Of a stretch of DNA of 64,000 nt, positions 1-64,000 are shown piece after piece. Numbering within the stretch: the stretch's first letter is position 1; every line of letters begins with the position of its first letter. The notes beneath the pieces are model-generated. The model was not told the DNA's origin. It was given only the letters and a program-made list of their open reading frames with translations, and ran no database searches. The stretch spans positions 62,001 to 126,000 of the forward strand of contig CANLOW010000001.1 in NCBI GenBank assembly GCA_947493035.1. The letters run 5' to 3'. The translations under genes and the position numbers were made by a program. The stretch comes from an uncultured Aquimarina sp. GTDB lineage: Bacteria; Bacteroidota; Bacteroidia; Flavobacteriales; Flavobacteriaceae.

Positions 1-136
1 CTAAAACTACATTATTAAGAACATCTGGTTTGAAAATACCTAAAACAACTTCTACAAGCGTTACAAAAGATAGGATACCGAATACTACCCAGATTCTTTT
101 TGTGTTTGATTCGTGATGTGCTATATCGTGTGCCAT
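1..136 (-). CDS. Cytochrome c oxidase subunit IV-like protein (partial, C-terminus outside window)
   Basis: The first 45 codons are present, starting at the ATG at 136 (MAHDIAHHESNTKRIW...), and the frame runs off the window edge. A short His-rich cytoplasmic head leads into a hydrophobic segment, as in the small subunit IV of Bacteroidota caa3/aa3-type oxidases. It lies 30 bp downstream of the long subunit III gene on the same strand and closes the visible part of an oxidase operon. The family call leans on context as much as on the short sequence. Confidence 0.72.
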   Translation of the reverse strand, partial: MAHDIAHHESNTKRIWVVFGILSFVTLVEVVLGIFKPDVLNNVVL

Positions 137-166
137 TTCTATGCTATTCTTTTTTATCTTAAATAT

Positions 167-1153
167 TTATACTAAGTAGAAGAATGTGAATACAAATACC
201 CATACTAAATCTACAAAGTGCCAGTACAATCCAACTTTTTCTACCATTTCGTAATGACCTCTCTTTTCATAAGTACCTAATAGTACATTAAAGAAAATGA
301 TAATATTAATCAAAACTCCTGTAAAAACATGGAAACCATGAAAACCAGTAATAAAGAAAAAGAAATCAGCAAATAAAGGACTTCCATATTCATTACGAAC
401 TAAGTTAGCACCCTCTACAATCAAAGCGCCATCTTTTTTCAATTTAGCAATTGATTCAGCTCTTGAAAGCACTGTCTTTTCACCTTTTTTAGTTAACACT
501 TGAGTCCTTACTAACACATTTGGATTAGCCTCTACCCCAGCAATTACCTCTTCTAATGTGAATGATGGTAAGGTAGACTCACCTTCATACCATACACCAT
601 TTTTATTTTCATGTTGCACCCTATCGGAAGGAATACTTGCAGCTATTTCTGATAATTTCACACGGTGACCGTCTGTATCTACTAACTGTAATATTTGTCT
701 TCCTTTGGTTTCTATCGCTCCGTACTCACCTTTAATAAAGTTTTTCCACTCCCATGCTTGAGAACCTAAGAAAACAAATCCTCCAAGAATAGTCAAAGCC
801 ATGTAAGTAACTACTTTATTCTTTTTCATATGATGTCCAGCATCTACAGCTAAAACCATAGTAACAGAAGAAAATACTAGTATAAAAGTCATCAATGCCA
901 CATAATACATCGGAGCATCAACCCCGTGCATGAATGGAAAGTGATTAAATACTTCGTCGGCTATTGGCCAAGAATCAATAAACTTGAATCTAGAAAAACC
1001 ATATGCTGCTAGGAAACCTGAAAATGTAAGTGCATCAGATAATATGAAGAACCACATCATTAATTTTCCGTAGCTAGCTTTCAAAGGCTGAACGCCTTCT
1101 CCACCACCCCAGATGTTTCCTTCAGTTCCTGTTTTAATAACAGTTGTACTCAT
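167..1153 (-). CDS. Cytochrome c oxidase subunit III, long form with an internal insertion
   Basis: A 328-residue inner-membrane subunit of a haem-copper oxidase of the respiratory chain. The N-terminal helices start near residue 28 (LMMWFFILSDALTFSGF), and a conserved QAWEW motif is at 132-136. The C-terminal signature helices are FFFFITGFHGFHVFTG (264-279) and GLYWHFVDLVWVFVF (308-322). Between about residue 140 and 258 there is a hydrophilic block of roughly 115 residues that the 192-residue paralogue next door lacks. This explains the length above the usual 190-270 residues. The gene lies 59 bp after the short subunit III gene and before subunit IV, and is probably co-transcribed from ctaB. 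Confidence 0.93.
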   Translation of the reverse strand: MSTTVIKTGTEGNIWGGGEGVQPLKASYGKLMMWFFILSDALTFSGFLAAYGFSRFKFIDSWPIADEVFNHFPFMHGVDAPMYYVALMTFILVFSSVTMVLAVDAGHHMKKNKVVTYMALTILGGFVFLGSQAWEWKNFIKGEYGAIETKGRQILQLVDTDGHRVKLSEIAASIPSDRVQHENKNGVWYEGESTLPSFTLEEVIAGVEANPNVLVRTQVLTKKGEKTVLSRAESIAKLKKDGALIVEGANLVRNEYGSPLFADFFFFITGFHGFHVFTGVLINIIIFFNVLLGTYEKRGHYEMVEKVGLYWHFVDLVWVFVFTFFYLV

Positions 1154-1212
1154 AATTATAAAAACTATTTTTTTCTAATGTTGCAAAAGTAAGGATTCGC
1201 GGTATATTTTCC

Positions 1213-1791
1213 TTACATAAATAATAAAAAACCGAAGAGATAAATCCATAATACGTCAACAAAATGCCAATACATTTCTGCTAACTGTATTCCCAAGTAA
1301 TTTTCTTTGGTATATTTTCCTTTTAAATGCTTTATTAACACGACAGTTAGCACTAATAATCCTCCAAAAATATGTAGTAGATGTACAAAAACTATGGCAT
1401 ATATAAATGATGTAGTTACTGTCGCTGCACTTCCGGTTGGATAAAAACCTTGAGAAATGATCTCACCAAAACCTTTAAATTGAAGTACAACAAATACTAC
1501 AGCAGATACAAAAGTAGCTAACAACAAAAATGTAGCCTTTTTCCTTTCTTCTGACTTGATGGCCCTTTTAAACAGATAAAACAAAACACTGCTAAGAATA
1601 AGCACTGCTAAACTTATATAAAAGGATGATGGAAACACAAAATCATCGATCCAGTCTTTACGCTCTGCACTTACAATATAAGCACTTGTTAAGCCCGCAA
1701 AAGTCATAAACATACTCAACATTGCAAACCACATGATGTTTTTTTTAGCTCTAGCTGTTTTTTCTTGTAATGTTCCTTCTGTTAAATCCAT
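1213..1791 (-). CDS. Cytochrome c oxidase subunit III, short form
   Basis: A 192-residue membrane protein of the cox3 family. It has five predicted membrane segments and the typical last helix (MYWHFVDVLWIYLFGFL) with the conserved WHFVD motif, and the HLLHIFGGL segment before it. It starts 29 bp downstream of ctaB and is followed by the second subunit III gene. Two adjacent subunit III genes of unequal length are a familiar arrangement in Flavobacteriia oxidase operons. Which of the two assembles with subunit I cannot be told from the sequence. Confidence 0.93.
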   Translation of the reverse strand: MDLTEGTLQEKTARAKKNIMWFAMLSMFMTFAGLTSAYIVSAERKDWIDDFVFPSSFYISLAVLILSSVLFYLFKRAIKSEERKKATFLLLATFVSAVVFVVLQFKGFGEIISQGFYPTGSAATVTTSFIYAIVFVHLLHIFGGLLVLTVVLIKHLKGKYTKENYLGIQLAEMYWHFVDVLWIYLFGFLLFM

Positions 1792-1820
1792 TTATTATAG
1801 AAAGCTTTTAACTTCAAATT

Positions 1821-2717
1821 TTAATTAAATATAAATTTATCTACGACGTATGCTATTTGTATAAAACTGATATAGCTAACACTTACCAACATGAGTTTTT
1901 TTGCATCTTCAGAAGTCCTTGATTTATATAAAACTATAGCCTTCTGCAACATCCACAACCCCAATAAAAAAACCACAACGGCTGTATAGATCGAAATATG
2001 CAACGCTCCTGTCTTCCCAAACACTGGCAAAACAGAACACACAATAGTCCATATCGTATATAGAATGATTTGAGCAACAGTAATTTTATCTTTCTTACCA
2101 GTCGGAAGCATGAAGAAACCACCTCTTTGATAATCTTCATACAAAAACCAACCTATGGCCCAAAAATGAGGGAATTGCCAAAAAAACTGAATCATAAATA
2201 ATGTCCCTGCTTCAATACCAAAATCACCTGTAGCAGCTACCCAACCCAACATAAAAGGAATTGCACCAGGAATTGCTCCTACAAATACCGCCAATGGTGT
2301 TTTTGTTTTTAATGGTGTATATAAACTTACATAACTGAAGATAGAAATAGCTCCAAACATCGCTGATTTAGGATTTAACACATACAAAAGTGTGATTCCT
2401 AAAATTGTTAAAAGACTAGCAATTGTCAAAGCTGTATTGATAGACATTCTACCACTAGCTACTGGTCTATCTTTTGTTCTATGCATTAATTTATCAAGAT
2501 CTCTTTCTATCACTTGATTAAATGCATTAGATGCTCCTACCATAGCATAGCCTCCTACACACAATATAAATAGCTCTACAAAATCGACACTATCCACTGC
2601 CAGTAGATATCCTGCAATAGATGAAAAAAGCACATACACAGACAACTTCATCTTCGTAAGTACTGCAAAGTCTTTTATAAAACTTGATTGAGATGCTGTA
2701 ACCGTTTTGGTAGCCAA
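1821..2717 (-). CDS. ctaB: Protoheme IX farnesyltransferase (haem O synthase)
   Basis: Transfers a farnesyl group to haem B to make haem O, the precursor of haem A for the oxidase encoded downstream. It is a 298-residue membrane enzyme of the UbiA prenyltransferase superfamily. The first Asp-rich motif is in NAFNQVIERDLDKLMHRTKD (NxxxDxxxD type), followed by RPVASGRMS. A second polar loop lies around FLYEDYQRGGFFMLP. It is the first gene of a unit that continues into the oxidase subunits. A good Bacteroidota promoter lies 33-65 bp upstream of the start, and a terminator separates it from tonB. Confidence 0.95.
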   Translation of the reverse strand: MATKTVTASQSSFIKDFAVLTKMKLSVYVLFSSIAGYLLAVDSVDFVELFILCVGGYAMVGASNAFNQVIERDLDKLMHRTKDRPVASGRMSINTALTIASLLTILGITLLYVLNPKSAMFGAISIFSYVSLYTPLKTKTPLAVFVGAIPGAIPFMLGWVAATGDFGIEAGTLFMIQFFWQFPHFWAIGWFLYEDYQRGGFFMLPTGKKDKITVAQIILYTIWTIVCSVLPVFGKTGALHISIYTAVVVFLLGLWMLQKAIVLYKSRTSEDAKKLMLVSVSYISFIQIAYVVDKFIFN

Positions 2718-2749
2718 TGTCTAAAAATTAACTGCTTAAAATAGGGCGA

Positions 2750-2782
2750 CAAAGATACTGCATACCTACTTTACACGCAAAA
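2750..2782 (-). promoter_or_regulatory. Promoter of the ctaB-cox unit
   Basis: On the minus strand TTTTG (2778-2782) is followed by a 20-base spacer and TATCTTTG (2750-2757). This fits the Bacteroidota sigma-ABfr consensus TTG-N19-23-TAnnTTTG. The predicted start near 2743 gives a leader of about 25 bases. Confidence 0.55.
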
Positions 2783-2853
2783 TGAATAGATGTTATTAAC
2801 AAATGAATAGTTGAATTTTATATTTAATCATAAATAAACTCACATCATATTGT

Positions 2854-2897
2854 AAAAAAAATAGCCTCAACAATTGAATTGTTGAGGCTATTTTTTT
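2854..2897 (-). terminator. Intrinsic terminator after tonB
   Basis: A perfect hairpin is built from AATAGCCTCAACAATT and its complement, flanked by A and T runs on both sides. It lies about 20 bp after the tonB stop and upstream of the ctaB promoter. It could act in both directions, but only the minus strand has a gene reading into it. Confidence 0.85.
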
Positions 2898-2916
2898 AAT
2901 ATCATTACTACTTACG

Positions 2917-3657
2917 TTACTCTACACGGAAGGTAATAGGTTTTGTAAATGTCATTGCAACTGGCTTTTTCCTTTGCTTACCAGGAGTCATCTTAGGTAA
3001 CAAATTAATTACACGAATGGCTTCTTTTTGCAATCTAGGGTGTTTAGCTTTTGCTTGAATATTAGTAACATTACCTGTCTTATCAACTTTAAACGTTACA
3101 TAAATTCTTTGCACCCCACTTAAACCAAGCTCTTCTGCTATATCAGTATTAAACTTTCTTTGGATAATTTTATCCAGTTTCTTACTAAAACAGTCTTTTC
3201 TTGCTCTTGGTGATCTTTCTTTTTCACAACCTGGAAAAATAGCAGATTCTTCAATAACATGAAAAGGTACATCTCCAATCTCTTCTTCTTCACCTTCTCC
3301 TTCATCTACATCTGAAAAGTCAGGCACCTCATCTGGAATATCCTCTTCTTCATCTACATCAGTATCTTCAAAAACTGTTTCTGGTTCTGGCTCATCATCT
3401 TCCACAACCTCTACTATCTCCATTGATGGTGGCGGTGGTGGTGGTGGTGGTGGTCTACGAAATACTACTTTCGTAATTGGAATTTCCTCTTCGATTTCTT
3501 CAATAATCTCTTCTACCTCTTGCTTGATGATTTCGATAGAGTAACTCTTACGCTCTAGAAAAAACCAAGTGATAAGAAGAATAGCTATCAAACCTATCTG
3601 ACGATAGATCGGAACGTTCTTCCTCAAGTCTTTCTTTGGATTCTTTTTTACTTCCAT
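2917..3657 (-). CDS. TonB family energy transducer
   Basis: A 246-residue inner-membrane-anchored periplasmic protein that couples the proton motive force to outer-membrane TonB-dependent transport. One N-terminal membrane helix (about 20-35, IGLIAILLITWFFLE) is followed by a Glu-rich stretch and a run of nine prolines near residue 70. An acidic Glu/Asp linker follows (about 80-130), then the C-terminal TonB domain (about 150-246, with VTFKVDKTGNVTNIQ and the ending TFTKPITFRVE). It is the last gene of the ruvA-sprA-vanZ-tonB run. It could serve receptors elsewhere, such as the one at 55.7 kb. Confidence 0.93.
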   Translation of the reverse strand: MEVKKNPKKDLRKNVPIYRQIGLIAILLITWFFLERKSYSIEIIKQEVEEIIEEIEEEIPITKVVFRRPPPPPPPPPSMEIVEVVEDDEPEPETVFEDTDVDEEEDIPDEVPDFSDVDEGEGEEEEIGDVPFHVIEESAIFPGCEKERSPRARKDCFSKKLDKIIQRKFNTDIAEELGLSGVQRIYVTFKVDKTGNVTNIQAKAKHPRLQKEAIRVINLLPKMTPGKQRKKPVAMTFTKPITFRVE

Positions 3658-3713
3658 ATTAGGGTCTTATTTCGCGATAGCTAAAATAGCTATTTTATTT
3701 TCATATCAAAAAA

Positions 3714-4103
3714 TTAGTATTGTAGTTTTTTAGGGTTCAGAATAAATTTAATACTGAATAAATATCCTAACAACACTCCTGTACTATTAGCCACCATATC
3801 AAGCCAATCCATTTGCCTATACGAAGTGAAAACATATTGACATACCTCCATCAAAAGCCCTAAAAACAATGCTAAAACTACTATTCGCAACAAATAGAAC
3901 TTCCAATCCTCTTTATTTTTATTCAACCTACAAGCTAAAGCCCATATTAAAACAAAAACCAAATAGGCAGTTGCGTGCGCTATTTTATCAGCTCCATTAA
4001 TACTTTCTGGAACCATCCCCATAGCATATTTATCTAAAGAAGCATAAACTACAAAAGCAGTATATAGCAATGGCATGAATTTAGAAATCAGTTTTAGATT
4101 CAT
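3714..4103 (-). CDS. VanZ-like family membrane protein
   Basis: A 129-residue protein with four hydrophobic segments and the VanZ-like pattern: a conserved DK...KIAHATAYLVFVLIW near residues 38-55, and a C-terminal RQMDWLDMVANSTGVLLGY motif. The biochemical role of VanZ-like proteins in Bacteroidota is unknown, and the family name comes from teicoplanin resistance in Gram-positives. It starts one base after the sprA stop codon, so translation is probably coupled to sprA. Confidence 0.85.
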   Translation of the reverse strand: MNLKLISKFMPLLYTAFVVYASLDKYAMGMVPESINGADKIAHATAYLVFVLIWALACRLNKNKEDWKFYLLRIVVLALFLGLLMEVCQYVFTSYRQMDWLDMVANSTGVLLGYLFSIKFILNPKKLQY

Positions 4104-4104
4104 T

Positions 4105-7100
4105 TTAGTTACCGAAATTATATCTTAATGTAAACCCACTACGTATTGTTGCCGTAGGGAAAGATGTCGAAATAGCGAACCTAGAAAATGTATGATCATA
4201 GAAAAACAATGCCGTCAAATTTTTACTTAATGCATAATCCGAAGTAAAACGAATACTATAAACAGATTGCCCTGATGTCACTTGACTGTTATCTATATCT
4301 AAATTTCGAATGATAGTTTCATTTTGCCTCAACGAAATATCTGCTTTTAAGTTCAAATCACTTTTTATTATTTTTCGTTTTCCTCCAAAACGAGTTTTTA
4401 AGCGAATATCCTTGATACGATAACCAAGCCCCAATATAAACTCATTACCCAATACTTCTGTTAACAATTGATTATCAAAACTAAATGACAATGCTCTATC
4501 TCTTCGTAACTCACCAGAAACTTTAATAGAACTCTTAGTTTCTAAATCTAATTTCAATAGAGGAGAAAACTGTTCAGACAAGCTAATATTACCATATAAG
4601 GTTTCAGTTAATAAATTACCCGATTGATCTTTTTTGTCTGAGTCATTGATATCAAACTCTAAGTTAGTTTGAAACTGATTAATCGAATAATCTGATCTAT
4701 ACCCATGATTCACTGAAAATCGTTTAAATCGCTTTTTAAACCATTTTTTCTTCATCAAACCAGTATATTTTAAATTCCAGTTTGGTAAAGGAAAGCTTCT
4801 AAACGCACCTAAACTTACACTACCTGCATCCTCTCCAGTATACGCTGCCAAAAAAGCTGGTAACAAAACTGCTTGACTATTTCTACCATAACCATCAGGA
4901 AAAACACCATCTTCACCTCTACTTGCATTACTACCAGCAAGTCTATTTGCTATTCTCAGTCTATTTGCTTTAAACTCTTCAAACGCTTTTGACCCTCCTT
5001 CGTTACTGCTTTGGAATGATGTTTTTAACAAAATCGTTGATATGTTAAAATTCCCAGACTCATAAGGTGTCAACGAATTAAATCTAAAATTTCTATTCCC
5101 TAAATCGTCTACTCTAAAGTTTTCTGCATAGGTTGTAGACTTAGTCCTATTAGCTGTAATATCAATCTTAAGATCTTTAATAAACTCTAAAGTTCCTTGA
5201 AGATCTAATTGCTCAGAATTTCTAGTTTGATATTGTTCATTAAACTGATCATAAATAGTTAAATACCCTCTTCGCGCAGCCTCTTGCCTTATATCTGCCT
5301 GACTACCAAATGTAAATCCAAGACTAGGCTTTAAAGTTCCTAACAAACCTACCTGTTGAGTAAATCCTGGCAACACCGTACCACTATCTCTCTGGTAATT
5401 AACATTCAACTTCTTCAACCCACTAACTACTGCCACCACCGTATTGTAAGCCTTTATACTTGGCTTCAATTTATTATTTGGAGTTTTAGCTTTTTTAGTA
5501 GTTCGCGTTCTAGAAGCAATTTTAGGTCCTGAAGATAACGTATCTTTTTTCTTCTTTACTTTTTTACTATTCGAAGTACGCTTTACAAAACCTATCTCTT
5601 TGTAAAACTTATTCAAATCGAAGCTTGTATTCAATCGATGTATCGATGAATTCTGAATCGTATTACCAAGACTAGCTACAGGAGTACCATCTTGATTGGT
5701 TAAACCAGCATCAAGGAAAAACTCACTCGACTTTTGCCATTGATAGTTACCAGTATAAGAATAAGTAGAATTGATAAATGACAATACAGGAAATTTACTA
5801 AATGGCAATGTATAATTCGCTTGTAAACTCTGATTCAAAGTATTTGGATCACCAATATCCGAAAGCCCATCCCAAATAGAGTTACTAGGATTAACTATGT
5901 CGTTTCCATTTTGATCTTTAGAAATGAAATTTCTAACAATACGATCAGAAGTAGAAGTAAAATTCATACTCAAAGACTTTGTGAAATTGAAGCCTAAAGC
6001 ATATTGCCAGTTAAATAAATAATTACGTTGCTGTAACGGATCAAGTTTTATATCTCCTTCTCCTAAAAGCACATCTCTAAACAACTGCTCATTAAATCTA
6101 CGATTTAACCCTCCAGTAAAACTTACATTAGTTGGTAAAGGATTAAAATTTAAATCTTTTAACCACTGCCAATATTTACCTTTTTGAGTAAACTTTGATT
6201 TATCGAACGGTGTAATTTCCCAAGGCACAAAATTATAATTATAGGTGCCGGAAAGATTTAACCCTAAATTCTGTGCTTTTTCTATTTCAAAACTTCTATG
6301 ATCTTCTTGATTGTATGTTCCCGAGAAGCTAAAATTCTCTATATCATACGGCATAGGCTTTCGTTCACCTACTCTATTTTTTCTAAGACCTATTAAACTT
6401 ACACTTTGCCTTTTCGTATATTCTGTAGAACGCTCTTCGATTTCATCTCTAGTCGGAGCATCAGGGCTTGAGTTTCTATCTGCTGCATCTAAAACATCTT
6501 CTAACAGCAAATCCTCATCAAACGGATCATATTGAGGTGTTATCAACTCTTCACCTCGACTATAACTAACAGGAATCTGAACACCCCATTTTTTTGGCAA
6601 TAGTTGTCCTAGCTGAACATTTGTAGTAACATCATATTGCTTTAAATCTTCTTGACTTCGTTCGCTTGGCCCTTGCTCTATCGATCCAAAACCTATAGTA
6701 CTAATTCTACCAGAACCTGAAACACTTGCAAAATCAGCTATATTAGTATCAACATTTGCAACAGCAGCCCAACCACCTTGATTTTTAAGACCACTTAAAC
6801 GCAATTCATTGAACCATACCTCTACATCTTTAGAGATCCCTGTGTTGTTTTTAACTCCAAGCATAAACACTTTCACGTTACCAAAACTTGGGTTTCCTTT
6901 GATCCCAACCTTTAACGCTCCAGCAGCAGGAACGAAGTCTTCCGTTACTACTTGCAGACTCTCATTATAAAAAACTAAATTCCTTCTATCTTCAAGATTC
7001 GCATTAGCTGCATTAAATTCAGCTTTTACTTTTTGCAATAACTCTAATGGCAAATTAAATCTATTGGCATCTGGCCATACATCATCTGGGCTTCTTTCAT

Positions 7101-10100
7101 TAAAACCTGTAACTTCTAATGGAATTTCTACTTGATAAAAGTTTTCTGTAAAATCACTACCAAATCGTAAAATTGCTGAAGTTTCATTATCCTCCAAACC
7201 TGCTTGATCTAAACCTTCTGCATGCACAAACAACTCAACATTCTCATACTGACGCATGTCAATATTATAGTTATTATATACCGCTCTCGCATCTCCAGCA
7301 GCTAAATTATTTACTCTCAAAGATAATGAGCGCTCATCCTGAGCAATTATTGTATTGTTATTATTTGATTGCTCTCTCACGACACCTGGTGGTATCGTAT
7401 ATTTTGGGTTTTGCTCTACACTAACAGACGAAACATCTAATCCTGCAGCACCGGCAGTAGTTATATTAATCCCTTCTGTATCAACACCACTTGTGCTATT
7501 AGTTTGTAAATATTGGCGATAAGTACCTCTAACTAAATCTAATGAACCTAAACGTAATAAAATAGGTCGTTCGAAACCTGTAAGGTACATTCTAATAAAA
7601 TTAGCTGACCTTAAATCATTAATCCCCCCTATAGCCTCTCTTAACTCATCACTATTTACAGGAATTTGAATTTGCACCCACTGTGCCTCAACATTTCCTC
7701 CATCAGGCGTTCCTACTGTAAGCACATCAGTAACATCTTTAACCATACCTCTGTTACCACCTAATCGAAGCTCTTCTGATGATAGATTTACTGTATATTC
7801 AAAATACTGATTCAGTGTACTATGTGTGTTATCACGATTGACATCTTCAACCGTTGGTACTGTACCGTTACCACGATTACTTTCTGAAACTTCAGTAATT
7901 GAATTTCCATCTGTACCATTATACTTTCTATAACGATCTACAATCGTCTCTGTTCTTTCTGCTTGTAAAAAATACTGATAATCATCTCCTGCAGGATCTT
8001 CTAAACCACCATAAACTGCAGATATAGACTGTTCTCTTTCATTTTTAATACCATCAAAACCGGCATCTTGCTGCGTTCTTGCAGCTCCATCATTATCGAA
8101 ACCATACACTAATGATTGATTTTCGGGCACTCTACCAAAACCATTCAGATCTACATCTATATCTTCTGTAGTTTCAGGCAACCCATTCTCGTACATCTTC
8201 TTATTATCCTTTAATACATCTTCACTAATATTACCAATATTGAAGCGTATCTGACCAACATTGGCTCTATTCACATTTTCTGTAGATCCGACATAAGGGT
8301 TCAGCAACCAAAATTCCACAAACTCTACATTCGTTTGTTCGAAATTAGTACTATTGATAGCTCTAGTAATACCTCCAAAATTTTCTCTAGCTTCAGTTGT
8401 TTCTACCCCTTCTGCTATATCATTATCGGGGTTAGGATCTACATAATCAGGATTGTAGTTATAAGGCCCACGCTCATCTGGTCTGTAATGCAAATCGAAT
8501 GTAAATAAAGACCTTGTTTGATTTTGTGGTATTTGAGTATTCGGAAATAATTCATTAACAGATACTCTACGAGCTTCTGGTGTTGAAATGTCTTCAACGC
8601 TTATCCCGCTAGGTCTACTCGTATTATAAAAAATAGGATCAATAGTATACCACGATAAACCTGCACGTTTGTAACCTGTCAGCAATTGGTCTGCTGGTGT
8701 ATTATCACCTATTGATTCATCAAAAGGCACACCTGTAGTACCATTTCCTTCTGGCACACTCGAAAGCTCCCAAGACAATGGATTACTGATATCAATACGT
8801 GTTTGTGCTCCTTCAAAATCATCTACATATGAAGTCACTTTACCATCGAAATCAGCAGCACTTGGAGAATTCGAAAATAGATAAGCAAATTCACCTCGTA
8901 TAGAAAAATTCGAAGGGGCTTCCGTATCAATATTTGGCAACTTATTTACCATTCTTGTTAGAAACGGCACCTCTGTAGAATAATTAGCATTTAAGCCTAA
9001 AATCGTATTATTAATAGGCTCAAAATTCAGGTTAGATTTTTGCGTAAAAGGACGCTCTCTTAAGTTCAATAAAGTTCCCCCAAAAACAAAGTCTTCAGAA
9101 ACTTTTGTTTCAAAATTCACCCCTGTAAAACGCTTCACTTGTTGCCCAAATACCGCATTATTTTCGGTTGACACCTCAATCGGTGTATTAGAAGCCAATA
9201 AAGCAGGGTCTATAATTTCAACACGACCTAACTGATAATTAACTGTATAATCTAAACCTTCTTGTAATAACCTACCACCTGCAGTTACTCGAACCGAACC
9301 TCTAGGGACATTAAAGGCTCCGATAGATATTCCGTTTTGACCTGTTTGCTTATACCTTCCTTTTAACCTAAAAAGATTCTTATTAGCTTGTTTCTGTTCC
9401 GCATCAATTTTAGTGGTAGAATAAAGCGTATTGAAGACATACTGCTTCTGATCTAAGTTATAAGTATTTGGCGCTTCGTAATCACCAGTATCTCCTGTAG
9501 CCACTAAAGCGTCAAAAAGGTGTTCCCCAAAAGGTTCGGAAACAGGAAAGATGATAGTTCCATTTTCAGTATCTACAGTTAAACCTGGGAAAAAGTCAAA
9601 AAAGCCATCCCCACCTGTAACAGGATCATTATTTATATTTAATTGATCCATTCTAAACAAACGCAACAACGTAGGTTTCGAATCTCCAAAAGGGATTCGT
9701 TCTCCTTGCGTATTTTGAGTAACATTGACAGATTCGATAAAATTCCTTGGAGAAGGGTTCGCATAAACAATGTTCAAGCGAAAATCTTCTCTTTCCAAAC
9801 GAAAAGTCCCTAAAGCATAAACGTTTTTCATCATCAAGTCCCAAACAGGCTGACTAACATCTGTTACCGAACTCTTCAATTGCTTTACTACTAAATTTTG
9901 AGAAGAAGAAAAACCATTTTCTTCTTCAGGAGTCGTATCCAATCCAGGAATACGAGTACCTGACACTCCATCGTTAGCAAATTCACCTACTTGAAAAACT
10001 TGCCCTCCACGAGTATATTGATAGGCTACCCCTAAAATTTCATTATTATTTAAACGTTGATTTAAACTAATATATCCTAACTGAGTATTTAACGTAAATT

Positions 10101-11442
10101 GATTTTCATTCAATAAACGAGCATTTTCCAATATCGAATAATCTGTACCCTCATCAATATTAATCCCATTAATAGTCATTTCTCCTTTAACAGAAGCATT
10201 ATCCCTAATGAAGCTCGGTAAATTTTCAGGGTTAAAGGTGTTATTTCTATTATCTGGTAATTTTCGATTTTTATCTCTCGGTATTATACTTAAATCTCGT
10301 GTAAAACCTCCTGAACTCACCCCTACATTTTCAGGCTCACCCTCTCCTAAATCTTGTAATGCCACTAAGTTTCTAGCATTAGAAAGTGTCCTCGAATTAT
10401 TACTAGAACGATTGGTAATCCAAACTTGAATACGTGTAATATTAATGTTCGAATTGATAAACGGATAACGCTCTAATGACTCATCATAAGTATCTCTAAA
10501 GTAATGTGATAAGAAGAAATGACGATTTTCATCATAGTCCAATGCATTAATTTCAAAATCTTCTACCGTACCACCGGCTTGTATCTGTACACGACGGGTA
10601 TCCGATCGTTGCTCAGAAAACACCCCAGTTACCGTAGTTTTACCAAACTGAAACTGAGCCTTCACCCCAAATAAACTTTGCGCCCCTTGTATTAACGAAC
10701 TATTCAACGGAAAATTAACATTACCAATCTCTAAGGCTTGTACGATAGCATCTTCATTAGGCTCGTAAGCTAACTTTAACTGATTTTGAAAATCGAAAGT
10801 AGATTCGGTATCGTAGTTTGCCGTTACAGACAAACGTGTTCCCACATTACCCGTTAAACTCAAACTAATACGCTGACCAAAATCAAAAGAAAAATTACCT
10901 TGTTGTTGCGGTGACAAAGAAGGATTATCAATACGATTGTACAACACTCCTAAATCGACCTCAACAGAACCCTGAGGTACAATTTCTATTTCATTACTAC
11001 CAAATACTGTTTCAAAAAAACCTGAGTTCACATAAAATATAGGCAGTAAACGTTTTCTTTTTTCCTCTGCATCTTCTCCTCTACCGGTCAAAGCATCGCT
11101 CTTACTTTTAAAGTATTTACGCACCTCCTCTTTCTGAATCAGCTTAAAAAACTCATCCGGAGACAAATACAATGGGTAACGTACATTATATTCGCCGAGC
11201 TTTGTATTAAATACATAGCGATTGCGTACGGGATCATATTCATATTTACCCTGAATACTATTAGGATCCGGTAATGATAATGGTTTGAAAGAAAAAGTGG
11301 TGCTTGTAGAATCTCTCTTTATCGGTGCATTCTGAGCGAAAACCGATTTACTAAAAGAAAATAAAAAAACAACAACAACGAAAAACGCCTTTCGAAAGGA
11401 TTGATTAGTCGAATACAATGTGTTATAATTTTTTAAGTGCAA
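4105..11442 (-). CDS. sprA: SprA, outer-membrane translocon of the type IX secretion system
   Basis: A 2445-residue protein matching the usual giant size of SprA/Sov (about 2400). It forms the 36-strand outer-membrane channel through which type IX substrates with C-terminal sorting domains leave the periplasm. A signal peptide is visible (AFFVVVVFLFSFSKSVFAQ, cleaved near residue 37). The rest is a long alternation of beta-strand-rich barrel sequence and Asn/Asp-rich loops, ending in an aromatic C-terminus (...RSGFTLRYNFGN). The start overlaps the end of ruvA by 20 bp and vanZ follows after one base. The arrangement ruvA-sprA-(gcvH)-vanZ-tonB is typical of Flavobacteriia. The protein at 20701-23001 is a likely substrate. 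Confidence 0.97.
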   Translation of the reverse strand: MHLKNYNTLYSTNQSFRKAFFVVVVFLFSFSKSVFAQNAPIKRDSTSTTFSFKPLSLPDPNSIQGKYEYDPVRNRYVFNTKLGEYNVRYPLYLSPDEFFKLIQKEEVRKYFKSKSDALTGRGEDAEEKRKRLLPIFYVNSGFFETVFGSNEIEIVPQGSVEVDLGVLYNRIDNPSLSPQQQGNFSFDFGQRISLSLTGNVGTRLSVTANYDTESTFDFQNQLKLAYEPNEDAIVQALEIGNVNFPLNSSLIQGAQSLFGVKAQFQFGKTTVTGVFSEQRSDTRRVQIQAGGTVEDFEINALDYDENRHFFLSHYFRDTYDESLERYPFINSNINITRIQVWITNRSSNNSRTLSNARNLVALQDLGEGEPENVGVSSGGFTRDLSIIPRDKNRKLPDNRNNTFNPENLPSFIRDNASVKGEMTINGINIDEGTDYSILENARLLNENQFTLNTQLGYISLNQRLNNNEILGVAYQYTRGGQVFQVGEFANDGVSGTRIPGLDTTPEEENGFSSSQNLVVKQLKSSVTDVSQPVWDLMMKNVYALGTFRLEREDFRLNIVYANPSPRNFIESVNVTQNTQGERIPFGDSKPTLLRLFRMDQLNINNDPVTGGDGFFDFFPGLTVDTENGTIIFPVSEPFGEHLFDALVATGDTGDYEAPNTYNLDQKQYVFNTLYSTTKIDAEQKQANKNLFRLKGRYKQTGQNGISIGAFNVPRGSVRVTAGGRLLQEGLDYTVNYQLGRVEIIDPALLASNTPIEVSTENNAVFGQQVKRFTGVNFETKVSEDFVFGGTLLNLRERPFTQKSNLNFEPINNTILGLNANYSTEVPFLTRMVNKLPNIDTEAPSNFSIRGEFAYLFSNSPSAADFDGKVTSYVDDFEGAQTRIDISNPLSWELSSVPEGNGTTGVPFDESIGDNTPADQLLTGYKRAGLSWYTIDPIFYNTSRPSGISVEDISTPEARRVSVNELFPNTQIPQNQTRSLFTFDLHYRPDERGPYNYNPDYVDPNPDNDIAEGVETTEARENFGGITRAINSTNFEQTNVEFVEFWLLNPYVGSTENVNRANVGQIRFNIGNISEDVLKDNKKMYENGLPETTEDIDVDLNGFGRVPENQSLVYGFDNDGAARTQQDAGFDGIKNEREQSISAVYGGLEDPAGDDYQYFLQAERTETIVDRYRKYNGTDGNSITEVSESNRGNGTVPTVEDVNRDNTHSTLNQYFEYTVNLSSEELRLGGNRGMVKDVTDVLTVGTPDGGNVEAQWVQIQIPVNSDELREAIGGINDLRSANFIRMYLTGFERPILLRLGSLDLVRGTYRQYLQTNSTSGVDTEGINITTAGAAGLDVSSVSVEQNPKYTIPPGVVREQSNNNNTIIAQDERSLSLRVNNLAAGDARAVYNNYNIDMRQYENVELFVHAEGLDQAGLEDNETSAILRFGSDFTENFYQVEIPLEVTGFNERSPDDVWPDANRFNLPLELLQKVKAEFNAANANLEDRRNLVFYNESLQVVTEDFVPAAGALKVGIKGNPSFGNVKVFMLGVKNNTGISKDVEVWFNELRLSGLKNQGGWAAVANVDTNIADFASVSGSGRISTIGFGSIEQGPSERSQEDLKQYDVTTNVQLGQLLPKKWGVQIPVSYSRGEELITPQYDPFDEDLLLEDVLDAADRNSSPDAPTRDEIEERSTEYTKRQSVSLIGLRKNRVGERKPMPYDIENFSFSGTYNQEDHRSFEIEKAQNLGLNLSGTYNYNFVPWEITPFDKSKFTQKGKYWQWLKDLNFNPLPTNVSFTGGLNRRFNEQLFRDVLLGEGDIKLDPLQQRNYLFNWQYALGFNFTKSLSMNFTSTSDRIVRNFISKDQNGNDIVNPSNSIWDGLSDIGDPNTLNQSLQANYTLPFSKFPVLSFINSTYSYTGNYQWQKSSEFFLDAGLTNQDGTPVASLGNTIQNSSIHRLNTSFDLNKFYKEIGFVKRTSNSKKVKKKKDTLSSGPKIASRTRTTKKAKTPNNKLKPSIKAYNTVVAVVSGLKKLNVNYQRDSGTVLPGFTQQVGLLGTLKPSLGFTFGSQADIRQEAARRGYLTIYDQFNEQYQTRNSEQLDLQGTLEFIKDLKIDITANRTKSTTYAENFRVDDLGNRNFRFNSLTPYESGNFNISTILLKTSFQSSNEGGSKAFEEFKANRLRIANRLAGSNASRGEDGVFPDGYGRNSQAVLLPAFLAAYTGEDAGSVSLGAFRSFPLPNWNLKYTGLMKKKWFKKRFKRFSVNHGYRSDYSINQFQTNLEFDINDSDKKDQSGNLLTETLYGNISLSEQFSPLLKLDLETKSSIKVSGELRRDRALSFSFDNQLLTEVLGNEFILGLGYRIKDIRLKTRFGGKRKIIKSDLNLKADISLRQNETIIRNLDIDNSQVTSGQSVYSIRFTSDYALSKNLTALFFYDHTFSRFAISTSFPTATIRSGFTLRYNFGN

Positions 11443-12004
11443 GTTTTATGGTTTCCTCCACAGTTACTTCACTATTAGTTTTAATAATATTCTCTACTAC
11501 TTTTTGGGCAGCCTTGCGGTTGAAACCTAAAGTCTCTAGTGCAGATAACGCTTCATCTTTGACAGTATTGCTTTCTACCATCGAAACTTCCTCCATATCA
11601 AAGATCTTTAACACCTTTTCTTTAAGGTCTAAAATTACACGTTGAGCTGTTTTTGCTCCAATCCCTTTAACGGATTGAATCGTTGCAACATCCCCAGCGG
11701 CTAAAGCTTCCTTTACCTGATTAGGACTTAATGACGATAACATAGTACGCGCTGTACTTGTACCAATACCTGATACAGAAATTAATAAACGAAATATTTC
11801 ACGCTCTAAACGCTCTACAAATCCATAAAGCGTATGACTATCTTCCTTAACCTGAAGATGCGTATACAATTGTAACACCTCTTCATTTCCAATTTTAGAA
11901 AACGTATGCAATGAAATATTAATAAAATACCCAACTCCATTACATTCGATCACCACTTCTGTTGGATTTTTCTCTACTAATTTCCCTTTGATGTGTGTTA
12001 TCAT
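11423..12004 (-). CDS. ruvA: Holliday junction branch migration protein RuvA
   Basis: The DNA-binding subunit of the RuvAB branch-migration complex. The start is placed at the ATG at 12004 (MITHIKGKLVEKNP, the family N-terminus), giving 193 residues. The frame is open nine codons further upstream but that extension is not conserved. Domains are an N-terminal OB fold (1-62, NGVGYFINIS), two helix-hairpin-helix motifs (about 70-140, LISVSGIGTSTARTML and IQSVKGIGAKTAQRVIL) and a C-terminal RuvB-binding domain (DEALSALETLGFNRKAAQKVV). It overlaps sprA by 20 bp and heads the sprA operon. Confidence 0.96.
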   Translation of the reverse strand: MITHIKGKLVEKNPTEVVIECNGVGYFINISLHTFSKIGNEEVLQLYTHLQVKEDSHTLYGFVERLEREIFRLLISVSGIGTSTARTMLSSLSPNQVKEALAAGDVATIQSVKGIGAKTAQRVILDLKEKVLKIFDMEEVSMVESNTVKDEALSALETLGFNRKAAQKVVENIIKTNSEVTVEETIKLALKKL

Positions 12005-12028
12005 AAAACTTCCCAATAACTGAACCCC

Positions 12029-12059
12029 CAAAAATATAAAAATTCACCTAACACACTAA
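12029..12059 (-). promoter_or_regulatory. Candidate promoter of ruvA-sprA
   Basis: Minus-strand TATTTTTG (12029-12036) fits the TAnnTTTG -7 element. The -33 element 19 bases upstream is imperfect (TTAG at 12056-12059). The predicted start near 12022 would leave a leader of about 17 bases before the ATG at 12004. Confidence 0.35.
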
Positions 12060-12151
12060 TTTTTCAGCCCCAAGAAAAGCACTACTCGCCTTCAATCAGA
12101 CCAACAACTTATTTATCAGACTAAAGAAATGATTTCTTAGATAAGAAGCAT

Positions 12152-12275
12152 AAAAAAAAGAGCCTATTTGGTTACACCATAACCCGCTTTACGCTTTTAC
12201 GCTTCGTCTAATGCCATTTATCAAAGCATTAGACTGCAGGGTAACCGCTACAATCGGGGCTAGGACAAAGACCTG
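12152..12275 (-). ncRNA. Structured intergenic RNA element, possibly of the Flavo-1 type
   Basis: The 447 bp between gntP and ruvA hold no credible ORF. On the minus strand a core AGCCCCGATTGTAGCGG (12245-12261) is followed by GGTTACC, then the 9-bp perfect hairpin GTCTAATGC/GCATTAGAC with an 11-base loop. Next comes a small GGTTA/TAACC hairpin, then GGCT that can pair back to the initial AGCC. Eight T (12152-12159) follow immediately. This looks like a compact transcript with its own terminator. The AGCCCCGAT...AGCGG core is a motif I recall from repeated flavobacterial intergenic elements and possibly from the Flavo-1 RNA family. That family name is from memory and uncertain. Confidence 0.45.
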
Positions 12276-12431
12276 AGGGCATCTGTAACTGTAAAATTCT
12301 TGTAAATTATTATTGAATAAATCACTATAAACAGGAATACCTATAGTATCGATTACGACTAGAAATCTTTCGATTTATTATTTTTTTTTGTAAGACATGA
12401 TTGACTTTAGCAATAAAGTTTTACTCTCTTT

Positions 12432-12449
12432 ACCATTTTTAAAAATGGT
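12432..12449. other. Perfect palindrome just after gntP
   Basis: ACCATTTTTAAAAATGGT is an 18-base perfect palindrome ending 2 bp from the gntP stop codon. There is no T-run behind it and the stem is AT-rich, so it is a weak terminator at best. It may protect the 3' end of the mRNA. Confidence 0.4.
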
Positions 12450-12451
12450 AT

Positions 12452-13774
12452 TTACACCAAAAACCAAAGCATAAAAGTAAAGAAGATACCTAGCAGAGCG
12501 ATTAATGTAGTAAGTATTGTCCAAGATTGAAAGGTCTCTTTTTCATTTAACCCTAAGTATTGCCCCACTAACCAAAAGCCACTATCATTAACGTGCGATA
12601 AAATAGATGCCCCTGAAGCAATCGCTAACACAAAGAGTGCTAATTCGGCTTCTGAAAAACTACCTTGTGATACCAAAGGAAAAACAATACCCGCAGCCGC
12701 AATCATTGCCGTAGTTGCAGAACCTTGCAATACACGTATTAAAGCCGCAACAAAAAAGGCGAAAAACAATGGATGAATTGAAGTAGCATCAATTAAACCA
12801 GCCAATAACTCACCTACTTTAGTTGTGACCAAAATTTGTTTAAAAGCACCTCCTACACCCGTTAGCAAAATAATGACCCCTGCAGGCTCAAAACTTTTCA
12901 CAGAATAGGATAATAATTTCTCTTTAGAAACTCCATTTCTAATTCCTAAAAAATACCACGCTAACAAATTCGCTAAAATCAAAGCCGAAAATGGATGCCC
13001 TAGTAAATTCAGTGTATCACCAAACATACTGTTACTCTTAGAAAAAAGTGTTCTTAAAACAATTAATACAATAGGTAATATCAAAATATAAAACACCATC
13101 GAAAGATTCACATTCTCTAATTTTGAAGGTGTAGTTTCAAACCTTTCTGGCACTTCTACAAAACGTCTTTTTGCTAAAAACCTTCCAAAAATAGGCCCAG
13201 AAATAATAGCTGTAGGCAATCCAACAAGCGCTCCTAACAGAATTACCCAACCCAAATTTGCATTTAATATCTCAGCAACAGCTACAGGGCCAGGTGTTGG
13301 TGGTATAAAGCTATGTGTAATTACCAAACCCGCTAGTAAAGGAATGGCATAAAGAAACAATGATTTCTTTGTTTTTCGAGCTAAGGCATACACCAATGGA
13401 ATTAATATGATAAAGGCAACGTCAAAAAATACAGGTATCGCCACTAAAAAACCGGTCAACATTAATGCCCAAGGAGCTCTTTTAATTTTAAAAATAGCTA
13501 ACAATTTTTCAGCTACCACCTGTACTCCTCCTGAAGATTCTAGAAAGCCTCCAAACAACGCTCCTAAACCAATAATTACAGCTACGAACCCAAGTGTGTC
13601 ACCAACTCCTTTACTAATACTATTAAAAGCCTCATCAATAGATAAACCCGCTAACAAGCCTACCTCTATACAAACAATTAATAAAGAAATAAAAGCAGGA
13701 AGCTTTACCTTTAGTATTAAAAACAATAAGGTCGCCACCCCAAAACTCACAGCTAAAATTAATGGAATATTCAT
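12452..13774 (-). CDS. gntP: Gluconate:H+ symporter, GntP family
   Basis: A 440-residue inner-membrane permease of about 12 hydrophobic segments that imports gluconate or a related sugar acid with protons. Family features include the N-terminal LPAFISLLIVCIEVGLLAG, the segment GGFLESSGGVQVVAEKLL, VITHSFIPPTPGPVAVAEILN, and the late LRVLQGSATTAMIAAAGI (as ALIRVLQGSATTAMI). It begins 1 bp after the gluconokinase stop, so import and phosphorylation are made together. The substrate is inferred from the kinase; family members also carry idonate or fructuronate. Confidence 0.92.
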   Translation of the reverse strand: MNIPLILAVSFGVATLLFLILKVKLPAFISLLIVCIEVGLLAGLSIDEAFNSISKGVGDTLGFVAVIIGLGALFGGFLESSGGVQVVAEKLLAIFKIKRAPWALMLTGFLVAIPVFFDVAFIILIPLVYALARKTKKSLFLYAIPLLAGLVITHSFIPPTPGPVAVAEILNANLGWVILLGALVGLPTAIISGPIFGRFLAKRRFVEVPERFETTPSKLENVNLSMVFYILILPIVLIVLRTLFSKSNSMFGDTLNLLGHPFSALILANLLAWYFLGIRNGVSKEKLLSYSVKSFEPAGVIILLTGVGGAFKQILVTTKVGELLAGLIDATSIHPLFFAFFVAALIRVLQGSATTAMIAAAGIVFPLVSQGSFSEAELALFVLAIASGASILSHVNDSGFWLVGQYLGLNEKETFQSWTILTTLIALLGIFFTFMLWFLV

Positions 13775-13775
13775 A

Positions 13776-14288
13776 CTACTCGACTACTTTTGAAATATTC
13801 AGTTGCCCCATAATTTCGGCTACAATACTTTCCACACTTTTCCCCACACGTACTTGTATTCCTCGATCAGGAGTTTCTAGGGTTTCAAACTGAGAACGCA
13901 ACAATTCTCTATTAAAAAAATGTTCCTTTCTATTTTTCAAACGTGCTTCAATAACTTTACTCGAACCATCTAAGAAAACCCACTGTAAGTAATCTTTATC
14001 TATAATTTCTAGCGTATCTCTATACGCTTTTTTCAATGCTGAACAAGCTAAAACGGCTCCGCCTTCTCTATGCCAAAAACGGATTTCTTGCCCTAACTGC
14101 AACAACCAAGGTGCTCTATCCTTATCATTTAAAGAAATCCCTAAACTCATTTTATCAATGTTCGTTTGCGGATGGTAATCATCTGCATCGTAAAAGGGCA
14201 AAGACAACTCCTTAGCTAATGCTTTCCCCACGGTGGTCTTTCCGCAACCCGAAACCCCATAAATTATATAAATATTTCCTTGTGACAT
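13776..14288 (-). CDS. gntK: Gluconokinase
   Basis: Phosphorylates D-gluconate to 6-phosphogluconate with ATP. It is 170 residues long, typical of the GntK/IdnK small-kinase family. The Walker A motif is GVSGCGKT at 11-18, followed by YDADDYHPQTNIDKMSLG (substrate site), LNDKDRAPWL, and the lid region LLRSQFETLE. It overlaps the GH3 gene by one base and lies 1 bp before gntP, forming a three-gene unit GH3-gntK-gntP. The use of 6-phosphogluconate (pentose phosphate or Entner-Doudoroff) cannot be seen in this window. Confidence 0.94.
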   Translation of the reverse strand: MSQGNIYIIYGVSGCGKTTVGKALAKELSLPFYDADDYHPQTNIDKMSLGISLNDKDRAPWLLQLGQEIRFWHREGGAVLACSALKKAYRDTLEIIDKDYLQWVFLDGSSKVIEARLKNRKEHFFNRELLRSQFETLETPDRGIQVRVGKSVESIVAEIMGQLNISKVVE

Positions 14289-16570
14289 TATTCAATAGTT
14301 AAATTGATTTTATTGATATCATCTTGAGCATGCTTCGCTACCCAAAACACAAAATCCCCTGGTTCGAAAGACCAGCCTTTAGTACTGTTATAAAACTTTA
14401 GATCTTCCGTACTAAAAGTAAAATTGACACGCTTCCTTTCGTTTGCATCTAATCTTATTTTTTCAAATCGCAGCAATTCTTTTACTGGCCTGGTAATACT
14501 TGCCGAAACATCTCTAAAATAAAGTTGTATTGTCTCTTTAATCGGATACTTACCGACATTAGAAACCGTAAAAGAGATAGATATTTGATCTCCCTCTTTT
14601 GGCTGAATTGGAGTCCATTGCACTTCTGAAATCATTGTTTCTGAATATGATAGTCCATACCCGAATGGCCATTGTGGTAAATACCCTGCATCTAAATAAT
14701 GAGAAGTATTCCCTAAAGAACTTTGCCAAGCCCCAACCGGAATATCATCGATGCCTACATATTTTTCAGGTATCACTGGGCGGCCTGTATTTTTATGATT
14801 ATAATAAATAGGTATTTGACCTGCTTTTTTAGGCCAGCTTATTGGTAATTTACCCGAAGGAGACACCTCTCCATAAAGTAATGATTTCAATGCTACGCCC
14901 CCCATGGTTCCGGGATGCCATGCCATCAAGACAGCATCTACTTTAGGTAATACTCTTTCTAAAGTAATCGGACGACCCGCCATTACCACCAATACTATTG
15001 GCTTCCCTAGATTAGATAACTCTAACAACAACTCTTCTTGTACACCAGGTAAACTAAGATCTGCTCGGCTATGTGCTTCACCTGACAGAATCGCTTCTTC
15101 CCCTCCAAAAAACACTATCACATCAGCTGACTTAGCAGCACGTATGGCTTCATTAAATTTTTCTTTTGATTTGTCTCTACTGTAAGCCACACCTTTTGCA
15201 TAACTCCATTCTAAACCTTTATCTTCTTTAAATGCCTGCAAAGGTGTTATCGTATGCTCTTTTTCTCCATCAAATGTCCATGTACCTAATTGTTCATGCG
15301 GAGCATCGACTAAAGGTCCAATCAAAGCAATTTTTTGCTTTTTTGAAATCGGTAATCGCTTTTCCTTATTCTTTAGCAATACCATACTTTCTACAGCTGC
15401 TTCTTTTGCGGCATCTAAGTGAGATTTAGCATACAAAACAGCATCATCCTTTTCAAAATATGGGTTTTCGAATAGTCCTAATTCAAATTTAATACGTAAA
15501 ATATTCCTAACTATAGCATTTAATTTCTTCTCCGAAAAAAGCCCCTCTTCAATCAATTCTTCTAAATGCTCTTCATACGCAGTACTAGTCATTTCCATGT
15601 CCAACATCGCATTAATTCCTTTTGAGGCAGCTTCTTTTTTATCTTTAGCAAATCCATGGTTAATCATTTCGGTTACCGAATTCCAATCACTAACAACAAA
15701 CCCATCAAAACCCCAATCATTTCGAAGTACTTCTTTCAACAAATAGGAATTTCCAGATACTGGAACTCCATTCAACTCATTAAAACCAGCCATAAAAGTG
15801 GCACAATTAGCTTCTACTGCTGATTTAAATGGTTTTAAGTACTCATTATGCAACAAGTTTTCATTAATATTCGCCGTATTGTAATCCCTTCCTCCCTCTG
15901 CAGCTCCATAACCAGCAAAATGCTTTGCACAAGCTGCAATACTAGTTGTTTCTTTTAGCGAATCTCCTTGAAAGCCTTTGATGTACGCTTTACCCATCTC
16001 TGAAGTCAAATACGAATCTTCTCCTGCCGATTCGGCAATACGCCCCCATCTTGGGTCCCTAGAAATATCTAACATCGGTGCAAATGTCCAGCGAATCCCT
16101 TTGCTGCTTGCTTCTACAGCTGAAATGCGCGCTCCTCGCTCTACCAAATGAGGGTTAAATGTTGCTGCCTGTCCTAGTGGAATGGGAAAAATAGTCTTAA
16201 AACCATGTATCACATCTCTTGCAAAAATCAAAGGAATACCATTAGGGCTTTCTTCTATCGCAATACGTTGTAATTCTGCAGCATCTTCTACATTCATTAT
16301 ATTCAAGAAAGACCCCACTTTACCATCTCTAACAGCTTGCTTTAAATGTTCTGGTAATTCTTTTACTCGACTAGATTTACCTCGCTGAGCTGTTTGACCT
16401 ATCTTTTCAATTAAGGTCATTTTCTGAAGAACACTATCTACCTTTCTCTCTATACGGATTTCTTTACCCGATAATGAAGACTTAGAAAAGTCTTTGCAAG
16501 AAGACATTAACACCACAACCAGAAATACGACTAATCCTTTATACAACAACCTCTTATCAAAAAAACACAT
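14288..16570 (-). CDS. bglX: Beta-glucosidase-like lipoprotein, glycoside hydrolase family 3 (BglX type)
   Basis: A 760-residue exo-acting glycosidase that releases terminal beta-linked glucose or related sugars. The lipoprotein signal ends LMSSC (Cys25), so the protein is anchored in an outer or inner membrane. Domain order is the GH3 N-terminal barrel (about 45-370), with conserved GIRWTFAPMLDISRDPRWGR and KHFAGYGAAEGGRDYN. The nucleophile Asp295 is in FVVSDW. The GH3 C-terminal domain (about 400-620) has SGEAHSRADLSLPG, and a fibronectin III-like domain ends the protein (about 655-755). It is first in a unit with gntK and gntP, suggesting it acts on a glucosyl-gluconate or other oxidised glucoside. 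That substrate is inferred only from the neighbours. Confidence 0.92.
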   Translation of the reverse strand: MCFFDKRLLYKGLVVFLVVVLMSSCKDFSKSSLSGKEIRIERKVDSVLQKMTLIEKIGQTAQRGKSSRVKELPEHLKQAVRDGKVGSFLNIMNVEDAAELQRIAIEESPNGIPLIFARDVIHGFKTIFPIPLGQAATFNPHLVERGARISAVEASSKGIRWTFAPMLDISRDPRWGRIAESAGEDSYLTSEMGKAYIKGFQGDSLKETTSIAACAKHFAGYGAAEGGRDYNTANINENLLHNEYLKPFKSAVEANCATFMAGFNELNGVPVSGNSYLLKEVLRNDWGFDGFVVSDWNSVTEMINHGFAKDKKEAASKGINAMLDMEMTSTAYEEHLEELIEEGLFSEKKLNAIVRNILRIKFELGLFENPYFEKDDAVLYAKSHLDAAKEAAVESMVLLKNKEKRLPISKKQKIALIGPLVDAPHEQLGTWTFDGEKEHTITPLQAFKEDKGLEWSYAKGVAYSRDKSKEKFNEAIRAAKSADVIVFFGGEEAILSGEAHSRADLSLPGVQEELLLELSNLGKPIVLVVMAGRPITLERVLPKVDAVLMAWHPGTMGGVALKSLLYGEVSPSGKLPISWPKKAGQIPIYYNHKNTGRPVIPEKYVGIDDIPVGAWQSSLGNTSHYLDAGYLPQWPFGYGLSYSETMISEVQWTPIQPKEGDQISISFTVSNVGKYPIKETIQLYFRDVSASITRPVKELLRFEKIRLDANERKRVNFTFSTEDLKFYNSTKGWSFEPGDFVFWVAKHAQDDINKINLTIE

Positions 16571-16695
16571 TGATTACAATTTATATCTCCCCCTAATTTA
16601 CTGTAACTATTTCCTTGCTTTTTCTATGTTTTTAATATTTAAATCGTTTTGGTTCATATGAATCAGAAAATGCAACAATTTTTACTTTAGCCTGA

Positions 16696-16756
16696 AACCC
16701 GCATTATGTATTAGAAAATCTATTCCGTATCGAAGTTCTAATGCATAATACGGGTT
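16696..16756. repeat. Imperfect inverted repeat between maeB and bglX
   Basis: Two 21-base arms (16696-16716 and 16736-16756) are inverted copies differing at two positions. Each arm reads AACCCG-yATTATG-yATTAGAA in outline, with a 19-base centre. No ORF lies inside. It resembles a small REP-like or MITE-like palindrome. It is separate from the maeB terminator that follows. The 16571-16866 gap holds nothing else that can be recognised. Confidence 0.6.
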
Positions 16757-16760
16757 AAAA

Positions 16761-16794
16761 CAAAAAGTGCGACTTCATTTAAGAAATCGCACTA
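16761..16794 (-). terminator. Intrinsic terminator after maeB
   Basis: Stem AGTGCGA/TCGCACT (16766-16772 and 16788-16794), with CTT/AAG pairing possible inside. On the minus strand it is followed by TTTTTG. It lies about 72 bp downstream of the maeB stop. Confidence 0.7.
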
Positions 16795-16866
16795 ATAACA
16801 ATGTTTGCTATTGGAACAAACTATTCTTTTTTAAAAACTATATCATAAAGTCAGCAACTCTATATA

Positions 16867-19158
16867 CTATCTATCTAACATTTCTCTTTTAGATTTCTCT
16901 TGAGCATCTACTACTGCAACAGCGGTCATATTTACCATCTCATCGACAGTTGCCCCTAATTGCAATACATGAACTGCTTTTTCCATTCCCATTAAAATAG
17001 GCCCTACTGATGAAGCCTTGTTTAATTCTTTCATTAGCTTGTAAGTTGCATTTGCAGCATCCAAACTAGGGAACACTAAAGCGTTTACCTTTTTATCTAC
17101 TAACTTTGAGAATAAAAAACGTTCCTTAAGCATGTCATTATTCAACGCAAAATCTGTTTGAATAGGTCCATCTACAACCAATTCGGGATTCGCTTTATGT
17201 AAAAACTGTACACAACGATCTACTTTTGCTGAATTAATATGTTTAGATCCTCCAAAATTAGCATAGGACGTCATTGCAATCACTGGGTCTACCCCAAACA
17301 TTCTTATCGTTTCGGCCGTTAACTGAGTAATTTTAGCTAAAGTTTTAGCATCAGGCTCTATATTAATCGAGGTATCTGAAATAAATAGAGGACCATAATC
17401 TGACACCATTAAGTTCGTCGCAGCGGCTCTCTTAATACCTTGTTGTAATCCTATTAGTTCTAAAATTGGTTTGATGGTAGTGCTATAGCTTCTCGAATAC
17501 CCAGAAAGCAACGCATCAGCATCGCCAGTATTAACCATCATTGCACCAAAATAATCTCGATCTCGCATTAAACTTTCAGCGTCATTTAAGGTAACCCCTT
17601 TTCGTTTACGCTCAACCCAATAGTGGGTTGCATATTTAGTTTTTCGATGTTTTTCTTCTTTTGATTTAGGGTCTATAATTTCAACTTCAGAAAGATCAAA
17701 TTTAATCTCAGCTGCAATTTCTTCTATTACCTCTTTTCTACCTAATAATACCGGAATAGCAAATCCATCTTCATATGCTACCTGTGCCGCTTTTAATACT
17801 TGAATTTCTTCTCCTTCGGCATAGACAACCCTTTTAGGATCTTGGCGAGCTCGATCTCGAAGTAATTCTAACAACGTGTTATTGTTTCCTAAACGCCCTA
17901 ATAATTCTTGTTTATAAGCTTCCCAATCGTTGATCGGTTCTTGAGCTACACCACTTTCTATAGCGGCTTTGGCTACTGCCACAGGTATCTCTCCAATCAA
18001 CCTTGGATCAAATGGTTTTGGTATTATGTATTCTCTTCCGAACACCAATTTTGTTTTGTTATAGGCTATATTAACCTGCTCTGGCACTGGTTCTTTAGCT
18101 AAAGCAGCAAGAGCGAGTGTCGCTGCTTTTTTCATTTCTTCATTGATTGCTGTAGCTCTAACATCCAATGCCCCTCTAAATATGAATGGAAAACCTAATA
18201 CATTATTCACCTGGTTAGGATGGTCACTTCTCCCCGTTGCCATTATGATATCCTTTCGAGTCGAAACTGCAAGGTCATACTGGATTTCAGGATTTGGATT
18301 TGCCATCGCAAAAACAATAGGATCATTTGACATTGCTAATAACATCTCTGGAGTTACAATATCTGCCATAGAAAGTCCAATAAACACATCGGCATCCTTC
18401 ATAGCTTCTTCCAACGTATTTAGATCTCTATCTGTTGCAAATTCTGCTTTTTGAGAAGTTAGATTACCTCTATCTTTTCGAATGACTCCTTTACTGTCGG
18501 TCATTACGATATTTTCAGGTGTAGCACCAAAGGATTTATATAATCGTGTACACGAAATAGCTGCCGCCCCTGCACCACTAACTACAATACGAACGTCTTT
18601 TATCTTTTTCCCTACAATCTCACAAGCATTTAACAATGCCGCTGCAGAAATAATTGCAGTTCCATGTTGATCGTCGTGCATCACAGGAATAGGTAATTCT
18701 TCTTTTAAGCGACGTTCAATTTCAAAAGCTTCTGGAGCTTTAATATCTTCTAAATTGATTCCCCCAAAAGTTGGAGCTATATTTTTTACTGTTTGTATAA
18801 ACTCATCTACATTTTTAGTATCGACCTCTATATCAAACACGTCGATATCAGCAAAAATTTTAAACAACAACCCTTTCCCTTCCATCACAGGTTTAGAAGC
18901 CATAGCCCCTATATCTCCTAAACCTAGAACAGCAGTTCCATTTGAAATAACGGCTACTAAATTCCCTTTCGTAGTATATTTATAAGCATCGTTAGGCTCT
19001 TTCTCAATAGCTAAACAAGGCTCAGCTACTCCTGGAGAATAGGCTAAAGCCAAATCTCTTTGTGTATCGTATTTTTTAGTGGGTACCACTTTTATTTTAC
19101 CAGGAGTCGGTTCGGCGTGATATTTTAAAGCTGCTAACTTTTTTTTATTTGAATTCAT
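16867..19158 (-). CDS. maeB: NADP-dependent malic enzyme fused to a phosphotransacetylase-like domain (MaeB type)
   Basis: Oxidative decarboxylation of malate to pyruvate, giving NADPH. At 763 residues it has the two-part MaeB layout. The malic enzyme N-domain and NAD(P)-binding domain cover about 1-410, with TQRDLALAYSPGVAEPCL, VAVISNGTAVLGLGDIGA, MHDDQHGTAIISAAAL and VVSGAGAAAISC. A phosphate acetyltransferase-like domain covers about 430-763, with ANLMVSDYGPLFISDTSIN; in this family it acts as a regulatory domain. In many Flavobacteriia maeB sits directly upstream of ruvA-sprA; here the GH3-gntKP block lies between them. Divergent promoter elements could not be fixed. Confidence 0.96.
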   Translation of the reverse strand: MNSNKKKLAALKYHAEPTPGKIKVVPTKKYDTQRDLALAYSPGVAEPCLAIEKEPNDAYKYTTKGNLVAVISNGTAVLGLGDIGAMASKPVMEGKGLLFKIFADIDVFDIEVDTKNVDEFIQTVKNIAPTFGGINLEDIKAPEAFEIERRLKEELPIPVMHDDQHGTAIISAAALLNACEIVGKKIKDVRIVVSGAGAAAISCTRLYKSFGATPENIVMTDSKGVIRKDRGNLTSQKAEFATDRDLNTLEEAMKDADVFIGLSMADIVTPEMLLAMSNDPIVFAMANPNPEIQYDLAVSTRKDIIMATGRSDHPNQVNNVLGFPFIFRGALDVRATAINEEMKKAATLALAALAKEPVPEQVNIAYNKTKLVFGREYIIPKPFDPRLIGEIPVAVAKAAIESGVAQEPINDWEAYKQELLGRLGNNNTLLELLRDRARQDPKRVVYAEGEEIQVLKAAQVAYEDGFAIPVLLGRKEVIEEIAAEIKFDLSEVEIIDPKSKEEKHRKTKYATHYWVERKRKGVTLNDAESLMRDRDYFGAMMVNTGDADALLSGYSRSYSTTIKPILELIGLQQGIKRAAATNLMVSDYGPLFISDTSINIEPDAKTLAKITQLTAETIRMFGVDPVIAMTSYANFGGSKHINSAKVDRCVQFLHKANPELVVDGPIQTDFALNNDMLKERFLFSKLVDKKVNALVFPSLDAANATYKLMKELNKASSVGPILMGMEKAVHVLQLGATVDEMVNMTAVAVVDAQEKSKREMLDR

Positions 19159-19308
19159 ATTTAAAACTAGATAGTACTTGTCTAAAATAGTATAATATAT
19201 GTAACTCTTGACTTAGAATTTAAGACTTATTAAAAAGAGACATGATAAACTTTGCTGTAATTTAAGACTGAAAAAATAATCACACCTATGATTAGTTTTT
19301 TTAAAGTA

Positions 19309-20382
19309 CTACACCTTTCTATATTTTTTTTTAAGATTCAGAAAAAAACCTTCATAGTATTTAAATGAAAGATGTGACACCCAAAAAGACCCTAAAAAGG
19401 AAATGCTGTAGATACAAATATTCAGTATCAAGCTAGATACTTGGAAGACTGATGTTATTTTCATAAAAACAAATAATACTAGATATACCACAATCATATG
19501 ATACATATAAATTCCATAAGAAATTCTTCCAAGATAATTAAAGACTTTAGACCGTATGTTAAACAATGTATCTTTCCCTATATTAACGATTACCATCGGA
19601 AATAGAATTAACTCGAATAATTCATCAAGTACTTTCAATTCTATATGAAATAACTTTGTTGTAAAGAATAGAATAAAAACAATGTACAATACAATTCGTA
19701 TCCAATGCGTTGAAATATATAATTTAACCCCTGACCGCTCTAACAAAGCCGCTACTCCACCGGCTAATAAATACTGATAGAAAAAATTAAATTGTGATAA
19801 TTGAGGAATATAATTTGAATGAAAAAGAAAGAAATAAACAACAAGAATTACAAGCAAAGTTTTCAGAAAATTCTTAATGCTAAAAACCCTTAAAAGGGGA
19901 GCAATCATTAAATAAAATTGCTCTTCAATACCAATACTCCATAACACAACCAGTATGGTACCAGGATCAAATAACACCTCAAATATATTTGGCAAAAAAG
20001 CTACATTTAACAAAATCCCTTGCCATAATTCGTAATTTATCTCAAACGGCACACCCAGTCTAGGCATCATCCAATGATAAAGAACAAAACCTATTATCAT
20101 TACCAAATAATAAACAGGATACAATCTTAATACTCTTCTAATATAAAAATCTTTAATAGAGATAGATTGAAACTTTTCTTTCTCATCATACAAAAGACCT
20201 ACAATTAAATATCCACTTAACACAAAAAAAACCATTACAGCTTCTTGTCCTTTATGAAATATGGGCATACTATCAAAAATAGGTAATGAAACACTTTTCG
20301 CTACTTGAGGTATATGATGAAACATTACAAGAATAGCTAGAATCGCCCGTAATGGATCTAAGTTCTTTATTCGTTGATTCAT
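19309..20382 (-). CDS. Acyltransferase family 3 membrane protein
   Basis: A 357-residue protein with about ten hydrophobic segments and the acyltransferase_3 (OafA/OatA-like) hallmarks. These are an N-terminal RNLDPLRAILAILVMFHHIP-type motif with the conserved His in the first helix, EAVMVFFVLSGYLIVGLL, RRVLRLYPVYYL near residue 90, and VVLWSIGIEEQFYL near 145. Such enzymes O-acetylate or O-acylate cell-surface polysaccharides or peptidoglycan from the cytoplasmic side. The acceptor is unknown. It stands alone between maeB and the secreted lectin-domain gene, with no operon partner closer than 300 bp upstream. Confidence 0.9.
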   Translation of the reverse strand: MNQRIKNLDPLRAILAILVMFHHIPQVAKSVSLPIFDSMPIFHKGQEAVMVFFVLSGYLIVGLLYDEKEKFQSISIKDFYIRRVLRLYPVYYLVMIIGFVLYHWMMPRLGVPFEINYELWQGILLNVAFLPNIFEVLFDPGTILVVLWSIGIEEQFYLMIAPLLRVFSIKNFLKTLLVILVVYFFLFHSNYIPQLSQFNFFYQYLLAGGVAALLERSGVKLYISTHWIRIVLYIVFILFFTTKLFHIELKVLDELFELILFPMVIVNIGKDTLFNIRSKVFNYLGRISYGIYMYHMIVVYLVLFVFMKITSVFQVSSLILNICIYSISFLGSFWVSHLSFKYYEGFFLNLKKKYRKV

Positions 20383-20626
20383 AGCGTGACTCGTTGGTTA
20401 ATCACAAATAAAATTAAAATCACCTATTTTGAAGATGAAAATAATAACCAAATTATATGAATGTTATGGATTACTTCTTGAAGTTTAATTCGCTATTTAT
20501 AATTTAACTACTTTATATAGAGACACTTTAATTAAACGCCAAATTTCTTTATTGAATTACAAACTTAATCAGACAATAAAATTCAAAATATTTCATAACA
20601 AGAAACAGTTAACAACCTCTTTTCAA
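20383..20626. other. Intergenic region without recognisable gene
   Basis: AT-rich sequence between the acyltransferase start and the terminator of the secreted protein gene. No ORF, tRNA or strong palindrome was seen. It presumably holds the acyltransferase promoter, but no clean TAnnTTTG element was found. Confidence 0.6.
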
Positions 20627-20674
20627 ACAAAAAGGCTACTCAAAAATTCACAATAATGAATCTTGGATAGCCTT
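20627..20674 (-). terminator. Intrinsic terminator after the secreted lectin-domain gene
   Basis: Outer stem AAGGCTA/TAGCCTT (20632-20638 with 20668-20674) and inner stem ATTCA/TGAAT (20646-20650 with 20657-20661). On the minus strand it is followed by TTTGTTTG. It starts 27 bp after the stop codon. Confidence 0.7.
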
Positions 20675-20700
20675 CTCCTTAATGAATTACCAACGTTAAT

Positions 20701-23001
20701 TTATGGTATCACTAACTTTACTGTTTCAGTATTATTTACAACAAAATACATTCCTGAAGGAAAACTACTAACATCCAATACGAACTGTGAATTTTCTACC
20801 GGGATTTCCTGAATCATTTGCCCCGATACATCTATAATTCTAATAGTACCTTCAGTTAATCCTTCCAAAGTTACTGATCCATTCAATACAGGGTTTGGAT
20901 ATGCTAACAACGAAATACCTGCAATTGCATCTTCTGTCAATTTACTAGAAACCTCTTTCCATTCAAATGTTTCCCAACCTCGATCTTCATCCCCTCTAGG
21001 AATCACTTTAGCGTTATCTGTTCTCCATGAAGCTTGAACCCATTTTTTAACCGTGTAACTATATAAGGCTACTTTTCCTGCTCCTTTACTTTGCCAACGG
21101 AATCGTTCCCAACCTCTAGGACTATTTCCTTGAGCACGTAAAGCACTGCTAGTACTGGTACCATTAGACTGTACATATTTATTATTCTTCAATGAGAATA
21201 AAGCTACCCCTCCACTTGGGTGCCGATCTACACGAAACTTTTCCCAAGTTCCCACTCTAGTTCTATTGGCAACTAATTCATTATTATTCTCAACAGTAAC
21301 ATAGCGTTTATCTCCTCCTGATTTCTTTAATGATATCACCTTCCCAAAAGGAACTCCATCATTATTATTGTCATTTGAAGCACTACCTTCAGTAACACTA
21401 ATTTGATCCATATGAAGAAACCTATCATTTCCTCTTAATTGAACTCTAACAACACGTCCCGATGCATTGATTTGATATGTAGTCCCATTAGCGCTAGGTT
21501 GCCCTGATACAGATACCGATTTCACTTGATTTCCTCCACGGCTATTGTATATACGTATATCAAAATTATTTAAACGATTTTGACAACAATCTCCTCTATT
21601 CCATATTTTAACCTCCTTGATATTCTTTATGCTTCCTAAATCAACTTCCCACCAAGGATTGTTTTCTTTTTGAGTATGATTAAACGTACTTTCATTTCCA
21701 TCTACAGCTTTATCAGCACCTGTACTTGGAGAAAATGTACTTGATTGAAAAGCCGATTTACCACGAGCCAAATCATTAGAATTTTCAGAATCTCCCCCTC
21801 CAGAAGATGGTGGCGGTGGAGGCGGGGTTGAACCTCCTCCACTTAAAATAACAGGATAGAAAGTATTCCCTCGAGGTGGATTATTATTTAGCAATCTTGG
21901 TTCGCTATATTGATCAAAGACAAAGACTTTTCTATCACTTGAAAAATCAGCAGAACTTCCTCGTCCACTACTTTCATTATTAAATATTATATTATTATTC
22001 CCTGGTCTATCATGACCAAATCTAGCTCCTCCAGATGCAAAAGCACCCCATGATCTCCAACGTTCACTCTTTATTACATTACCTTCAACTAAATTAAACC
22101 CATCATCTCCATTATGAAAATTGACATCAACTTCAAAATTACAGCCAATAACAACATTATATTTTGCCCCATTCTGAATCGCAAAATGTCGAATACGTCT
22201 TACTCTTTCATCAGTTATTAAATTATAATCTCCTTTAATATCATAATATCCATTTCCTCCTCCTCCTTTGTTGAAGCAAGCATCTACAAAATTCCTTCTA
22301 AAAGTGTTGTTGTTTGCACTAATTTCGAAAGGATCTGTACCCGAATTTTTAAAATTACAATTGTCTACCCAACAGTTTTTAGTACCTCTATCCATCTTTA
22401 AGAAAGAAACATACATATTGCGTTCCCCTCCTGGGTTATTTCCAAAGCAACGATCTCCACAAAATTTATTTCTATCTACATTTCTGTCATCGTAAAGCGT
22501 TATTGATTTGGGCGGAATATATTCGAAACTCATATCTTCTAAAGCTGCTTTAGAAACATTTCTAAATTCTAAAGCTGTACGAGATCGATTTCCATTGGAG
22601 CGAATGGTGACATTTAATTTGACTCCATTTTTGTCTTCTCCTCTAAGAATAATATTCGATTTCATTTTTAGAGGTTTATCAACCGTATAGGTTCCTCGCC
22701 TAAGCAAGATTACCGAAGGCCTTCCATCAGTATTCGTTTGATCGATCGCACGTTGAATCCCATCTGAATTTGTCGGGTCTATCCTGCGCTTAATGGGAAT
22801 ACTAGATCTAAAAGGAATACCCCCTTGCACCCCCGCTTTTTGCCATTCACTCATGTAAGGATAGGCTGGGTCGTTTTTTGAATTATCAAAACTCAAATTA
22901 GGATCTCCAATACGTTGAGCATGTACTGAAAAACATAGAGCACTAAAATTGCAGAGTACCAGCAATAAAGCCAGCCTCTGTAAGTTTTTACAGAATTTCA
23001 T
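20701..23001 (-). CDS. Secreted right-handed beta-helix protein with F-type lectin, fascin-like and type IX sorting domains
   Basis: A 766-residue multidomain exoprotein. The signal peptide (1 to about 29) ends FSVHAQ. Residues about 75-385 form a repetitive parallel beta-helix of the pectate lyase superfamily type (DGIQRAIDQTN, then successive CxF/NNxF rungs). A PPPPPP/GGG linker (391-403) leads to an F5/8 C-like domain (about 406-537). This domain carries the exact F-type lectin motif H-x26-R-x-D-x4-R (His442, Arg469, Asp471, Arg476, with CC at 472-473), which in that family binds L-fucose. A duplicated beta-trefoil region resembling fascin follows (about 551-681), then a type A type IX sorting domain (about 695-766, YPNPVLNGSVTL...GMYFVV). 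The likely role is cell-surface or extracellular attack on a fucose-containing polysaccharide. The catalytic activity is not identified. Confidence 0.85.
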   Translation of the reverse strand: MKFCKNLQRLALLLVLCNFSALCFSVHAQRIGDPNLSFDNSKNDPAYPYMSEWQKAGVQGGIPFRSSIPIKRRIDPTNSDGIQRAIDQTNTDGRPSVILLRRGTYTVDKPLKMKSNIILRGEDKNGVKLNVTIRSNGNRSRTALEFRNVSKAALEDMSFEYIPPKSITLYDDRNVDRNKFCGDRCFGNNPGGERNMYVSFLKMDRGTKNCWVDNCNFKNSGTDPFEISANNNTFRRNFVDACFNKGGGGNGYYDIKGDYNLITDERVRRIRHFAIQNGAKYNVVIGCNFEVDVNFHNGDDGFNLVEGNVIKSERWRSWGAFASGGARFGHDRPGNNNIIFNNESSGRGSSADFSSDRKVFVFDQYSEPRLLNNNPPRGNTFYPVILSGGGSTPPPPPPSSGGGDSENSNDLARGKSAFQSSTFSPSTGADKAVDGNESTFNHTQKENNPWWEVDLGSIKNIKEVKIWNRGDCCQNRLNNFDIRIYNSRGGNQVKSVSVSGQPSANGTTYQINASGRVVRVQLRGNDRFLHMDQISVTEGSASNDNNNDGVPFGKVISLKKSGGDKRYVTVENNNELVANRTRVGTWEKFRVDRHPSGGVALFSLKNNKYVQSNGTSTSSALRAQGNSPRGWERFRWQSKGAGKVALYSYTVKKWVQASWRTDNAKVIPRGDEDRGWETFEWKEVSSKLTEDAIAGISLLAYPNPVLNGSVTLEGLTEGTIRIIDVSGQMIQEIPVENSQFVLDVSSFPSGMYFVVNNTETVKLVIP

Positions 23002-23165
23002 ATTGTTATGTTATTGATTAATTGTTACGTTGACAACATTACTATGAGGCATTTATTATACTGAATTACAATTAATTGTTGAAAGCTTTTAATTCATCGA
23101 TAATAAGCGGATTTTACAGTTTTTTATCTTACAAAGGTTCGAATTAAAAAAAATGTCTTACTTTT

Positions 23166-23182
23166 ACTTTGAATTACAAAGT
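23166..23182 (+). promoter_or_regulatory. Palindromic operator copy 1 (ACTTTG-N5-CAAAGT)
   Basis: ACTTTG AATTA CAAAGT, followed by TCTTT, ends 10 bp before the ATG of the six-helix membrane protein. The left half ends in TTTG, as the 3' part of a Bacteroidota -7 element does, so a bound repressor would block transcription start. The same palindrome with the same spacer occurs at 24109 and 24947. Confidence 0.7.
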
Positions 23183-23192
23183 TCTTTTTAAA

Positions 23193-23798
23193 ATGAAAGA
23201 AGAAATAGATTACATAAACGACCTAAAGGACATCAAAAGTATGATGAATCAATCTTCAAGATTTATGTCTTTGAGTGGTTGGTCAGGAATTGCTATTGGT
23301 AGTATTGCTTTAGTAGCTGCTTTTGTTACACACTTTATTGTCTTCACATCACCATTAGGTTGGTATGGTAGCACCGTAAAACTTCATTTTAATCTGGCTT
23401 TAGTAGCTGCTCTTACTCTAATAATCTCATTATTAATAGGATATATTTTTACTCATAAGAAAGCAAAAAAAGAAGGAACGACTACATGGAATACACAAAG
23501 CAAACAGCTCATTTCTAATTTTGCCCTTCCTCTAATACTTGGAGGAATGATAATACCCCTTTTTTACATAAAAGGCTATATGCTTTTGATTTCTCCTATG
23601 ATGCTCGTTGTTTATGGTTTATCACTAATTAATGCTAGTAAATACACTCTTAAAGAATTAAAAAGTCTAGGAATCCTAGAAATTATTCTAGGTCTTGTTG
23701 GAATATATTTCCCAGGTTACGGCTTATTTTTGTGGGCTCTAGGTTTTGGTGTACTCCATATCGTTTATGGAATTATTATGAAGGTTAAATACCCATAG
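23193..23798 (+). CDS. Six-helix membrane protein of unknown function
   Basis: A 201-residue protein when started at the ATG at 23193 (MKEEIDYINDLKDIKSMM). An upstream TTG at 23169 in the same frame lies inside the operator and is rejected. A soluble charged head of about 30 residues is followed by six hydrophobic segments (about 24-45, 65-87, 105-125, 125-145, 158-175 and 178-195). The head resembles the N-terminal part of Bacteroidota proteins encoded next to a winged-helix regulator. It is followed after 3 bp by the regulator gene, so the two are co-translated. The protein may be the membrane sensor partner of the regulator; this is inference from context only. Confidence 0.85.
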   Translation: MKEEIDYINDLKDIKSMMNQSSRFMSLSGWSGIAIGSIALVAAFVTHFIVFTSPLGWYGSTVKLHFNLALVAALTLIISLLIGYIFTHKKAKKEGTTTWNTQSKQLISNFALPLILGGMIIPLFYIKGYMLLISPMMLVVYGLSLINASKYTLKELKSLGILEIILGLVGIYFPGYGLFLWALGFGVLHIVYGIIMKVKYP

Positions 23799-23801
23799 GT
23801 T

Positions 23802-24092
23802 TTGAAAAATTTGTTAGCCAATTTTAATAAAGCATTCGAAAATAAAATTCGATTAGGCATCATGAGCATTCTTATGGTTAATGACCGCTATGATTTCAAT
23901 TCATTTAAAGAAACCCTTGGTGTTACCGATGGTAACCTTGCCAGTCACTTAAAATATTTAGAGAACAAAATATACATCACTTATGAAAAGACTTTTGAAT
24001 CTAGAAAACCTAAAACCACTTATTCTGCAACACAGGAAGGTAAAATTGCTTTTAAAAAACACTTAAAAGCGATTGAAGAATTATTGAATTAA
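23802..24092 (+). CDS. Winged-helix transcriptional regulator
   Basis: A 96-residue single-domain DNA-binding protein. It has a helix-turn-helix with NSFKETLGVTDGNLASHLKY (about 36-56) and a wing with YEKTFESRKPKTTYSATQEG (about 61-80). This is the pattern of small MarR/ArsR-like winged-helix proteins (HTH_34 type), which bind DNA as dimers. The start is a TTG at 23802, three bases after the preceding stop; no ATG precedes the conserved region. It sits in the middle of a locus with three identical palindromes (23166, 24109, 24947) and is the obvious candidate to bind them, including the one in front of its own operon. Confidence 0.88.
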   Translation: MKNLLANFNKAFENKIRLGIMSILMVNDRYDFNSFKETLGVTDGNLASHLKYLENKIYITYEKTFESRKPKTTYSATQEGKIAFKKHLKAIEELLN

Positions 24093-24108
24093 AAAAATTT
24101 AACCAAAC

Positions 24109-24125
24109 ACTTTGTGTTTCAAAGT
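24109..24125 (+). promoter_or_regulatory. Palindromic operator copy 2 (ACTTTG-N5-CAAAGT)
   Basis: ACTTTG TGTTT CAAAGT, directly followed by ACTTTAAA, so that a third half-site and a second palindrome AAAGTACTTT are formed. It ends 17 bp before the ATG of the ferritin-like gene. A TTG 20 bases upstream of ACACTTTG (24084-24086) could be the -33 element. Confidence 0.75.
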
Positions 24126-24142
24126 ACTTTAAATTAAACATC

Positions 24143-24907
24143 ATGCACACTTCATCATTCTGGAAAAACCATTTCGAAAACAATTTAAAACACCAAAGGA
24201 TTGATTGGACAGTCCTCCCTACTATAACCAAAAAAGAAAAAGCCTCTATTTTATATTCATTAAAAGCATGGCAACTAGGAGAAACTAGTGATGGAAGTCA
24301 TTTATTAAAGGCAACAACTAAATACGCTTATACCATTGACGATTTGCAATATATAGATGCCGTAAAACTATTTATCAAGGAAGAACAAAAGCATGGCAAT
24401 AATCTTGGGATGTATATCGATCTTATTGGTGAAACTAGAAAATCTAAAGATTGGGGAGATACCTTATTTAGAAAAATTAGATACTTCAATACCAATATGG
24501 AGCTATGGACGATTACCGTCATCATTGTAGAATCTGCAGCTCAATTATTTTACAAATCTTTAGAAGAAGCGACACAATGCGAATTATTAAAAAGCATCTG
24601 TAAAGATATCTTGATCGATGAAGCACATCATATAAAATTTCAAAACGAAAGACTACATATCATCTTCAATCAAAAACCTTTTTATTCAAAAATAGTAAGC
24701 TTAATCGGATATAGTGTATTATTCTTTTTAACTATTCATACAGTATGGTTTGGACACAAAAAAGCTTTTATAGCTGGTAACGTAAACAAGAATAGCTTTA
24801 TGAAACAAATGTATTATAAGTTTTTCAACACATTAAAATATATACACTCGTACCCTGCAATAACCACTAAGAATATGAAAAGGTCTATTCTAAATCTCAC
24901 CAATTAA
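24143..24907 (+). CDS. Ferritin-like di-iron protein, membrane-associated
   Basis: A 254-residue protein that shows the four-helix di-iron ligand set: Glu47 (LGETSD), Glu81-x-x-His84 (KEEQKHG), Glu130 (VIIVESAAQ) and Glu160-x-x-His163 (IDEAHHIKF). This is the spacing of ferritin-like oxidases and hydroxylases rather than of iron-storage ferritin, which lacks the second His. A hydrophobic segment (about 183-203) follows the di-iron region, so the protein probably touches the membrane. It is monocistronic and preceded by operator copy 2. The substrate is unknown: an oxygenase, desaturase-like enzyme or peroxide-handling protein are all possible. Confidence 0.75.
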   Translation: MHTSSFWKNHFENNLKHQRIDWTVLPTITKKEKASILYSLKAWQLGETSDGSHLLKATTKYAYTIDDLQYIDAVKLFIKEEQKHGNNLGMYIDLIGETRKSKDWGDTLFRKIRYFNTNMELWTITVIIVESAAQLFYKSLEEATQCELLKSICKDILIDEAHHIKFQNERLHIIFNQKPFYSKIVSLIGYSVLFFLTIHTVWFGHKKAFIAGNVNKNSFMKQMYYKFFNTLKYIHSYPAITTKNMKRSILNLTN

Positions 24908-24946
24908 TCACGGATAATAAATAACTCACTATTTTTTTAATCATAC

Positions 24947-24963
24947 ACTTTGAAAAACAAAGT
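24947..24963 (+). promoter_or_regulatory. Palindromic operator copy 3 (ACTTTG-N5-CAAAGT)
   Basis: ACTTTG AAAAA CAAAGT followed by ACTTTAAA, ending 17 bp before the creD ATG. That is the same distance and the same 3' extension as copy 2. Confidence 0.75.
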
Positions 24964-24980
24964 ACTTTAAAAATATCATT

Positions 24981-26312
24981 ATGGATACAAACATTAAAGA
25001 GTCTAGATCTCCTTTAAAGAATCCAATCATTATAAAAGCACTAGGTACAGCTATCATTGTACTATTGTTGCTAATCCCTTTATCAATGATTAAAAAAACA
25101 ATAAAGGAGCGTAATCAACTAAGAGAAACAGCCATTCTACAAACCAACAAACAGTGGGCTGGTACACAACAAATAAGTGGCCCTATTATTACGATTCCCA
25201 TACTTAAAAAATCTCCTCTAAAAAATGCGGCTCCTTCAAAAGAATACATTCACATTTTACCCGAAGCGCTTAATATAAATGGATCAATAATCCCTGAAAA
25301 CCTCAAGAGAGGGATTTACAATATTGTTGTATATGAAGCAGATTTACATACTAGTGGCTTTTTCAAATTGCCTAGTATGGAAGAATATCATAACGATGAA
25401 TACACTATCCTATGGGAAAAAGCTAAAGCCAGTTTTGAAATTCAAGACTTGAAAGGTATTTCTACAAAACTGCAATTAACATTTAATGAAAAAGAAATTA
25501 CTCCCGTGGCTGGTATTGATTATTCTCTTCGGAATATGTTTACCAATGGAGTTACATTTCCTTTAGACCTATCCGCTATTGATCTTAAAAAAGAGCATCC
25601 CTTTGTCTTAGATCTAGATCTTAAGGGAAGCCAACATATTAAATTCACTCCACTAGGAAGGACTACAAAAATCGGCATTAATTCTAATTGGAATAGCCCT
25701 AGCTTTTTTGGCCAATTTTTACCTGAAAAACGAAAAATTGACAATAACGGATTTGTTGCCGAATGGGAAGTGCTTGAACTCAATAGGAGCTTTCCACAAA
25801 TATGGAATAAAAGTGAACCTTTTAAGGCTGTGTCTGATAGTACTTTTGGTATCGACTTGAGATTACCAATTGATGATTATCAAAAGACCATTCGAAGTAT
25901 TAAATATGGAATTCTAACCATAGGATTGACTTTCTTAGTCTTCTTTTTGGTAGAGTTAATCAGTAAAATTAAAACACATCCATTTCAATTACTACTCGTA
26001 GGTGGAGGACTCTGCTTATTTTATTTATTATTAATCTCTATTTCCGAACATTCAAATTTCAATATTGCTTACCTAATTTCAAGTGCCACAATACTTTTAA
26101 TTACCACAGTTTATAGCCTTCATTTATTTAAAAATAAAAAGGCAGTGGCATTCATTACCATGTTCGTACTTGCTTCGGTATATGCTTTCATTTTCGTTAC
26201 GCTTCAATTAACGGCCTATGCATTACTAATTGGAACGGTTGGGTTAGTCATCACTTTGGCCTTAACCATGTACTTGACTAGAAATGTTAATTGGTATGAA
26301 TCTAATAAATAA
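24981..26312 (+). CDS. creD: CreD family inner-membrane protein
   Basis: A 443-residue protein with one N-terminal membrane helix (about 17-35). A large periplasmic domain (about 40-305) carries the family pattern RNQLRETAILQTNKQWAGTQQISGPII and LPEALNINGSIIPE. Five or so C-terminal helices follow (about 308-435, with KYGILTIGLTFLVFFLVELI). CreD has been linked to envelope integrity and beta-lactam or colicin tolerance in Proteobacteria, where the CreBC two-component system controls it. No creBC genes are present here. The nearby winged-helix protein and operator copy 3 suggest another mode of control. Confidence 0.92.
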   Translation: MDTNIKESRSPLKNPIIIKALGTAIIVLLLLIPLSMIKKTIKERNQLRETAILQTNKQWAGTQQISGPIITIPILKKSPLKNAAPSKEYIHILPEALNINGSIIPENLKRGIYNIVVYEADLHTSGFFKLPSMEEYHNDEYTILWEKAKASFEIQDLKGISTKLQLTFNEKEITPVAGIDYSLRNMFTNGVTFPLDLSAIDLKKEHPFVLDLDLKGSQHIKFTPLGRTTKIGINSNWNSPSFFGQFLPEKRKIDNNGFVAEWEVLELNRSFPQIWNKSEPFKAVSDSTFGIDLRLPIDDYQKTIRSIKYGILTIGLTFLVFFLVELISKIKTHPFQLLLVGGGLCLFYLLLISISEHSNFNIAYLISSATILLITTVYSLHLFKNKKAVAFITMFVLASVYAFIFVTLQLTAYALLIGTVGLVITLALTMYLTRNVNWYESNK

Positions 26313-26390
26313 CATATCAATACTATTAAAAATCTAAATTAGATCAACACAAAACCTAAAATAGCCATTTAAAGACTACTGAAATATATT

Positions 26391-26430
26391 ATCAAAAAGG
26401 GTCATCGAAAATTCGATGACCCTTTTTGAT
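26391..26430. terminator. Bidirectional terminator between creD and the DUF3467 gene
   Basis: A perfect 19-bp stem (ATCAAAAAGGGTCATCGAA and its complement) closes over a two-base loop. A and T runs on either side let it serve the convergent genes creD (plus) and DUF3467 (minus). Confidence 0.9.
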
Positions 26431-26444
26431 AATATAAATTTTGC

Positions 26445-26762
26445 CTAGGCTTGCCCTGTAGGACCTCCAAAATTTAAAGGGACTTGCTGTTTGTTGGCTC
26501 CTTTAATTTCCCCATTCTCAGCTTCAAATTTTCTAATATTATCAGCCATAGCTTGCACTAGACGTTTTGCATGTTGGGGCGTTAATATAATTCTACTTTT
26601 TACTTTCCCTTTAGGATTCCCAGGCATGATATTAATAAAATCAACTACAAATTCAGATGTAGAATGATTAATAATTGCCAAATTACTATAAATACCTTCA
26701 GCAATGTTTTCATCGATTTGAATATTTACTCCTTGATTATCTTTATGTTGTTCTTCAGCCAT
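26445..26762 (-). CDS. DUF3467 domain protein
   Basis: A 105-residue soluble protein with the DUF3467 core: EGIYSNLAIINHSTSEFVVDFINIMPG (about 23-49) and SRIILTPQHAKRLVQAMADNI (about 56-76). The family is small, widespread and uncharacterised. In Bacteroidota this gene is regularly found next to rpoC, as here (209 bp apart, separated by a terminator). No catalytic residues or membrane segments are visible. Confidence 0.88.
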   Translation of the reverse strand: MAEEQHKDNQGVNIQIDENIAEGIYSNLAIINHSTSEFVVDFINIMPGNPKGKVKSRIILTPQHAKRLVQAMADNIRKFEAENGEIKGANKQQVPLNFGGPTGQA

Positions 26763-26894
26763 ATTATAATATATTTTTTCTAATTATTTTCTTCTAACTC
26801 GAATACTATATCTAACACAATGGGGTCATATAGTCTACACTTAAAAAACAAGACATTGTGCAGTCAAACAATTTAGAGAAAATTATTCATTTAA

Positions 26895-26939
26895 AACAAA
26901 AAAGGAGGAAAGTGCAGCTAACTACATCTATCCTCCTTT
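26895..26939 (-). terminator. Intrinsic terminator after rpoC
   Basis: Stem AAAGGAGGA/TCCTCCTTT (26901-26909 with 26931-26939). It is followed on the minus strand by TTTTGTTTT, and lies about 33 bp after the rpoC stop. Confidence 0.8.
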
Positions 26940-26971
26940 ATATAAACTAATTCAATGTATTAAAATAAATA

Positions 26972-29900
26972 CTACATTAAATTTACTTTCTCACTAGATT
27001 GAGTCATTCCTGTGTATTCGTCTTTAGATCCAACGATAATATCATTGTAACGACGCATACCTGTACCAGCAGGAATCTTCTTACCTACGATTACATTTTC
27101 TTTTAACCCTTCTAAAGAATCAACTTTACCACTAACAGCAGCTTCGTTTAATACTTTAGTTGTTTCCTGGAAGGAAGCAGCTGAGATAAATGATTTCGTC
27201 TGTAATGAAGCTCTTGTAATACCTTGAAGAATTGGAGTAGCTGTAGCCGGTTGCGCATCACGCGCTACTACTAACTGCTTATCCTCACGACGTAATAAAG
27301 AGTTTTCATCTCTAAGATCACGAGCAGTAACGATTTGACCATTATGAAGGTTAGCACTATCTCCACAATCCTCAACCACTTTCTTACCAAAGATTTCATC
27401 ATTTACTTCGATGAAATCAGCTTTATGCGCTAATTGGTTTTCTAAGAAAATAGTATCTCCTGGATCTTGAATTTGTACTTTACGCATCATTTGACGTACT
27501 ACTACCTCAAAGTGCTTATCATTAATCTTCACCCCTTGTAAACGATATACTTCTTGCACTTCATTTACTAAATATTGTTGTACCGCTGATGGCCCTTGGA
27601 TACGTAAAATATCTACTGGTGCAATAGCTCCATCAGATAATTGCATACCTGCACGTACAAAATCATTTTCTTGTACTAAAATCTGGTTAGAAAGCTTTAC
27701 TAAGTATTTCTTAATATCACCTAAACGAGACTCTACAATGATTTCACGATTACCACGCTTAATTTTTCCAAAAGAAACAACACCGTCGATTTCCGAAACA
27801 ACAGCAGGATTAGAAGGGTTACGCGCCTCAAAAAGCTCAGTTACACGAGGTAGACCCCCTGTAATATCACCTGCTTTAGAAGACTTACGAGGAATCTTAA
27901 CTAAAATCTTACCTTCTTTTATCTTATCACCATCATTCACCATTAAGTGAGCACCTACTGGTAAGTTATAAGAACGCAATACCTCTTCTCCTTTACCCAT
28001 AACTAATAAGGTAGGAATCTTCTTCTTATCACGTGATTCTGAGATTACCTTTTCTTGGAAACCTGTTTGCTCATCAATCTCTACTTGATAGTTAATACCT
28101 TGTTCAAGATTTTCATAAACAATATTACCAGAGAATTCAGAAACAATCACACCATTAAATGGATCCCATTGACAGATTAAATCATCAATCTTCAATTTAT
28201 CACCATTCTTGATGAATAATTCAGAACCATAAGGAATTAATTTCGTACTTAATACTGCTTTAGTTGCAGCATCAATAATTTTGATTTCAGAAGTACGAGA
28301 TATTACAGTATCAACTGTATTCCCTTCTGCATTTTCACCTTTAACCGTTTTTAACTCATCTATTTCAGCAATACCAGCAAACTTAGCTTTTAAGCTATTT
28401 TCTTCAGAAATGTTTCCTGCTACCCCTCCAACGTGGAATGTACGTAATGTCAACTGTGTTCCTGGTTCTCCAATAGACTGTGCTGCCACAACTCCTACTG
28501 CTTCACCTATTTGCACTGTTTTATTAGTTGCCAAATTACGACCGTAACATTTCTGACAAATACCACGCTTAGATTCACAACTTAAAGCTGAGCGTACTTC
28601 TACAGCTTCGATTCTAGCTTCTTCAATTAAAGCTACCTCTTTAGGTCCAATTTGAACACCTGCCTCTACTAAAGTCTCGTGTGATACTGGATCTATAACA
28701 TCATTTAAAGATGTACGTCCAAGAATACGAGCCCCTAAAGATTCTATAATTTCTTCGTTCTTTCTTAATGGCTGAACTTCAACTCCTCTTAATGTACCAC
28801 AATCAACTTCGTTGATAATAACATCTTGAGAAACATCTACCAAACGACGTGTTAAATAACCCGCATCGGCAGTTTTCAATGCAGTATCCGCAAGTCCTTT
28901 ACGCGCACCGTGAGTAGAAATAAAGTACTCTAAAATAGAAAGACCTTCTTTAAAGTTCGAGATAATCGGGTTTTCAATAATAGCTCCACCTCCATCTGCT
29001 GATTTCTTAGGTTTTGCCATCAGACCACGCATACCTGTTAACTGACGAATCTGCTCTTTCGATCCACGGGCTCCAGAATCAAGCATCATAAACACCGAGT
29101 TAAACCCTTGTTGATCCTCGCTAATACGCTTCATCGACAAGTCTGTTAACTGAGAATTTGTAGATGTCCAAATATCAATTACCTGATTATAACGCTCATT
29201 ATTGGTAATAAGCCCCATATTATAGTTTCCTACAATACCTTTAACTTGCTCGTTAGCATCATCAATCATTTTTTGCTTTTCAGCAGGAATAATGATATCC
29301 CCTAAGCTAAATGATAATCCACCACGGAATGCAAAATTAAATCCTAACGTTCTAATAGAATCTAAGAATTCAGCTGTTTCAGGTACAGAAGTTACTTTTA
29401 ATACATCTCCAATAATGTCACGAAGTGCTTTCTTCGTTAATACTCTATTGATATATCCAGCAGCAGTTGGAACGTGTTCATTAAATAAAACACGACCTGT
29501 AGTAGTTTCAATAATTTGAGGAACTAACTCACCTGCTTCATTAAAATCGTTTGTACGAATTCTAATACCTGCATTAATATCTAAACACTTTTCGTTATAA
29601 GCTATTACAACTTCTTCTGCAGAATAGAATGTTAAACCTTCTCCTTTTATTGGTAAATCAGCAGTAGACTTACGCTCTTTAGTCATATAGTATAGCCCTA
29701 ATACCATATCCTGTGATGGTACCGTTACCGGAGAACCATTTGCAGGATTCAAGATATTATGAGAAGCTAACATCAATAACTGTGATTCTAAAATAGCTTC
29801 AGGCCCTAATGGCAAGTGAACCGCCATTTGATCCCCATCAAAATCGGCATTAAATGCCGTACAAACTAATGGGTGTAATTGAATCGCTTTACCCTCAATT

Positions 29901-31273
29901 AATTTTGGCTGGAACGCTTGAATACCTAAACGGTGAAGCGTAGGAGCACGGTTCAATAATACTGGATGTCCTTTCAATACATTTTCTAGGATATCCCATA
30001 CTACTGGCTCTTTTCTATCTATGATTTTCTTAGCAGACTTAACTGTTTTTACAATACCACGCTCGATTAATTTACGAATTACGAATGGCTTGTAAAGTTC
30101 AGCTGCCATATTTTTAGGTAAACCACATTCGAATAACTTCAATTCTGGCCCTACAACAATTACAGAACGTGCTGAATAATCTACACGCTTACCTAATAAG
30201 TTTTGACGGAAACGCCCTTGCTTACCTTTCAATGAATCAGATAAAGACTTTAATGGACGGTTACTTTCTGTCTTAACAGCAGATGACTTACGTGTATTAT
30301 CGAAAAGTGAATCTACAGATTCCTGTAGCATACGCTTCTCATTACGTAAAATTACCTCTGGAGCTTTGATTTCAACCAAACGCTTCAAACGGTTATTACG
30401 TATAATTACACGACGATATAAATCATTCAAATCAGAAGTCGCAAAACGACCACCATCAAGTGGCACTAATGGACGTAATTCTGGTGGAATTACAGGAATC
30501 ACTTTCATGATCATCCACTCTGGCTTGTTTTCTCTATTCTTGTTTGCATCACGTAATGCTTCCACTACTTGAAGACGCTTCAAGGCTTCAGCTTTACGTT
30601 GCTTAGAAGTTTCATTATTAGCTTTGTGTCTTAAATCATAAGATAGTTGATCTAAATCGATACGTCTTAAGATTTCAATCAAACACTCAGCACCCATCTT
30701 AGCGATGAATTTGTTTGGATCATCGTCATCTAAGTATAGATTTTCTTGTGGTAAAGAATCTAATATATTTAAATACTCTTCCTCTGTCAAGAAATCCATT
30801 TTCTGAACTGGTTCCCCTTCTTCGTTTTTAGCAATACCTGGTTGGATTACTACATAACGCTCGTAGTAGATAATCATATCTAACTTCTTCGAAGGCAAGC
30901 CTAACAAATATCCAATTTTATTAGGTAACGAACGGAAATACCAAATATGCGCGACAGGAACTACTAAATTAATGTGTCCTACACGGTCTCTACGTACTTT
31001 TTTCTCAGTTACTTCAACACCACATCGATCACAAACAATTCCTTTATATCTAATTCGTTTGTATTTTCCACAAGCACATTCGTAATCCTTTACTGGACCG
31101 AAAATACGCTCACAAAACAAACCATCTCTTTCTGGCTTGTGCGTACGGTAGTTGATGGTTTCTGGTTTTAAAACTTCACCTTTAGATGCCGCTAAAATCG
31201 ACTCTGGAGAAGCTAAACCTATAGAAATTTTACTAAATTTCTTTACTTGATTCTTATCATTATTTCTAGCCAT
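26972..31273 (-). CDS. rpoC: DNA-directed RNA polymerase subunit beta'
   Basis: A 1433-residue catalytic subunit of RNA polymerase. The N-terminal zinc-binding cysteines are C66, C68, C81 and C84 (CACGKYKR...CDRCG). The active-site motif [12 protein letters not shown] carries the three Asp that hold magnesium. The second zinc cluster is in [17 protein letters not shown], and [19 protein letters not shown] forms the trigger-loop region. It follows rpoB after 90 bp, in the last position of the rpl-rpo operon. Length and motifs are normal for Bacteroidota. Confidence 0.98.
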
Positions 31274-31315
31274 AATAAAAATAGGACTTAAGAATATTAA
31301 TGTGTTGTTACTTTA

Positions 31316-31342
31316 ACTATCCGAGTTAAAAACTCGGATAGT
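31316..31342 (-). other. Hairpin between rpoB and rpoC
   Basis: A perfect 12-bp stem ACTATCCGAGTT/AACTCGGATAGT closes a three-base loop in the 90-bp spacer. No T-run follows, so termination is unlikely. A processing or stabilising role in the mRNA is more plausible. Confidence 0.6.
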
Positions 31343-31363
31343 AGACTAAAAACGAGTTCTAAA

Positions 31364-34300
31364 TTAATCCTCTAATCGGATATCAAGACCAAGTCCTTTA
31401 AGTTCGTGCATCAATACGTTGAATGACTCAGGAATTCCTGGTTCTGGCATTGGCTCACCTTTAACTATACTTTCGTATGTCTTGGCACGACCAATTACAT
31501 CATCAGATTTCACTGTAAGTATTTCACGTAATGTACTAGATGCTCCATAGGCCTCAAGAGCCCAAACCTCCATCTCTCCAAAACGTTGACCTCCAAATTG
31601 AGCTTTACCTCCAAGTGGTTGTTGTGTAATCAACGAGTATGGACCGATAGAACGTGCGTGCATCTTATCATCAACCATATGACCCAGTTTCAACATATAA
31701 ATCACACCAACTGTAGCTGGTTGATCGAAACGCTCTCCTGTTCCACCATCAAATAAGTATGTATGACCAAATCTTGGAATACCTGCTTGATCAGTCAATT
31801 CATTGATTTGATCTAAGCTTGCACCATTAAAAATTGGCGTTGCATATTTTTGTCCTATTTTTTGACCTGCCCATCCTAATACAGTTTCGTAAATCTGTCC
31901 GATGTTCATACGCGATGGTACCCCTAGTGGGTTCAATACAATATCTACTGGTGTTCCATCATCTAAGAACGGCATATCTTCTTGACGAACGATACGTGCT
32001 ACGATACCTTTGTTACCGTGACGTCCCGCCATCTTATCTCCTACTTTCAGCTTACGCTTCTTAGCAACATAAATCTTAGCTAATTTCAAAATACCTGCTG
32101 GCAATTCATCACCTACAGAAATAGTGAATTTCTCACGACGAAGATTTCCTTGAAGATCATTTTCTTTGATCTTATAGTTATGAATTAAGTCTGCAACTAA
32201 TTTATTCAAGTCACTATCTGTTGTCCAAACACCAGTACTTAAATGAGAGAAGTCATCAACGCTATTCAACATCTTAAGTGTATACTTCTTACCTTTTGGT
32301 AATACTTCTTCTCCTAAGTCATTAGAAACACCCTGACAAGTCTTACCTCCAACTAATTGGAATAACTTATCTATTAATTTTGCTTTTAATTCTTCGAACC
32401 TAGTAGTATACTTCGCTTCTAATTTTGCAATATCCTCTTTATCTTGAGTACGCTTACGCTTGTCTTTAACGGCTCTTGCAAATAATTTCTTATCAATTAC
32501 AACACCATGTAAAGAAGGAGAAGCTTTTAAAGAAGCATCTTTAACGTCTCCAGCTTTATCACCGAAGATAGCACGAAGTAATTTTTCTTCAGGAGTGGGA
32601 TCAGATTCACCTTTTGGAGTGATCTTACCAATTAATATATCTCCTGGCTTCACCTCTGCTCCGATACGGATCATTCCATTTTCATCTAAGTCACGAGTAG
32701 CTTCTTCAGAAACGTTAGGAATATCATTAGTCAACTCTTCGTTTCCTAATTTAGTATCACGCACTTCTAATGAATACTCATCAATATGGATAGATGTAAA
32801 AATATCTTCACGAACAACTTTTTCAGAAATTACGATTGCATCCTCAAAGTTATACCCTTTCCAAGGCATAAATGCAACTTTCATATTACGTCCTAAAGCT
32901 AATTCTCCTGCTTCAGTAGCATAACCTTGACATAATACTTGACCTTTAGCAACTCTATCACCTGGCTTAACAATAGGCTTTAAGTTGATAGAAGTACCTT
33001 GATTCGTTTTTCTAAATTTGATTAAATTATATGACTTATCATCACCATCAAAGCTTATTAAGCGTTGTTCATCAGTTCTGTCATATTTAATAGTAATCTT
33101 ATTAGCATCTACATACTCTACTGTTCCATCTCCTTCGGCATTAATCAATACACGAGAATCTGAAGCCACCTGACGCTCCAATCCTGTTCCAACAATAGGT
33201 GAATCTACACGTAATAATGGTACTGCTTGACGCATCATGTTTGATCCCATCAAAGCACGGTTGGCATCATCATGCTCTAAGAACGGAATTAATGAAGCTG
33301 ATATCGATGAAATCTGATTAGGAGCAACATCTGTATAATTAACGTTTTTAGGATCTTCTACAGGGAAATCTCCTTCTTCACGAGCAATAACTCGTTCAGC
33401 TGTAATAGTTCCATCTTCAGTCATAGGAATATTCGCCTGAGCGATTTTCATTCCTTCTTCCTCTTCTGCACTTAAATAAACAGGCTTTTCTTCTAATACG
33501 ACACGCGCATTTTCAACTCTACGGTATGGTGTTTCAATGAATCCCATTGAATTTACTTTAGCATATACCGATAATGAAGAAATCAAACCAATATTTGGCC
33601 CTTCAGGTGTTTCAATAGGACATAAACGACCATAATGAGTATAGTGAACATCACGAACCTCGAAACCAGCACGCTCACGAGATAAACCACCAGGCCCTAA
33701 AGCAGACAGACGACGTTTGTGAGTAATCTCTGCTAATGGATTTGTTTGATCCATGAACTGAGATAACTGATTTGTTCCAAAGAAAGAATTAATTACAGAA
33801 GAAAGTGTCTTCGCATTAATCAAATCAATTGGAGTAAAGACTTCGTTATCACGAACGTTCATACGTTCACGAATAGTACGAGCCATACGAGCTAAACCAA
33901 CACCAAATTGTTGAGATAATTGTTCACCAACTGTACGTACACGACGGTTAGATAAGTGATCAATATCATCAATCTCTGCTTTAGAATTGATCAACTCAAT
34001 TAAATATTTAACAATAGTTATAATATCAACCTTGGTAAGCACTTGCTTATCCATTTCGATATCTAAACCAAGTTTTTTATTCATTCTATAACGACCTACT
34101 TCACCAAGGTTATAACGTTGGTCAGAGAAGAATAATTTATCAATAATACCGCGCGCTGTTTCCTCATCTGGTGGTTCAGCGTTACGTAATTGACGATAAA
34201 TATGCTCTACAGCTTCTTTCTCAGAATTCGTAGGGTCTTTTTGAAGGGTATTATGAATTATTGCATAATCACCTTTATCATGATCTTCTTTGTGTAATAA

Positions 34301-35176
34301 AATCGTTTTTACACCACTTTCGAGAATATCTTCAATATGCTCTTTATCTAAAATGGTATCACGATCTAATACGATTTCATTACGTTCGATAGATACTACT
34401 TCTCCAGTATCCTCGTCTACGAAATCTTCATGCCATGTATTCAATACACGAGCCGCTAATTTGCGACCTAATACTTTTTTCAATCCTGACTTAGAAACCT
34501 TAATTTCTTCAGCTAGATCGAATATCTCTAAAATATCCTTATCACGTTCAAATCCGATAGCACGGAATAATGTCGTAACAGGCAATTTCTTTTTACGATC
34601 AATATAAGCGTACATAACGCTATTGATATCAGTCGCAAATTCAATCCATGAACCCTTAAATGGAATTACACGGGCAGAGTATAATTTAGTTCCATTCGCG
34701 TGGAATGATTGACCAAAGAATACCCCAGGAGAACGGTGTAATTGAGAAACTACAACACGTTCTGCACCATTGATACAAAAAGTACCACTTGGTGTCATAT
34801 ATGGAATTGTTCCTAAGTACACATCTTGAACGATAGTTTCAAAGTCCTCATGTTCTGGATCTGTACAATAAAGTTTTAAACGGGCTTTTAAAGGCACCGA
34901 ATATGTTAACCCTCTTTCAATACATTCCTGTAAATCATAACGAGGAGGATCAACGAAGTAATCCAAGAATTCTAACACGAATTGATTTCGTGTATCTGTA
35001 ATTGGGAAATTTTCTTGGAAAGTATTGTACAATCCTTCGTTTCCCCTTTCTTCAGACTTAGTTTCTAATTGAAAGAAATCTTGGAAAGACTTAATTTGAA
35101 TATCCAACAAATCTGGATAAGCAGGGATGTTCTTAATCGAAGAAAAATTCAATCTTTCAGTTTGCAGTGCTGACAT
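31364..35176 (-). CDS. rpoB: DNA-directed RNA polymerase subunit beta
   Basis: A 1270-residue subunit of RNA polymerase and the target of rifampicin. The rifampicin region is readable as [45 protein letters not shown], with wild-type-like residues. Other signatures are [30 protein letters not shown] and the C-terminal [22 protein letters not shown]. It is preceded by a 235-bp spacer after rplL that contains a hairpin, and followed by rpoC. Confidence 0.98.
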
Positions 35177-35355
35177 CTATGGATGAATTTAGTTTTAAAC
35201 AAAAGCGGTGCAACCCACACACAACGTAAGTAACTATATAAAAATAAGTCACTTACAAAAAATATAGAAAATTTTAATTAGAATAATTCAAATTATAATT
35301 TTCTAAGACAAGTATACGCCCCTTAGGACGTAACATTTATATATACAAAATGGTC

Positions 35356-35384
35356 TAGGCAACAAAGTATACACTTTGTGCCTA
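35356..35384 (-). promoter_or_regulatory. Hairpin in the rplL-rpoB spacer (possible attenuator)
   Basis: An 11-12-bp stem (TAGGC-AA-CAAAGT with ACTTTG-T-GCCTA, one bulged A) closes a four-base loop 28 bp after the rplL stop. There is no long T-run on the minus strand. The position matches the partial attenuator known between rplL and rpoB in E. coli. Function here is inferred. Confidence 0.45.
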
Positions 35385-35411
35385 AACCTTAAAATATAAA
35401 CTTAATTAAGC

Positions 35412-35789
35412 TTACTTAAGCTCAACTTCAGCTCCAGCCTCTTCTAATTGAGTCTTTAATGCTTCAGCTTCATCTTTAGATACACCCTCTTTGATTGCAG
35501 CTGGCGCACCGTCAACTAAACCTTTAGCCTCTTTAAGACCTTGACCAGTTAATTCTTTAACTAATTTTACAACAGCTAATTTAGAACCTCCTGCAGCTTT
35601 TAAGATAACATCAAATTCTGTTTTCTCTTCAGCAGCGTCACCTCCACCTGCAGCACCTCCTGCAGCAACAGCTACAGCAGCAGCAGCTGGCTCAATTCCG
35701 TATTCCTCTTTAAGGATATCAGCTAATTCGTTTACTTCTTTAACAGTTAAGTTTACTAATTGTTCAGCGAACTCTTTTAAATCTGCCAT
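35412..35789 (-). CDS. rplL: 50S ribosomal protein L7/L12
   Basis: The 125-residue stalk protein of the large ribosomal subunit that recruits elongation factors. It has an N-terminal dimerisation helix region (1-32), an Ala/Gly-rich hinge (about 35-55, [16 protein letters not shown]) and a C-terminal globular domain with [39 protein letters not shown] sequence (here [16 protein letters not shown]). It lies 59 bp after rplJ in the standard order. Confidence 0.98.
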
Positions 35790-35848
35790 TTTCTATCGTT
35801 TTAAAAGTTTATAAAAAAAATTGTGTGTTTCTAAAATAATTCTGAGAA

Positions 35849-36370
35849 CTAACCTTCTTTCTCAGATAAAGTTTTAAGGATTCCTGCAAGTTTACCTCCA
35901 CTTGACTTAAGAGCCGAAACAACGTTCTTAGCAGGCGACTGTAACAATCCGATGATATCACCGATAACCTCTTCCTTAGATTTAATATTAACTAAGGTAT
36001 CTAAGTTATCTTCCCCTACAAAAACAGCTTCTTCTACAAAAGCCCCTTTTAATACTGGCTTATCAGCTTTCTTACGGAATTCTTTTATTAATTTTGCAGG
36101 CGCATTACCTGTATCAGAAAACATAATTGAAGTATTTCCTTTCAATACTGAAGGAAGATCCCCAAAATCTTTATCTGACTTCTCCATTGCCTTAGCAAGT
36201 AATGTATTTTTTACAATTGCTAAAGAAACGTTTGCTTTAAAACATGCTCTACGTAGATCTGATGTAGCACCAGCATCTAAGTCCGAAATATCAGCTAAAT
36301 AGATAGTGTTATTATCGGCTAACTGAGCAGTTAAATCGTCAATTACTAGTGATTTTTCTTCTCTTGTCAT
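35849..36370 (-). CDS. rplJ: 50S ribosomal protein L10
   Basis: A 173-residue protein that anchors the L7/L12 dimers at the stalk base and in many bacteria autoregulates its operon. The N-terminal rRNA-binding domain (TREEKSLVIDDLTAQLADNNTIYLAD) and the C-terminal helix that holds L7/L12 (NVVSALKSSGGKLAGILKTLSEKEG) are both present. It is placed between rplA and rplL. Confidence 0.97.
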   Translation of the reverse strand: MTREEKSLVIDDLTAQLADNNTIYLADISDLDAGATSDLRRACFKANVSLAIVKNTLLAKAMEKSDKDFGDLPSVLKGNTSIMFSDTGNAPAKLIKEFRKKADKPVLKGAFVEEAVFVGEDNLDTLVNIKSKEEVIGDIIGLLQSPAKNVVSALKSSGGKLAGILKTLSEKEG

Positions 36371-36385
36371 AACTGAATTTCTGAA

Positions 36386-37078
36386 TTAAACGAATGACTT
36401 ACTATCCACCTCGATACCTGGACTCATAGTAGAAGAAACATATATAGATTTAATATACACACCTTTAGCAGCCGTAGGCTTTAACTTAACCAGTGTAGAT
36501 AATAACTCTGTAATATTCCCCTCTAACTTATCTGCTTCAAAAGAAGCTTTACCAACTGCCGCATGTACTATACCAGTTTTATCAACTTTAAAGTCAATTT
36601 TACCAGCCTTTACATCAGTAACTGCTTTAGCTATATCCATAGTAACTGTACCTGTTTTAGGGTTTGGCATCAGACCACGAGGACCTAACACACGCCCCAA
36701 AGGACCTAATTTACCCATAACAGCAGGCATAGTGATGATTACATCAACATCTGTCCAACCAGATTTAATTTTAGCCAGATATTCATCCAAACCAACAAAA
36801 TCAGCACCTGCTGCTTTTGCTTCTTCTTCTTTATCTGGAGTAACCAATGCTAAAACCTTAACATCTTTACCTGTTCCATGTGGTAATGTAACTACCCCAC
36901 GTACCATTTGATTTGCTTTTCGAGGATCTACATTCAAACGAACAGCAAGATCTACTGAAGCGTCAAAATTAGCCGTACTAACCTCTTTCACTAATGCAGC
37001 AGCTTCTGTTACAGAATAAGCTTTGTTACTATCAACCTTAGCTTGTGCCTCTTTTTGTTTTTTTGTCAACTTTGCCAT
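36386..37078 (-). CDS. rplA: 50S ribosomal protein L1
   Basis: A 230-residue protein of the mobile L1 stalk. The family signatures are [32 protein letters not shown] and [25 protein letters not shown], with a normal C-terminus ([20 protein letters not shown]). It follows rplK by 13 bp. Confidence 0.98.
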
Positions 37079-37091
37079 AACAATCTAAAAA

Positions 37092-37529
37092 TTAAAAAGG
37101 CGCATCACCAGACACGGTAACACCCATTGAACGCGCTGTACCAGCTATCATCATCATTGCCGACTCAATAGTAAATGCATTTAAATCTTGCATTTTATCT
37201 TCCGCAATAGTTTTCGCTTGATCCCACGTGATAGATCCAACTTTTCTACGATTAGGTTCTCCCGAACCTTTCTTTAACTTAGCTGCTTCCAAGATCTGTA
37301 CTGCAGCCGGTGGAGTTTTGATCACAAAATCAAAAGACTTATCCGAGTATACCGTAATCACTACAGGTAATACCTTCCCAGCCTTATCCTGTGTTCTACC
37401 ATTGAATTGCTTACAGAATTCCATGATATTCACACCAGCAGCACCTAAAGCAGGCCCAACAGGAGGTGACGGGTTTGCCGCACCACCTTTAACTTGCAAT
37501 TTCACAAGCTTACTTACTTCTTTTGCCAT
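37092..37529 (-). CDS. rplK: 50S ribosomal protein L11
   Basis: A 145-residue protein of the GTPase-associated centre. The start [37 protein letters not shown] carries the proline-rich thiostrepton region. The C-terminal RNA-binding domain is [24 protein letters not shown]...[10 protein letters not shown]. It is preceded by nusG (74 bp). Confidence 0.98.
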
Positions 37530-37603
37530 TTTTGAATAAAATTAAACCGAATTATTTTTGAAATGGAAGCGTTATCAAAAACAACTCTTTATATAAATAT
37601 TAA

Positions 37604-38155
37604 TTATATTTTCTCTACTTGCATATAACTAAGCTCCAATGGTGTTTTTCTCCCAAAGATCTTCACCATCACCTCAAGCTTACGCTTCTCTTCATTAACC
37701 TTCTCCACAGAACCATTAAACCCATTAAATGGACCATCTACAACTTTAACCGTTTCTCCAACAGTATAAGGAATAGAAACATTATCAACTTTAACAGCCA
37801 ACTCATCCACTTTTCCAAGCATTCTATTCACCTCCGATATTCTCAAAGGCACCGGATCACCTCCTTTAGTCTCACCTAAAAAACCAACAACCCCATTAAT
37901 AGATTTTATAATATGAGGAACCTCTCCTGAAAGACTAGCTTCAACCATAATATAACCAGGAAAATAAACTCTTTCTTTATTTATTTTCTTACCATTACGA
38001 ACCTGAACTACTGTTTCAGTAGGCACTAATACTTGATCTACATAATCCTCATAACCTTGCTGAGCAATCTCTCTTTCAATATAATCTTTCACCTTATGCT
38101 CCTGCCCACTAACAGCACGCACAACGTACCATTTCTTTATATTAGTATCAGCCAT
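37604..38155 (-). CDS. nusG: Transcription termination/antitermination factor NusG
   Basis: A 183-residue factor that binds RNA polymerase and affects pausing, antitermination and transcription-translation coupling. The NGN domain (about 8-115) is readable in KWYVVRAVSGQEHKVKDYIE and RVYFPGYIMVEA. The C-terminal KOW domain is GETVKVVDGPFNGFNGSVEKVNEEKRKLEV. Its start lies 7 bp downstream of the secE stop. Confidence 0.97.
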   Translation of the reverse strand: MADTNIKKWYVVRAVSGQEHKVKDYIEREIAQQGYEDYVDQVLVPTETVVQVRNGKKINKERVYFPGYIMVEASLSGEVPHIIKSINGVVGFLGETKGGDPVPLRISEVNRMLGKVDELAVKVDNVSIPYTVGETVKVVDGPFNGFNGSVEKVNEEKRKLEVMVKIFGRKTPLELSYMQVEKI

Positions 38156-38162
38156 ACCCCAA

Positions 38163-38360
38163 TTATTGTTTTACAAGATTAAAGTACTGCTCTATCACCT
38201 TACTAAAAACAGTATCAACCCCCCAAATAGCTAAGGAAAACAACACCGAGAAAACAACAACGATAATAGTTAAGCGCTGCGCTTCAGCTCTCGGAGTCCA
38301 AGTAACGTTGTTCTTCAACTCAGCAAAAGATTCCTTTACATAAGTGATTAATCCTGCCAT
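38163..38360 (-). CDS. secE: Protein translocase subunit SecE
   Basis: A 65-residue single-span subunit of the SecYEG channel. The conserved amphipathic helix and W-x-P motif are visible (YVKESFAELKNNVTWTPRAEAQRL), followed by one membrane helix (about 30-52). It sits between tRNA-Trp and nusG, the standard bacterial position. Confidence 0.96.
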   Translation of the reverse strand: MAGLITYVKESFAELKNNVTWTPRAEAQRLTIIVVVFSVLFSLAIWGVDTVFSKVIEQYFNLVKQ

Positions 38361-38374
38361 TTTATTTTATTTAG

Positions 38375-38447
38375 CACGGGTTGCGAGGCTCGAACTCACG
38401 ACACCTGGTTTTGGAGACCAGTGCTCTACCAACTGAGCTAAACCCGT
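38375..38447 (-). tRNA. tRNA-Trp (anticodon CCA)
   Basis: A 73-base cloverleaf on the minus strand: acceptor ACGGGTT with AACCCGT, D-arm GCTCAGTTGGTAGAGC, anticodon loop CTCCAAA, T-arm GAGTTCGAGCCTC. The 3' CCA is not encoded. It lies just upstream of secE. Confidence 0.97.
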
Positions 38448-38479
38448 ATTTATTATATACCCGTAAATTTTACGGACTG

Positions 38480-38509
38480 CAAAAATATAACTTTTTTATA
38501 AAAAAACAA
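38480..38509 (-). promoter_or_regulatory. Promoter of the tRNA-Trp-secE-nusG-rpl-rpo operon
   Basis: Minus-strand TTG (38507-38509), a 19-base spacer and TATTTTTG (38480-38487). The -33 element lies inside the 3' arm of the tufA terminator. The predicted start near 38473 falls in the 7-bp palindrome CCGTAAA/TTTACGG (38461-38475). Confidence 0.55.
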
Positions 38510-38540
38510 GGCGTTTCACAAAAAGAAACACCTTGTTTTA
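38498..38540 (-). terminator. Intrinsic terminator after tufA
   Basis: Stem AACAAGG-c-GTTTC with GAAAC-a-CCTTGTT (38505-38517 with 38525-38537). On the minus strand it is followed by seven T. It lies about 26 bp after the tufA stop and overlaps the promoter of the next operon. Confidence 0.8.
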
Positions 38541-38565
38541 TTTATTTCTAAGAAACTAAATCAAA

Positions 38566-39753
38566 TTAGTCTAAGATTTCAGTTACCTGACCAGCCCCTA
38601 CTGTTCTACCTCCTTCACGGATAGCAAAACGTAAACCGATGTTCATTGCAATCTTATTGATTAACTCCACCTCAATAGTTAAGTTATCCCCAGGCATTAC
38701 CATTTCTACTCCATCAGGTAAACTAATGTTACCAGTTACATCAGTTGTACGTACATAGAACTGCGGACGGTAGTTATTATGGAATGGAGTATGACGTCCA
38801 CCTTCTTCTTTTTTCAAGATATAAACCTCAGCTTTAAACTTAGAGTGAGGAGTTACTGATCCAGGAGCAGTAATTACCATACCTCTTGAGATTTGAGACT
38901 TTTCAATACCACGTAATAAGATACCTGCATTATCTCCAGCCTCTCCTCTATCTAAAATCTGACGAAACATCTCGATTCCAGTAATAGTAGAAGTTAATTT
39001 TTCAGCACCCATACCAATAATCTCTACAGGATCTCCAGTATTAGCGATACCAGTTTCAATACGACCAGTAGCAACAGTACCACGACCAGTAATAGAGAAC
39101 ACATCTTCAATAGGCATTAAGAATGGCTTATCCATATCTCTTGGCGGCTCTTCGATCCACTCATCAACTTTAGCCATTAACTCCATTACAGTATCTACCC
39201 ACTTTTGCTCACCATTAAGTGCACCTAAAGCAGATCCAGAAACTACAGGACCATTATCACCATCATAGTCATAGAAAGATAACAAATCTCTTACTTCCAT
39301 GTCTACCAACTCTAACAACTCTTCATCATCCACCATATCGACTTTGTTTAAGAAAACAACGATACGAGGAATACCAACCTGACGACCCAACAAGATATGC
39401 TCACGAGTTTGAGGCATAGGACCATCTGTTGCAGCAACTACTAAAATCGCACCATCCATCTGAGCAGCACCAGTTACCATATTCTTTACGTAATCGGCGT
39501 GACCTGGACAGTCAACGTGAGCGTAGTGACGATTTGCAGTTTGATACTCAACGTGAGATGTATTAATTGTAATACCTCTCTCTTTTTCTTCTGGTGCGTT
39601 ATCAATAGTATCAAAATCTCTAGCCTCAGAAAGACCTGCGTCAGATAATACTTTTGTAATCGCAGCAGTTAAAGTCGTTTTACCGTGATCTACGTGCCCG
39701 ATAGTACCAATATTCAAGTGCGGTTTCGAACGATCAAAAGTTCCCTTTGCCAT
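38566..39753 (-). CDS. tufA: Elongation factor Tu
   Basis: A 395-residue GTPase that brings aminoacyl-tRNA to the ribosome. The G1 motif GHVDHGKT is at 19-26, G3 is [12 protein letters not shown] and G4 is NKVD (in [19 protein letters not shown]). Domain 2 ([15 protein letters not shown]) and domain 3 ([17 protein letters not shown]) are complete. It is embedded between tRNA-Thr(GGT) and tRNA-Trp. Confidence 0.98.
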
Positions 39754-39820
39754 AATGAATGTTATTTAATTCTAAATTTTATTTAATAAGTAAAAGTAAT
39801 AATAGTTATCTAAAACTTTG

Positions 39821-39892
39821 AGCCAGTGACGAGAATTGAACTCGTGACCTCTTCCTTACCAAGGAAACGCTCTACCACTGAGCCACACCGGC
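39821..39892 (-). tRNA. tRNA-Thr (anticodon GGT)
   Basis: A 72-base cloverleaf: acceptor GCCGGTG with CACTGGC (one G-U pair), D-arm GCTCAGTGGTAGAGC, anticodon loop TTGGTAA, T-arm CGAGTTCAATTCTCG. It is the last tRNA before tufA. Confidence 0.95.
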
Positions 39893-39972
39893 AATTAAAT
39901 TAAAAAGCCAAATAAGTAACCCTTATTTACACAAATATAGAACTACGCACGAGGCATAGTTCTATATTCTTG

Positions 39973-40045
39973 AGCGGGAGACCGGGTTCGAACCGGCGAC
40001 ATTCAGCTTGGAAGGCTGACGCTCTACCAACTGAGCTACTCCCGC
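39973..40045 (-). tRNA. tRNA-Gly (anticodon TCC)
   Basis: A 73-base cloverleaf: acceptor GCGGGAG with CTCCCGC, D-arm GCTCAGTTGGTAGAGC, anticodon loop CTTCCAA, T-arm CCGGTTCGAACCCGG. Confidence 0.97.
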
Positions 40046-40151
40046 ATTCAATTCAAGATCGACTTGAACTTCTATTTTTTTTGTGCGTGCAAATGTAATA
40101 TTAATTTTCAAATTAACAACACTTACAAGATGTTTTTTTTGATTTAAGTAG

Positions 40152-40234
40152 TGGGGAGAGCAGGATTCGAACCTGCGAAGTCGAAAGACAACGGAGTTAC
40201 AGTCCGCCCCATTTGGCCGCTCTGGAATCTCCCC
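40152..40234 (-). tRNA. tRNA-Tyr (anticodon GTA)
   Basis: An 83-base class II tRNA: acceptor GGGGAGA with TCTCCCC, anticodon loop CTGTAAC, a long variable arm (TGTCTTTCGACTTC region), T-arm GCAGGTTCGAATCCTGC. Confidence 0.96.
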
Positions 40235-40295
40235 ATTAGTACTTAATACTGGGAACTCATACGAGCCAACCCATTTTTAAATCAAAATTTCAAAG

Positions 40296-40369
40296 AGCCG
40301 ATAGAGGGACTCGAACCCACGACCTGCTGATTACAAATCAGCTGCTCTAGCCAGCTGAGCTATATCGGC
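40296..40369 (-). tRNA. tRNA-Thr (anticodon TGT)
   Basis: A 74-base cloverleaf: acceptor GCCGATA with TATCGGC, D-arm GCTCAGCTGGCTAGAGC, anticodon loop TTTGTAA, T-arm GTGGGTTCGAGTCCC with a neighbouring mismatch. It is the first gene of the tRNA-tufA unit. Confidence 0.96.
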
Positions 40370-40389
40370 TTTTAACCTTACCACTCTTT

Positions 40390-40421
40390 AAAAAAGCAGC
40401 CCGTTATTGCTAACGGGTTGC
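40390..40421 (-). terminator. Terminator after hpf, overlapping the tRNA operon promoter
   Basis: Stem GCAACCCGTTA with TAACGGGCTGC (one mismatch) over a GCAA loop, followed on the minus strand by six T (40390-40395). It lies about 48 bp after the hpf stop. Its first base is the last base of the -7 element of the next unit. Confidence 0.7.
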
Positions 40422-40452
40422 AAATATATAACGTTTATACGTTACCACCAAA
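40421..40452 (-). promoter_or_regulatory. Promoter of the tRNA-Thr/Tyr/Gly/Thr-tufA unit
   Basis: Minus-strand TTTG (40449-40452), a 20-base spacer and TATATTTG (40421-40428), a full match to the Bacteroidota consensus. The predicted start near 40414 lies inside the 5' arm of the hpf terminator. Confidence 0.6.
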
Positions 40453-40469
40453 TTTTTATCGAAAAAAAA

Positions 40470-40775
40470 TCAATTTAATTTTATTTTTTTTCGCTCTTTT
40501 GTCTTCTCCAGCTTCCTCTCTAACATATTAAGACATTGATCTACACCTTCTTCAAAGGTTTTATATGTCTTTTTAACAACATATTCATTACCTGGAATAT
40601 TTAATAATATTTCTGTCTCCTTATTCTCTTTACCACTTGTTTTCTGAACCTTCATGAAAACATCTGCAGAAATTATTCGATTATAGTGTCCTTCCAACTT
40701 AGATAATTTCTTCTTAGTGAAGTTTACTAATTTTTGATCTACTGTAAAATTTACTGACTGCACATTTACTCTCAT
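40470..40775 (-). CDS. hpf: Ribosome hibernation promoting factor / ribosome-associated inhibitor
   Basis: A 101-residue short HPF/RaiA-type protein that binds the 30S decoding region in resting cells. The start is set at the ATG at 40775 (MRVNVQSVNFTVDQKLVNFTKKKLSKLEG), the usual family N-terminus. Another ATG two codons upstream (40781) is possible. The basic C-terminal helix (DQCLNMLERKLEKTKERKK) is typical. It lacks the C-terminal dimerisation domain of long HPF. It is 42 bp downstream of xerC and probably co-transcribed with it. Confidence 0.93.
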   Translation of the reverse strand: MRVNVQSVNFTVDQKLVNFTKKKLSKLEGHYNRIISADVFMKVQKTSGKENKETEILLNIPGNEYVVKKTYKTFEEGVDQCLNMLERKLEKTKERKKIKLN

Positions 40776-40817
40776 AAGCATTATTTTAAGTTAAACGAAT
40801 AAATATACCTGCTACAA

Positions 40818-41708
40818 TTAACGATTTCTCGGGTGCGCACCTTTATACACTTTAGCCAATTGATCGATATCATTATTAGTGTATATCTGTGTCGCAGCTA
40901 AGCTCGAGTGCCCTAACAACTCTTTTACAGCATTTAATTCAGCCCCTCTTGATAACAAATGAGTCGCAAAAGAATGCCGTAAAATATGAGGACTCTTTTT
41001 AATTTTAACAGATACCTTACTAAAATAACTATTAACTAAACGAAAGACAAAAGATTCGTAAATTTTAACACCCTTATTAGTGAGAAATAAATATGAGTTT
41101 TTCTCTATTTTGTATTTAAGCTTATAATAATTGAGATATTCACGAATCAGTACCACCGTCTCATCTAATAATGGCATAATTCGCTCTTTATCCCTTTTTC
41201 CTAGAACCTTAATTGTTGCATTTGAAAAATCAATACTTGAAATTTTAATATTTATAAGCTCTGCCCTTCGTAAACCCAGTGCATAAAACAACTCTATAAT
41301 TAAATAATCACGGCAAGACTCATAATCATTACAATTAGCCTTTAATACCAATATCACCTCATCTACTTCTCCCTTAGAAAACGGAATCATAACCTTCTTT
41401 TCTAACTTTAAAGACTTATGCCTTGACAATGGATTGATAGCAATAACACCTATTTTCTGAAGAAACTTAAAATAAGATTTAAGAGAAGCTACTTTTCTAT
41501 TAATTGTTTGATTACTTAAGTTGGCCATCGAAAGACTAACTATCCAACTTCTAATCACCCCATAACCAACTTTATCAATGATCTCTCCTTGATAATTAGA
41601 GTTTAAGTACACGACAAATGATTCTAAATCTGCCAAATAAGCCTTAACTGTTAATTGAGCATAATTTCTCTCTAAAAGCAGATATTCTGAAAATTGATTT
41701 AAATACAT
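40818..41708 (-). CDS. xerC: Tyrosine recombinase, XerC/XerD type
   Basis: A 296-residue site-specific recombinase that resolves chromosome dimers at dif. An N-terminal SAM-like core-binding domain covers 1-85. The catalytic domain has all active-site residues: Arg147 (LGLRRAEL), Lys171 (GKRDKERIMPL), His241 and Arg244 (HILRHSFATH), His267 (LGHSS) and Tyr276 (TQIYTN). The housekeeping position between rpsU and hpf, and the absence of phage genes, argue against a prophage integrase. The ATG follows directly on the T-run of the rpsU terminator. Confidence 0.93.
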   Translation of the reverse strand: MYLNQFSEYLLLERNYAQLTVKAYLADLESFVVYLNSNYQGEIIDKVGYGVIRSWIVSLSMANLSNQTINRKVASLKSYFKFLQKIGVIAINPLSRHKSLKLEKKVMIPFSKGEVDEVILVLKANCNDYESCRDYLIIELFYALGLRRAELINIKISSIDFSNATIKVLGKRDKERIMPLLDETVVLIREYLNYYKLKYKIEKNSYLFLTNKGVKIYESFVFRLVNSYFSKVSVKIKKSPHILRHSFATHLLSRGAELNAVKELLGHSSLAATQIYTNNDIDQLAKVYKGAHPRNR

Positions 41709-41744
41709 AAAAAAACCTTATTAGCAAAAATACTAATAAGGTTT
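41709..41744 (-). terminator. Terminator after rpsU, abutting the xerC start codon
   Basis: A perfect 12-bp stem AAACCTTATTAG/CTAATAAGGTTT with the 8-base loop TATTTTTG, followed on the minus strand by T's that run straight into the xerC ATG. The loop itself matches the -7 consensus TAnnTTTG (41725-41732), but no good -33 element is present. Confidence 0.75.
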
Positions 41745-41776
41745 GTTTTTATTGAGATATATTACTAGCCTTTAAA

Positions 41777-41971
41777 CTAGATACTTTCTTGATCTCTTAA
41801 ATGCTGGATGTATTCCGCTTTTTGAATCTGAGCTCGACGAACTACTGAAGGTTTCGTAAACTGCTGACGGCCTCGCAATTGACGCATCGTTCCTGTTTTA
41901 TCGAATTTTCGTTTGTAACGTTTTAAAGCTCTATCGATGTTCTCACCGCTTTTTACTTGTATCACTAACAT
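41777..41971 (-). CDS. rpsU: 30S ribosomal protein S21
   Basis: A 64-residue basic protein with the family start MLVIQVKSGENIDRALKRYKRKFDKTG and a basic middle (RQLRGRQQFTKPS). In Flavobacteriia bS21, together with bS18 and bS6, helps to hide the anti-Shine-Dalgarno tail of 16S rRNA. The gene is preceded by an unusually strong Shine-Dalgarno and an exact consensus promoter, and followed by its own terminator. Confidence 0.97.
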   Translation of the reverse strand: MLVIQVKSGENIDRALKRYKRKFDKTGTMRQLRGRQQFTKPSVVRRAQIQKAEYIQHLRDQESI

Positions 41972-41979
41972 ACGCTTAA

Positions 41980-41985
41980 CCTCCT
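41980..41985 (-). promoter_or_regulatory. Strong Shine-Dalgarno in front of rpsU
   Basis: Minus strand GAGAGGAGGTTAAGCGT then ATG. AGGAGG lies eight bases before the start and the match to the anti-Shine-Dalgarno extends to GAGGAGGT. Genes of this phylum normally lack such a site; nothing comparable was noticed before the other starts inspected here. In Flavobacterium johnsoniae the rpsU Shine-Dalgarno serves in autogenous control by bS21. Confidence 0.85.
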
Positions 41986-42005
41986 CTCTTTTAGATTTTG
42001 GAGTG

Positions 42006-42036
42006 CAAATATAAAAGCTTTTTATAAAAATCCAAA
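42006..42036 (-). promoter_or_regulatory. Promoter of rpsU
   Basis: Minus-strand TTTG (42033-42036), a 19-base spacer and TATATTTG (42006-42013), an exact match to the Bacteroidota consensus. The predicted start near 41999 leaves a leader of about 28 bases that contains the Shine-Dalgarno. Confidence 0.65.
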
Positions 42037-42132
42037 TAGCTAGTTTTTATTTTACATAAACTTTAAAAAGCTTCTTATCATTAATTAAAAAAGTATTTCT
42101 AAGCAAATTCAGTCCTCTAAACCACATTTATC

Positions 42133-42171
42133 AAAAAAAAGAAAAGGAAGTAAATTACTTTACTTCCTTTT
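42133..42171 (-). terminator. Intrinsic terminator after the acyl-CoA dehydrogenase gene
   Basis: A perfect 13-bp stem AAAAGGAAGTAAA/TTTACTTCCTTTT over a four-base loop, followed on the minus strand by CTTTTTTTT. It lies about 24 bp after the stop codon. Confidence 0.85.
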
Positions 42172-42194
42172 AATTCCTACACTATGTATATTTA

Positions 42195-43334
42195 TTATTT
42201 AAGCACTTCTCTCGAAATTACTAATTTCTGTATTTCTGTTGTCCCCTCTCCGATAGTACACAGCTTTGCATCTCTATAAAATTTTTCGACAGGGTATTCC
42301 TTACTATATCCATAACCACCGTGAATTTGAACAGCTTCATTTGCAACTTTAACACATACTTCACTTGAGTACATTTTACTCATAGCGCCTATCTTTGTTA
42401 CTTTCTGCCCATTATTTTTTAGGTATGCCGCTTTGTGCAATAACAATTCAGATGCTTCAATCTCTGTAGCCATATCCGCCAACTTGAATCCAATGGCCTG
42501 AAATTTACTAATCGCTTTGCCAAACTGCACTCTTTCCTTTGAATATTTCAAAGCAGCTTCATATGCTCCTTTTGCAATCCCTAAAGACAATGCTCCAATA
42601 GAAATCCTTCCTCCATCTAAAATCTTCATAGATTGAATAAACCCTTCTCCTTCTTCTCCTAATAAATTAGAAACAGGAACCTTGCAGTTATCAAAAATTA
42701 ACTCTGCCGTTTCACTAGCTCTCATTCCTAGTTTATTTTCTTTTTTACCAGAAGTAAACCCAGGAGTTCCTTTTTCAACAACAAAAGCAGACATCCCGTG
42801 CGAATCTCCTTTTTCTCCAGTACGAACAATTACAACCGCTACGTCACATGAAATAGCATGTGTTATAAAATTTTTAGCTCCATTTAATATGTAATAATCT
42901 CCTTCTTTTACAGCTGTTGTACTCATACCTCCAGCATCAGAACCCGTATTATGTTCTGTAAGCCCCCAAGCACCAATATATTCTGCTGTAGCCATTTTAG
43001 GCAAGTACTTCTGTTTTATTTCTTCGCTTCCAAATTGAAGAATATGGTTTGTACATAAAGAATTATGCGCTGCAACCGATAAGCCTATAGAAGGATCTAC
43101 TTTTGAAATTTCTTCAATAATAGCGATATACTCGTGATAACTAAGCTCTGAACCACCATAAGTCTCAGGTACTAAAATTCCCATTAACCCTAATTCACCT
43201 GCTCTTTTTAAAACCTCTACAGGAAAATGCTGAGCCTCATCCCATTCCATAACATGTGGTCTGATATACTTTTCTGCAAAATCTTTGGCAGTTTGAGCTG
43301 CCATTACTTGAGTTTCTGAGTATTCGAAATTCAT
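42195..43334 (-). CDS. Acyl-CoA dehydrogenase
   Basis: A 379-residue FAD enzyme that makes the first double bond in acyl-CoA oxidation and passes electrons to ETF. It has the N-terminal helical domain, a middle beta domain with EYIGAWGLTEHNTGSDAGGMSTTA and NGAKNFITHA, and the C-terminal domain with ERVQFGKAISKFQAI and QIHGGYGYSKEYPVEKFYRD. The catalytic base is Glu363 in IGEGTTEIQ, the position used by short/medium-chain enzymes. Chain-length preference cannot be read off. A TATCTTTG element at 43369-43376 (minus) is a possible -7 box. Confidence 0.95.
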   Translation of the reverse strand: MNFEYSETQVMAAQTAKDFAEKYIRPHVMEWDEAQHFPVEVLKRAGELGLMGILVPETYGGSELSYHEYIAIIEEISKVDPSIGLSVAAHNSLCTNHILQFGSEEIKQKYLPKMATAEYIGAWGLTEHNTGSDAGGMSTTAVKEGDYYILNGAKNFITHAISCDVAVVIVRTGEKGDSHGMSAFVVEKGTPGFTSGKKENKLGMRASETAELIFDNCKVPVSNLLGEEGEGFIQSMKILDGGRISIGALSLGIAKGAYEAALKYSKERVQFGKAISKFQAIGFKLADMATEIEASELLLHKAAYLKNNGQKVTKIGAMSKMYSSEVCVKVANEAVQIHGGYGYSKEYPVEKFYRDAKLCTIGEGTTEIQKLVISREVLK

Positions 43335-43504
43335 ATACTATTAGCGCTAATTAAGTTTAATCGAGCCCCAAAGATAGGGGTAATCTTACAATCTTCTCTT
43401 AGAACATTTCCCTATTTTCTTAAAACTGTTTACACAGAAACAACTTTAGCATTATTTGGGAAATGTCAATGACTGTTTAATCATATTAATAAAATGATAA
43501 ACAT

Positions 43505-44125
43505 TTACTTTTTCAAATATACGTTTGATTTTAAAAGTTTCAATTCTTCTGATGTAATATCATAAACTTTATCTAATTCTTCCATTGATTTATACCCTCC
43601 TAAATGCTTTCTATAATTAACTACCCTAAAAGAAATCTTATTTGGAAGCCCTAAAGACCGTAGCTCTTTAGGTGATATTAAATTCAAATCAAATTTTCGT
43701 CGAACATTATCATAAGTTGTTTTTTTTGAAAAATGCTTTTTTGAGGAAAATCGAAGTTTCGTTTTTATACTATCAAATTTTCTTAAATCCATTTTTGTAA
43801 CTTCCTGAAAAACCTCTTTAGTATGAATATTACTTCCTTCTTTTTTATAAGAAAAGTATCGGTCTATTTCTTCTAGATTCATACCTATCATATAAGCTTT
43901 ATAGTCATCTAAACTATTTACATAATAGGTATAGACTTTTTTCTGAAGCTGGTTTTCCTCATACAATTCTTTTTCATTATCTATCCAGCATTGCTCTTTC
44001 TCATTTAGAGCTATATTAAATTCTGGCTTAAATTCTTTTTGCTTTACATATATAAAACAACAAAGCAGCGCTAAGAGCACTGCTAGTTGTATTATTCCTT
44101 TTTTTTGAGAAGCACTTAATTGCAT
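43505..44125 (-). CDS. Membrane-anchored helix-hairpin-helix protein
   Basis: A 206-residue protein with one N-terminal membrane helix (about 10-25, IIQLAVLLALLCCFIYV). Residues about 100-206 carry helix-hairpin-helix repeats of the ComEA type: FDLNLISPKELRSLGLPNKISFRVVNYRKHLGGYKSMEEL and DITSEELKLLKSNVY. In Bacteroidota such proteins are common and uncharacterised; ComEA itself binds DNA for uptake. It is last in the pspC-channel-symporter-HhH unit, 7 bp after the symporter. The DNA-binding role is a family inference. Confidence 0.82.
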   Translation of the reverse strand: MQLSASQKKGIIQLAVLLALLCCFIYVKQKEFKPEFNIALNEKEQCWIDNEKELYEENQLQKKVYTYYVNSLDDYKAYMIGMNLEEIDRYFSYKKEGSNIHTKEVFQEVTKMDLRKFDSIKTKLRFSSKKHFSKKTTYDNVRRKFDLNLISPKELRSLGLPNKISFRVVNYRKHLGGYKSMEELDKVYDITSEELKLLKSNVYLKK

Positions 44126-44132
44126 TGCCTAT

Positions 44133-45743
44133 CTATTTTTTATAACCTATCGCGTTTAAATAACGTTGAATTTCATCTTTTACTTTTGGCGCTAATATCA
44201 GCAACCCTATCATATTAGGAAATACAATAGCAAAGAACATTGCATCAGAAAAAGCAATTACCGAATCTAAACTAGAGGATGCTCCAATAACAATAAATAC
44301 TAAAAACAATCCTTTATATATAATGTCTGTAATTTTCCCTTTCCCAAACAAATATTTGAACCCTTGTAATCCATAGTATGACCAAGATAACATTGTCGAG
44401 AACGCGAACAGTATTACTGCGATAGTTAACAAATATGAGAAATTAGGTATTGCCATATCAAAAACCAATGAAGTTAACTCAACTCCTCCAACACTTTCAC
44501 CTGAGCTATTCAATATCACAGAAGACCCATTTAAATTACCATAATCAAAAAGACCTGCTTTAATATTCATTACAATAATTACTAATGCTGACATTGTACA
44601 AATAATCACCGTATCTACAAATGGACCAATCGAAGCAACTATTCCTTCACTTGCAGGGAAACGTGTTTTTACCGCTGCATGTGCTATTGCAGCTGAACCT
44701 GCCCCTGCCTCATTAGAGAATACCGCACGTTGAAATCCAGTTATCATTACCCCTACAAAACCACCTAAAGCTGCATTAGATGTAAAGGCTGCTTGAAATA
44801 TTGATCCAAAAGCTTCTGGCAACAAGCCTATATTCATTACTAAAATAATAAGGCCAGCTCCAACATACATTAGCCCCATAAATGGAACCACTTTTTCTGT
44901 CACTCTACCGATACGTTTAATTCCTCCAATAATTACTATTCCAACTAAAACCATTAGAACAAGTCCTATACCCACTTTAGAATCTAAACCAAATAATTTT
45001 TGAGCTTGGGAAGCTGCTTGATTTGCTTGAAACATATTCCCCGCCCCAAAAGAACTTCCTACAATCATAATAGCACAAAAACCTGCAAGAATCTTTCCAA
45101 GAAGCCCCATGTTTTTTTCGGCAAGCCCCTTTTTCAAATAATACATTGGCCCACCATAAATCTTACCATCTTCACCTACTTCTCGATACTTAACCCCCAA
45201 AGTAGCTTCGACTAACTTAGATGACATCCCTAAGAAACCTGCTAGTATCATCCAAAAGGTGGCCCCTGGACCACCAAGCGCAATTGCAACAGCAACACCA
45301 GCAATGTTCCCTAACCCTACTGTTGCTGATAAAGCTGCGGTTAACGCCTGAAAGTGTGTCACCTCACCTACTACTTTTTCGGCTCGCGGTGATTCTAAAA
45401 TATTATTGCTATTTTCAGTAGAATCTCCCACTATTTCATCTACAACTCTTTCTTCTATATCATCATAATCGCCTTTAGCAGCTTTTATTGCTACTGGAAG
45501 TAAACGAATATTTGCAAACTTGTTGTAAAGTGTAAAGAACAATGCTCCCAAAAGAAGAATCATCAAAACAATTGGCACTTCTTTTCCTCCTATTGGAATT
45601 GAGTAAAAAATAACCTTTCCTATTGATTCTGCTTTAGGTGCTAGAAAAGCTTCTATTTTTTCGTCTATACCTTGAGACTCTTGCCCCACCATTACTGCAT
45701 TTGACATTAACATCAAAGCGAATACACTTATCTTATTACTCAT
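44133..45743 (-). CDS. Alanine/glycine:cation symporter (AGCS family)
   Basis: A 536-residue sodium- or proton-coupled amino-acid importer with about eleven membrane segments. AGCS signatures are VTHFQALTAALSATVGLGNIAGVAVAIALGGPGATFWM, KYREVGEDGKIYGGPMYYLKKGL, GFQRAVFSNEAGAGSAAIAHAAV and STMLSWSYYGLQGFKYLFGKG. An N-terminal hydrophobic segment of about 20 residues could be a signal or extra helix, common in Bacteroidota members. It lies 3 bp from the potassium channel gene and 7 bp from the HhH gene. Confidence 0.94.
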   Translation of the reverse strand: MSNKISVFALMLMSNAVMVGQESQGIDEKIEAFLAPKAESIGKVIFYSIPIGGKEVPIVLMILLLGALFFTLYNKFANIRLLPVAIKAAKGDYDDIEERVVDEIVGDSTENSNNILESPRAEKVVGEVTHFQALTAALSATVGLGNIAGVAVAIALGGPGATFWMILAGFLGMSSKLVEATLGVKYREVGEDGKIYGGPMYYLKKGLAEKNMGLLGKILAGFCAIMIVGSSFGAGNMFQANQAASQAQKLFGLDSKVGIGLVLMVLVGIVIIGGIKRIGRVTEKVVPFMGLMYVGAGLIILVMNIGLLPEAFGSIFQAAFTSNAALGGFVGVMITGFQRAVFSNEAGAGSAAIAHAAVKTRFPASEGIVASIGPFVDTVIICTMSALVIIVMNIKAGLFDYGNLNGSSVILNSSGESVGGVELTSLVFDMAIPNFSYLLTIAVILFAFSTMLSWSYYGLQGFKYLFGKGKITDIIYKGLFLVFIVIGASSSLDSVIAFSDAMFFAIVFPNMIGLLILAPKVKDEIQRYLNAIGYKK

Positions 45744-45746
45744 ATA

Positions 45747-46769
45747 TTATTCAAAACTGGCTGAAATATGATACAGCTCATTTAATTTTTCTATCTGTTC
45801 AGCATTTCCCAATACTATAACTCGCGATCCTAATTCTAACAACTGATCTGCTGGAGGGTTTACTGTATATTTCCCTTCTGGACTTTTATAACCTATAATG
45901 GTACAACCTGTTAAAGCTCTTACGTTTAAATCTAAAATTGACTGATTAGATTTATCCATCGTTAATTTCTCTGAAGGTAACTCTTCTATATTTACGGCTC
46001 CTTTCCCGACAAGAGATAAATTATCTAAGAACTCAACTAAATCAGGAACCACTACTAGGGATGCCATATGATCTCCTCCTATCTTATCAGGCATTATCAC
46101 ATTATCTGCTCCTGCTAAACGCAATTTCCGGTAAGAAGAGGGTTTAGAAGCTCGGCTTATAATTTTTAAATCTTTATTCATTTGTCGAGCTGACAATACT
46201 ATAAACAAATTATCAGCGTCTTCTGGAAGAGCGGTAATTAAATATTTCGCTTTGTAGATTTTAGCTTCCTTTAACACTTCATCGTCAATAGCATTTCCAT
46301 GAATTATAGGAATCTCAGGAGTTATATATTTTTCTACAATTTCTTTGACATGCTCTATAACTACAAATGGCTTTTGATGTGCTTTCATTTTTTGCGCCAC
46401 CTCTTTTCCATTACGACCATAGCCGCAAATAATAACGTGATTCTCTAATGCAGCTATAGTTTTATTCATTTTTTTATTAAAAAGTAGTTTGGGATTACTT
46501 TTAGCTAATATATATTCTGTGATTACAGAAATCGAAAAACCGATTGTAGCTAAACTAGCTAAAATTAGAATAATTGCAAAGACTTTAGCCTCTTCATCCA
46601 AAGGTTGTGTTTCGCCATAACCTACAGTACTTACTGTAATAATGGTCATGTAAATCGCATTTAACCAAGTGTAATTCCCTATAAAATGAAATCCAAAAAC
46701 TCCGGTAAGAAATAGGGTAACCAGTAAAATTAAAGCGAAATAAAATCTTGACTTTAAGTTGGTTAACAT
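45747..46769 (-). CDS. Two-helix potassium channel with RCK (TrkA-N/TrkA-C) domains
   Basis: A 340-residue channel subunit. Two membrane helices (about 8-28 and 62-85) flank a pore loop with the selectivity filter TVGYGE (48-53). A TrkA-N nucleotide-binding domain follows (about 108-230), with HVIICGYGRNGKEVAQKM (GxGxxG) and ALPEDADNLFIVLSAR. The TrkA-C domain is at about 255-335. This is the MthK-like layout in which ligand binding to the RCK ring opens the pore. It is the second gene of a four-gene unit, 2 bp after pspC. Confidence 0.93.
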   Translation of the reverse strand: MLTNLKSRFYFALILLVTLFLTGVFGFHFIGNYTWLNAIYMTIITVSTVGYGETQPLDEEAKVFAIILILASLATIGFSISVITEYILAKSNPKLLFNKKMNKTIAALENHVIICGYGRNGKEVAQKMKAHQKPFVVIEHVKEIVEKYITPEIPIIHGNAIDDEVLKEAKIYKAKYLITALPEDADNLFIVLSARQMNKDLKIISRASKPSSYRKLRLAGADNVIMPDKIGGDHMASLVVVPDLVEFLDNLSLVGKGAVNIEELPSEKLTMDKSNQSILDLNVRALTGCTIIGYKSPEGKYTVNPPADQLLELGSRVIVLGNAEQIEKLNELYHISASFE

Positions 46770-46771
46770 AG

Positions 46772-46990
46772 TTAAATATCAAATACAGAGGTTCGCTTAG
46801 TGTAAATTAAATCTTTAAGCTTTAACCAGAAAGCTAATGTAAGATATATAATAAACCCAGCACCTACTGTAGCACAAGTTGCATAAATAAAAAAGACTCG
46901 TACATTTTTAGTACGCATCCCTAAACGATCGGCAAGTCGTGTACACACATAAAAACCATGCTTCTCTAAAAAATACCTGAGTCTAAACAT
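46772..46990 (-). CDS. PspC-domain small membrane protein
   Basis: A 72-residue protein with the PspC pattern: KHGFYVCTRLADRLGMRTKNVRVFFIYATCATVGAGFIIYLTLAFWLK, one or two membrane segments and a basic tail. PspC proteins take part in envelope stress sensing in Proteobacteria, but no pspA, B or F is present here. It is the first gene of the channel/symporter unit, with a promoter about 160 bp upstream. Confidence 0.85.
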   Translation of the reverse strand: MFRLRYFLEKHGFYVCTRLADRLGMRTKNVRVFFIYATCATVGAGFIIYLTLAFWLKLKDLIYTKRTSVFDI

Positions 46991-47113
46991 TAATTTATCC
47001 TATTTAGTTTACCCTTAGAAAGGGTATCATATATTTTAAATAAACGGTAAGTACTAAGCTGAGTCATACTTAATTTAAAATATAAAGGTAAAAGTTAAAA
47101 GAAGAATAAACAC

Positions 47114-47218
47114 AAAAAGCCACCAAAAAGTATCAATCTTATCAATCCAAATATAAATGTTATTTACATTTCATCAATTTAGTTGATAAATATCCGGAGA
47201 TAATTGATACTTTCTGGC
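47114..47218 (-). terminator. Terminator after the 328-residue secreted-protein gene, with the pspC promoter in its loop
   Basis: On the minus strand GCCAGAAAGTATCAAT (47203-47218) pairs with ATTGATACTTTTTGGTGGC (47119-47137), with a three-base bulge, and GATA/TATC extends the stem. Five T then a G follow (47113-47118). The loop of about 60 bases holds a consensus promoter. The 247-bp gap contains no ORF of note. Confidence 0.55.
47148..47177 (-). promoter_or_regulatory. Promoter of the pspC-channel-symporter-HhH unit
   Basis: Minus-strand TTG (47175-47177), a 19-base spacer and TATATTTG (47148-47155), a full consensus match. The predicted start near 47141 leaves a leader of about 150 bases before pspC. 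Confidence 0.55.
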
Positions 47219-47243
47219 AGCTTTTAGCAACCTGTAACAAATG

Positions 47244-48230
47244 CTAATTACTAACTAACTGTGATTTTGCTCTATTACTGGCATTACTATTTTTCGCATA
47301 TTTATTAAATCTACCATTTATGGTAAACGCGTACATTCTTAAAAAGTTTATATCGCTTATATATATCGAATCATCTTTTTTATTTTTAAAAACCATTTTG
47401 GGGCTTGTCACCTTAGAAGTTGCTAAGAAATTATACTTCATGGCTTCTTCATAACTGATCACCTCTCCTTTTAAAAATTCATTTTTAAAGTCAGATTTCA
47501 GAATACAATACTTACCTACTTTAACAAAATCTCCCTTTAATGATTTTATGGATGTTACTTTTTGATTGATAAAAAGACCTGATTTTTCTGTTTTTATTCC
47601 TTTAGATTTGAAATATTTATACTTTTTAGTATTCTCTAAATCAGCCTCTTTAACAGCTAAAAGATCATCTTTACTTGTATCTTTAATGGGTTCCGAAGAA
47701 GCTAAAGTGTTTAATTTCCAACTTACTCTTTTTAAATGCACCTTAAGATCTAACTTATTCAATTTCAATAATAAAAATTTAGACTTTTTCATTGAATTGA
47801 TATGATCATCAGCATAAATAAGTTCTCCAAAGCCATGCTCTAGCGCCAATACCTGTGCCTCTATCAGATGCTGTTTTTTGCTTTCAAAACTTTTTTCAGA
47901 ACTCTGAAATTTGGTTAGAGAGGATTTTATTTTCTCTAAATCTGCATATTTCTGATAAGCTTTATCATAAACTGATTGTAGTTGCTCTGCTTCTTCTCTC
48001 AGCGTTTCAACTTCTGTCTCTAATTTAATATAAGAAGGATTAATCGTTTTACGATTAGCACCCGCTTTTACAATACTCACATCTTTAAACACTAATGAAT
48101 ATAGTCTAGGCTGTAAGACAGCTTGTTTTAATTTTCGAATAGTATGTATTGGATCTATTTTATAGACATCTTTTTGCGCAAAAGCTATCTGAAATAAAAC
48201 AAGATTAATAATTAACAAATAGTTTTTCAT
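47244..48230 (-). CDS. Secreted coiled-coil protein of unknown function
   Basis: A 328-residue protein with a signal peptide (MKNYLLIINLVLFQIAFAQ). A Leu/Glu/Lys-rich coiled-coil region covers about 68-185 (ETEVETLREEAEQLQSVYDKAYQKYADLEKIK). A more globular C-terminal half (about 205-310) has VTSIKSLKGDFVKVGKYCIL. No family was recognised. It is third in the amt-lipoprotein-this gene unit (33 bp after the lipoprotein) and is closed by the terminator at 47114-47218. Confidence 0.8.
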   Translation of the reverse strand: MKNYLLIINLVLFQIAFAQKDVYKIDPIHTIRKLKQAVLQPRLYSLVFKDVSIVKAGANRKTINPSYIKLETEVETLREEAEQLQSVYDKAYQKYADLEKIKSSLTKFQSSEKSFESKKQHLIEAQVLALEHGFGELIYADDHINSMKKSKFLLLKLNKLDLKVHLKRVSWKLNTLASSEPIKDTSKDDLLAVKEADLENTKKYKYFKSKGIKTEKSGLFINQKVTSIKSLKGDFVKVGKYCILKSDFKNEFLKGEVISYEEAMKYNFLATSKVTSPKMVFKNKKDDSIYISDINFLRMYAFTINGRFNKYAKNSNASNRAKSQLVSN

Positions 48231-48263
48231 GACTTACTTAGGAAACATCAGATACTCTGAATT

Positions 48264-49115
48264 TTACTTATTCACTCCTGAATAATATTCTTTTTTCTTA
48301 ATTCCCGTTTTTTTTAAATATTGGAATGCATCAAGGACATTTCTAATAGCTATTTTTTGCTCTTTAGAAATATCTCTCTTCTTATAGCTATCAGGACCTA
48401 TATACAATGCAACAACTTCGTTACCATTGGCAATTGCCTTTAGCGTATTCACTTCTTTTTCTGTATCAACAGGAATATCAAAAAGCTCCATTTTATAAGC
48501 TTTTTTCCCTTTAGTTTCTGTTTTTTCTACATTACCATTTAGGGTATGATCTAAATTATCGACTGTAAGCATCACATTTTCCATATTGATCCATCCAGTC
48601 CCTACATACCTTGCCTTAAACCTTAATTGAGGACCATAAATACCTTTCTTTATGTAAGCATAAAAACACTCTTTTGTATTGAATTCGGGACTACTCAAAT
48701 CATAATAAAATGTATTTTTCCCCTCTTTCACTACACGCATTTTATTGATAGCCTCAGGCATTCTCTTTAATGCTTCAGCTTCGGCGATCGCTAAATTTTC
48801 TTTTTCGGCTTTAACTAATTCAATATCAAAATTATTTTTTAAATCCCTAAGATCAACCCCATTTAAAGAATCTGGATTATTAATCATTAGATAAGAAAGC
48901 TTGTCTTTCCCCTCCTTTAACTGACCTAAATCTAAGTGTGCTTGAATATGTTTTAATAATTTATCTTCTGGGACACTAGAGTAATCAACTACTTCTTTTT
49001 TTATTTTATTCGATGAATTTTCATTAATCGATGGTGCATTAGTATTCGAATTCCCTCCACATGCTACAAAAAAACCAATGGAGATTGCTAATGGAACTAT
49101 ATTTAAAACTTTCAT
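48264..49115 (-). CDS. Lipoprotein of unknown function
   Basis: A 283-residue lipoprotein; the signal ends FFVACGG (Cys19), followed by a polar Asn/Ser-rich linker. The body alternates helices (KLLKHIQAHLDLGQLKEGKDKL, about 55-75) and beta segments (YAYIKKGIYGPQLRFKARYVGTGWINMENVMLTVDN, about 150-185). The latter suggest a binding domain. No family was recognised. It lies 36 bp after amt and 33 bp before the coiled-coil protein, so the three are probably one transcript. Confidence 0.8.
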   Translation of the reverse strand: MKVLNIVPLAISIGFFVACGGNSNTNAPSINENSSNKIKKEVVDYSSVPEDKLLKHIQAHLDLGQLKEGKDKLSYLMINNPDSLNGVDLRDLKNNFDIELVKAEKENLAIAEAEALKRMPEAINKMRVVKEGKNTFYYDLSSPEFNTKECFYAYIKKGIYGPQLRFKARYVGTGWINMENVMLTVDNLDHTLNGNVEKTETKGKKAYKMELFDIPVDTEKEVNTLKAIANGNEVVALYIGPDSYKKRDISKEQKIAIRNVLDAFQYLKKTGIKKKEYYSGVNK

Positions 49116-49151
49116 AATTAATTGTTTTAGGGATGCTGTATTTTCTTTAAG

Positions 49152-50417
49152 CTATATTGTTTCTATTTCTTCTTCTACACTCTCTTCTTTTACAACTTCT
49201 TCTTTTGATTCTAAAGATGAATTATCGAATTGGATATTGTGTTCAGTATTATCTAACCCACTTAATTCATGACTCAATGGGACTCTGATACCTACCGTGT
49301 ATTTCAAGATCGTTACTAATATCGCTGTCACACCTAGAGACCAAGCTGCTACTGAGAAAGATCCAATTGTCTGAATCTTCAGCTGTTCAAATCCTCCTCC
49401 ATAAACGAGACCTACCTTTTGTGCAAATACACCTACTAGTATAGTTCCTAAAATACCTGAAACCCCATGTACCGCAAAAGACCCTACGGCATCATCTATC
49501 TTGACCTTTTTCTCTATGATTTCTGCAGCTATAGTAGTTGCTATACCACAGATACCTCCAATTACTAGTGCACCTGCAGGCTCAACTACTGAACACCCAG
49601 CAGTAATACCAACTAAGCCAGCTAATGTTCCATTTAATGTCATTGAAATATCCGCTTTCTTATATTTGATCCATGTGATGATCAAAGCAAACATACCTCC
49701 CATAGCAGCAGCTAAATTGGTATTTAAGATTATCAATGAAACTGCACTTGCACTCTCTCCTGTTATTGCCAACGTAGACCCAGCATTAAAGCCAAACCAT
49801 CCCATCCAAAGTATAAACACTCCTAAAACCGCAAACAAATTATTATATCCTGGCATAGCATTTACACTACCATCTTCATTGTATTTTCCATTTCTAGCCC
49901 CAAGAATAGCCGCGTACACTAGAGCCGCAAAACCTCCCATAACATGCACAGCTGTTGAACCCGCAAAATCTATAAAACCCATTTGTGTTAACCAACCGTC
50001 TGTCTGCCATATCCAATGTCCTGATATAGGATAAATAAATGTGGTAAAAGCAAAAGCAAATACAACATAAGTGATGAATTTTGCCCTTTCAGCAATAGCC
50101 CCAGAGATAATTGTAGTTGCTGTTGCGCAAAAAACTGTTTGAAAAAACAGATTATGCATATCTGATGGTTCGATGTAAAAAAGAGATAGTCTTCCTATAA
50201 AACCACTAATAGAATCTCCGTACATTAATGAGTACCCCACAGCCCAAAAGGCTATCGCTCCCACAAATAAATCGACAATATTTTTCATCGCAATATTTGC
50301 CGTATTTTTTTCACTGGTAAAGCCCGCTTCTAACAGAGTAAACCCTGCCTGCATAAAGAAGACTAAAATACCTGAAATGACAACCCACATGAGGTCCATT
50401 ATTGTTGATAAATCCAT
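49152..50417 (-). CDS. amt: Ammonium transporter (Amt/MEP/Rh family)
   Basis: A 421-residue inner-membrane channel for ammonium with eleven helices and an N-out start without a cleaved signal peptide. Conserved segments are FMQAGFTLLEAGFTSEKNTANIAMKN, DFAGSTAVHVMGGFAALVYAAILGAR, TLAGLVGITAGCSVVEPAGALVIG and DDAVGSFAVHGVSGILGTILVGVF. The twin pore histidines lie in AVHVMGG and AVHGVSG. The cytoplasmic tail is Glu-rich. There is no glnK/glnB gene beside it, although that is the usual partner elsewhere. Two envelope proteins follow in the same unit. Confidence 0.95.
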   Translation of the reverse strand: MDLSTIMDLMWVVISGILVFFMQAGFTLLEAGFTSEKNTANIAMKNIVDLFVGAIAFWAVGYSLMYGDSISGFIGRLSLFYIEPSDMHNLFFQTVFCATATTIISGAIAERAKFITYVVFAFAFTTFIYPISGHWIWQTDGWLTQMGFIDFAGSTAVHVMGGFAALVYAAILGARNGKYNEDGSVNAMPGYNNLFAVLGVFILWMGWFGFNAGSTLAITGESASAVSLIILNTNLAAAMGGMFALIITWIKYKKADISMTLNGTLAGLVGITAGCSVVEPAGALVIGGICGIATTIAAEIIEKKVKIDDAVGSFAVHGVSGILGTILVGVFAQKVGLVYGGGFEQLKIQTIGSFSVAAWSLGVTAILVTILKYTVGIRVPLSHELSGLDNTEHNIQFDNSSLESKEEVVKEESVEEEIETI

Positions 50418-50574
50418 AATTTAAAAGCAGTTTTGTTAAGTGTAATTACATATTTGCTACACAAATGTTATATAAGTTAATACATTAACAAATACCCATA
50501 CCTTAATATCTTACGGAAAATCGACGAAATACACATAAGGAAGGCTTAGATGTTATATTAATGTTAAATTTAAG

Positions 50575-51846
50575 CTACAAAGACAATATTTTACAGCCAA
50601 TATTACATTCTAAACATTTCTTATTATCACAATATTTCTTTTTCAAATGGATTATTGCCTGAGAATCAACAGCATTAAATACTTCTTTACCTAAGCTCCT
50701 GAATTTATTAACCACTGTATTCTGCTCAGGCTTTAGATCTTTGAAAAAATTAAGGAATCGTTCTTCTTCAAATTTTCCATAGTGTTTTTGATAGGTAAAC
50801 CTTAATGGAAGAATAGCATTTATAATAACTAGATCTATCATCGAAGCAGATAGTTTTTTAACTCTCTTTGTAGAAGATTTATTAAAAGTATAATGAGTAT
50901 CCCAGAAATCTGTAGCATTACAACTCATTAAATCATATATCTTACTCAATTCGTTTTCTTGAATCAGCTTATTGAACAAATTACTGTTCTTTGCATATAA
51001 GCTTGTTAATTGAGAAATTCTAATAGTTGGAAAATTAGGAGGACGCAACTTAAAGAAATTCATTTTCACCGTTTTCAGTACATCTAGCTGATACTTATAC
51101 CTTGCAAATTGAAATTCTTTTTGAAGTATTTTATAATAAGGATCATCAATTGAGTCTATCAGCATATTCGATTGCCCCATAAATATGGCTTCTAATACAG
51201 TTTCATTATTTGTCTTTTGAAAAATTGTACTAGGAATACTTAATGCTACATTCACAAAGTCATCACCATTGATATTCCCTCCGAAAGACTTTGCTAAAAG
51301 TGCAAAACATACTGCCTCCCAATCATTATTGGTTTCTTTTAATAATTGATGAACTAGCACTGACTTGTATTCTAAACGTTCGATAAACATCCGTTCTAAC
51401 CAATTATTCCAAGTAAAATCGTCGATATTTATCAATAAGGATTCACAAGGTATCCAGCCCTTCTTATTTTTTGAAAGTGTTTTATATTCCTCTAAAAGTT
51501 GGGGTTGCACAAAATGAGATAACTCGACAACTGGGATTACTTGATCGTGCATATTAAAGACTTCCACATCATATTCCCAAACAACATGCAGAATTACACT
51601 TGAATAATTAGGATCATTTTGATGGCTATGAGCATACCAATCACTTGCTTTTACATGAATTTCAATATTACCAGCCCAACGTTGACCTCCAATACTAATT
51701 TGTGCATTCAAAAAATCGGGAGCACCTAAATCGGTATTATGAGTACCTAATTTATGAACCACTAATGATTGTTCATCTGTTGTTTTCAATTCACTTTTCG
51801 AAAAGCGTTGATACTTCCATATAAAATGCAACAAATCTTCTTTCAT
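50575..51846 (-). CDS. DUF2851 family protein
   Basis: A 423-residue soluble protein with the family N-terminus: HFIWKYQRFSKSELKTTD..., GAPDFLNAQISIGGQRWAGNIEIHVKASDWYAHSHQNDPNYSSVILHVVWEYD. The conserved D, E and H/K cluster in this part resembles a nuclease-type active site, but no activity is established. The C-terminus has a cysteine motif C-x4-C-x2-C-x3-C (CDNKKCLECNIGC) that could bind metal. It starts directly after the T-run of a terminator for the upstream gene. Confidence 0.88.
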   Translation of the reverse strand: MKEDLLHFIWKYQRFSKSELKTTDEQSLVVHKLGTHNTDLGAPDFLNAQISIGGQRWAGNIEIHVKASDWYAHSHQNDPNYSSVILHVVWEYDVEVFNMHDQVIPVVELSHFVQPQLLEEYKTLSKNKKGWIPCESLLINIDDFTWNNWLERMFIERLEYKSVLVHQLLKETNNDWEAVCFALLAKSFGGNINGDDFVNVALSIPSTIFQKTNNETVLEAIFMGQSNMLIDSIDDPYYKILQKEFQFARYKYQLDVLKTVKMNFFKLRPPNFPTIRISQLTSLYAKNSNLFNKLIQENELSKIYDLMSCNATDFWDTHYTFNKSSTKRVKKLSASMIDLVIINAILPLRFTYQKHYGKFEEERFLNFFKDLKPEQNTVVNKFRSLGKEVFNAVDSQAIIHLKKKYCDNKKCLECNIGCKILSL

Positions 51847-51883
51847 AAAAAAAGCTATATCTAGATCTCTCTAAATATAGCTT
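51847..51883 (-). terminator. Terminator after the 175-residue protein gene, abutting the DUF2851 start
   Basis: Stem AAGCTATAT/ATATAGCTT (51852-51860 with 51875-51883) over a 14-base loop, followed on the minus strand by TTTTTTT and then directly by the DUF2851 ATG. A near -7 element TATATTTA (51872-51879) lies at the start of the loop. Confidence 0.65.
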
Positions 51884-51922
51884 CCTTTTTTAAGTCTCTA
51901 TAGATGTACCGTTTTTATAACT

Positions 51923-52450
51923 TTAATTTAAACTAAAGCCATAATTTGCATCGAATAAGTCATTATTATTCGTTTCGTCTTCCGACATTTTCCGCAGTTC
52001 CTCACAACCTTTATCAGGGTATCCATCTTCGATCCATTCTCCCCTAACTATATCTTCATTTATAAAAGTGTATGAAGCCATTCCTGAATGTATAGTCTCT
52101 TTAGTATCTAAATACGAAAAACTAAAAACTAAAATATTCGGGGCTACTTGCATTCCAAATCCATAATGAGTATTGCCTGAAACTTCCCATACTGCTTGCC
52201 ATTGACCTTCTACATAATCAATTTCTAAAAGCCCAATGTAACAAGAGTCTTTGACATCTGGGTTTTGCCCCATAATTTTATAAGTTCCCTTAGCTTGATT
52301 AGGCATGACTTTAAATTCGGAGGTGATTTTTGAATGTTTTGCCACAACACGTCGCATCTCTAATTCATTTAAGAAAAGTGCTTTGTAATTTAGCTGAGCT
52401 CTGTCAGATAGCTTTTTGGAATTCACCAACCAATTTCTGATTTCTTTCAT
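51923..52450 (-). CDS. Hypothetical protein
   Basis: A 175-residue soluble protein without signal peptide or membrane segment. A helical head (1-40) is followed by a beta-rich body with KGTYKIMGQNP, GLLEIDYVEGQWQAVWEVSGNTHYGFGMQV and NILVFSFSYLDTKE. This suggests a small beta-sandwich or barrel with a repeated G-W/Y pattern. No family was recognised. It stands alone, with its own terminator, between the ankyrin gene and DUF2851. Confidence 0.75.
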   Translation of the reverse strand: MKEIRNWLVNSKKLSDRAQLNYKALFLNELEMRRVVAKHSKITSEFKVMPNQAKGTYKIMGQNPDVKDSCYIGLLEIDYVEGQWQAVWEVSGNTHYGFGMQVAPNILVFSFSYLDTKETIHSGMASYTFINEDIVRGEWIEDGYPDKGCEELRKMSEDETNNNDLFDANYGFSLN

Positions 52451-52630
52451 AGTTCACTTTATTCCTTCCTTAAATATAAAACAAATATGATGCCTACTTT
52501 AATTTCAAAGTAAAAACACTTTAATATCTACGATACTAAACTTAAATATATTAACTTCATGACAACTTCGCATATACCACCCTTAGGGAGTATAAAACAA
52601 AATAAAGCCAATGAATATTATCATTTTCAT

Positions 52631-52924
52631 TTAAGCCAAATAATTATTTAAAAGCTCAATTATTTCTTGTAACCCTTTACGACTTGCTACTTCTAAAGGT
52701 GTTTCACCTCCCATCACTTCTTTTATCAAAGGGTCTGCACCTTTTTCTAATAGCAATTTAGAAATATCTATGCGATTAAACCTTATGCTCTCTACCAATG
52801 GAGCTGCCATAAATTCAGGATGTTGATAATTGGGATCGATACCACGATTCAAATAATAAGCGGTTAATTCGTAATCCCCCTCTTGTATTGCTTTAAACAT
52901 ACACTTCCAATCTCCTCCAGACAT
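52631..52924 (-). CDS. Small ankyrin-repeat protein
   Basis: A 97-residue protein made of ankyrin units: a degenerate first unit (MFKAIQEGDYELTAYYLNRGIDPN), a middle unit (PLVESIRFNRIDISKLLLEKGADPLI) and a last unit (GGETPLEVASRKGLQEIIELLNNYL). It is probably a cytoplasmic protein-interaction module. No partner gene is obvious: its neighbours are a hypothetical gene and a lipoprotein, each over 75 bp away. Confidence 0.85.
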   Translation of the reverse strand: MSGGDWKCMFKAIQEGDYELTAYYLNRGIDPNYQHPEFMAAPLVESIRFNRIDISKLLLEKGADPLIKEVMGGETPLEVASRKGLQEIIELLNNYLA

Positions 52925-53002
52925 ATCGTTAGCATTTTATGGGTTAAAACATTTGATAATACTCTTACTTTTTAAATATTAGGCATTCTAGGCTAATAAA
53001 AT

Positions 53003-53488
53003 TCATTTGTTTCCTCCAAAACTAAATTGTGGTTCGCTTAGTTTTATAATAGTCAGTTCACTGTCTTCGGAATTAATCGCTAAAGTTATTGATATTTGCT
53101 TTTCGTCGTTTTCTAAACCAAACAAAAAGCCTTTTATTCCATCAGAGATTTCTCTTTCTATTCCACAAAATTGAAGATTGGTAAAAGGAGGGATATTGTC
53201 ATCGAAGTTTATTGTGTAAAGTCCCGAATCAAGCTCTATAATAGTTGCTGTTTCAGACATAACTACTATAGTCGGAGGTGCTTTATATGTTCCTAAAGCA
53301 AATTCAGGAATCTTAATATTGGTAAAACAATTACCTATAGCATCATTTATAATAGTATTTTCATCATTTTGTCCATTATTACTATTGTTACTATCGTTAT
53401 TATCATCATTTGATCCGCATGAGGCTAGTAACACTAAAGCCAACAAACAACTAATACCCCATTTAAAATTAGATTCTAATACTTTCAT
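53003..53488 (-). CDS. Lipoprotein of unknown function
   Basis: A 161-residue lipoprotein with the signal ending LLASCGSNDDNND. The Asp/Asn-rich run after the cysteine resembles the export signal that sends Bacteroidota lipoproteins to the cell surface. A small beta-rich domain follows (about 55-161) with two cysteines (NCFTN, QFCGIER) that could form a disulfide. No family was recognised. Confidence 0.78.
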   Translation of the reverse strand: MKVLESNFKWGISCLLALVLLASCGSNDDNNDSNNSNNGQNDENTIINDAIGNCFTNIKIPEFALGTYKAPPTIVVMSETATIIELDSGLYTINFDDNIPPFTNLQFCGIEREISDGIKGFLFGLENDEKQISITLAINSEDSELTIIKLSEPQFSFGGNK

Positions 53489-53564
53489 TTTTTATTTATT
53501 TTAACTGAATCAACTTCCTCGATACAGCATACGAAGTATGTAACTAAAAATTAATTTTGTTAAA

Positions 53565-53604
53565 ATGCGAGGCAAGCCTCAGGGAATTCTACCCACATTG
53601 TGGG
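53565..53604. repeat. Twin-hairpin intergenic element downstream of the cystathionine beta-synthase-like gene
   Basis: GAGGC-AA-GCCTC (53569-53580) and CCCACA-T-TGTGGG (53592-53604) are two perfect short hairpins spaced 11 bases apart. The GAGGCAAGCCTC and CCCACA blocks resemble a dispersed flavobacterial intergenic repeat that I recall but cannot verify. It may also end transcription of the gene at 53636. Confidence 0.45.
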
Positions 53605-53635
53605 ATTAAAAGGTTCTTACGATTTATGCTTCCGA

Positions 53636-54994
53636 CTACTGGATATGAGCTAGTACATCAGACTTCGTAATGATTCCATGTTTTTCATTTTCTAATGCAA
53701 CTAACACCGCAGGGTTTCCTTTTCTAATTAAATCTAATACCTCTTCAATAGGTGTAAACTCTTGAACCATCGGAAAAGCTTTATTCATAACTTCAGAAAT
53801 TGGGGTGTCACTTTTACGATGATCATCCAAATAGGCACTAAATAAAGACATCTCATCTATTGACCCTACAAAACCTTGCTTATCAACTACAGGTATTTGA
53901 GATATTTTAAATTTTCGCATACGGCCAACGGCATGACTCACCAATTCAGATGTTTTTACTGTAATCACATCCATATCTGGATTCTTGATAAGATCAATAG
54001 CCATTCTAGCAGGTTGTTCTATAAACCCTTTTTGCTGCATCCAATCATCATTATACACCTTACTTAAGTATCGTGTACCGTGGTCATTTGCTATTAAAAC
54101 AACTACATCATTAGGTTTAAATTCTGCTTTTAAATTCATTGCTGCTTTTATCACAGCACCTATACTATTTCCTAATAGCAGACCTTCTTCTCTAGCTAAC
54201 CTTTTAGTTAACATAGCCGCATCACGATCGGTTATCTTTTGAATGCCATCAATCACAGAAACATCTAAATTTTCAGGAATAAAATGCCCTCCAACTCCCT
54301 CTGTTTCGTAAGGATATGCTTCATTTAAATCAACTAAACCTGTATCATAATACTTTTTCAAAATAGATCCATAAGCATCAACACCCCATGTCTTAATGTT
54401 CCTGTTTTTTTCCTTTAAATATTTAGAAGTACCGCTTATGGTACCTCCTGTATTTATTGTAGTAATAAAGTGAGTTATTTCACCTTCCGTTTGATTCCAA
54501 ATCTCAGGGCCTGTACTTTCATAATGGGCTTGCGTGTTACAGCTATTATTGTGTTGACTTACAAACCAAGAGTTAGATGTACGATCGTGCAAACGTGAAG
54601 CAACAGCATAAGCTGAACGCGCATCATTTGGGTGTAAATCTGACGGACATACGATCACTTCACTACCCAATGCTTTTAGTATTTCCTTTTTTTCTTGACT
54701 TTGCTTTTCTGATAATACAGATACCATTTTATACCCTTTAGCTGCCGCTACTAATGCTAGTGAAATACCTGCATTACCTGAGGTCGCTTCGATAATCGTT
54801 CCTCCTTGCTGTATCTTATTATCCTGCTCGGCTTTTTCTAACATATAATTCGCCACACGATCTTTTATAGACAAACTAGGATTAGTTGCTTCATTTTTCA
54901 CCAGAACTGTACACCCTAATACTTTTGATAAATGATGAAGCTTTATCATTGGAGTATTTCCTAAAGTGTCTAATACCGTATTTGCATATGCCAT
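53636..54994 (-). CDS. Cystathionine beta-synthase-like PLP enzyme with CBS-domain pair
   Basis: A 452-residue enzyme of the cysteine synthase/cystathionine beta-synthase fold. The PLP lysine is Lys44 in NPSLSIKDRVANYM, and the phosphate and substrate loops are EATSGNAGISLA and ITTINTGGTISGTSKYLKE. Residues about 330-452 form a Bateman module of two CBS domains (DVITVKTSELVSHAVGRMRKFKISQIPVVD and PISEVMNKAFPMVQ...GIITKSDVLAHI), which usually sense adenosyl ligands. The layout equals bacterial and eukaryotic cystathionine beta-synthase without the haem domain. Serine or O-acetylserine could be the substrate. Confidence 0.92.
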   Translation of the reverse strand: MAYANTVLDTLGNTPMIKLHHLSKVLGCTVLVKNEATNPSLSIKDRVANYMLEKAEQDNKIQQGGTIIEATSGNAGISLALVAAAKGYKMVSVLSEKQSQEKKEILKALGSEVIVCPSDLHPNDARSAYAVASRLHDRTSNSWFVSQHNNSCNTQAHYESTGPEIWNQTEGEITHFITTINTGGTISGTSKYLKEKNRNIKTWGVDAYGSILKKYYDTGLVDLNEAYPYETEGVGGHFIPENLDVSVIDGIQKITDRDAAMLTKRLAREEGLLLGNSIGAVIKAAMNLKAEFKPNDVVVLIANDHGTRYLSKVYNDDWMQQKGFIEQPARMAIDLIKNPDMDVITVKTSELVSHAVGRMRKFKISQIPVVDKQGFVGSIDEMSLFSAYLDDHRKSDTPISEVMNKAFPMVQEFTPIEEVLDLIRKGNPAVLVALENEKHGIITKSDVLAHIQ

Positions 54995-55053
54995 AGAGAA
55001 ACGCTTTTAAAGTAAAAATACTAATCTTTATGAGAATCGTACTTCTGTATAAA

Positions 55054-55084
55054 AACAAAAAAAGCTATCTCAGATGAGATAGCT
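55054..55084 (-). terminator. Intrinsic terminator after the PAS-protein gene
   Basis: A perfect 9-bp stem AGCTATCTC/GAGATAGCT over AGAT, followed on the minus strand by seven T. It lies about 30 bp after the stop codon. Confidence 0.85.
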
Positions 55085-55112
55085 CTATTAAAATTTTAGT
55101 AATTGAAGACAT

Positions 55113-55643
55113 TTAAGCAGCATGTTCTATGGCTACATATCTTATCAATTCGCCATATTTATTAAATGCGGGATACCCCTTGATTACACAACTATATGAA
55201 GAATTATCTTTTCTGTAATTAACTAACGTCGCTTCAAAAGGGACTTTTTGCTCTACATTATATCTAATATGTTTAGCAACTTCTCTATCCGTATCAGGTC
55301 CTTGAAACATCTTTGGCGTATTTCCAATAACATCTTCAGGTAAATACCCTGACATTTCCACTAAATTACTACTCGCATATTCTATAACAAGGGCTGGACT
55401 TGTTACTACGACTACTTTCGCATTTTCTTTTAATAGCGCACTAATTGGATCAGCATCTATATTTAATTTATCCAATAACTTTGAAAGTGCTAATGCATCT
55501 TTGTGTTTCTTGGTTTCTCTCACAAATGAACTCATGTGTATATCCCAACTGATCAAAGGCATACCTATGACCGATGACTCTATCTGATACTTTTCTAATG
55601 CCTTGCTGTATTGGTCTAACTCTTTCATGATCTTCTTTTCCAC
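55113..55643 (-). CDS. PAS-domain protein resembling a LOV domain without the photoactive cysteine
   Basis: A 176-residue single-domain protein. An N-terminal helical part (1-70) is followed by one PAS domain (about 75-175). The core GNTPKMFQGPDTD (107-119) and NYRKD (142-146) follow the LOV consensus G-R-N-C-R-F-L-Q-G-P-D-T-D and N-Y-R-K-D-G. However, the cysteine that forms the flavin adduct is Pro110, the second flavin-binding Asn is replaced (YSC at 150-152), and the terminal Gln is Glu173. It probably senses something other than blue light by adduct chemistry. No output domain is attached. Confidence 0.85.
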   Translation of the reverse strand: MEKKIMKELDQYSKALEKYQIESSVIGMPLISWDIHMSSFVRETKKHKDALALSKLLDKLNIDADPISALLKENAKVVVVTSPALVIEYASSNLVEMSGYLPEDVIGNTPKMFQGPDTDREVAKHIRYNVEQKVPFEATLVNYRKDNSSYSCVIKGYPAFNKYGELIRYVAIEHAA

Positions 55644-55733
55644 TAATTTAGTTCTAAACCAAAAGCTTGTTGAGGAACGAACGTTAAATTTAAAAAAATG
55701 GGAATAACTTTAGGTCTTGTTTAATGTTTTTAA

Positions 55734-58172
55734 CTAGAATTTAAGTTGTAACACTGCATAAAAGTTACGAGGAGCAGATGGTATGATCCCTGGCCCTGGA
55801 TATCCTGTAGCCCTTCTAGTGAAATACCTTTCGTTTAAAAGATTATTGACACCTGCCTCTAATTTCCATTTTTTATAAGTGTATTCTGCCGAGAAATCTA
55901 CAATTGAATACGAAGGAATTGGACCTGAAATTCCAATATTATCTGCATCAGAATTATCACCATCAGTAAATTGTTCTCCAACGTGAGTAAACTGAAGGCT
56001 TGTTTTTAAATTCTTATAACCTAATTCTACCCCTGTTTTAAAATTGATATTTGGAACAAATTCTACTTCATTACCTACTCTAGACACGGTCGACTGCAAT
56101 TCAGATTTTGTATACTCGGAGTTTACAATGGAAGTATTTATGAAATGTTGCCAATGCCACTGTTCATTATTAAAAAACAATCTCCCTGTATTTACAGTAA
56201 ATAATGATTCTAATCCAAAAACATATGCTTGTCCTAAATTATCTCGAATTCTCTTAGTGCTTACTTCAGAAACCAAAGGCCTAGAAATACTTATTCTGTT
56301 ATCATACAAGAGAGCGAATACATTAGCATCGTAACGGAAAAAATCGCTTACTGTTCCTCTAACTCCTAAATCAAAAGTATATCCCGTTTCATCTGTAATA
56401 TCTTCTGCTATTTCTAAATTAGGGTTTACTACTCGAATGTCGTTAAAGGTAACCGATCGATAATTTTGAGAAAAGTTAGCAAAAGTTTCAAATGCCTGAC
56501 TTGGCTTATAACTTAACCCTAATCCTAGTAAAACAAAACTTCTTTCATTTTTCCTAAATTCAGGTGTAACAACAATATCTTCTACAATATTTGTAATAGG
56601 TTGAATATCGAGATCAGAAAACACTCCATCAGACACAGTCTTTATATATTCGAATCTAAAACCAGGTGTAACTGTCCACCGGTCTGAAATTCTAAAAATA
56701 TTTTCGCCAAACAAAGCTATATTGACATTTGGAAAGTTAAATGTCGATCTTCTCAATTCTACCTCAGGAAACTCTTCATCTCTAAAGGTAAAATCTGGTG
56801 TAGCTGTTTTACTAGCGACCCCTTGTCTTGAAAAATTATCTGACTGGTAATATTTTGTCCCAATCAAGAACGTATGATTGGCATTAAAAAGTTTATAATC
56901 TGATAAAATCCTAGCTTCTGCTCCCCAGTTTTTAAATTCATCTACCAACAACTCTCTAGGCCTTGAAAGGTCATCATCTTGTGAAGGTCTTGGCACTCTA
57001 AAACCTATAGCACTTCTAGCTGCGTTTAAATGGAAAATATTAATACTACCTTTCGTATTTTCAGAGAAATCATGCTCTAATTTAAGATTTAAAAGAATCC
57101 AATCTACATCAAAAAAGTTTCTAGTTCGGTTACTTACGAACGGGTCTTCTTCAAATTGAGAATCGGATATACCACCTGCTTGTTTTGCCAAATAGTTGAG
57201 ATAAGTACTTTCGAAAGTAATTTTAGTACCCTCAGTAGCTTGATAACCTATGTTGGCATACATATTATGAGATTCAAAATTAGAATTAGATCGAAAACCG
57301 TCTCCCTTTTTATATTGATGATAGGTGTAATAACTCCATTTATCTACTGTACCACTAAAACTATTGAACACATTAACCAAACCAAAAGACCCACCTCCTA
57401 TACGAGAAGTCCACTCTAATTCTTTAGTAGGATTAGGTTGTTTCATTTTAAAATTCACTAATCCTCCGAATTGAGTTCCATATTGAAGAGATGCTGCTCC
57501 TCGAATGATTTGAATTTCTTCTAAAGCCTCTAACGGAGGGGTATAATAACTTTCTGGATAGCCCAACACATCAGCACTAATATCATACCCATTTTGACGC
57601 GTATTAAAATTTGCTGTTCTATTCGGGTCTAAACCTCTCCCTCCAATGTTTAACTGCAATCCTGCATCTTCAGTTTCATAAATATTAAGACCTGTAACTT
57701 GACCTAAAGCCTGCCTAGCATTTCCTGAGGCTTTGTTACCCACAACTTGGTCAATTAATATAGATTCTGTTTTTTTTCCTGCATATATAGCTGTTCCCTC
57801 AACTTCCTTTAAATTTTTGATTCCAAAAACTTTGTCTTGCTGTTTTCTTATAACAACCTCACTTAGAGATTCTTTTAGCTTTTTTAATGTAATAAGGTGA
57901 ATACCTGAGGTATTTAAAACACTTTCTTTTATTTCATAACCTAATGAAATAAATACAATTTCATCTTGATTTGAAATTGCTTTCACTGCAAACTCTCCTA
58001 ATTGATTCGAATAAACAGATTTCGAATTAGACTTGTTGTAGACTTCTACATTTTGAAGTGGTGTTTTTGTTTCCTCATCAATTATTTTTCCTGTAATTGA
58101 CGATTGACAAATCATAGAAGTACATCCTAATAATAGAATGACTAATATTTTAAAGGCCTTTGATCGTATCAT
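55734..58172 (-). CDS. TonB-dependent outer-membrane receptor (probable iron-complex receptor)
   Basis: The start is set at the ATG at 58172 (MIRSKAFKILVILLLGCTSMICQ, a clean signal peptide), giving 812 residues; the open frame continues 23 codons upstream inside the HTTM gene. A carboxypeptidase-D-like regulatory domain (SSITGKIIDEETKTPLQNVEVYN) is followed by a plug (GQVTGLNIYETEDAGLQLNIGGRGLDPNRT, EEIQIIRGAASLQYGTQFGG). A 22-strand barrel ends NLLNERYFTRRA...NFYAVLQLKF. The plug resembles FecA-type receptors. It overlaps the HTTM gene by 23 bp and is last in the DUF4856-imelysin-HTTM-receptor unit. The energy source would be a TonB protein such as the one at 2.9 kb. Confidence 0.92.
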   Translation of the reverse strand: MIRSKAFKILVILLLGCTSMICQSSITGKIIDEETKTPLQNVEVYNKSNSKSVYSNQLGEFAVKAISNQDEIVFISLGYEIKESVLNTSGIHLITLKKLKESLSEVVIRKQQDKVFGIKNLKEVEGTAIYAGKKTESILIDQVVGNKASGNARQALGQVTGLNIYETEDAGLQLNIGGRGLDPNRTANFNTRQNGYDISADVLGYPESYYTPPLEALEEIQIIRGAASLQYGTQFGGLVNFKMKQPNPTKELEWTSRIGGGSFGLVNVFNSFSGTVDKWSYYTYHQYKKGDGFRSNSNFESHNMYANIGYQATEGTKITFESTYLNYLAKQAGGISDSQFEEDPFVSNRTRNFFDVDWILLNLKLEHDFSENTKGSINIFHLNAARSAIGFRVPRPSQDDDLSRPRELLVDEFKNWGAEARILSDYKLFNANHTFLIGTKYYQSDNFSRQGVASKTATPDFTFRDEEFPEVELRRSTFNFPNVNIALFGENIFRISDRWTVTPGFRFEYIKTVSDGVFSDLDIQPITNIVEDIVVTPEFRKNERSFVLLGLGLSYKPSQAFETFANFSQNYRSVTFNDIRVVNPNLEIAEDITDETGYTFDLGVRGTVSDFFRYDANVFALLYDNRISISRPLVSEVSTKRIRDNLGQAYVFGLESLFTVNTGRLFFNNEQWHWQHFINTSIVNSEYTKSELQSTVSRVGNEVEFVPNINFKTGVELGYKNLKTSLQFTHVGEQFTDGDNSDADNIGISGPIPSYSIVDFSAEYTYKKWKLEAGVNNLLNERYFTRRATGYPGPGIIPSAPRNFYAVLQLKF

Positions 58173-59505
58173 TGAAAGGTAAAATCCATTTTTTTGTTGC
58201 AAAAGAATCTTTTTCTTTAGCAAGATTAATATTTGGGTCAATAAAAGGCTGACTTAATCTCCTATTCAGTGTCACATAACTATCCACATACACTTCTGGA
58301 TTTCCAATACCTTCAGAAATGTAATGATCTCTTAATTTATGTGCATACTGCAAGATAAAGTCTGGTTGTGTTGCCATTTGCTTTATTTGAAAATCTGTTA
58401 AGAAATCTTCATTTTGAATGAAGAAACTTTTTCCATCATCAGGATCTACTATCTTAAAAGTGGCATGTCCTGCTTTTTCAATTAACATTACTCGCCATGA
58501 AAAGCGATAGCCTTCCTCTGTCCAAAATAATTCTCCAGGGTAACACAAATAACGCCATGGCAAAAGTACTTGAATGATCATAAATCCGGCTAAAAAACAT
58601 ACTATAATTTTACCTGAAAACTTAGAGTACTGATAATTTCCTCCTTGAAAGTTTTTCAAGAATGGAAAAAACTTATGAATCACATTTAACACCTTTTCTT
58701 GAAAGCTCACATCGAAAAAAATGAATACTGCAAAAGTCATTATTAAAGGAAACATCCCTATAGCAGGGAATAGAATATGTGTTAAAAAATGAAAAACAAG
58801 AACTGCTACAAAAGCTAATTTCCTTGTAGGCTTATACAATAACAAAAATGGAATACATAAATCATAAAGCATTCCACTCCAACTAAAGAAATAGTAACTC
58901 CACTTATACAGAAAAAGAGAACCAATAATAGGTGTTTGCATTTTATTAGATAACCACAACTTAAGGGGCAAAGCCTCTAACAACCAATCTGAATTAATTT
59001 TTGCTAAACCCGCATAAAAGTAAACGATACATAATATCAGCTTTAAAATATCTATGGTCCATCGAGGTACATATTGCATTCGAATGGACGGTTTCCGAAG
59101 AGCGTCTAAACTAAAATTTACATGGGCTGGTAAAAAAATAAGCACAAAACTTATTACGCTAACGAAGTAATAATGATTGAGATAAGTAGTCTTATCGATA
59201 AGTTCTATATAAGTAAAACTAAGAAAAAAGAGGATTGAAGCTATCCTAAAATAAAAACCTAATGCAATAGCAATAGCACTAAAGGCACAAACTACAAAAA
59301 GTACATAAGTATAATGCCCCAAAGGTTGAACAAATTCAAACCCATAGTAACTAAAATGCCATTTGGGATCAATATAAATTGTTTGAATCCAACCTTTAGA
59401 CCAAAATCTAATAATACTAAACAGCATCAAAAAACCAAAGAAAAAACGAAAGACAGCCAATGTAGCTGTCTTTACATAAGTATTATTTATATAGTTTTTT
59501 ATCAC
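58150..59505 (-). CDS. HTTM-domain membrane protein (vitamin K-dependent carboxylase-like)
   Basis: A 451-residue protein with about eight to ten membrane segments in residues 15-315 and a hydrophilic C-terminal part (about 320-451). HTTM features are the N-terminal AVFRFFFGFLMLFSIIRFW, SLDALRKPS...VPRWTIDILKLILCIVYFYAGLAKINSDWL (about 135-172) and FLTHILFPAIGMFPLIMTFAVFIFFD (about 235-260). Family members relate to gamma-glutamyl carboxylase, but function in bacteria is open. It is co-transcribed with imelysin (15 bp) and the receptor (overlap), a context linked to iron uptake in marine Bacteroidota. Confidence 0.88.
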   Translation of the reverse strand: MIKNYINNTYVKTATLAVFRFFFGFLMLFSIIRFWSKGWIQTIYIDPKWHFSYYGFEFVQPLGHYTYVLFVVCAFSAIAIALGFYFRIASILFFLSFTYIELIDKTTYLNHYYFVSVISFVLIFLPAHVNFSLDALRKPSIRMQYVPRWTIDILKLILCIVYFYAGLAKINSDWLLEALPLKLWLSNKMQTPIIGSLFLYKWSYYFFSWSGMLYDLCIPFLLLYKPTRKLAFVAVLVFHFLTHILFPAIGMFPLIMTFAVFIFFDVSFQEKVLNVIHKFFPFLKNFQGGNYQYSKFSGKIIVCFLAGFMIIQVLLPWRYLCYPGELFWTEEGYRFSWRVMLIEKAGHATFKIVDPDDGKSFFIQNEDFLTDFQIKQMATQPDFILQYAHKLRDHYISEGIGNPEVYVDSYVTLNRRLSQPFIDPNINLAKEKDSFATKKWILPFNDTIKGL

Positions 59506-59520
59506 TCTTACTAAGAATTA

Positions 59521-60624
59521 TTAATCTCCATCAGAATCGAAAGTTAAGAGTTCTATACCTAACTCTGTAATCAAATCTGTTTTCATTGTAACTACTAGAG
59601 CATGTAATACTGCTCGTGTAGCCAACATTGTATCTGCGTCGGTTTCTGCTTGAATATTTAAATTAGCATTTAAACTTTCTACCGACTCTATAGCTGCTTT
59701 AAATTCAGACTTTATTTTTAGATCTAAATCTACTCGATCTCTTTCTAATAAAATTGCAGAAAGACTAGCTTCGTCTTCAGAATTACCTAAATAAATTCTT
59801 TCCGCATCTTTAATAGCTACTATTGCTAAATCTCTAGAATTTTCAGGGCTAAATAAAGCTTCTATTTGTTGCGGACGTTTTGGTTTACTTAACTCTCCTG
59901 CTGGTCTACCAATTTTCCCTGTTCTAATAATTTTTTCATAGAAATTAATATATCTATCTACAAATAAATTAAACGATCCGCTTTTAGTTTCTGAAGTATT
60001 CGAAGTAAATTCTTTTTTATAATCTCCTTTCCAATCATTTAAAATTCGATCTGTGAAACTAATCATTCTATCCACCAAGAAACCTAAATGTTTTCCATAC
60101 TTAGCGTCTTCATTAAATTTATCAATAATAATTGCATCCGAATCATCTAGACCGTTAATGATATAATCTATGGCAGGCAATCCCTGAGAATTGATCAAGT
60201 CGCTATTCCCTAGACTTTCTACGGTGAAACTCTCATTATCAATATTACCCTTAATCTCCTCTATATCTGTCGGGTATCCATTCATGTAGCTTCTGTATGC
60301 TGTTTCTTCAGCTAAACCAAAATTATAGGCCGCTACAGATTGATATACTTCATATGTCTTTAACCAAGTAGCTCTTGCTTTATTCAGAGTTTCTTGTGTT
60401 GGGGTATCAGAAAAAGATTTCACATCCGTCTTCAAAACTTGTAATTGCATTGCAAAACGTTCATAATCAGGAATAGCATGCACATCAACTACAGCGTTCA
60501 AAAAAGCTGTCCTATTAACTCCCATATTACCATTACCTCCTTCTCCACCACTTGGCTTATCACCTTCTTCACTACTACAAGAAAAAAGAAATAATGCTGA
60601 AAATAGAAAAACTAGTTTTTTCAT
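59521..60624 (-). CDS. Imelysin family lipoprotein (IrpA-like)
   Basis: A 367-residue lipoprotein with the signal ending LFLFSCSSEEGD (Cys16, acidic residues after it) and a Gly-rich linker to about 35. The helical imelysin domain (about 38-360) has RATWLKTYEVYQSVAAYNFG near 84-103. The GxHxxE motif of peptidase M75/imelysin proteins is replaced by GLPAID (148-153), so the His and Glu are missing. Imelysin-like proteins such as IrpA are linked to iron uptake rather than proteolysis. It lies between the DUF4856 lipoprotein and HTTM genes. Confidence 0.88.
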   Translation of the reverse strand: MKKLVFLFSALFLFSCSSEEGDKPSGGEGGNGNMGVNRTAFLNAVVDVHAIPDYERFAMQLQVLKTDVKSFSDTPTQETLNKARATWLKTYEVYQSVAAYNFGLAEETAYRSYMNGYPTDIEEIKGNIDNESFTVESLGNSDLINSQGLPAIDYIINGLDDSDAIIIDKFNEDAKYGKHLGFLVDRMISFTDRILNDWKGDYKKEFTSNTSETKSGSFNLFVDRYINFYEKIIRTGKIGRPAGELSKPKRPQQIEALFSPENSRDLAIVAIKDAERIYLGNSEDEASLSAILLERDRVDLDLKIKSEFKAAIESVESLNANLNIQAETDADTMLATRAVLHALVVTMKTDLITELGIELLTFDSDGD

Positions 60625-60706
60625 TTTTTTGTTTTTAAAATTAGCTTAAGCTTTCGTTTACTATTGTTTTAAAATGCAAAAATACTAAGAAACCTTAAAT
60701 CTTAAC

Positions 60707-60733
60707 AAGCCTACTCCACAAGGGAGTAGGCTT
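60707..60733 (-). terminator. Weak terminator or attenuator between DUF4856 and imelysin genes
   Basis: A perfect 11-bp stem AAGCCTACTCC/GGAGTAGGCTT over a five-base loop. On the minus strand, which carries the genes, it is followed by GTTAAGATTTAAGG, a poor U-tract. Four T follow on the plus side, where no gene reads in. Partial read-through from DUF4856 into imelysin is therefore possible. Confidence 0.6.
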
Positions 60734-60763
60734 TTGCATCAACTATATATAAATAACTCTATA

Positions 60764-62029
60764 TTAATTTGAACTTGGAGCAGCCTCAGCTACAGTAAAA
60801 TCAAACTCTTTAGCTATTTCTTCAGACATTTCATCCAACTTAGCTCTTTCTGATTCGTTTTTATATTTCCAAAATCCAGTACCACTTTCTAATTCGTCAA
60901 TAAACTCTTGTACTTTGCCTTTAGTATAGTACGGAGCACTTGTCTTAGGATTGTGTGTAAACTGTAAAGAATATACAAACCCGATTCCTTCAGATAAATC
61001 ATGAGGTGCTGTACCATCATCAAAAGCTCCTGCAGCAATTGATTGTTTTCCTTTTTGTAAATAATAAACGGCTCTAATAGCAATAACTTTTGACAATTCA
61101 GCTCTTAAGAAATCTGCTTGCTCTCTAGCATCTACATAATTTCCTGCTGTAATTGCAGCACGTCCTTTTCTAAAAGCAGTTTCAATACTTGCCTCAAGTC
61201 CATCAAAACCTTGATTTTCTACTCTTTGTATGTACTTGTATAAAAACTTATCTGCATCTCTATCTACACCAAACACATAACCGTAAGCTTCATCCCACCA
61301 GTGCTCTATTTCAGTATAAACTACTCCTTTATCCTTATTTTTTTGTGTAATTACACCTCCATCATTGTCTGCTCTCTTATCCGCCTTATTTCTAGTTGCT
61401 AACGTTAAATAGTCATTAATTACTTGATCTAAAGTAAATGCTCCTATCAAACCTTTATTCCAATATTGATTATATTCGATAGCTTCCTTATTAACAAGAC
61501 GCTTACCTAAAATACCAGCTTCACCTGCTTTTGCAGTAGGAACAGCATCTTTATCAGCATAACTACCATCTAAAAATAGAGCAGCTTGCTCTACGATAAG
61601 GTCATCAAAAAATTCTACTACAGGGTCTCTATCAATAGAAACAACCTCGTCTAATTCATCTTTGAAATAACTAATAGACTCAGCTACTTTTTGTCTAATA
61701 TGAGAAGAACTTACTAATTCAGCATTCGAAAAATCTTGTCCTTCTTCATATTTTGTTTTAATAGCTTCCAAAGTACCTGATTCTACATCTGTAAGATCTT
61801 TAAGGATTTCTGCTCCTTGATTTAATCTCAATGTTTGTCCTGAAAACTTCACTGTAGACTGACCATCTCTTTCAAAAGTATAAGTTGCAGGAGTCTCATA
61901 TGCGATATCTGCTCCTTGTTCTTCAACTGGATTTGATTTATTATTTCCAGAAGTGTCATTATCGTCGTCGTCACAAGCAACGAATCCTAACATCAAAGTA
62001 CTTGCTAATAATAAACTTAGTTTTTTCAT
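60764..62029 (-). CDS. DUF4856 lipoprotein
   Basis: A 421-residue lipoprotein with the signal ending MLGFVACDDDDND (Cys19). The run of Asp after the cysteine fits the lipoprotein export signal for the cell surface in this phylum. The body is the DUF4856 pattern: YETPATYTFERDGQSTVKFSGQTLRLNQGAEILKDL (about 44-79), NQYWNKGLIGAFTLDQVINDYL (about 188-209) and EIEHWWDEAYGYVFG (about 236-250). The family is mainly helical and recurs beside imelysin and HTTM genes. It is first in the unit and has a consensus promoter 43-73 bp upstream. Confidence 0.88.
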   Translation of the reverse strand: MKKLSLLLASTLMLGFVACDDDDNDTSGNNKSNPVEEQGADIAYETPATYTFERDGQSTVKFSGQTLRLNQGAEILKDLTDVESGTLEAIKTKYEEGQDFSNAELVSSSHIRQKVAESISYFKDELDEVVSIDRDPVVEFFDDLIVEQAALFLDGSYADKDAVPTAKAGEAGILGKRLVNKEAIEYNQYWNKGLIGAFTLDQVINDYLTLATRNKADKRADNDGGVITQKNKDKGVVYTEIEHWWDEAYGYVFGVDRDADKFLYKYIQRVENQGFDGLEASIETAFRKGRAAITAGNYVDAREQADFLRAELSKVIAIRAVYYLQKGKQSIAAGAFDDGTAPHDLSEGIGFVYSLQFTHNPKTSAPYYTKGKVQEFIDELESGTGFWKYKNESERAKLDEMSEEIAKEFDFTVAEAAPSSN

Positions 62030-62071
62030 TTTATTTAGACTTAGAATAAATTAATCTTTGTTTTCGAGGGG

Positions 62072-62102
62072 CAAATATATTATCAAGAATGATTCTACAC
62101 AA
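62072..62102 (-). promoter_or_regulatory. Promoter of the DUF4856-imelysin-HTTM-receptor unit
   Basis: Minus-strand TTG (62100-62102), a 20-base spacer and TATATTTG (62072-62079). The predicted start is near 62065. A recurring motif TTAGAATAAAT lies at 62041-62051 between start and ATG, and its inverse at 62115-62127 upstream, as expected for repressor sites. Confidence 0.6.
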
Positions 62103-62163
62103 GTTTATCTTAAATTATTCTAAATAAAATTTAGCTATAATGTTATAGTAGAATAGTCCTTAC

Positions 62164-62291
62164 AAAAAAGACCTTAGAAGTTACATTTGTCATTCCGCAT
62201 TTGATGCGGAAGCTCCTCAAGTGTTTTGAAACAAATAAGAAGATCCTGAACTAAATTCAGGATGACAACTATGACTTCTAAGGTCTTTTTT
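62164..62291. repeat. Composite inverted-repeat element (REP-like), also terminator for the haem-binding gene
   Basis: Outer arms AAAAAAGACCTTAGAAGT (62164-62181) and its exact complement (62274-62291) enclose two perfect inner hairpins, TTCCGCAT/ATGCGGAA (62193-62211) and ATCCTGAA/TTCAGGAT (62242-62262), next to GTCAT and ATGAC. No ORF lies inside. The GTCATTCC...GGATGAC arrangement is a common dispersed element of Bacteroidota intergenic DNA, from memory. The outer stem with its T-run would end transcription from the gene at 62323. Confidence 0.75.
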
Positions 62292-62322
62292 CTAGGTGTT
62301 CCCAGTTTAGAAAGAGAGTATA

Positions 62323-62760
62323 CTATTTTCTGCTCTTAGCCCACTTAAGGATCTGTTCCTTATCATCTGGGTCTAAACCACCATGTATTAAAGTATACAT
62401 GGTTATTGGCATATGATCTTCTTCTACTTCTTCGAATACTTCTTCAATCTTATGTTTTCTTTTTCCTTGATCATAAGTATCCCAAGCAGAAAAATCTAAA
62501 TGCTCTTTTCCTTCTTCTATGTGATGACTTTGAAACACATTAATAACACCAATACTTCCATACCAATCGTAATTGGTATGATTGCTATGGCAATCGTAAC
62601 AATTGTTTTTTAAAATAGCACTCAAGTTTTCATTGACACCTTCTTGTTTTTCGAAAATAGCAACACTATCATAAGATGAAACATTACTCTTATCTAACAT
62701 AAACTGTGTTATTACAAAAGCTAGTAACACAACGCCTAATAGTATTCTTTTAAATTTCAT
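62323..62760 (-). CDS. Haem-binding-domain protein (c-type haem motif)
   Basis: A 145-residue exported protein with a signal or anchor helix (about 5-21). A single CYDCH haem-attachment motif (C54, C57, H58) sits in the family context NNCYDCHSNHTNYDWYGSIGVINVF, and DHMPITMYTLIHGGLDPDDKEQILKWA lies near the C-terminus. Met116 or Met119 could be the sixth iron ligand. Such proteins are small periplasmic cytochromes of unknown partner. It lies between the repeat element and the divergent small gene at 62885. Confidence 0.88.
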   Translation of the reverse strand: MKFKRILLGVVLLAFVITQFMLDKSNVSSYDSVAIFEKQEGVNENLSAILKNNCYDCHSNHTNYDWYGSIGVINVFQSHHIEEGKEHLDFSAWDTYDQGKRKHKIEEVFEEVEEDHMPITMYTLIHGGLDPDDKEQILKWAKSRK

Positions 62761-62827
62761 AAGCTTTCCATTTTGAGGTTCAAAAATAGGTATTAAACCG
62801 TTTATCCATAACTCTTAATACTTCTTG

Positions 62828-62879
62828 TTTAGAATAAATCTTTATATTTGGATATTATTTTTATTAATTCTAAATAAAT
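62828..62879 (+). promoter_or_regulatory. Promoter and candidate operators of the gene at 62885
   Basis: TATATTTG (62843-62850) fits the -7 element; the -33 element is poor. TTTAGAATAAAT (62828-62839) lies just upstream of it and the inverse ATTCTAAATAAAT (62867-62879) lies after the predicted start. The same motif flanks the iron-operon promoter at 62041 and 62115. Confidence 0.4.
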
Positions 62880-62884
62880 ATAAA

Positions 62885-63238
62885 ATGAATGATATACACG
62901 TCATCTACAAAAATTCATTCGGCGTAACCTTCCTTTGGAAACAACAAAGCCTTAAAAATAGAAGCCGTATACAAATCGTATTCAAGGAAACAGGGCTTTA
63001 CTTAAATCATAAAGAGTTATCATCCTTTAAAAAATTAGTATTCGAAGCACATCAAAGATTTGGAAAATGTAAGGAATGCCCTATGAATAAAGATTGTAAA
63101 CAATTACTAGAAACGCCTTTTAGTCAATTGAGTTTTGCTGTAACTAAACAGGAAATAGAACACATAAAAGATTTAATAGAGGGAACATTATTTCAAATTG
63201 ACATGGAACGAATGCTCATTAATTTTGACATTAAGTAA
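62885..63238 (+). CDS. Small cytoplasmic protein with a cysteine motif (possibly DUF6686)
   Basis: A 117-residue protein starting at the ATG at 62885 (MNDIHVIYKNSFGVTFLWKQ); the open frame continues upstream from a TTG, but that part is promoter sequence. Features are a conserved-looking N-terminal beta part with VFKETGLYLNHKEL. A central C-x2-C-x5-C motif (GKCKECPMNKDCK, about residues 58-70) is followed by a helical end (TKQEIEHIKDLIEGTLFQIDMERML). I recall similar proteins under the name DUF6686, with low certainty. It lies 21 bp upstream of the SDR gene and is probably co-transcribed. Confidence 0.8.
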   Translation: MNDIHVIYKNSFGVTFLWKQQSLKNRSRIQIVFKETGLYLNHKELSSFKKLVFEAHQRFGKCKECPMNKDCKQLLETPFSQLSFAVTKQEIEHIKDLIEGTLFQIDMERMLINFDIK

Positions 63239-63259
63239 TATCTTTACTTAAAAAAATAT

Positions 63260-64000
63260 ATGTCTAAAATAATTCTCATCACGGGTGCTTCTTCCGGTAT
63301 TGGCAAAGCTACTGCATTACAATTAATACATGAAGGACATATAGTATATACAGCCGCACGTCGTGCAGAAAAAATGAATGATATCGCTGAAAAAGGAGGG
63401 TTTTCTTTACAAATGGACATTACCAAAGAAGCTGACATCAACTATGTTGTAGACACTATCATAGGAAAAGAAGGACGTATTGATGTATTATTCAACAACG
63501 CTGGTTACGCCATATACGGAGCCATAGAGGATATTAAGATTGATGAAGCTAGACGACAATTTGAAGTTAACCTTTTTGGTTTGGCCAATATTACACAAAA
63601 AGTCCTTCCACATATGCGCTCTCAAAAAAGTGGACTTATTATTAACACCTCATCCATGGGTGGTAAAATGTATACACCACTTGGCGCTTGGTATCATGCT
63701 ACTAAATACGCTCTTGAAGGTTGGTCTGATTGTCTTCGATTGGAAGTAGCACCTTTCGGAATCGATGTGGTGATCTTAGAACCAGGAGCTATTAATACTG
63801 AATTTGGAGATGTTATGCTACAACCTATGGTAGATAGATCCAAAGGCGGTGCTTATGAAGACCTTGCCAAAGCAGTAGCTGAAGCTACTGGAGCATTGTA
63901 TCAAAAAGAAGGAGGATCACCTGTTTCGCTAATAGCCAATACTGTTTCTAAATCCATAAAAACCTCTAAACCTAAAACTCGTTATCTAGTCGGGAAATTT
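63260..64000 (+). CDS. Short-chain dehydrogenase/reductase (partial, C-terminus outside window)
   Basis: 247 codons from the ATG at 63260 to the window edge without a stop; a full protein would be about 270 residues. Classical SDR motifs are the cofactor loop TGASSGIG (8-15), NNAG (79-82), catalytic Ser131/Ser132 (NTSSMGG) and Tyr145-x3-Lys149 (YHATK). Arg34 and Arg35 after the second strand (TAARR) favour NADP(H). The substrate is not predictable. It follows the cysteine-motif protein after 21 bp. Confidence 0.94.
   Translation, partial: MSKIILITGASSGIGKATALQLIHEGHIVYTAARRAEKMNDIAEKGGFSLQMDITKEADINYVVDTIIGKEGRIDVLFNNAGYAIYGAIEDIKIDEARRQFEVNLFGLANITQKVLPHMRSQKSGLIINTSSMGGKMYTPLGAWYHATKYALEGWSDCLRLEVAPFGIDVVILEPGAINTEFGDVMLQPMVDRSKGGAYEDLAKAVAEATGALYQKEGGSPVSLIANTVSKSIKTSKPKTRYLVGKF

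Follow-up and report, generated by a model that had tools for sequence, protein, structure and literature searches.

The locus and its palindromes

Within the window (the whole stretch of 64,000 nucleotides analysed here), four genes lie on the plus strand in three transcription units, each preceded by a copy of the palindrome ACTTTG-N5-CAAAGT. The first unit follows operator copy 1 (23166..23187), which consists of the palindrome itself (23166-23182) and TCTTT as a third half-site, and carries two genes. The first of them (23193..23798) encodes a 201-aa membrane protein with an N-terminal helix at approximately residues 2-21 and 6 predicted transmembrane helices (model pLDDT 89.0), for which Pfam gave no family above the cut-off and no recognisable signalling domain, and the fold search of the model against PDB gave no match at E<=0.001. 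The second gene (23802..24092), which starts with TTG 3 bases past the membrane-protein stop, encodes a 96-aa winged-helix (wHTH) regulator. Operator copy 2 (24109..24130), which has the full 22-bp form, is located 16 bases past the wHTH stop and precedes the gene for a ferritin-like (rubrerythrin-like) protein of 254 aa (24143..24907), with a weak match to PF02915 below the cut-off. Operator copy 3 (24947..24968), again in the full 22-bp form, precedes creD (24981..26312), of which the 443-aa product, inner membrane protein CreD, was matched by both PF06123 (E=6.7e-138, 460.6 bits) and NF008712 (E=1.7e-132, 442.3 bits).

The clear best family of the 96-aa regulator is HTH_34 (PF13601), with 98.5 bits for a cut-off of 27, and this family was matched by 31/31 aligned orthologues at E<=0.01. 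The score to PadR was 16.4 bits, below the cut-off of 27, and 12 of the 31 orthologues match PadR weakly. The structure model of the regulator is matched about equally by many wHTH folds, with PadR-type chains among the best, a result that indicates the fold only. The residues T42-D-G-N45 and A47-S-H49, which are invariant in 31 diverse wHTH orthologues of the family, probably sit in the recognition helix.

A preliminary description of this DNA had placed the palindrome, with 5-base spacers, at 23166, 24109 and 24947, at 10-17 bp ahead of the ATGs of the three plus-strand units, and had seen it nowhere else in the window. All these points agreed with our count: the distance from the palindrome end to the ATG is 10 bases for copy 1 and 17 bases for both copies 2 and 3, and the rest of the window holds two sites with 2 mismatches and none with fewer. 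The half-sites of the three copies are identical but the spacers are not (AATTA at 23166, TGTTT at 24109 and AAAAA at 24947). The 3' continuation is ACTTTAAA in copies 2 and 3 and TCTTT in copy 1, as had also been read in that description; when compared with the 22-bp form, ACTTTG-N5-CAAAGT-ACTTT, copy 1 carries one mismatch and copies 2 and 3 none. A weight matrix derived from 263 sites of relatives, with the window left out, gave scores of 34.7 (23166), 32.4 (24947) and 30.5 (24109), the next-best place in the window being copy 3 on the opposite strand with 2.4, a value not exceeded in the rest of the window.

The genome-wide search proposed in the preliminary description did not find random scatter: in all 3.34 Mb of the same assembly (41 contigs, completeness 95.86), the three exact copies at this locus are the only ones. 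One-mismatch places were found at 12 scattered positions, 10 of them inside stop-free frames of at least 150 aa. These 12 places, divided by the 36 possible single changes, give a chance expectation of about 0.3 exact sites per genome, in agreement with the mean of 0.28 exact palindromes in 155 genomes of the same family without the wHTH orthologue. The presence of three exact copies inside 1.8 kb is far above chance. When the 22-bp form was searched for with up to 3 mismatches allowed, 34 further matches were obtained in this genome, every one with the full 3 mismatches and one simply representing copy 2 read from the opposite strand; since the reversed control gave 25 + 23 such matches, none of the 34 was convincing as evidence of a wider regulon within this genome.

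Conservation of the regulator, the operator and the genes downstream

For the family-wide analysis we used 299 genomes of Flavobacteriaceae, in which wHTH orthologues were defined by a score of at least 92 bits, the next matches being below 60 bits. The orthologue was present in 144 genomes, including that of the window, and absent from 155. The exact palindrome was found in 144/144 genomes with the orthologue versus 39/155 without it, and two or more palindromes in 129/144 versus 5/155 (Fisher p=1e-59, uncorrected for relatedness). At 4 palindromes inspected from the 39 genomes that carry one without the wHTH orthologue, the third half-site was absent on either strand.

Among the 143 other wHTH loci, 140 were fetched (G241, G117 and G127 were left out). 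The exact palindrome is located before the first gene in 136 of these 140 relatives and a one-mismatch form in the other 4. A homologue of the membrane protein adjoins the wHTH gene in 139/140, and in the single exception (L237), which lacks the membrane-protein gene, the palindrome is placed ahead of the wHTH gene itself. On the downstream side of the wHTH gene, the exact palindrome was found in 126/140 relatives over the whole fetched stretch; the number increased to 132 when one mismatch was allowed, the extra 6 sites being within 700 bases, and 8/140 relatives showed no recognisable site within 700 bases downstream.

The pair was also examined over the phylum. The exact 22-bp operator was detected in 47 of 247 phylum genomes, with the reversed control giving zero in every row listed. 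All 47 genomes with the operator gave a wHTH match (E<=1e-12), and the operator was found in 0/138 genomes without a match. A strong wHTH match (at least 75 bits) was obtained for 74 phylum genomes, 44 of which carry the exact 22-mer; for the remaining 30 genomes, inspection of 10 identified in 10/10 cases at least one palindrome with 0-1 mismatch at an expected place. In three operator-bearing genomes the wHTH match was weak (55-71 bits), and it adjoins the operator in two of them (G430 and G503) and is on another contig in the third (G311). From 584 confirmed named wHTH loci we took the best 80, which included Flavobacterium, Salegentibacter, Aquimarina, Flammeovirga, Algoriphagus, Pontibacter, Labilibaculum, Pedobacter, Chitinophaga and Saprospiraceae [note that one locus, L254, is titled Thalassovita, a non-Bacteroidota name, and was kept in the counts]. 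Between 2.5 kb before and 1.5 kb after the wHTH start, the exact palindrome was present at 75 of these 80 best-matching loci; among the other five, four show a site with a single mismatch, and the fifth (L313), on a contig starting 107 bases ahead of the wHTH gene, is without a site downstream. The maintenance of the palindrome beside wHTH orthologues, a check put forward in the preliminary description, was thus observed in the family and phylum-wide. The regulator-operator pair is spread over the phylum, and the site is nearly free of background.

For analysis of the operator sequence, we searched 436 expected places, drawn from the 80 named loci and from 141 loci of the family, that of the window among them. 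The palindrome was exact at 371 places, carried one mismatch at 28, and had a best match with at least 3 mismatches at 37. The third half-site ACTTT was exact in 325 of the 371 exact sites, making the full site the 22-bp operator ACTTTG-N5-CAAAGT-ACTTT; the consensus before the first gene is tTtACTTTGtatTTCAAAGTACTTTaa (capitals, at least 80 per cent). The changes in the 28 one-mismatch sites fall only at the outer or inner ends of the half-sites, and the cores CTTT and AAAG were never altered. The centres of the two palindromic half-sites are separated by 11 bp, or one helical turn, a spacing that suits a wHTH dimer, and the third half-site follows directly on the second, oriented the other way. 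A C-to-A change in the middle half-site was recurrent in several genomes. Both recognition helix and operator are nearly invariant, and covariation of the two is therefore unusable.

The creD gene was present in 91 of the 299 family genomes, 84 of which also have the wHTH orthologue. In these 84 genomes the distance downstream from the wHTH match to the beginning of the creD match is 64 to 2410 bases, and between the two genes the palindrome is exact in 79/84 and within one mismatch in 82/84 (window included). In the other 7 genomes with creD, where the wHTH orthologue is absent (two of them share a genus), the best site within 700 bp upstream of creD had 3-4 mismatches in 7/7 cases. One of the seven genomes, G016, has one exact palindrome, which is not within 700 bp upstream of creD. 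The site follows the wHTH gene and not creD, and this finding points to the wHTH protein as the cognate regulator, with autoregulation.

Of the 140 relatives with fetched loci, 83 have creD no more than about 2.4 kb past the wHTH gene, and many relatives without creD at this position carry other membrane-type genes instead. After grouping of the downstream genes by similarity and Pfam scanning of one representative per larger group, we identified, besides creD, groups of DUF4153, Coq4-like, DUF1361, DUF218, DUF2809 and MPAB-type oxygenase. The first gene after the 129 downstream sites (the two of the window included) is creD for 60, Coq4-like for 31 and DUF4153-type for 17, the rest being scattered, and 5 of the 129 have no gene within 150 bases. 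Sites off the cluster precede, in four loci (L378, L380, L382 and L368), a Peptidase_C92 (YiiX-like) gene with a Coq4-like gene behind it, in L359 a Peptidase_C92 gene and in L379 a Coq4-like gene, assignments made by Pfam for the L378 protein only and by eye for the others. The shared theme of these putative targets is membrane and envelope; in Stenotrophomonas maltophilia, loss of CreD damages the envelope, according to the available text of PMC4689548.

The ferritin-like gene differs in its distribution. The protein has 1534 homologues, and several among the 120 listed are named ferritin-like. No homologue was found in the 140 family loci or in the best 80 of 584 named loci, and a match at E<=1e-20 was obtained in only 4/247 phylum genomes, including that of the window, so that general membership of this gene in the regulon was ruled out. 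In G394, a genome of another family, the exact 22-bp operator is located 15 bases before the start of a ferritin-like homologue, and the flank CCAAAC is common to this site and window copy 2 and occurs in no other of the 129 downstream sites. The operator and the ferritin-like gene may have travelled together, and the gene appears to be a rare, lineage-specific member of the regulon. The preliminary description had taken the operon of the regulator, the ferritin-like gene and creD as its targets. In this set, creD stands as one of several alternative putative envelope targets, frequent but not universal, and the ferritin-like gene as a rare candidate with its own operator also in G394.

Predicted promoters and the sign of control

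The sigma-A box of Flavobacterium psychrophilum is TAnnTTTG at -12 to -5, of which TTTG is the flavobacterial -7 core, in the available text of PMC9723704. In the 137 exact upstream sites, TTTG of the left half-site is preceded by the four bases TTAC (107 sites) or TAAC (30 sites). With TTTG located in the left half-site, the predicted transcription start falls on the base that immediately precedes CAAAGT, and the operator extends from about -10 to +12. Of these 137 sites, 70 have a TTG, the sequence of the -33 element, with its first base at -25 or -24. In the window, copy 1 reads TTACTTTG without TTG at -25, and copies 2 and 3 both have ACACTTTG, which matches TAnnTTTG poorly; TTG at -25 is found for copy 2 only among the three. 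The likeness of the left half to a -7 element, pointed out in the preliminary description, thus stood for the upstream sites with TTAC or TAAC before TTTG, but less so for window copies 2 and 3.

The downstream sites showed another arrangement. A tract ending in TTTA at -11, mostly a T-run followed by A, was found in 122 of the 129 sites, and W-T6-A at -15 in 102 of the 129. At this conserved place the window carries an A7TTTA tract before copy 2 (24091..24101; TTTA at -11) and a T7A tract before copy 3 (24932..24939; -15 to -8). The downstream sites have no TTG peak at -25, the T-tract standing in its stead, and the downstream promoters may accordingly be weak on their own.

The consensus geometry fits an overlap of the operator with the core promoter at the predicted promoters. 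An operator lying over the -7 element and the start point is in the typical position for a repressor, and a protein bound from about -10 to +12 would exclude RNA polymerase. Because both the -7 element and the start point, as predicted, fall within the operator, autorepression is the best reading, and from this geometry we consider it likely that the sign of control is repression. The wHTH protein could instead bind these sites as an activator or a dual regulator, for which the downstream sites with a T-tract and no TTG peak might speak; we consider this unlikely, given the operator position over the predicted -7 element and start point and the TTG at -25 or -24 in about half of the upstream sites.

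The binding protein might also be another regulator, with the wHTH gene merely travelling along, and HTH_34 paralogues (<60 bits) are indeed encoded in some of these genomes. This possibility is very slight, however, since the presence of the operator follows the wHTH gene over 299 + 247 genomes, and the palindrome stays before the wHTH gene even in L237, where the membrane-protein gene is missing. The use of TTTG as the flavobacterial -7 core (PMC9723704, available text) could suggest that the palindromes are promoter elements only, with a -7 TTTG facing its mirror image in bidirectional promoters. Against this, only three exact copies exist in the genome, the genes after copies 2 and 3 are co-directional with the genes before them, the third half-site is conserved, and site presence depends on the wHTH gene; from the rarity in the genome and the dependence on the wHTH gene, we rejected this highly improbable reading. 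A function of the palindrome at the RNA level, where it would fold into a hairpin of the 5' leader or of an intergenic stretch, is conceivable from the 6-bp stem and 5-base loop but is the least credible of all; it was rejected in favour of a DNA site because none of the 28 one-mismatch changes is compensated (a pair is lost in 18 and a wobble retained in 10). The predicted start moreover lies inside the palindrome, and the third half-site has no role in a hairpin.

Proposed mechanism and comparison with known systems

The wHTH protein is thus, as judged from gene and site distribution, very probably the cognate regulator of the palindrome. We propose that the 96-aa HTH_34 protein, probably as a dimer, binds ACTTTG-N5-CAAAGT plus the abutting third half-site ACTTT, and would repress its own operon, encoding the membrane protein and the regulator, together with the envelope genes behind the other copies, in this genome the ferritin-like gene and creD. 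The state of the membrane is probably sensed by the 6-helix membrane protein, which has a conserved N-terminal segment and would capture or release the wHTH protein in much the way proposed for HAAS proteins and PadR-like regulators. A self-contained local regulon of this kind, with repression by the wHTH protein and a membrane-protein switch, is the reading that we hold to be likely as a whole. Within it, the co-transcribed 6-helix membrane protein is a plausible signal partner of the regulator, for which role the case is evenly balanced. More tentatively, and with somewhat less than even confidence, we suggest an ancient phylum-wide membrane-sensing switch, in which a 6-helix protein of no known family would directly capture or release the 96-aa wHTH protein acting at its three-half-site, almost invariant operator, forming a third envelope-stress route beside two-component systems and HAAS-PadR dyads, replacing CreBC for creD in Bacteroidota, and having interchangeable outputs such as CreD, DUF4153, DUF1361, DUF218, Coq4-like, YiiX-like and ferritin-like proteins.

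The nearest described arrangement is the dyad of HAAS and PadR-like wHTH proteins, put forward in PMC11237479 as an alternative to two-component systems, and as far as the available text of this source goes, the two are alike in outline: both combine a small stand-alone wHTH protein with a multi-helix membrane protein having an N-terminal helical part, and both have a link to the envelope. Unlike the HAAS proteins of that text, however, the membrane protein of the window is without the HAAS models (DUF1700, DUF1129 and DUF1048), none of which was found in its 3 Pfam hits (E<=0.5), nor among the 25 families listed, out of 52, for 41 members. The best family of the window regulator is HTH_34, with PadR below the cut-off, and the window system has a defined operator, which is conserved over the phylum. 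Because the HAAS models were not matched and PadR was below the cut-off, we did not file this system under the HAAS-PadR dyads.

With CreBC of Proteobacteria the system shares putative control of creD, which codes for an envelope-integrity protein in S. maltophilia (PMC4689548, available text). In contrast to the two-component CreBC and its cre tag, the window contains a one-component wHTH regulator and an unrelated operator. The cre tag, TTCAC-N6-TTCAC, has no exact match in the window and three one-mismatch matches, none near creD; the preliminary description had expected a mode of creD control other than CreBC and its tag. As to autorepressors of the MarR/PadR type, which have a palindromic operator over the promoter and regulate themselves, the window regulator is alike in its winged-helix fold and in a palindromic operator before its own operon, but differs in the three half-sites, the membrane partner in the operon and an operator nearly invariant across the phylum. 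By Pfam and sequence match, it belongs to the same family as HTH_34 (PF13601) proteins such as PH1061 (1ub9), for which family no operator or regulon was found among the literature matches listed. Likewise, the literature matches listed, which leave subscription journals mostly uncovered, contain no description of the ACTTTG-N5-CAAAGT motif or regulon, the search with the motif letters giving matches that were by title on human genes only.

The constancy of the operator across the phylum makes it a strong handle on a regulator that has no name otherwise, and it predicts candidate targets in Bacteroidota with very little background. It groups DUF4153, DUF1361 and other domains of unknown function with CreD in one probable envelope regulon, and suggests how creD may be controlled in Bacteroidota, for which no prior description was present among the literature matches listed. 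Two questions thereby become directly testable, namely the signal sensed by the membrane protein and the reason for three half-sites. The small autoregulated wHTH repressor is as a kind already known; what sets the present system apart is an operator of three half-sites, an unrelated membrane partner and a creD gene that is probably controlled independently of CreBC.

Sequence features of the downstream operators

The operator copies located downstream of the gene for the winged-helix regulator, in the window and in its relatives, are preceded on the 5' side by an A/T tract ending in TTTA, which lies at a constant spacing of -11 in 122 of the 129 sites; in the window, this tract occupies 24091-24101 before operator copy 2 and 24932-24939 before copy 3. 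Within the operator, a C-to-A change of the middle half-site (CAAAGT to AAAAGT) recurs among other loci (L291, L300, L408, L411, L413, L417-L420 and L425), affecting both sites in Mucilaginibacter hurinus (L291) and one or both in several other loci.

Genes flanking the proposed regulon in the window

Divergent from the regulon, the minus-strand gene at 20701-23001 encodes a 766-aa secreted-type protein that has a secretion-system sorting tail as well as an F5/8-type C domain. On the other side, a minus-strand DUF3467 gene (26445-26762) lies between creD and two long genes, named rpoC- and rpoB-like by resemblance upon reading of their translations.

Genes behind the operator at other loci

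Outside the cluster of the regulator gene and its neighbours, the operator precedes a Peptidase_C92 (YiiX-like) gene in L378, L380, L382, L359 and L368, the family being assigned by a Pfam search of the L378 protein only. The small membrane proteins encoded 3' of the operator in L383, L386 and L394-L397 share the motif P-x-x-A-M-Q-F/I; Pfam gave no family for the L386 protein (first 150 aa searched) or for the look-alike in L105.

A CCAAAC flank 5' of the operator (24103-24114 covers this flank and the start of the operator in the window) is common to window copy 2 and the site before the ferritin-like homologue of G394 (locus L385), a genome of another family of the phylum, and is absent from all others among the 129 downstream sites; operator and ferritin-like gene may move together.
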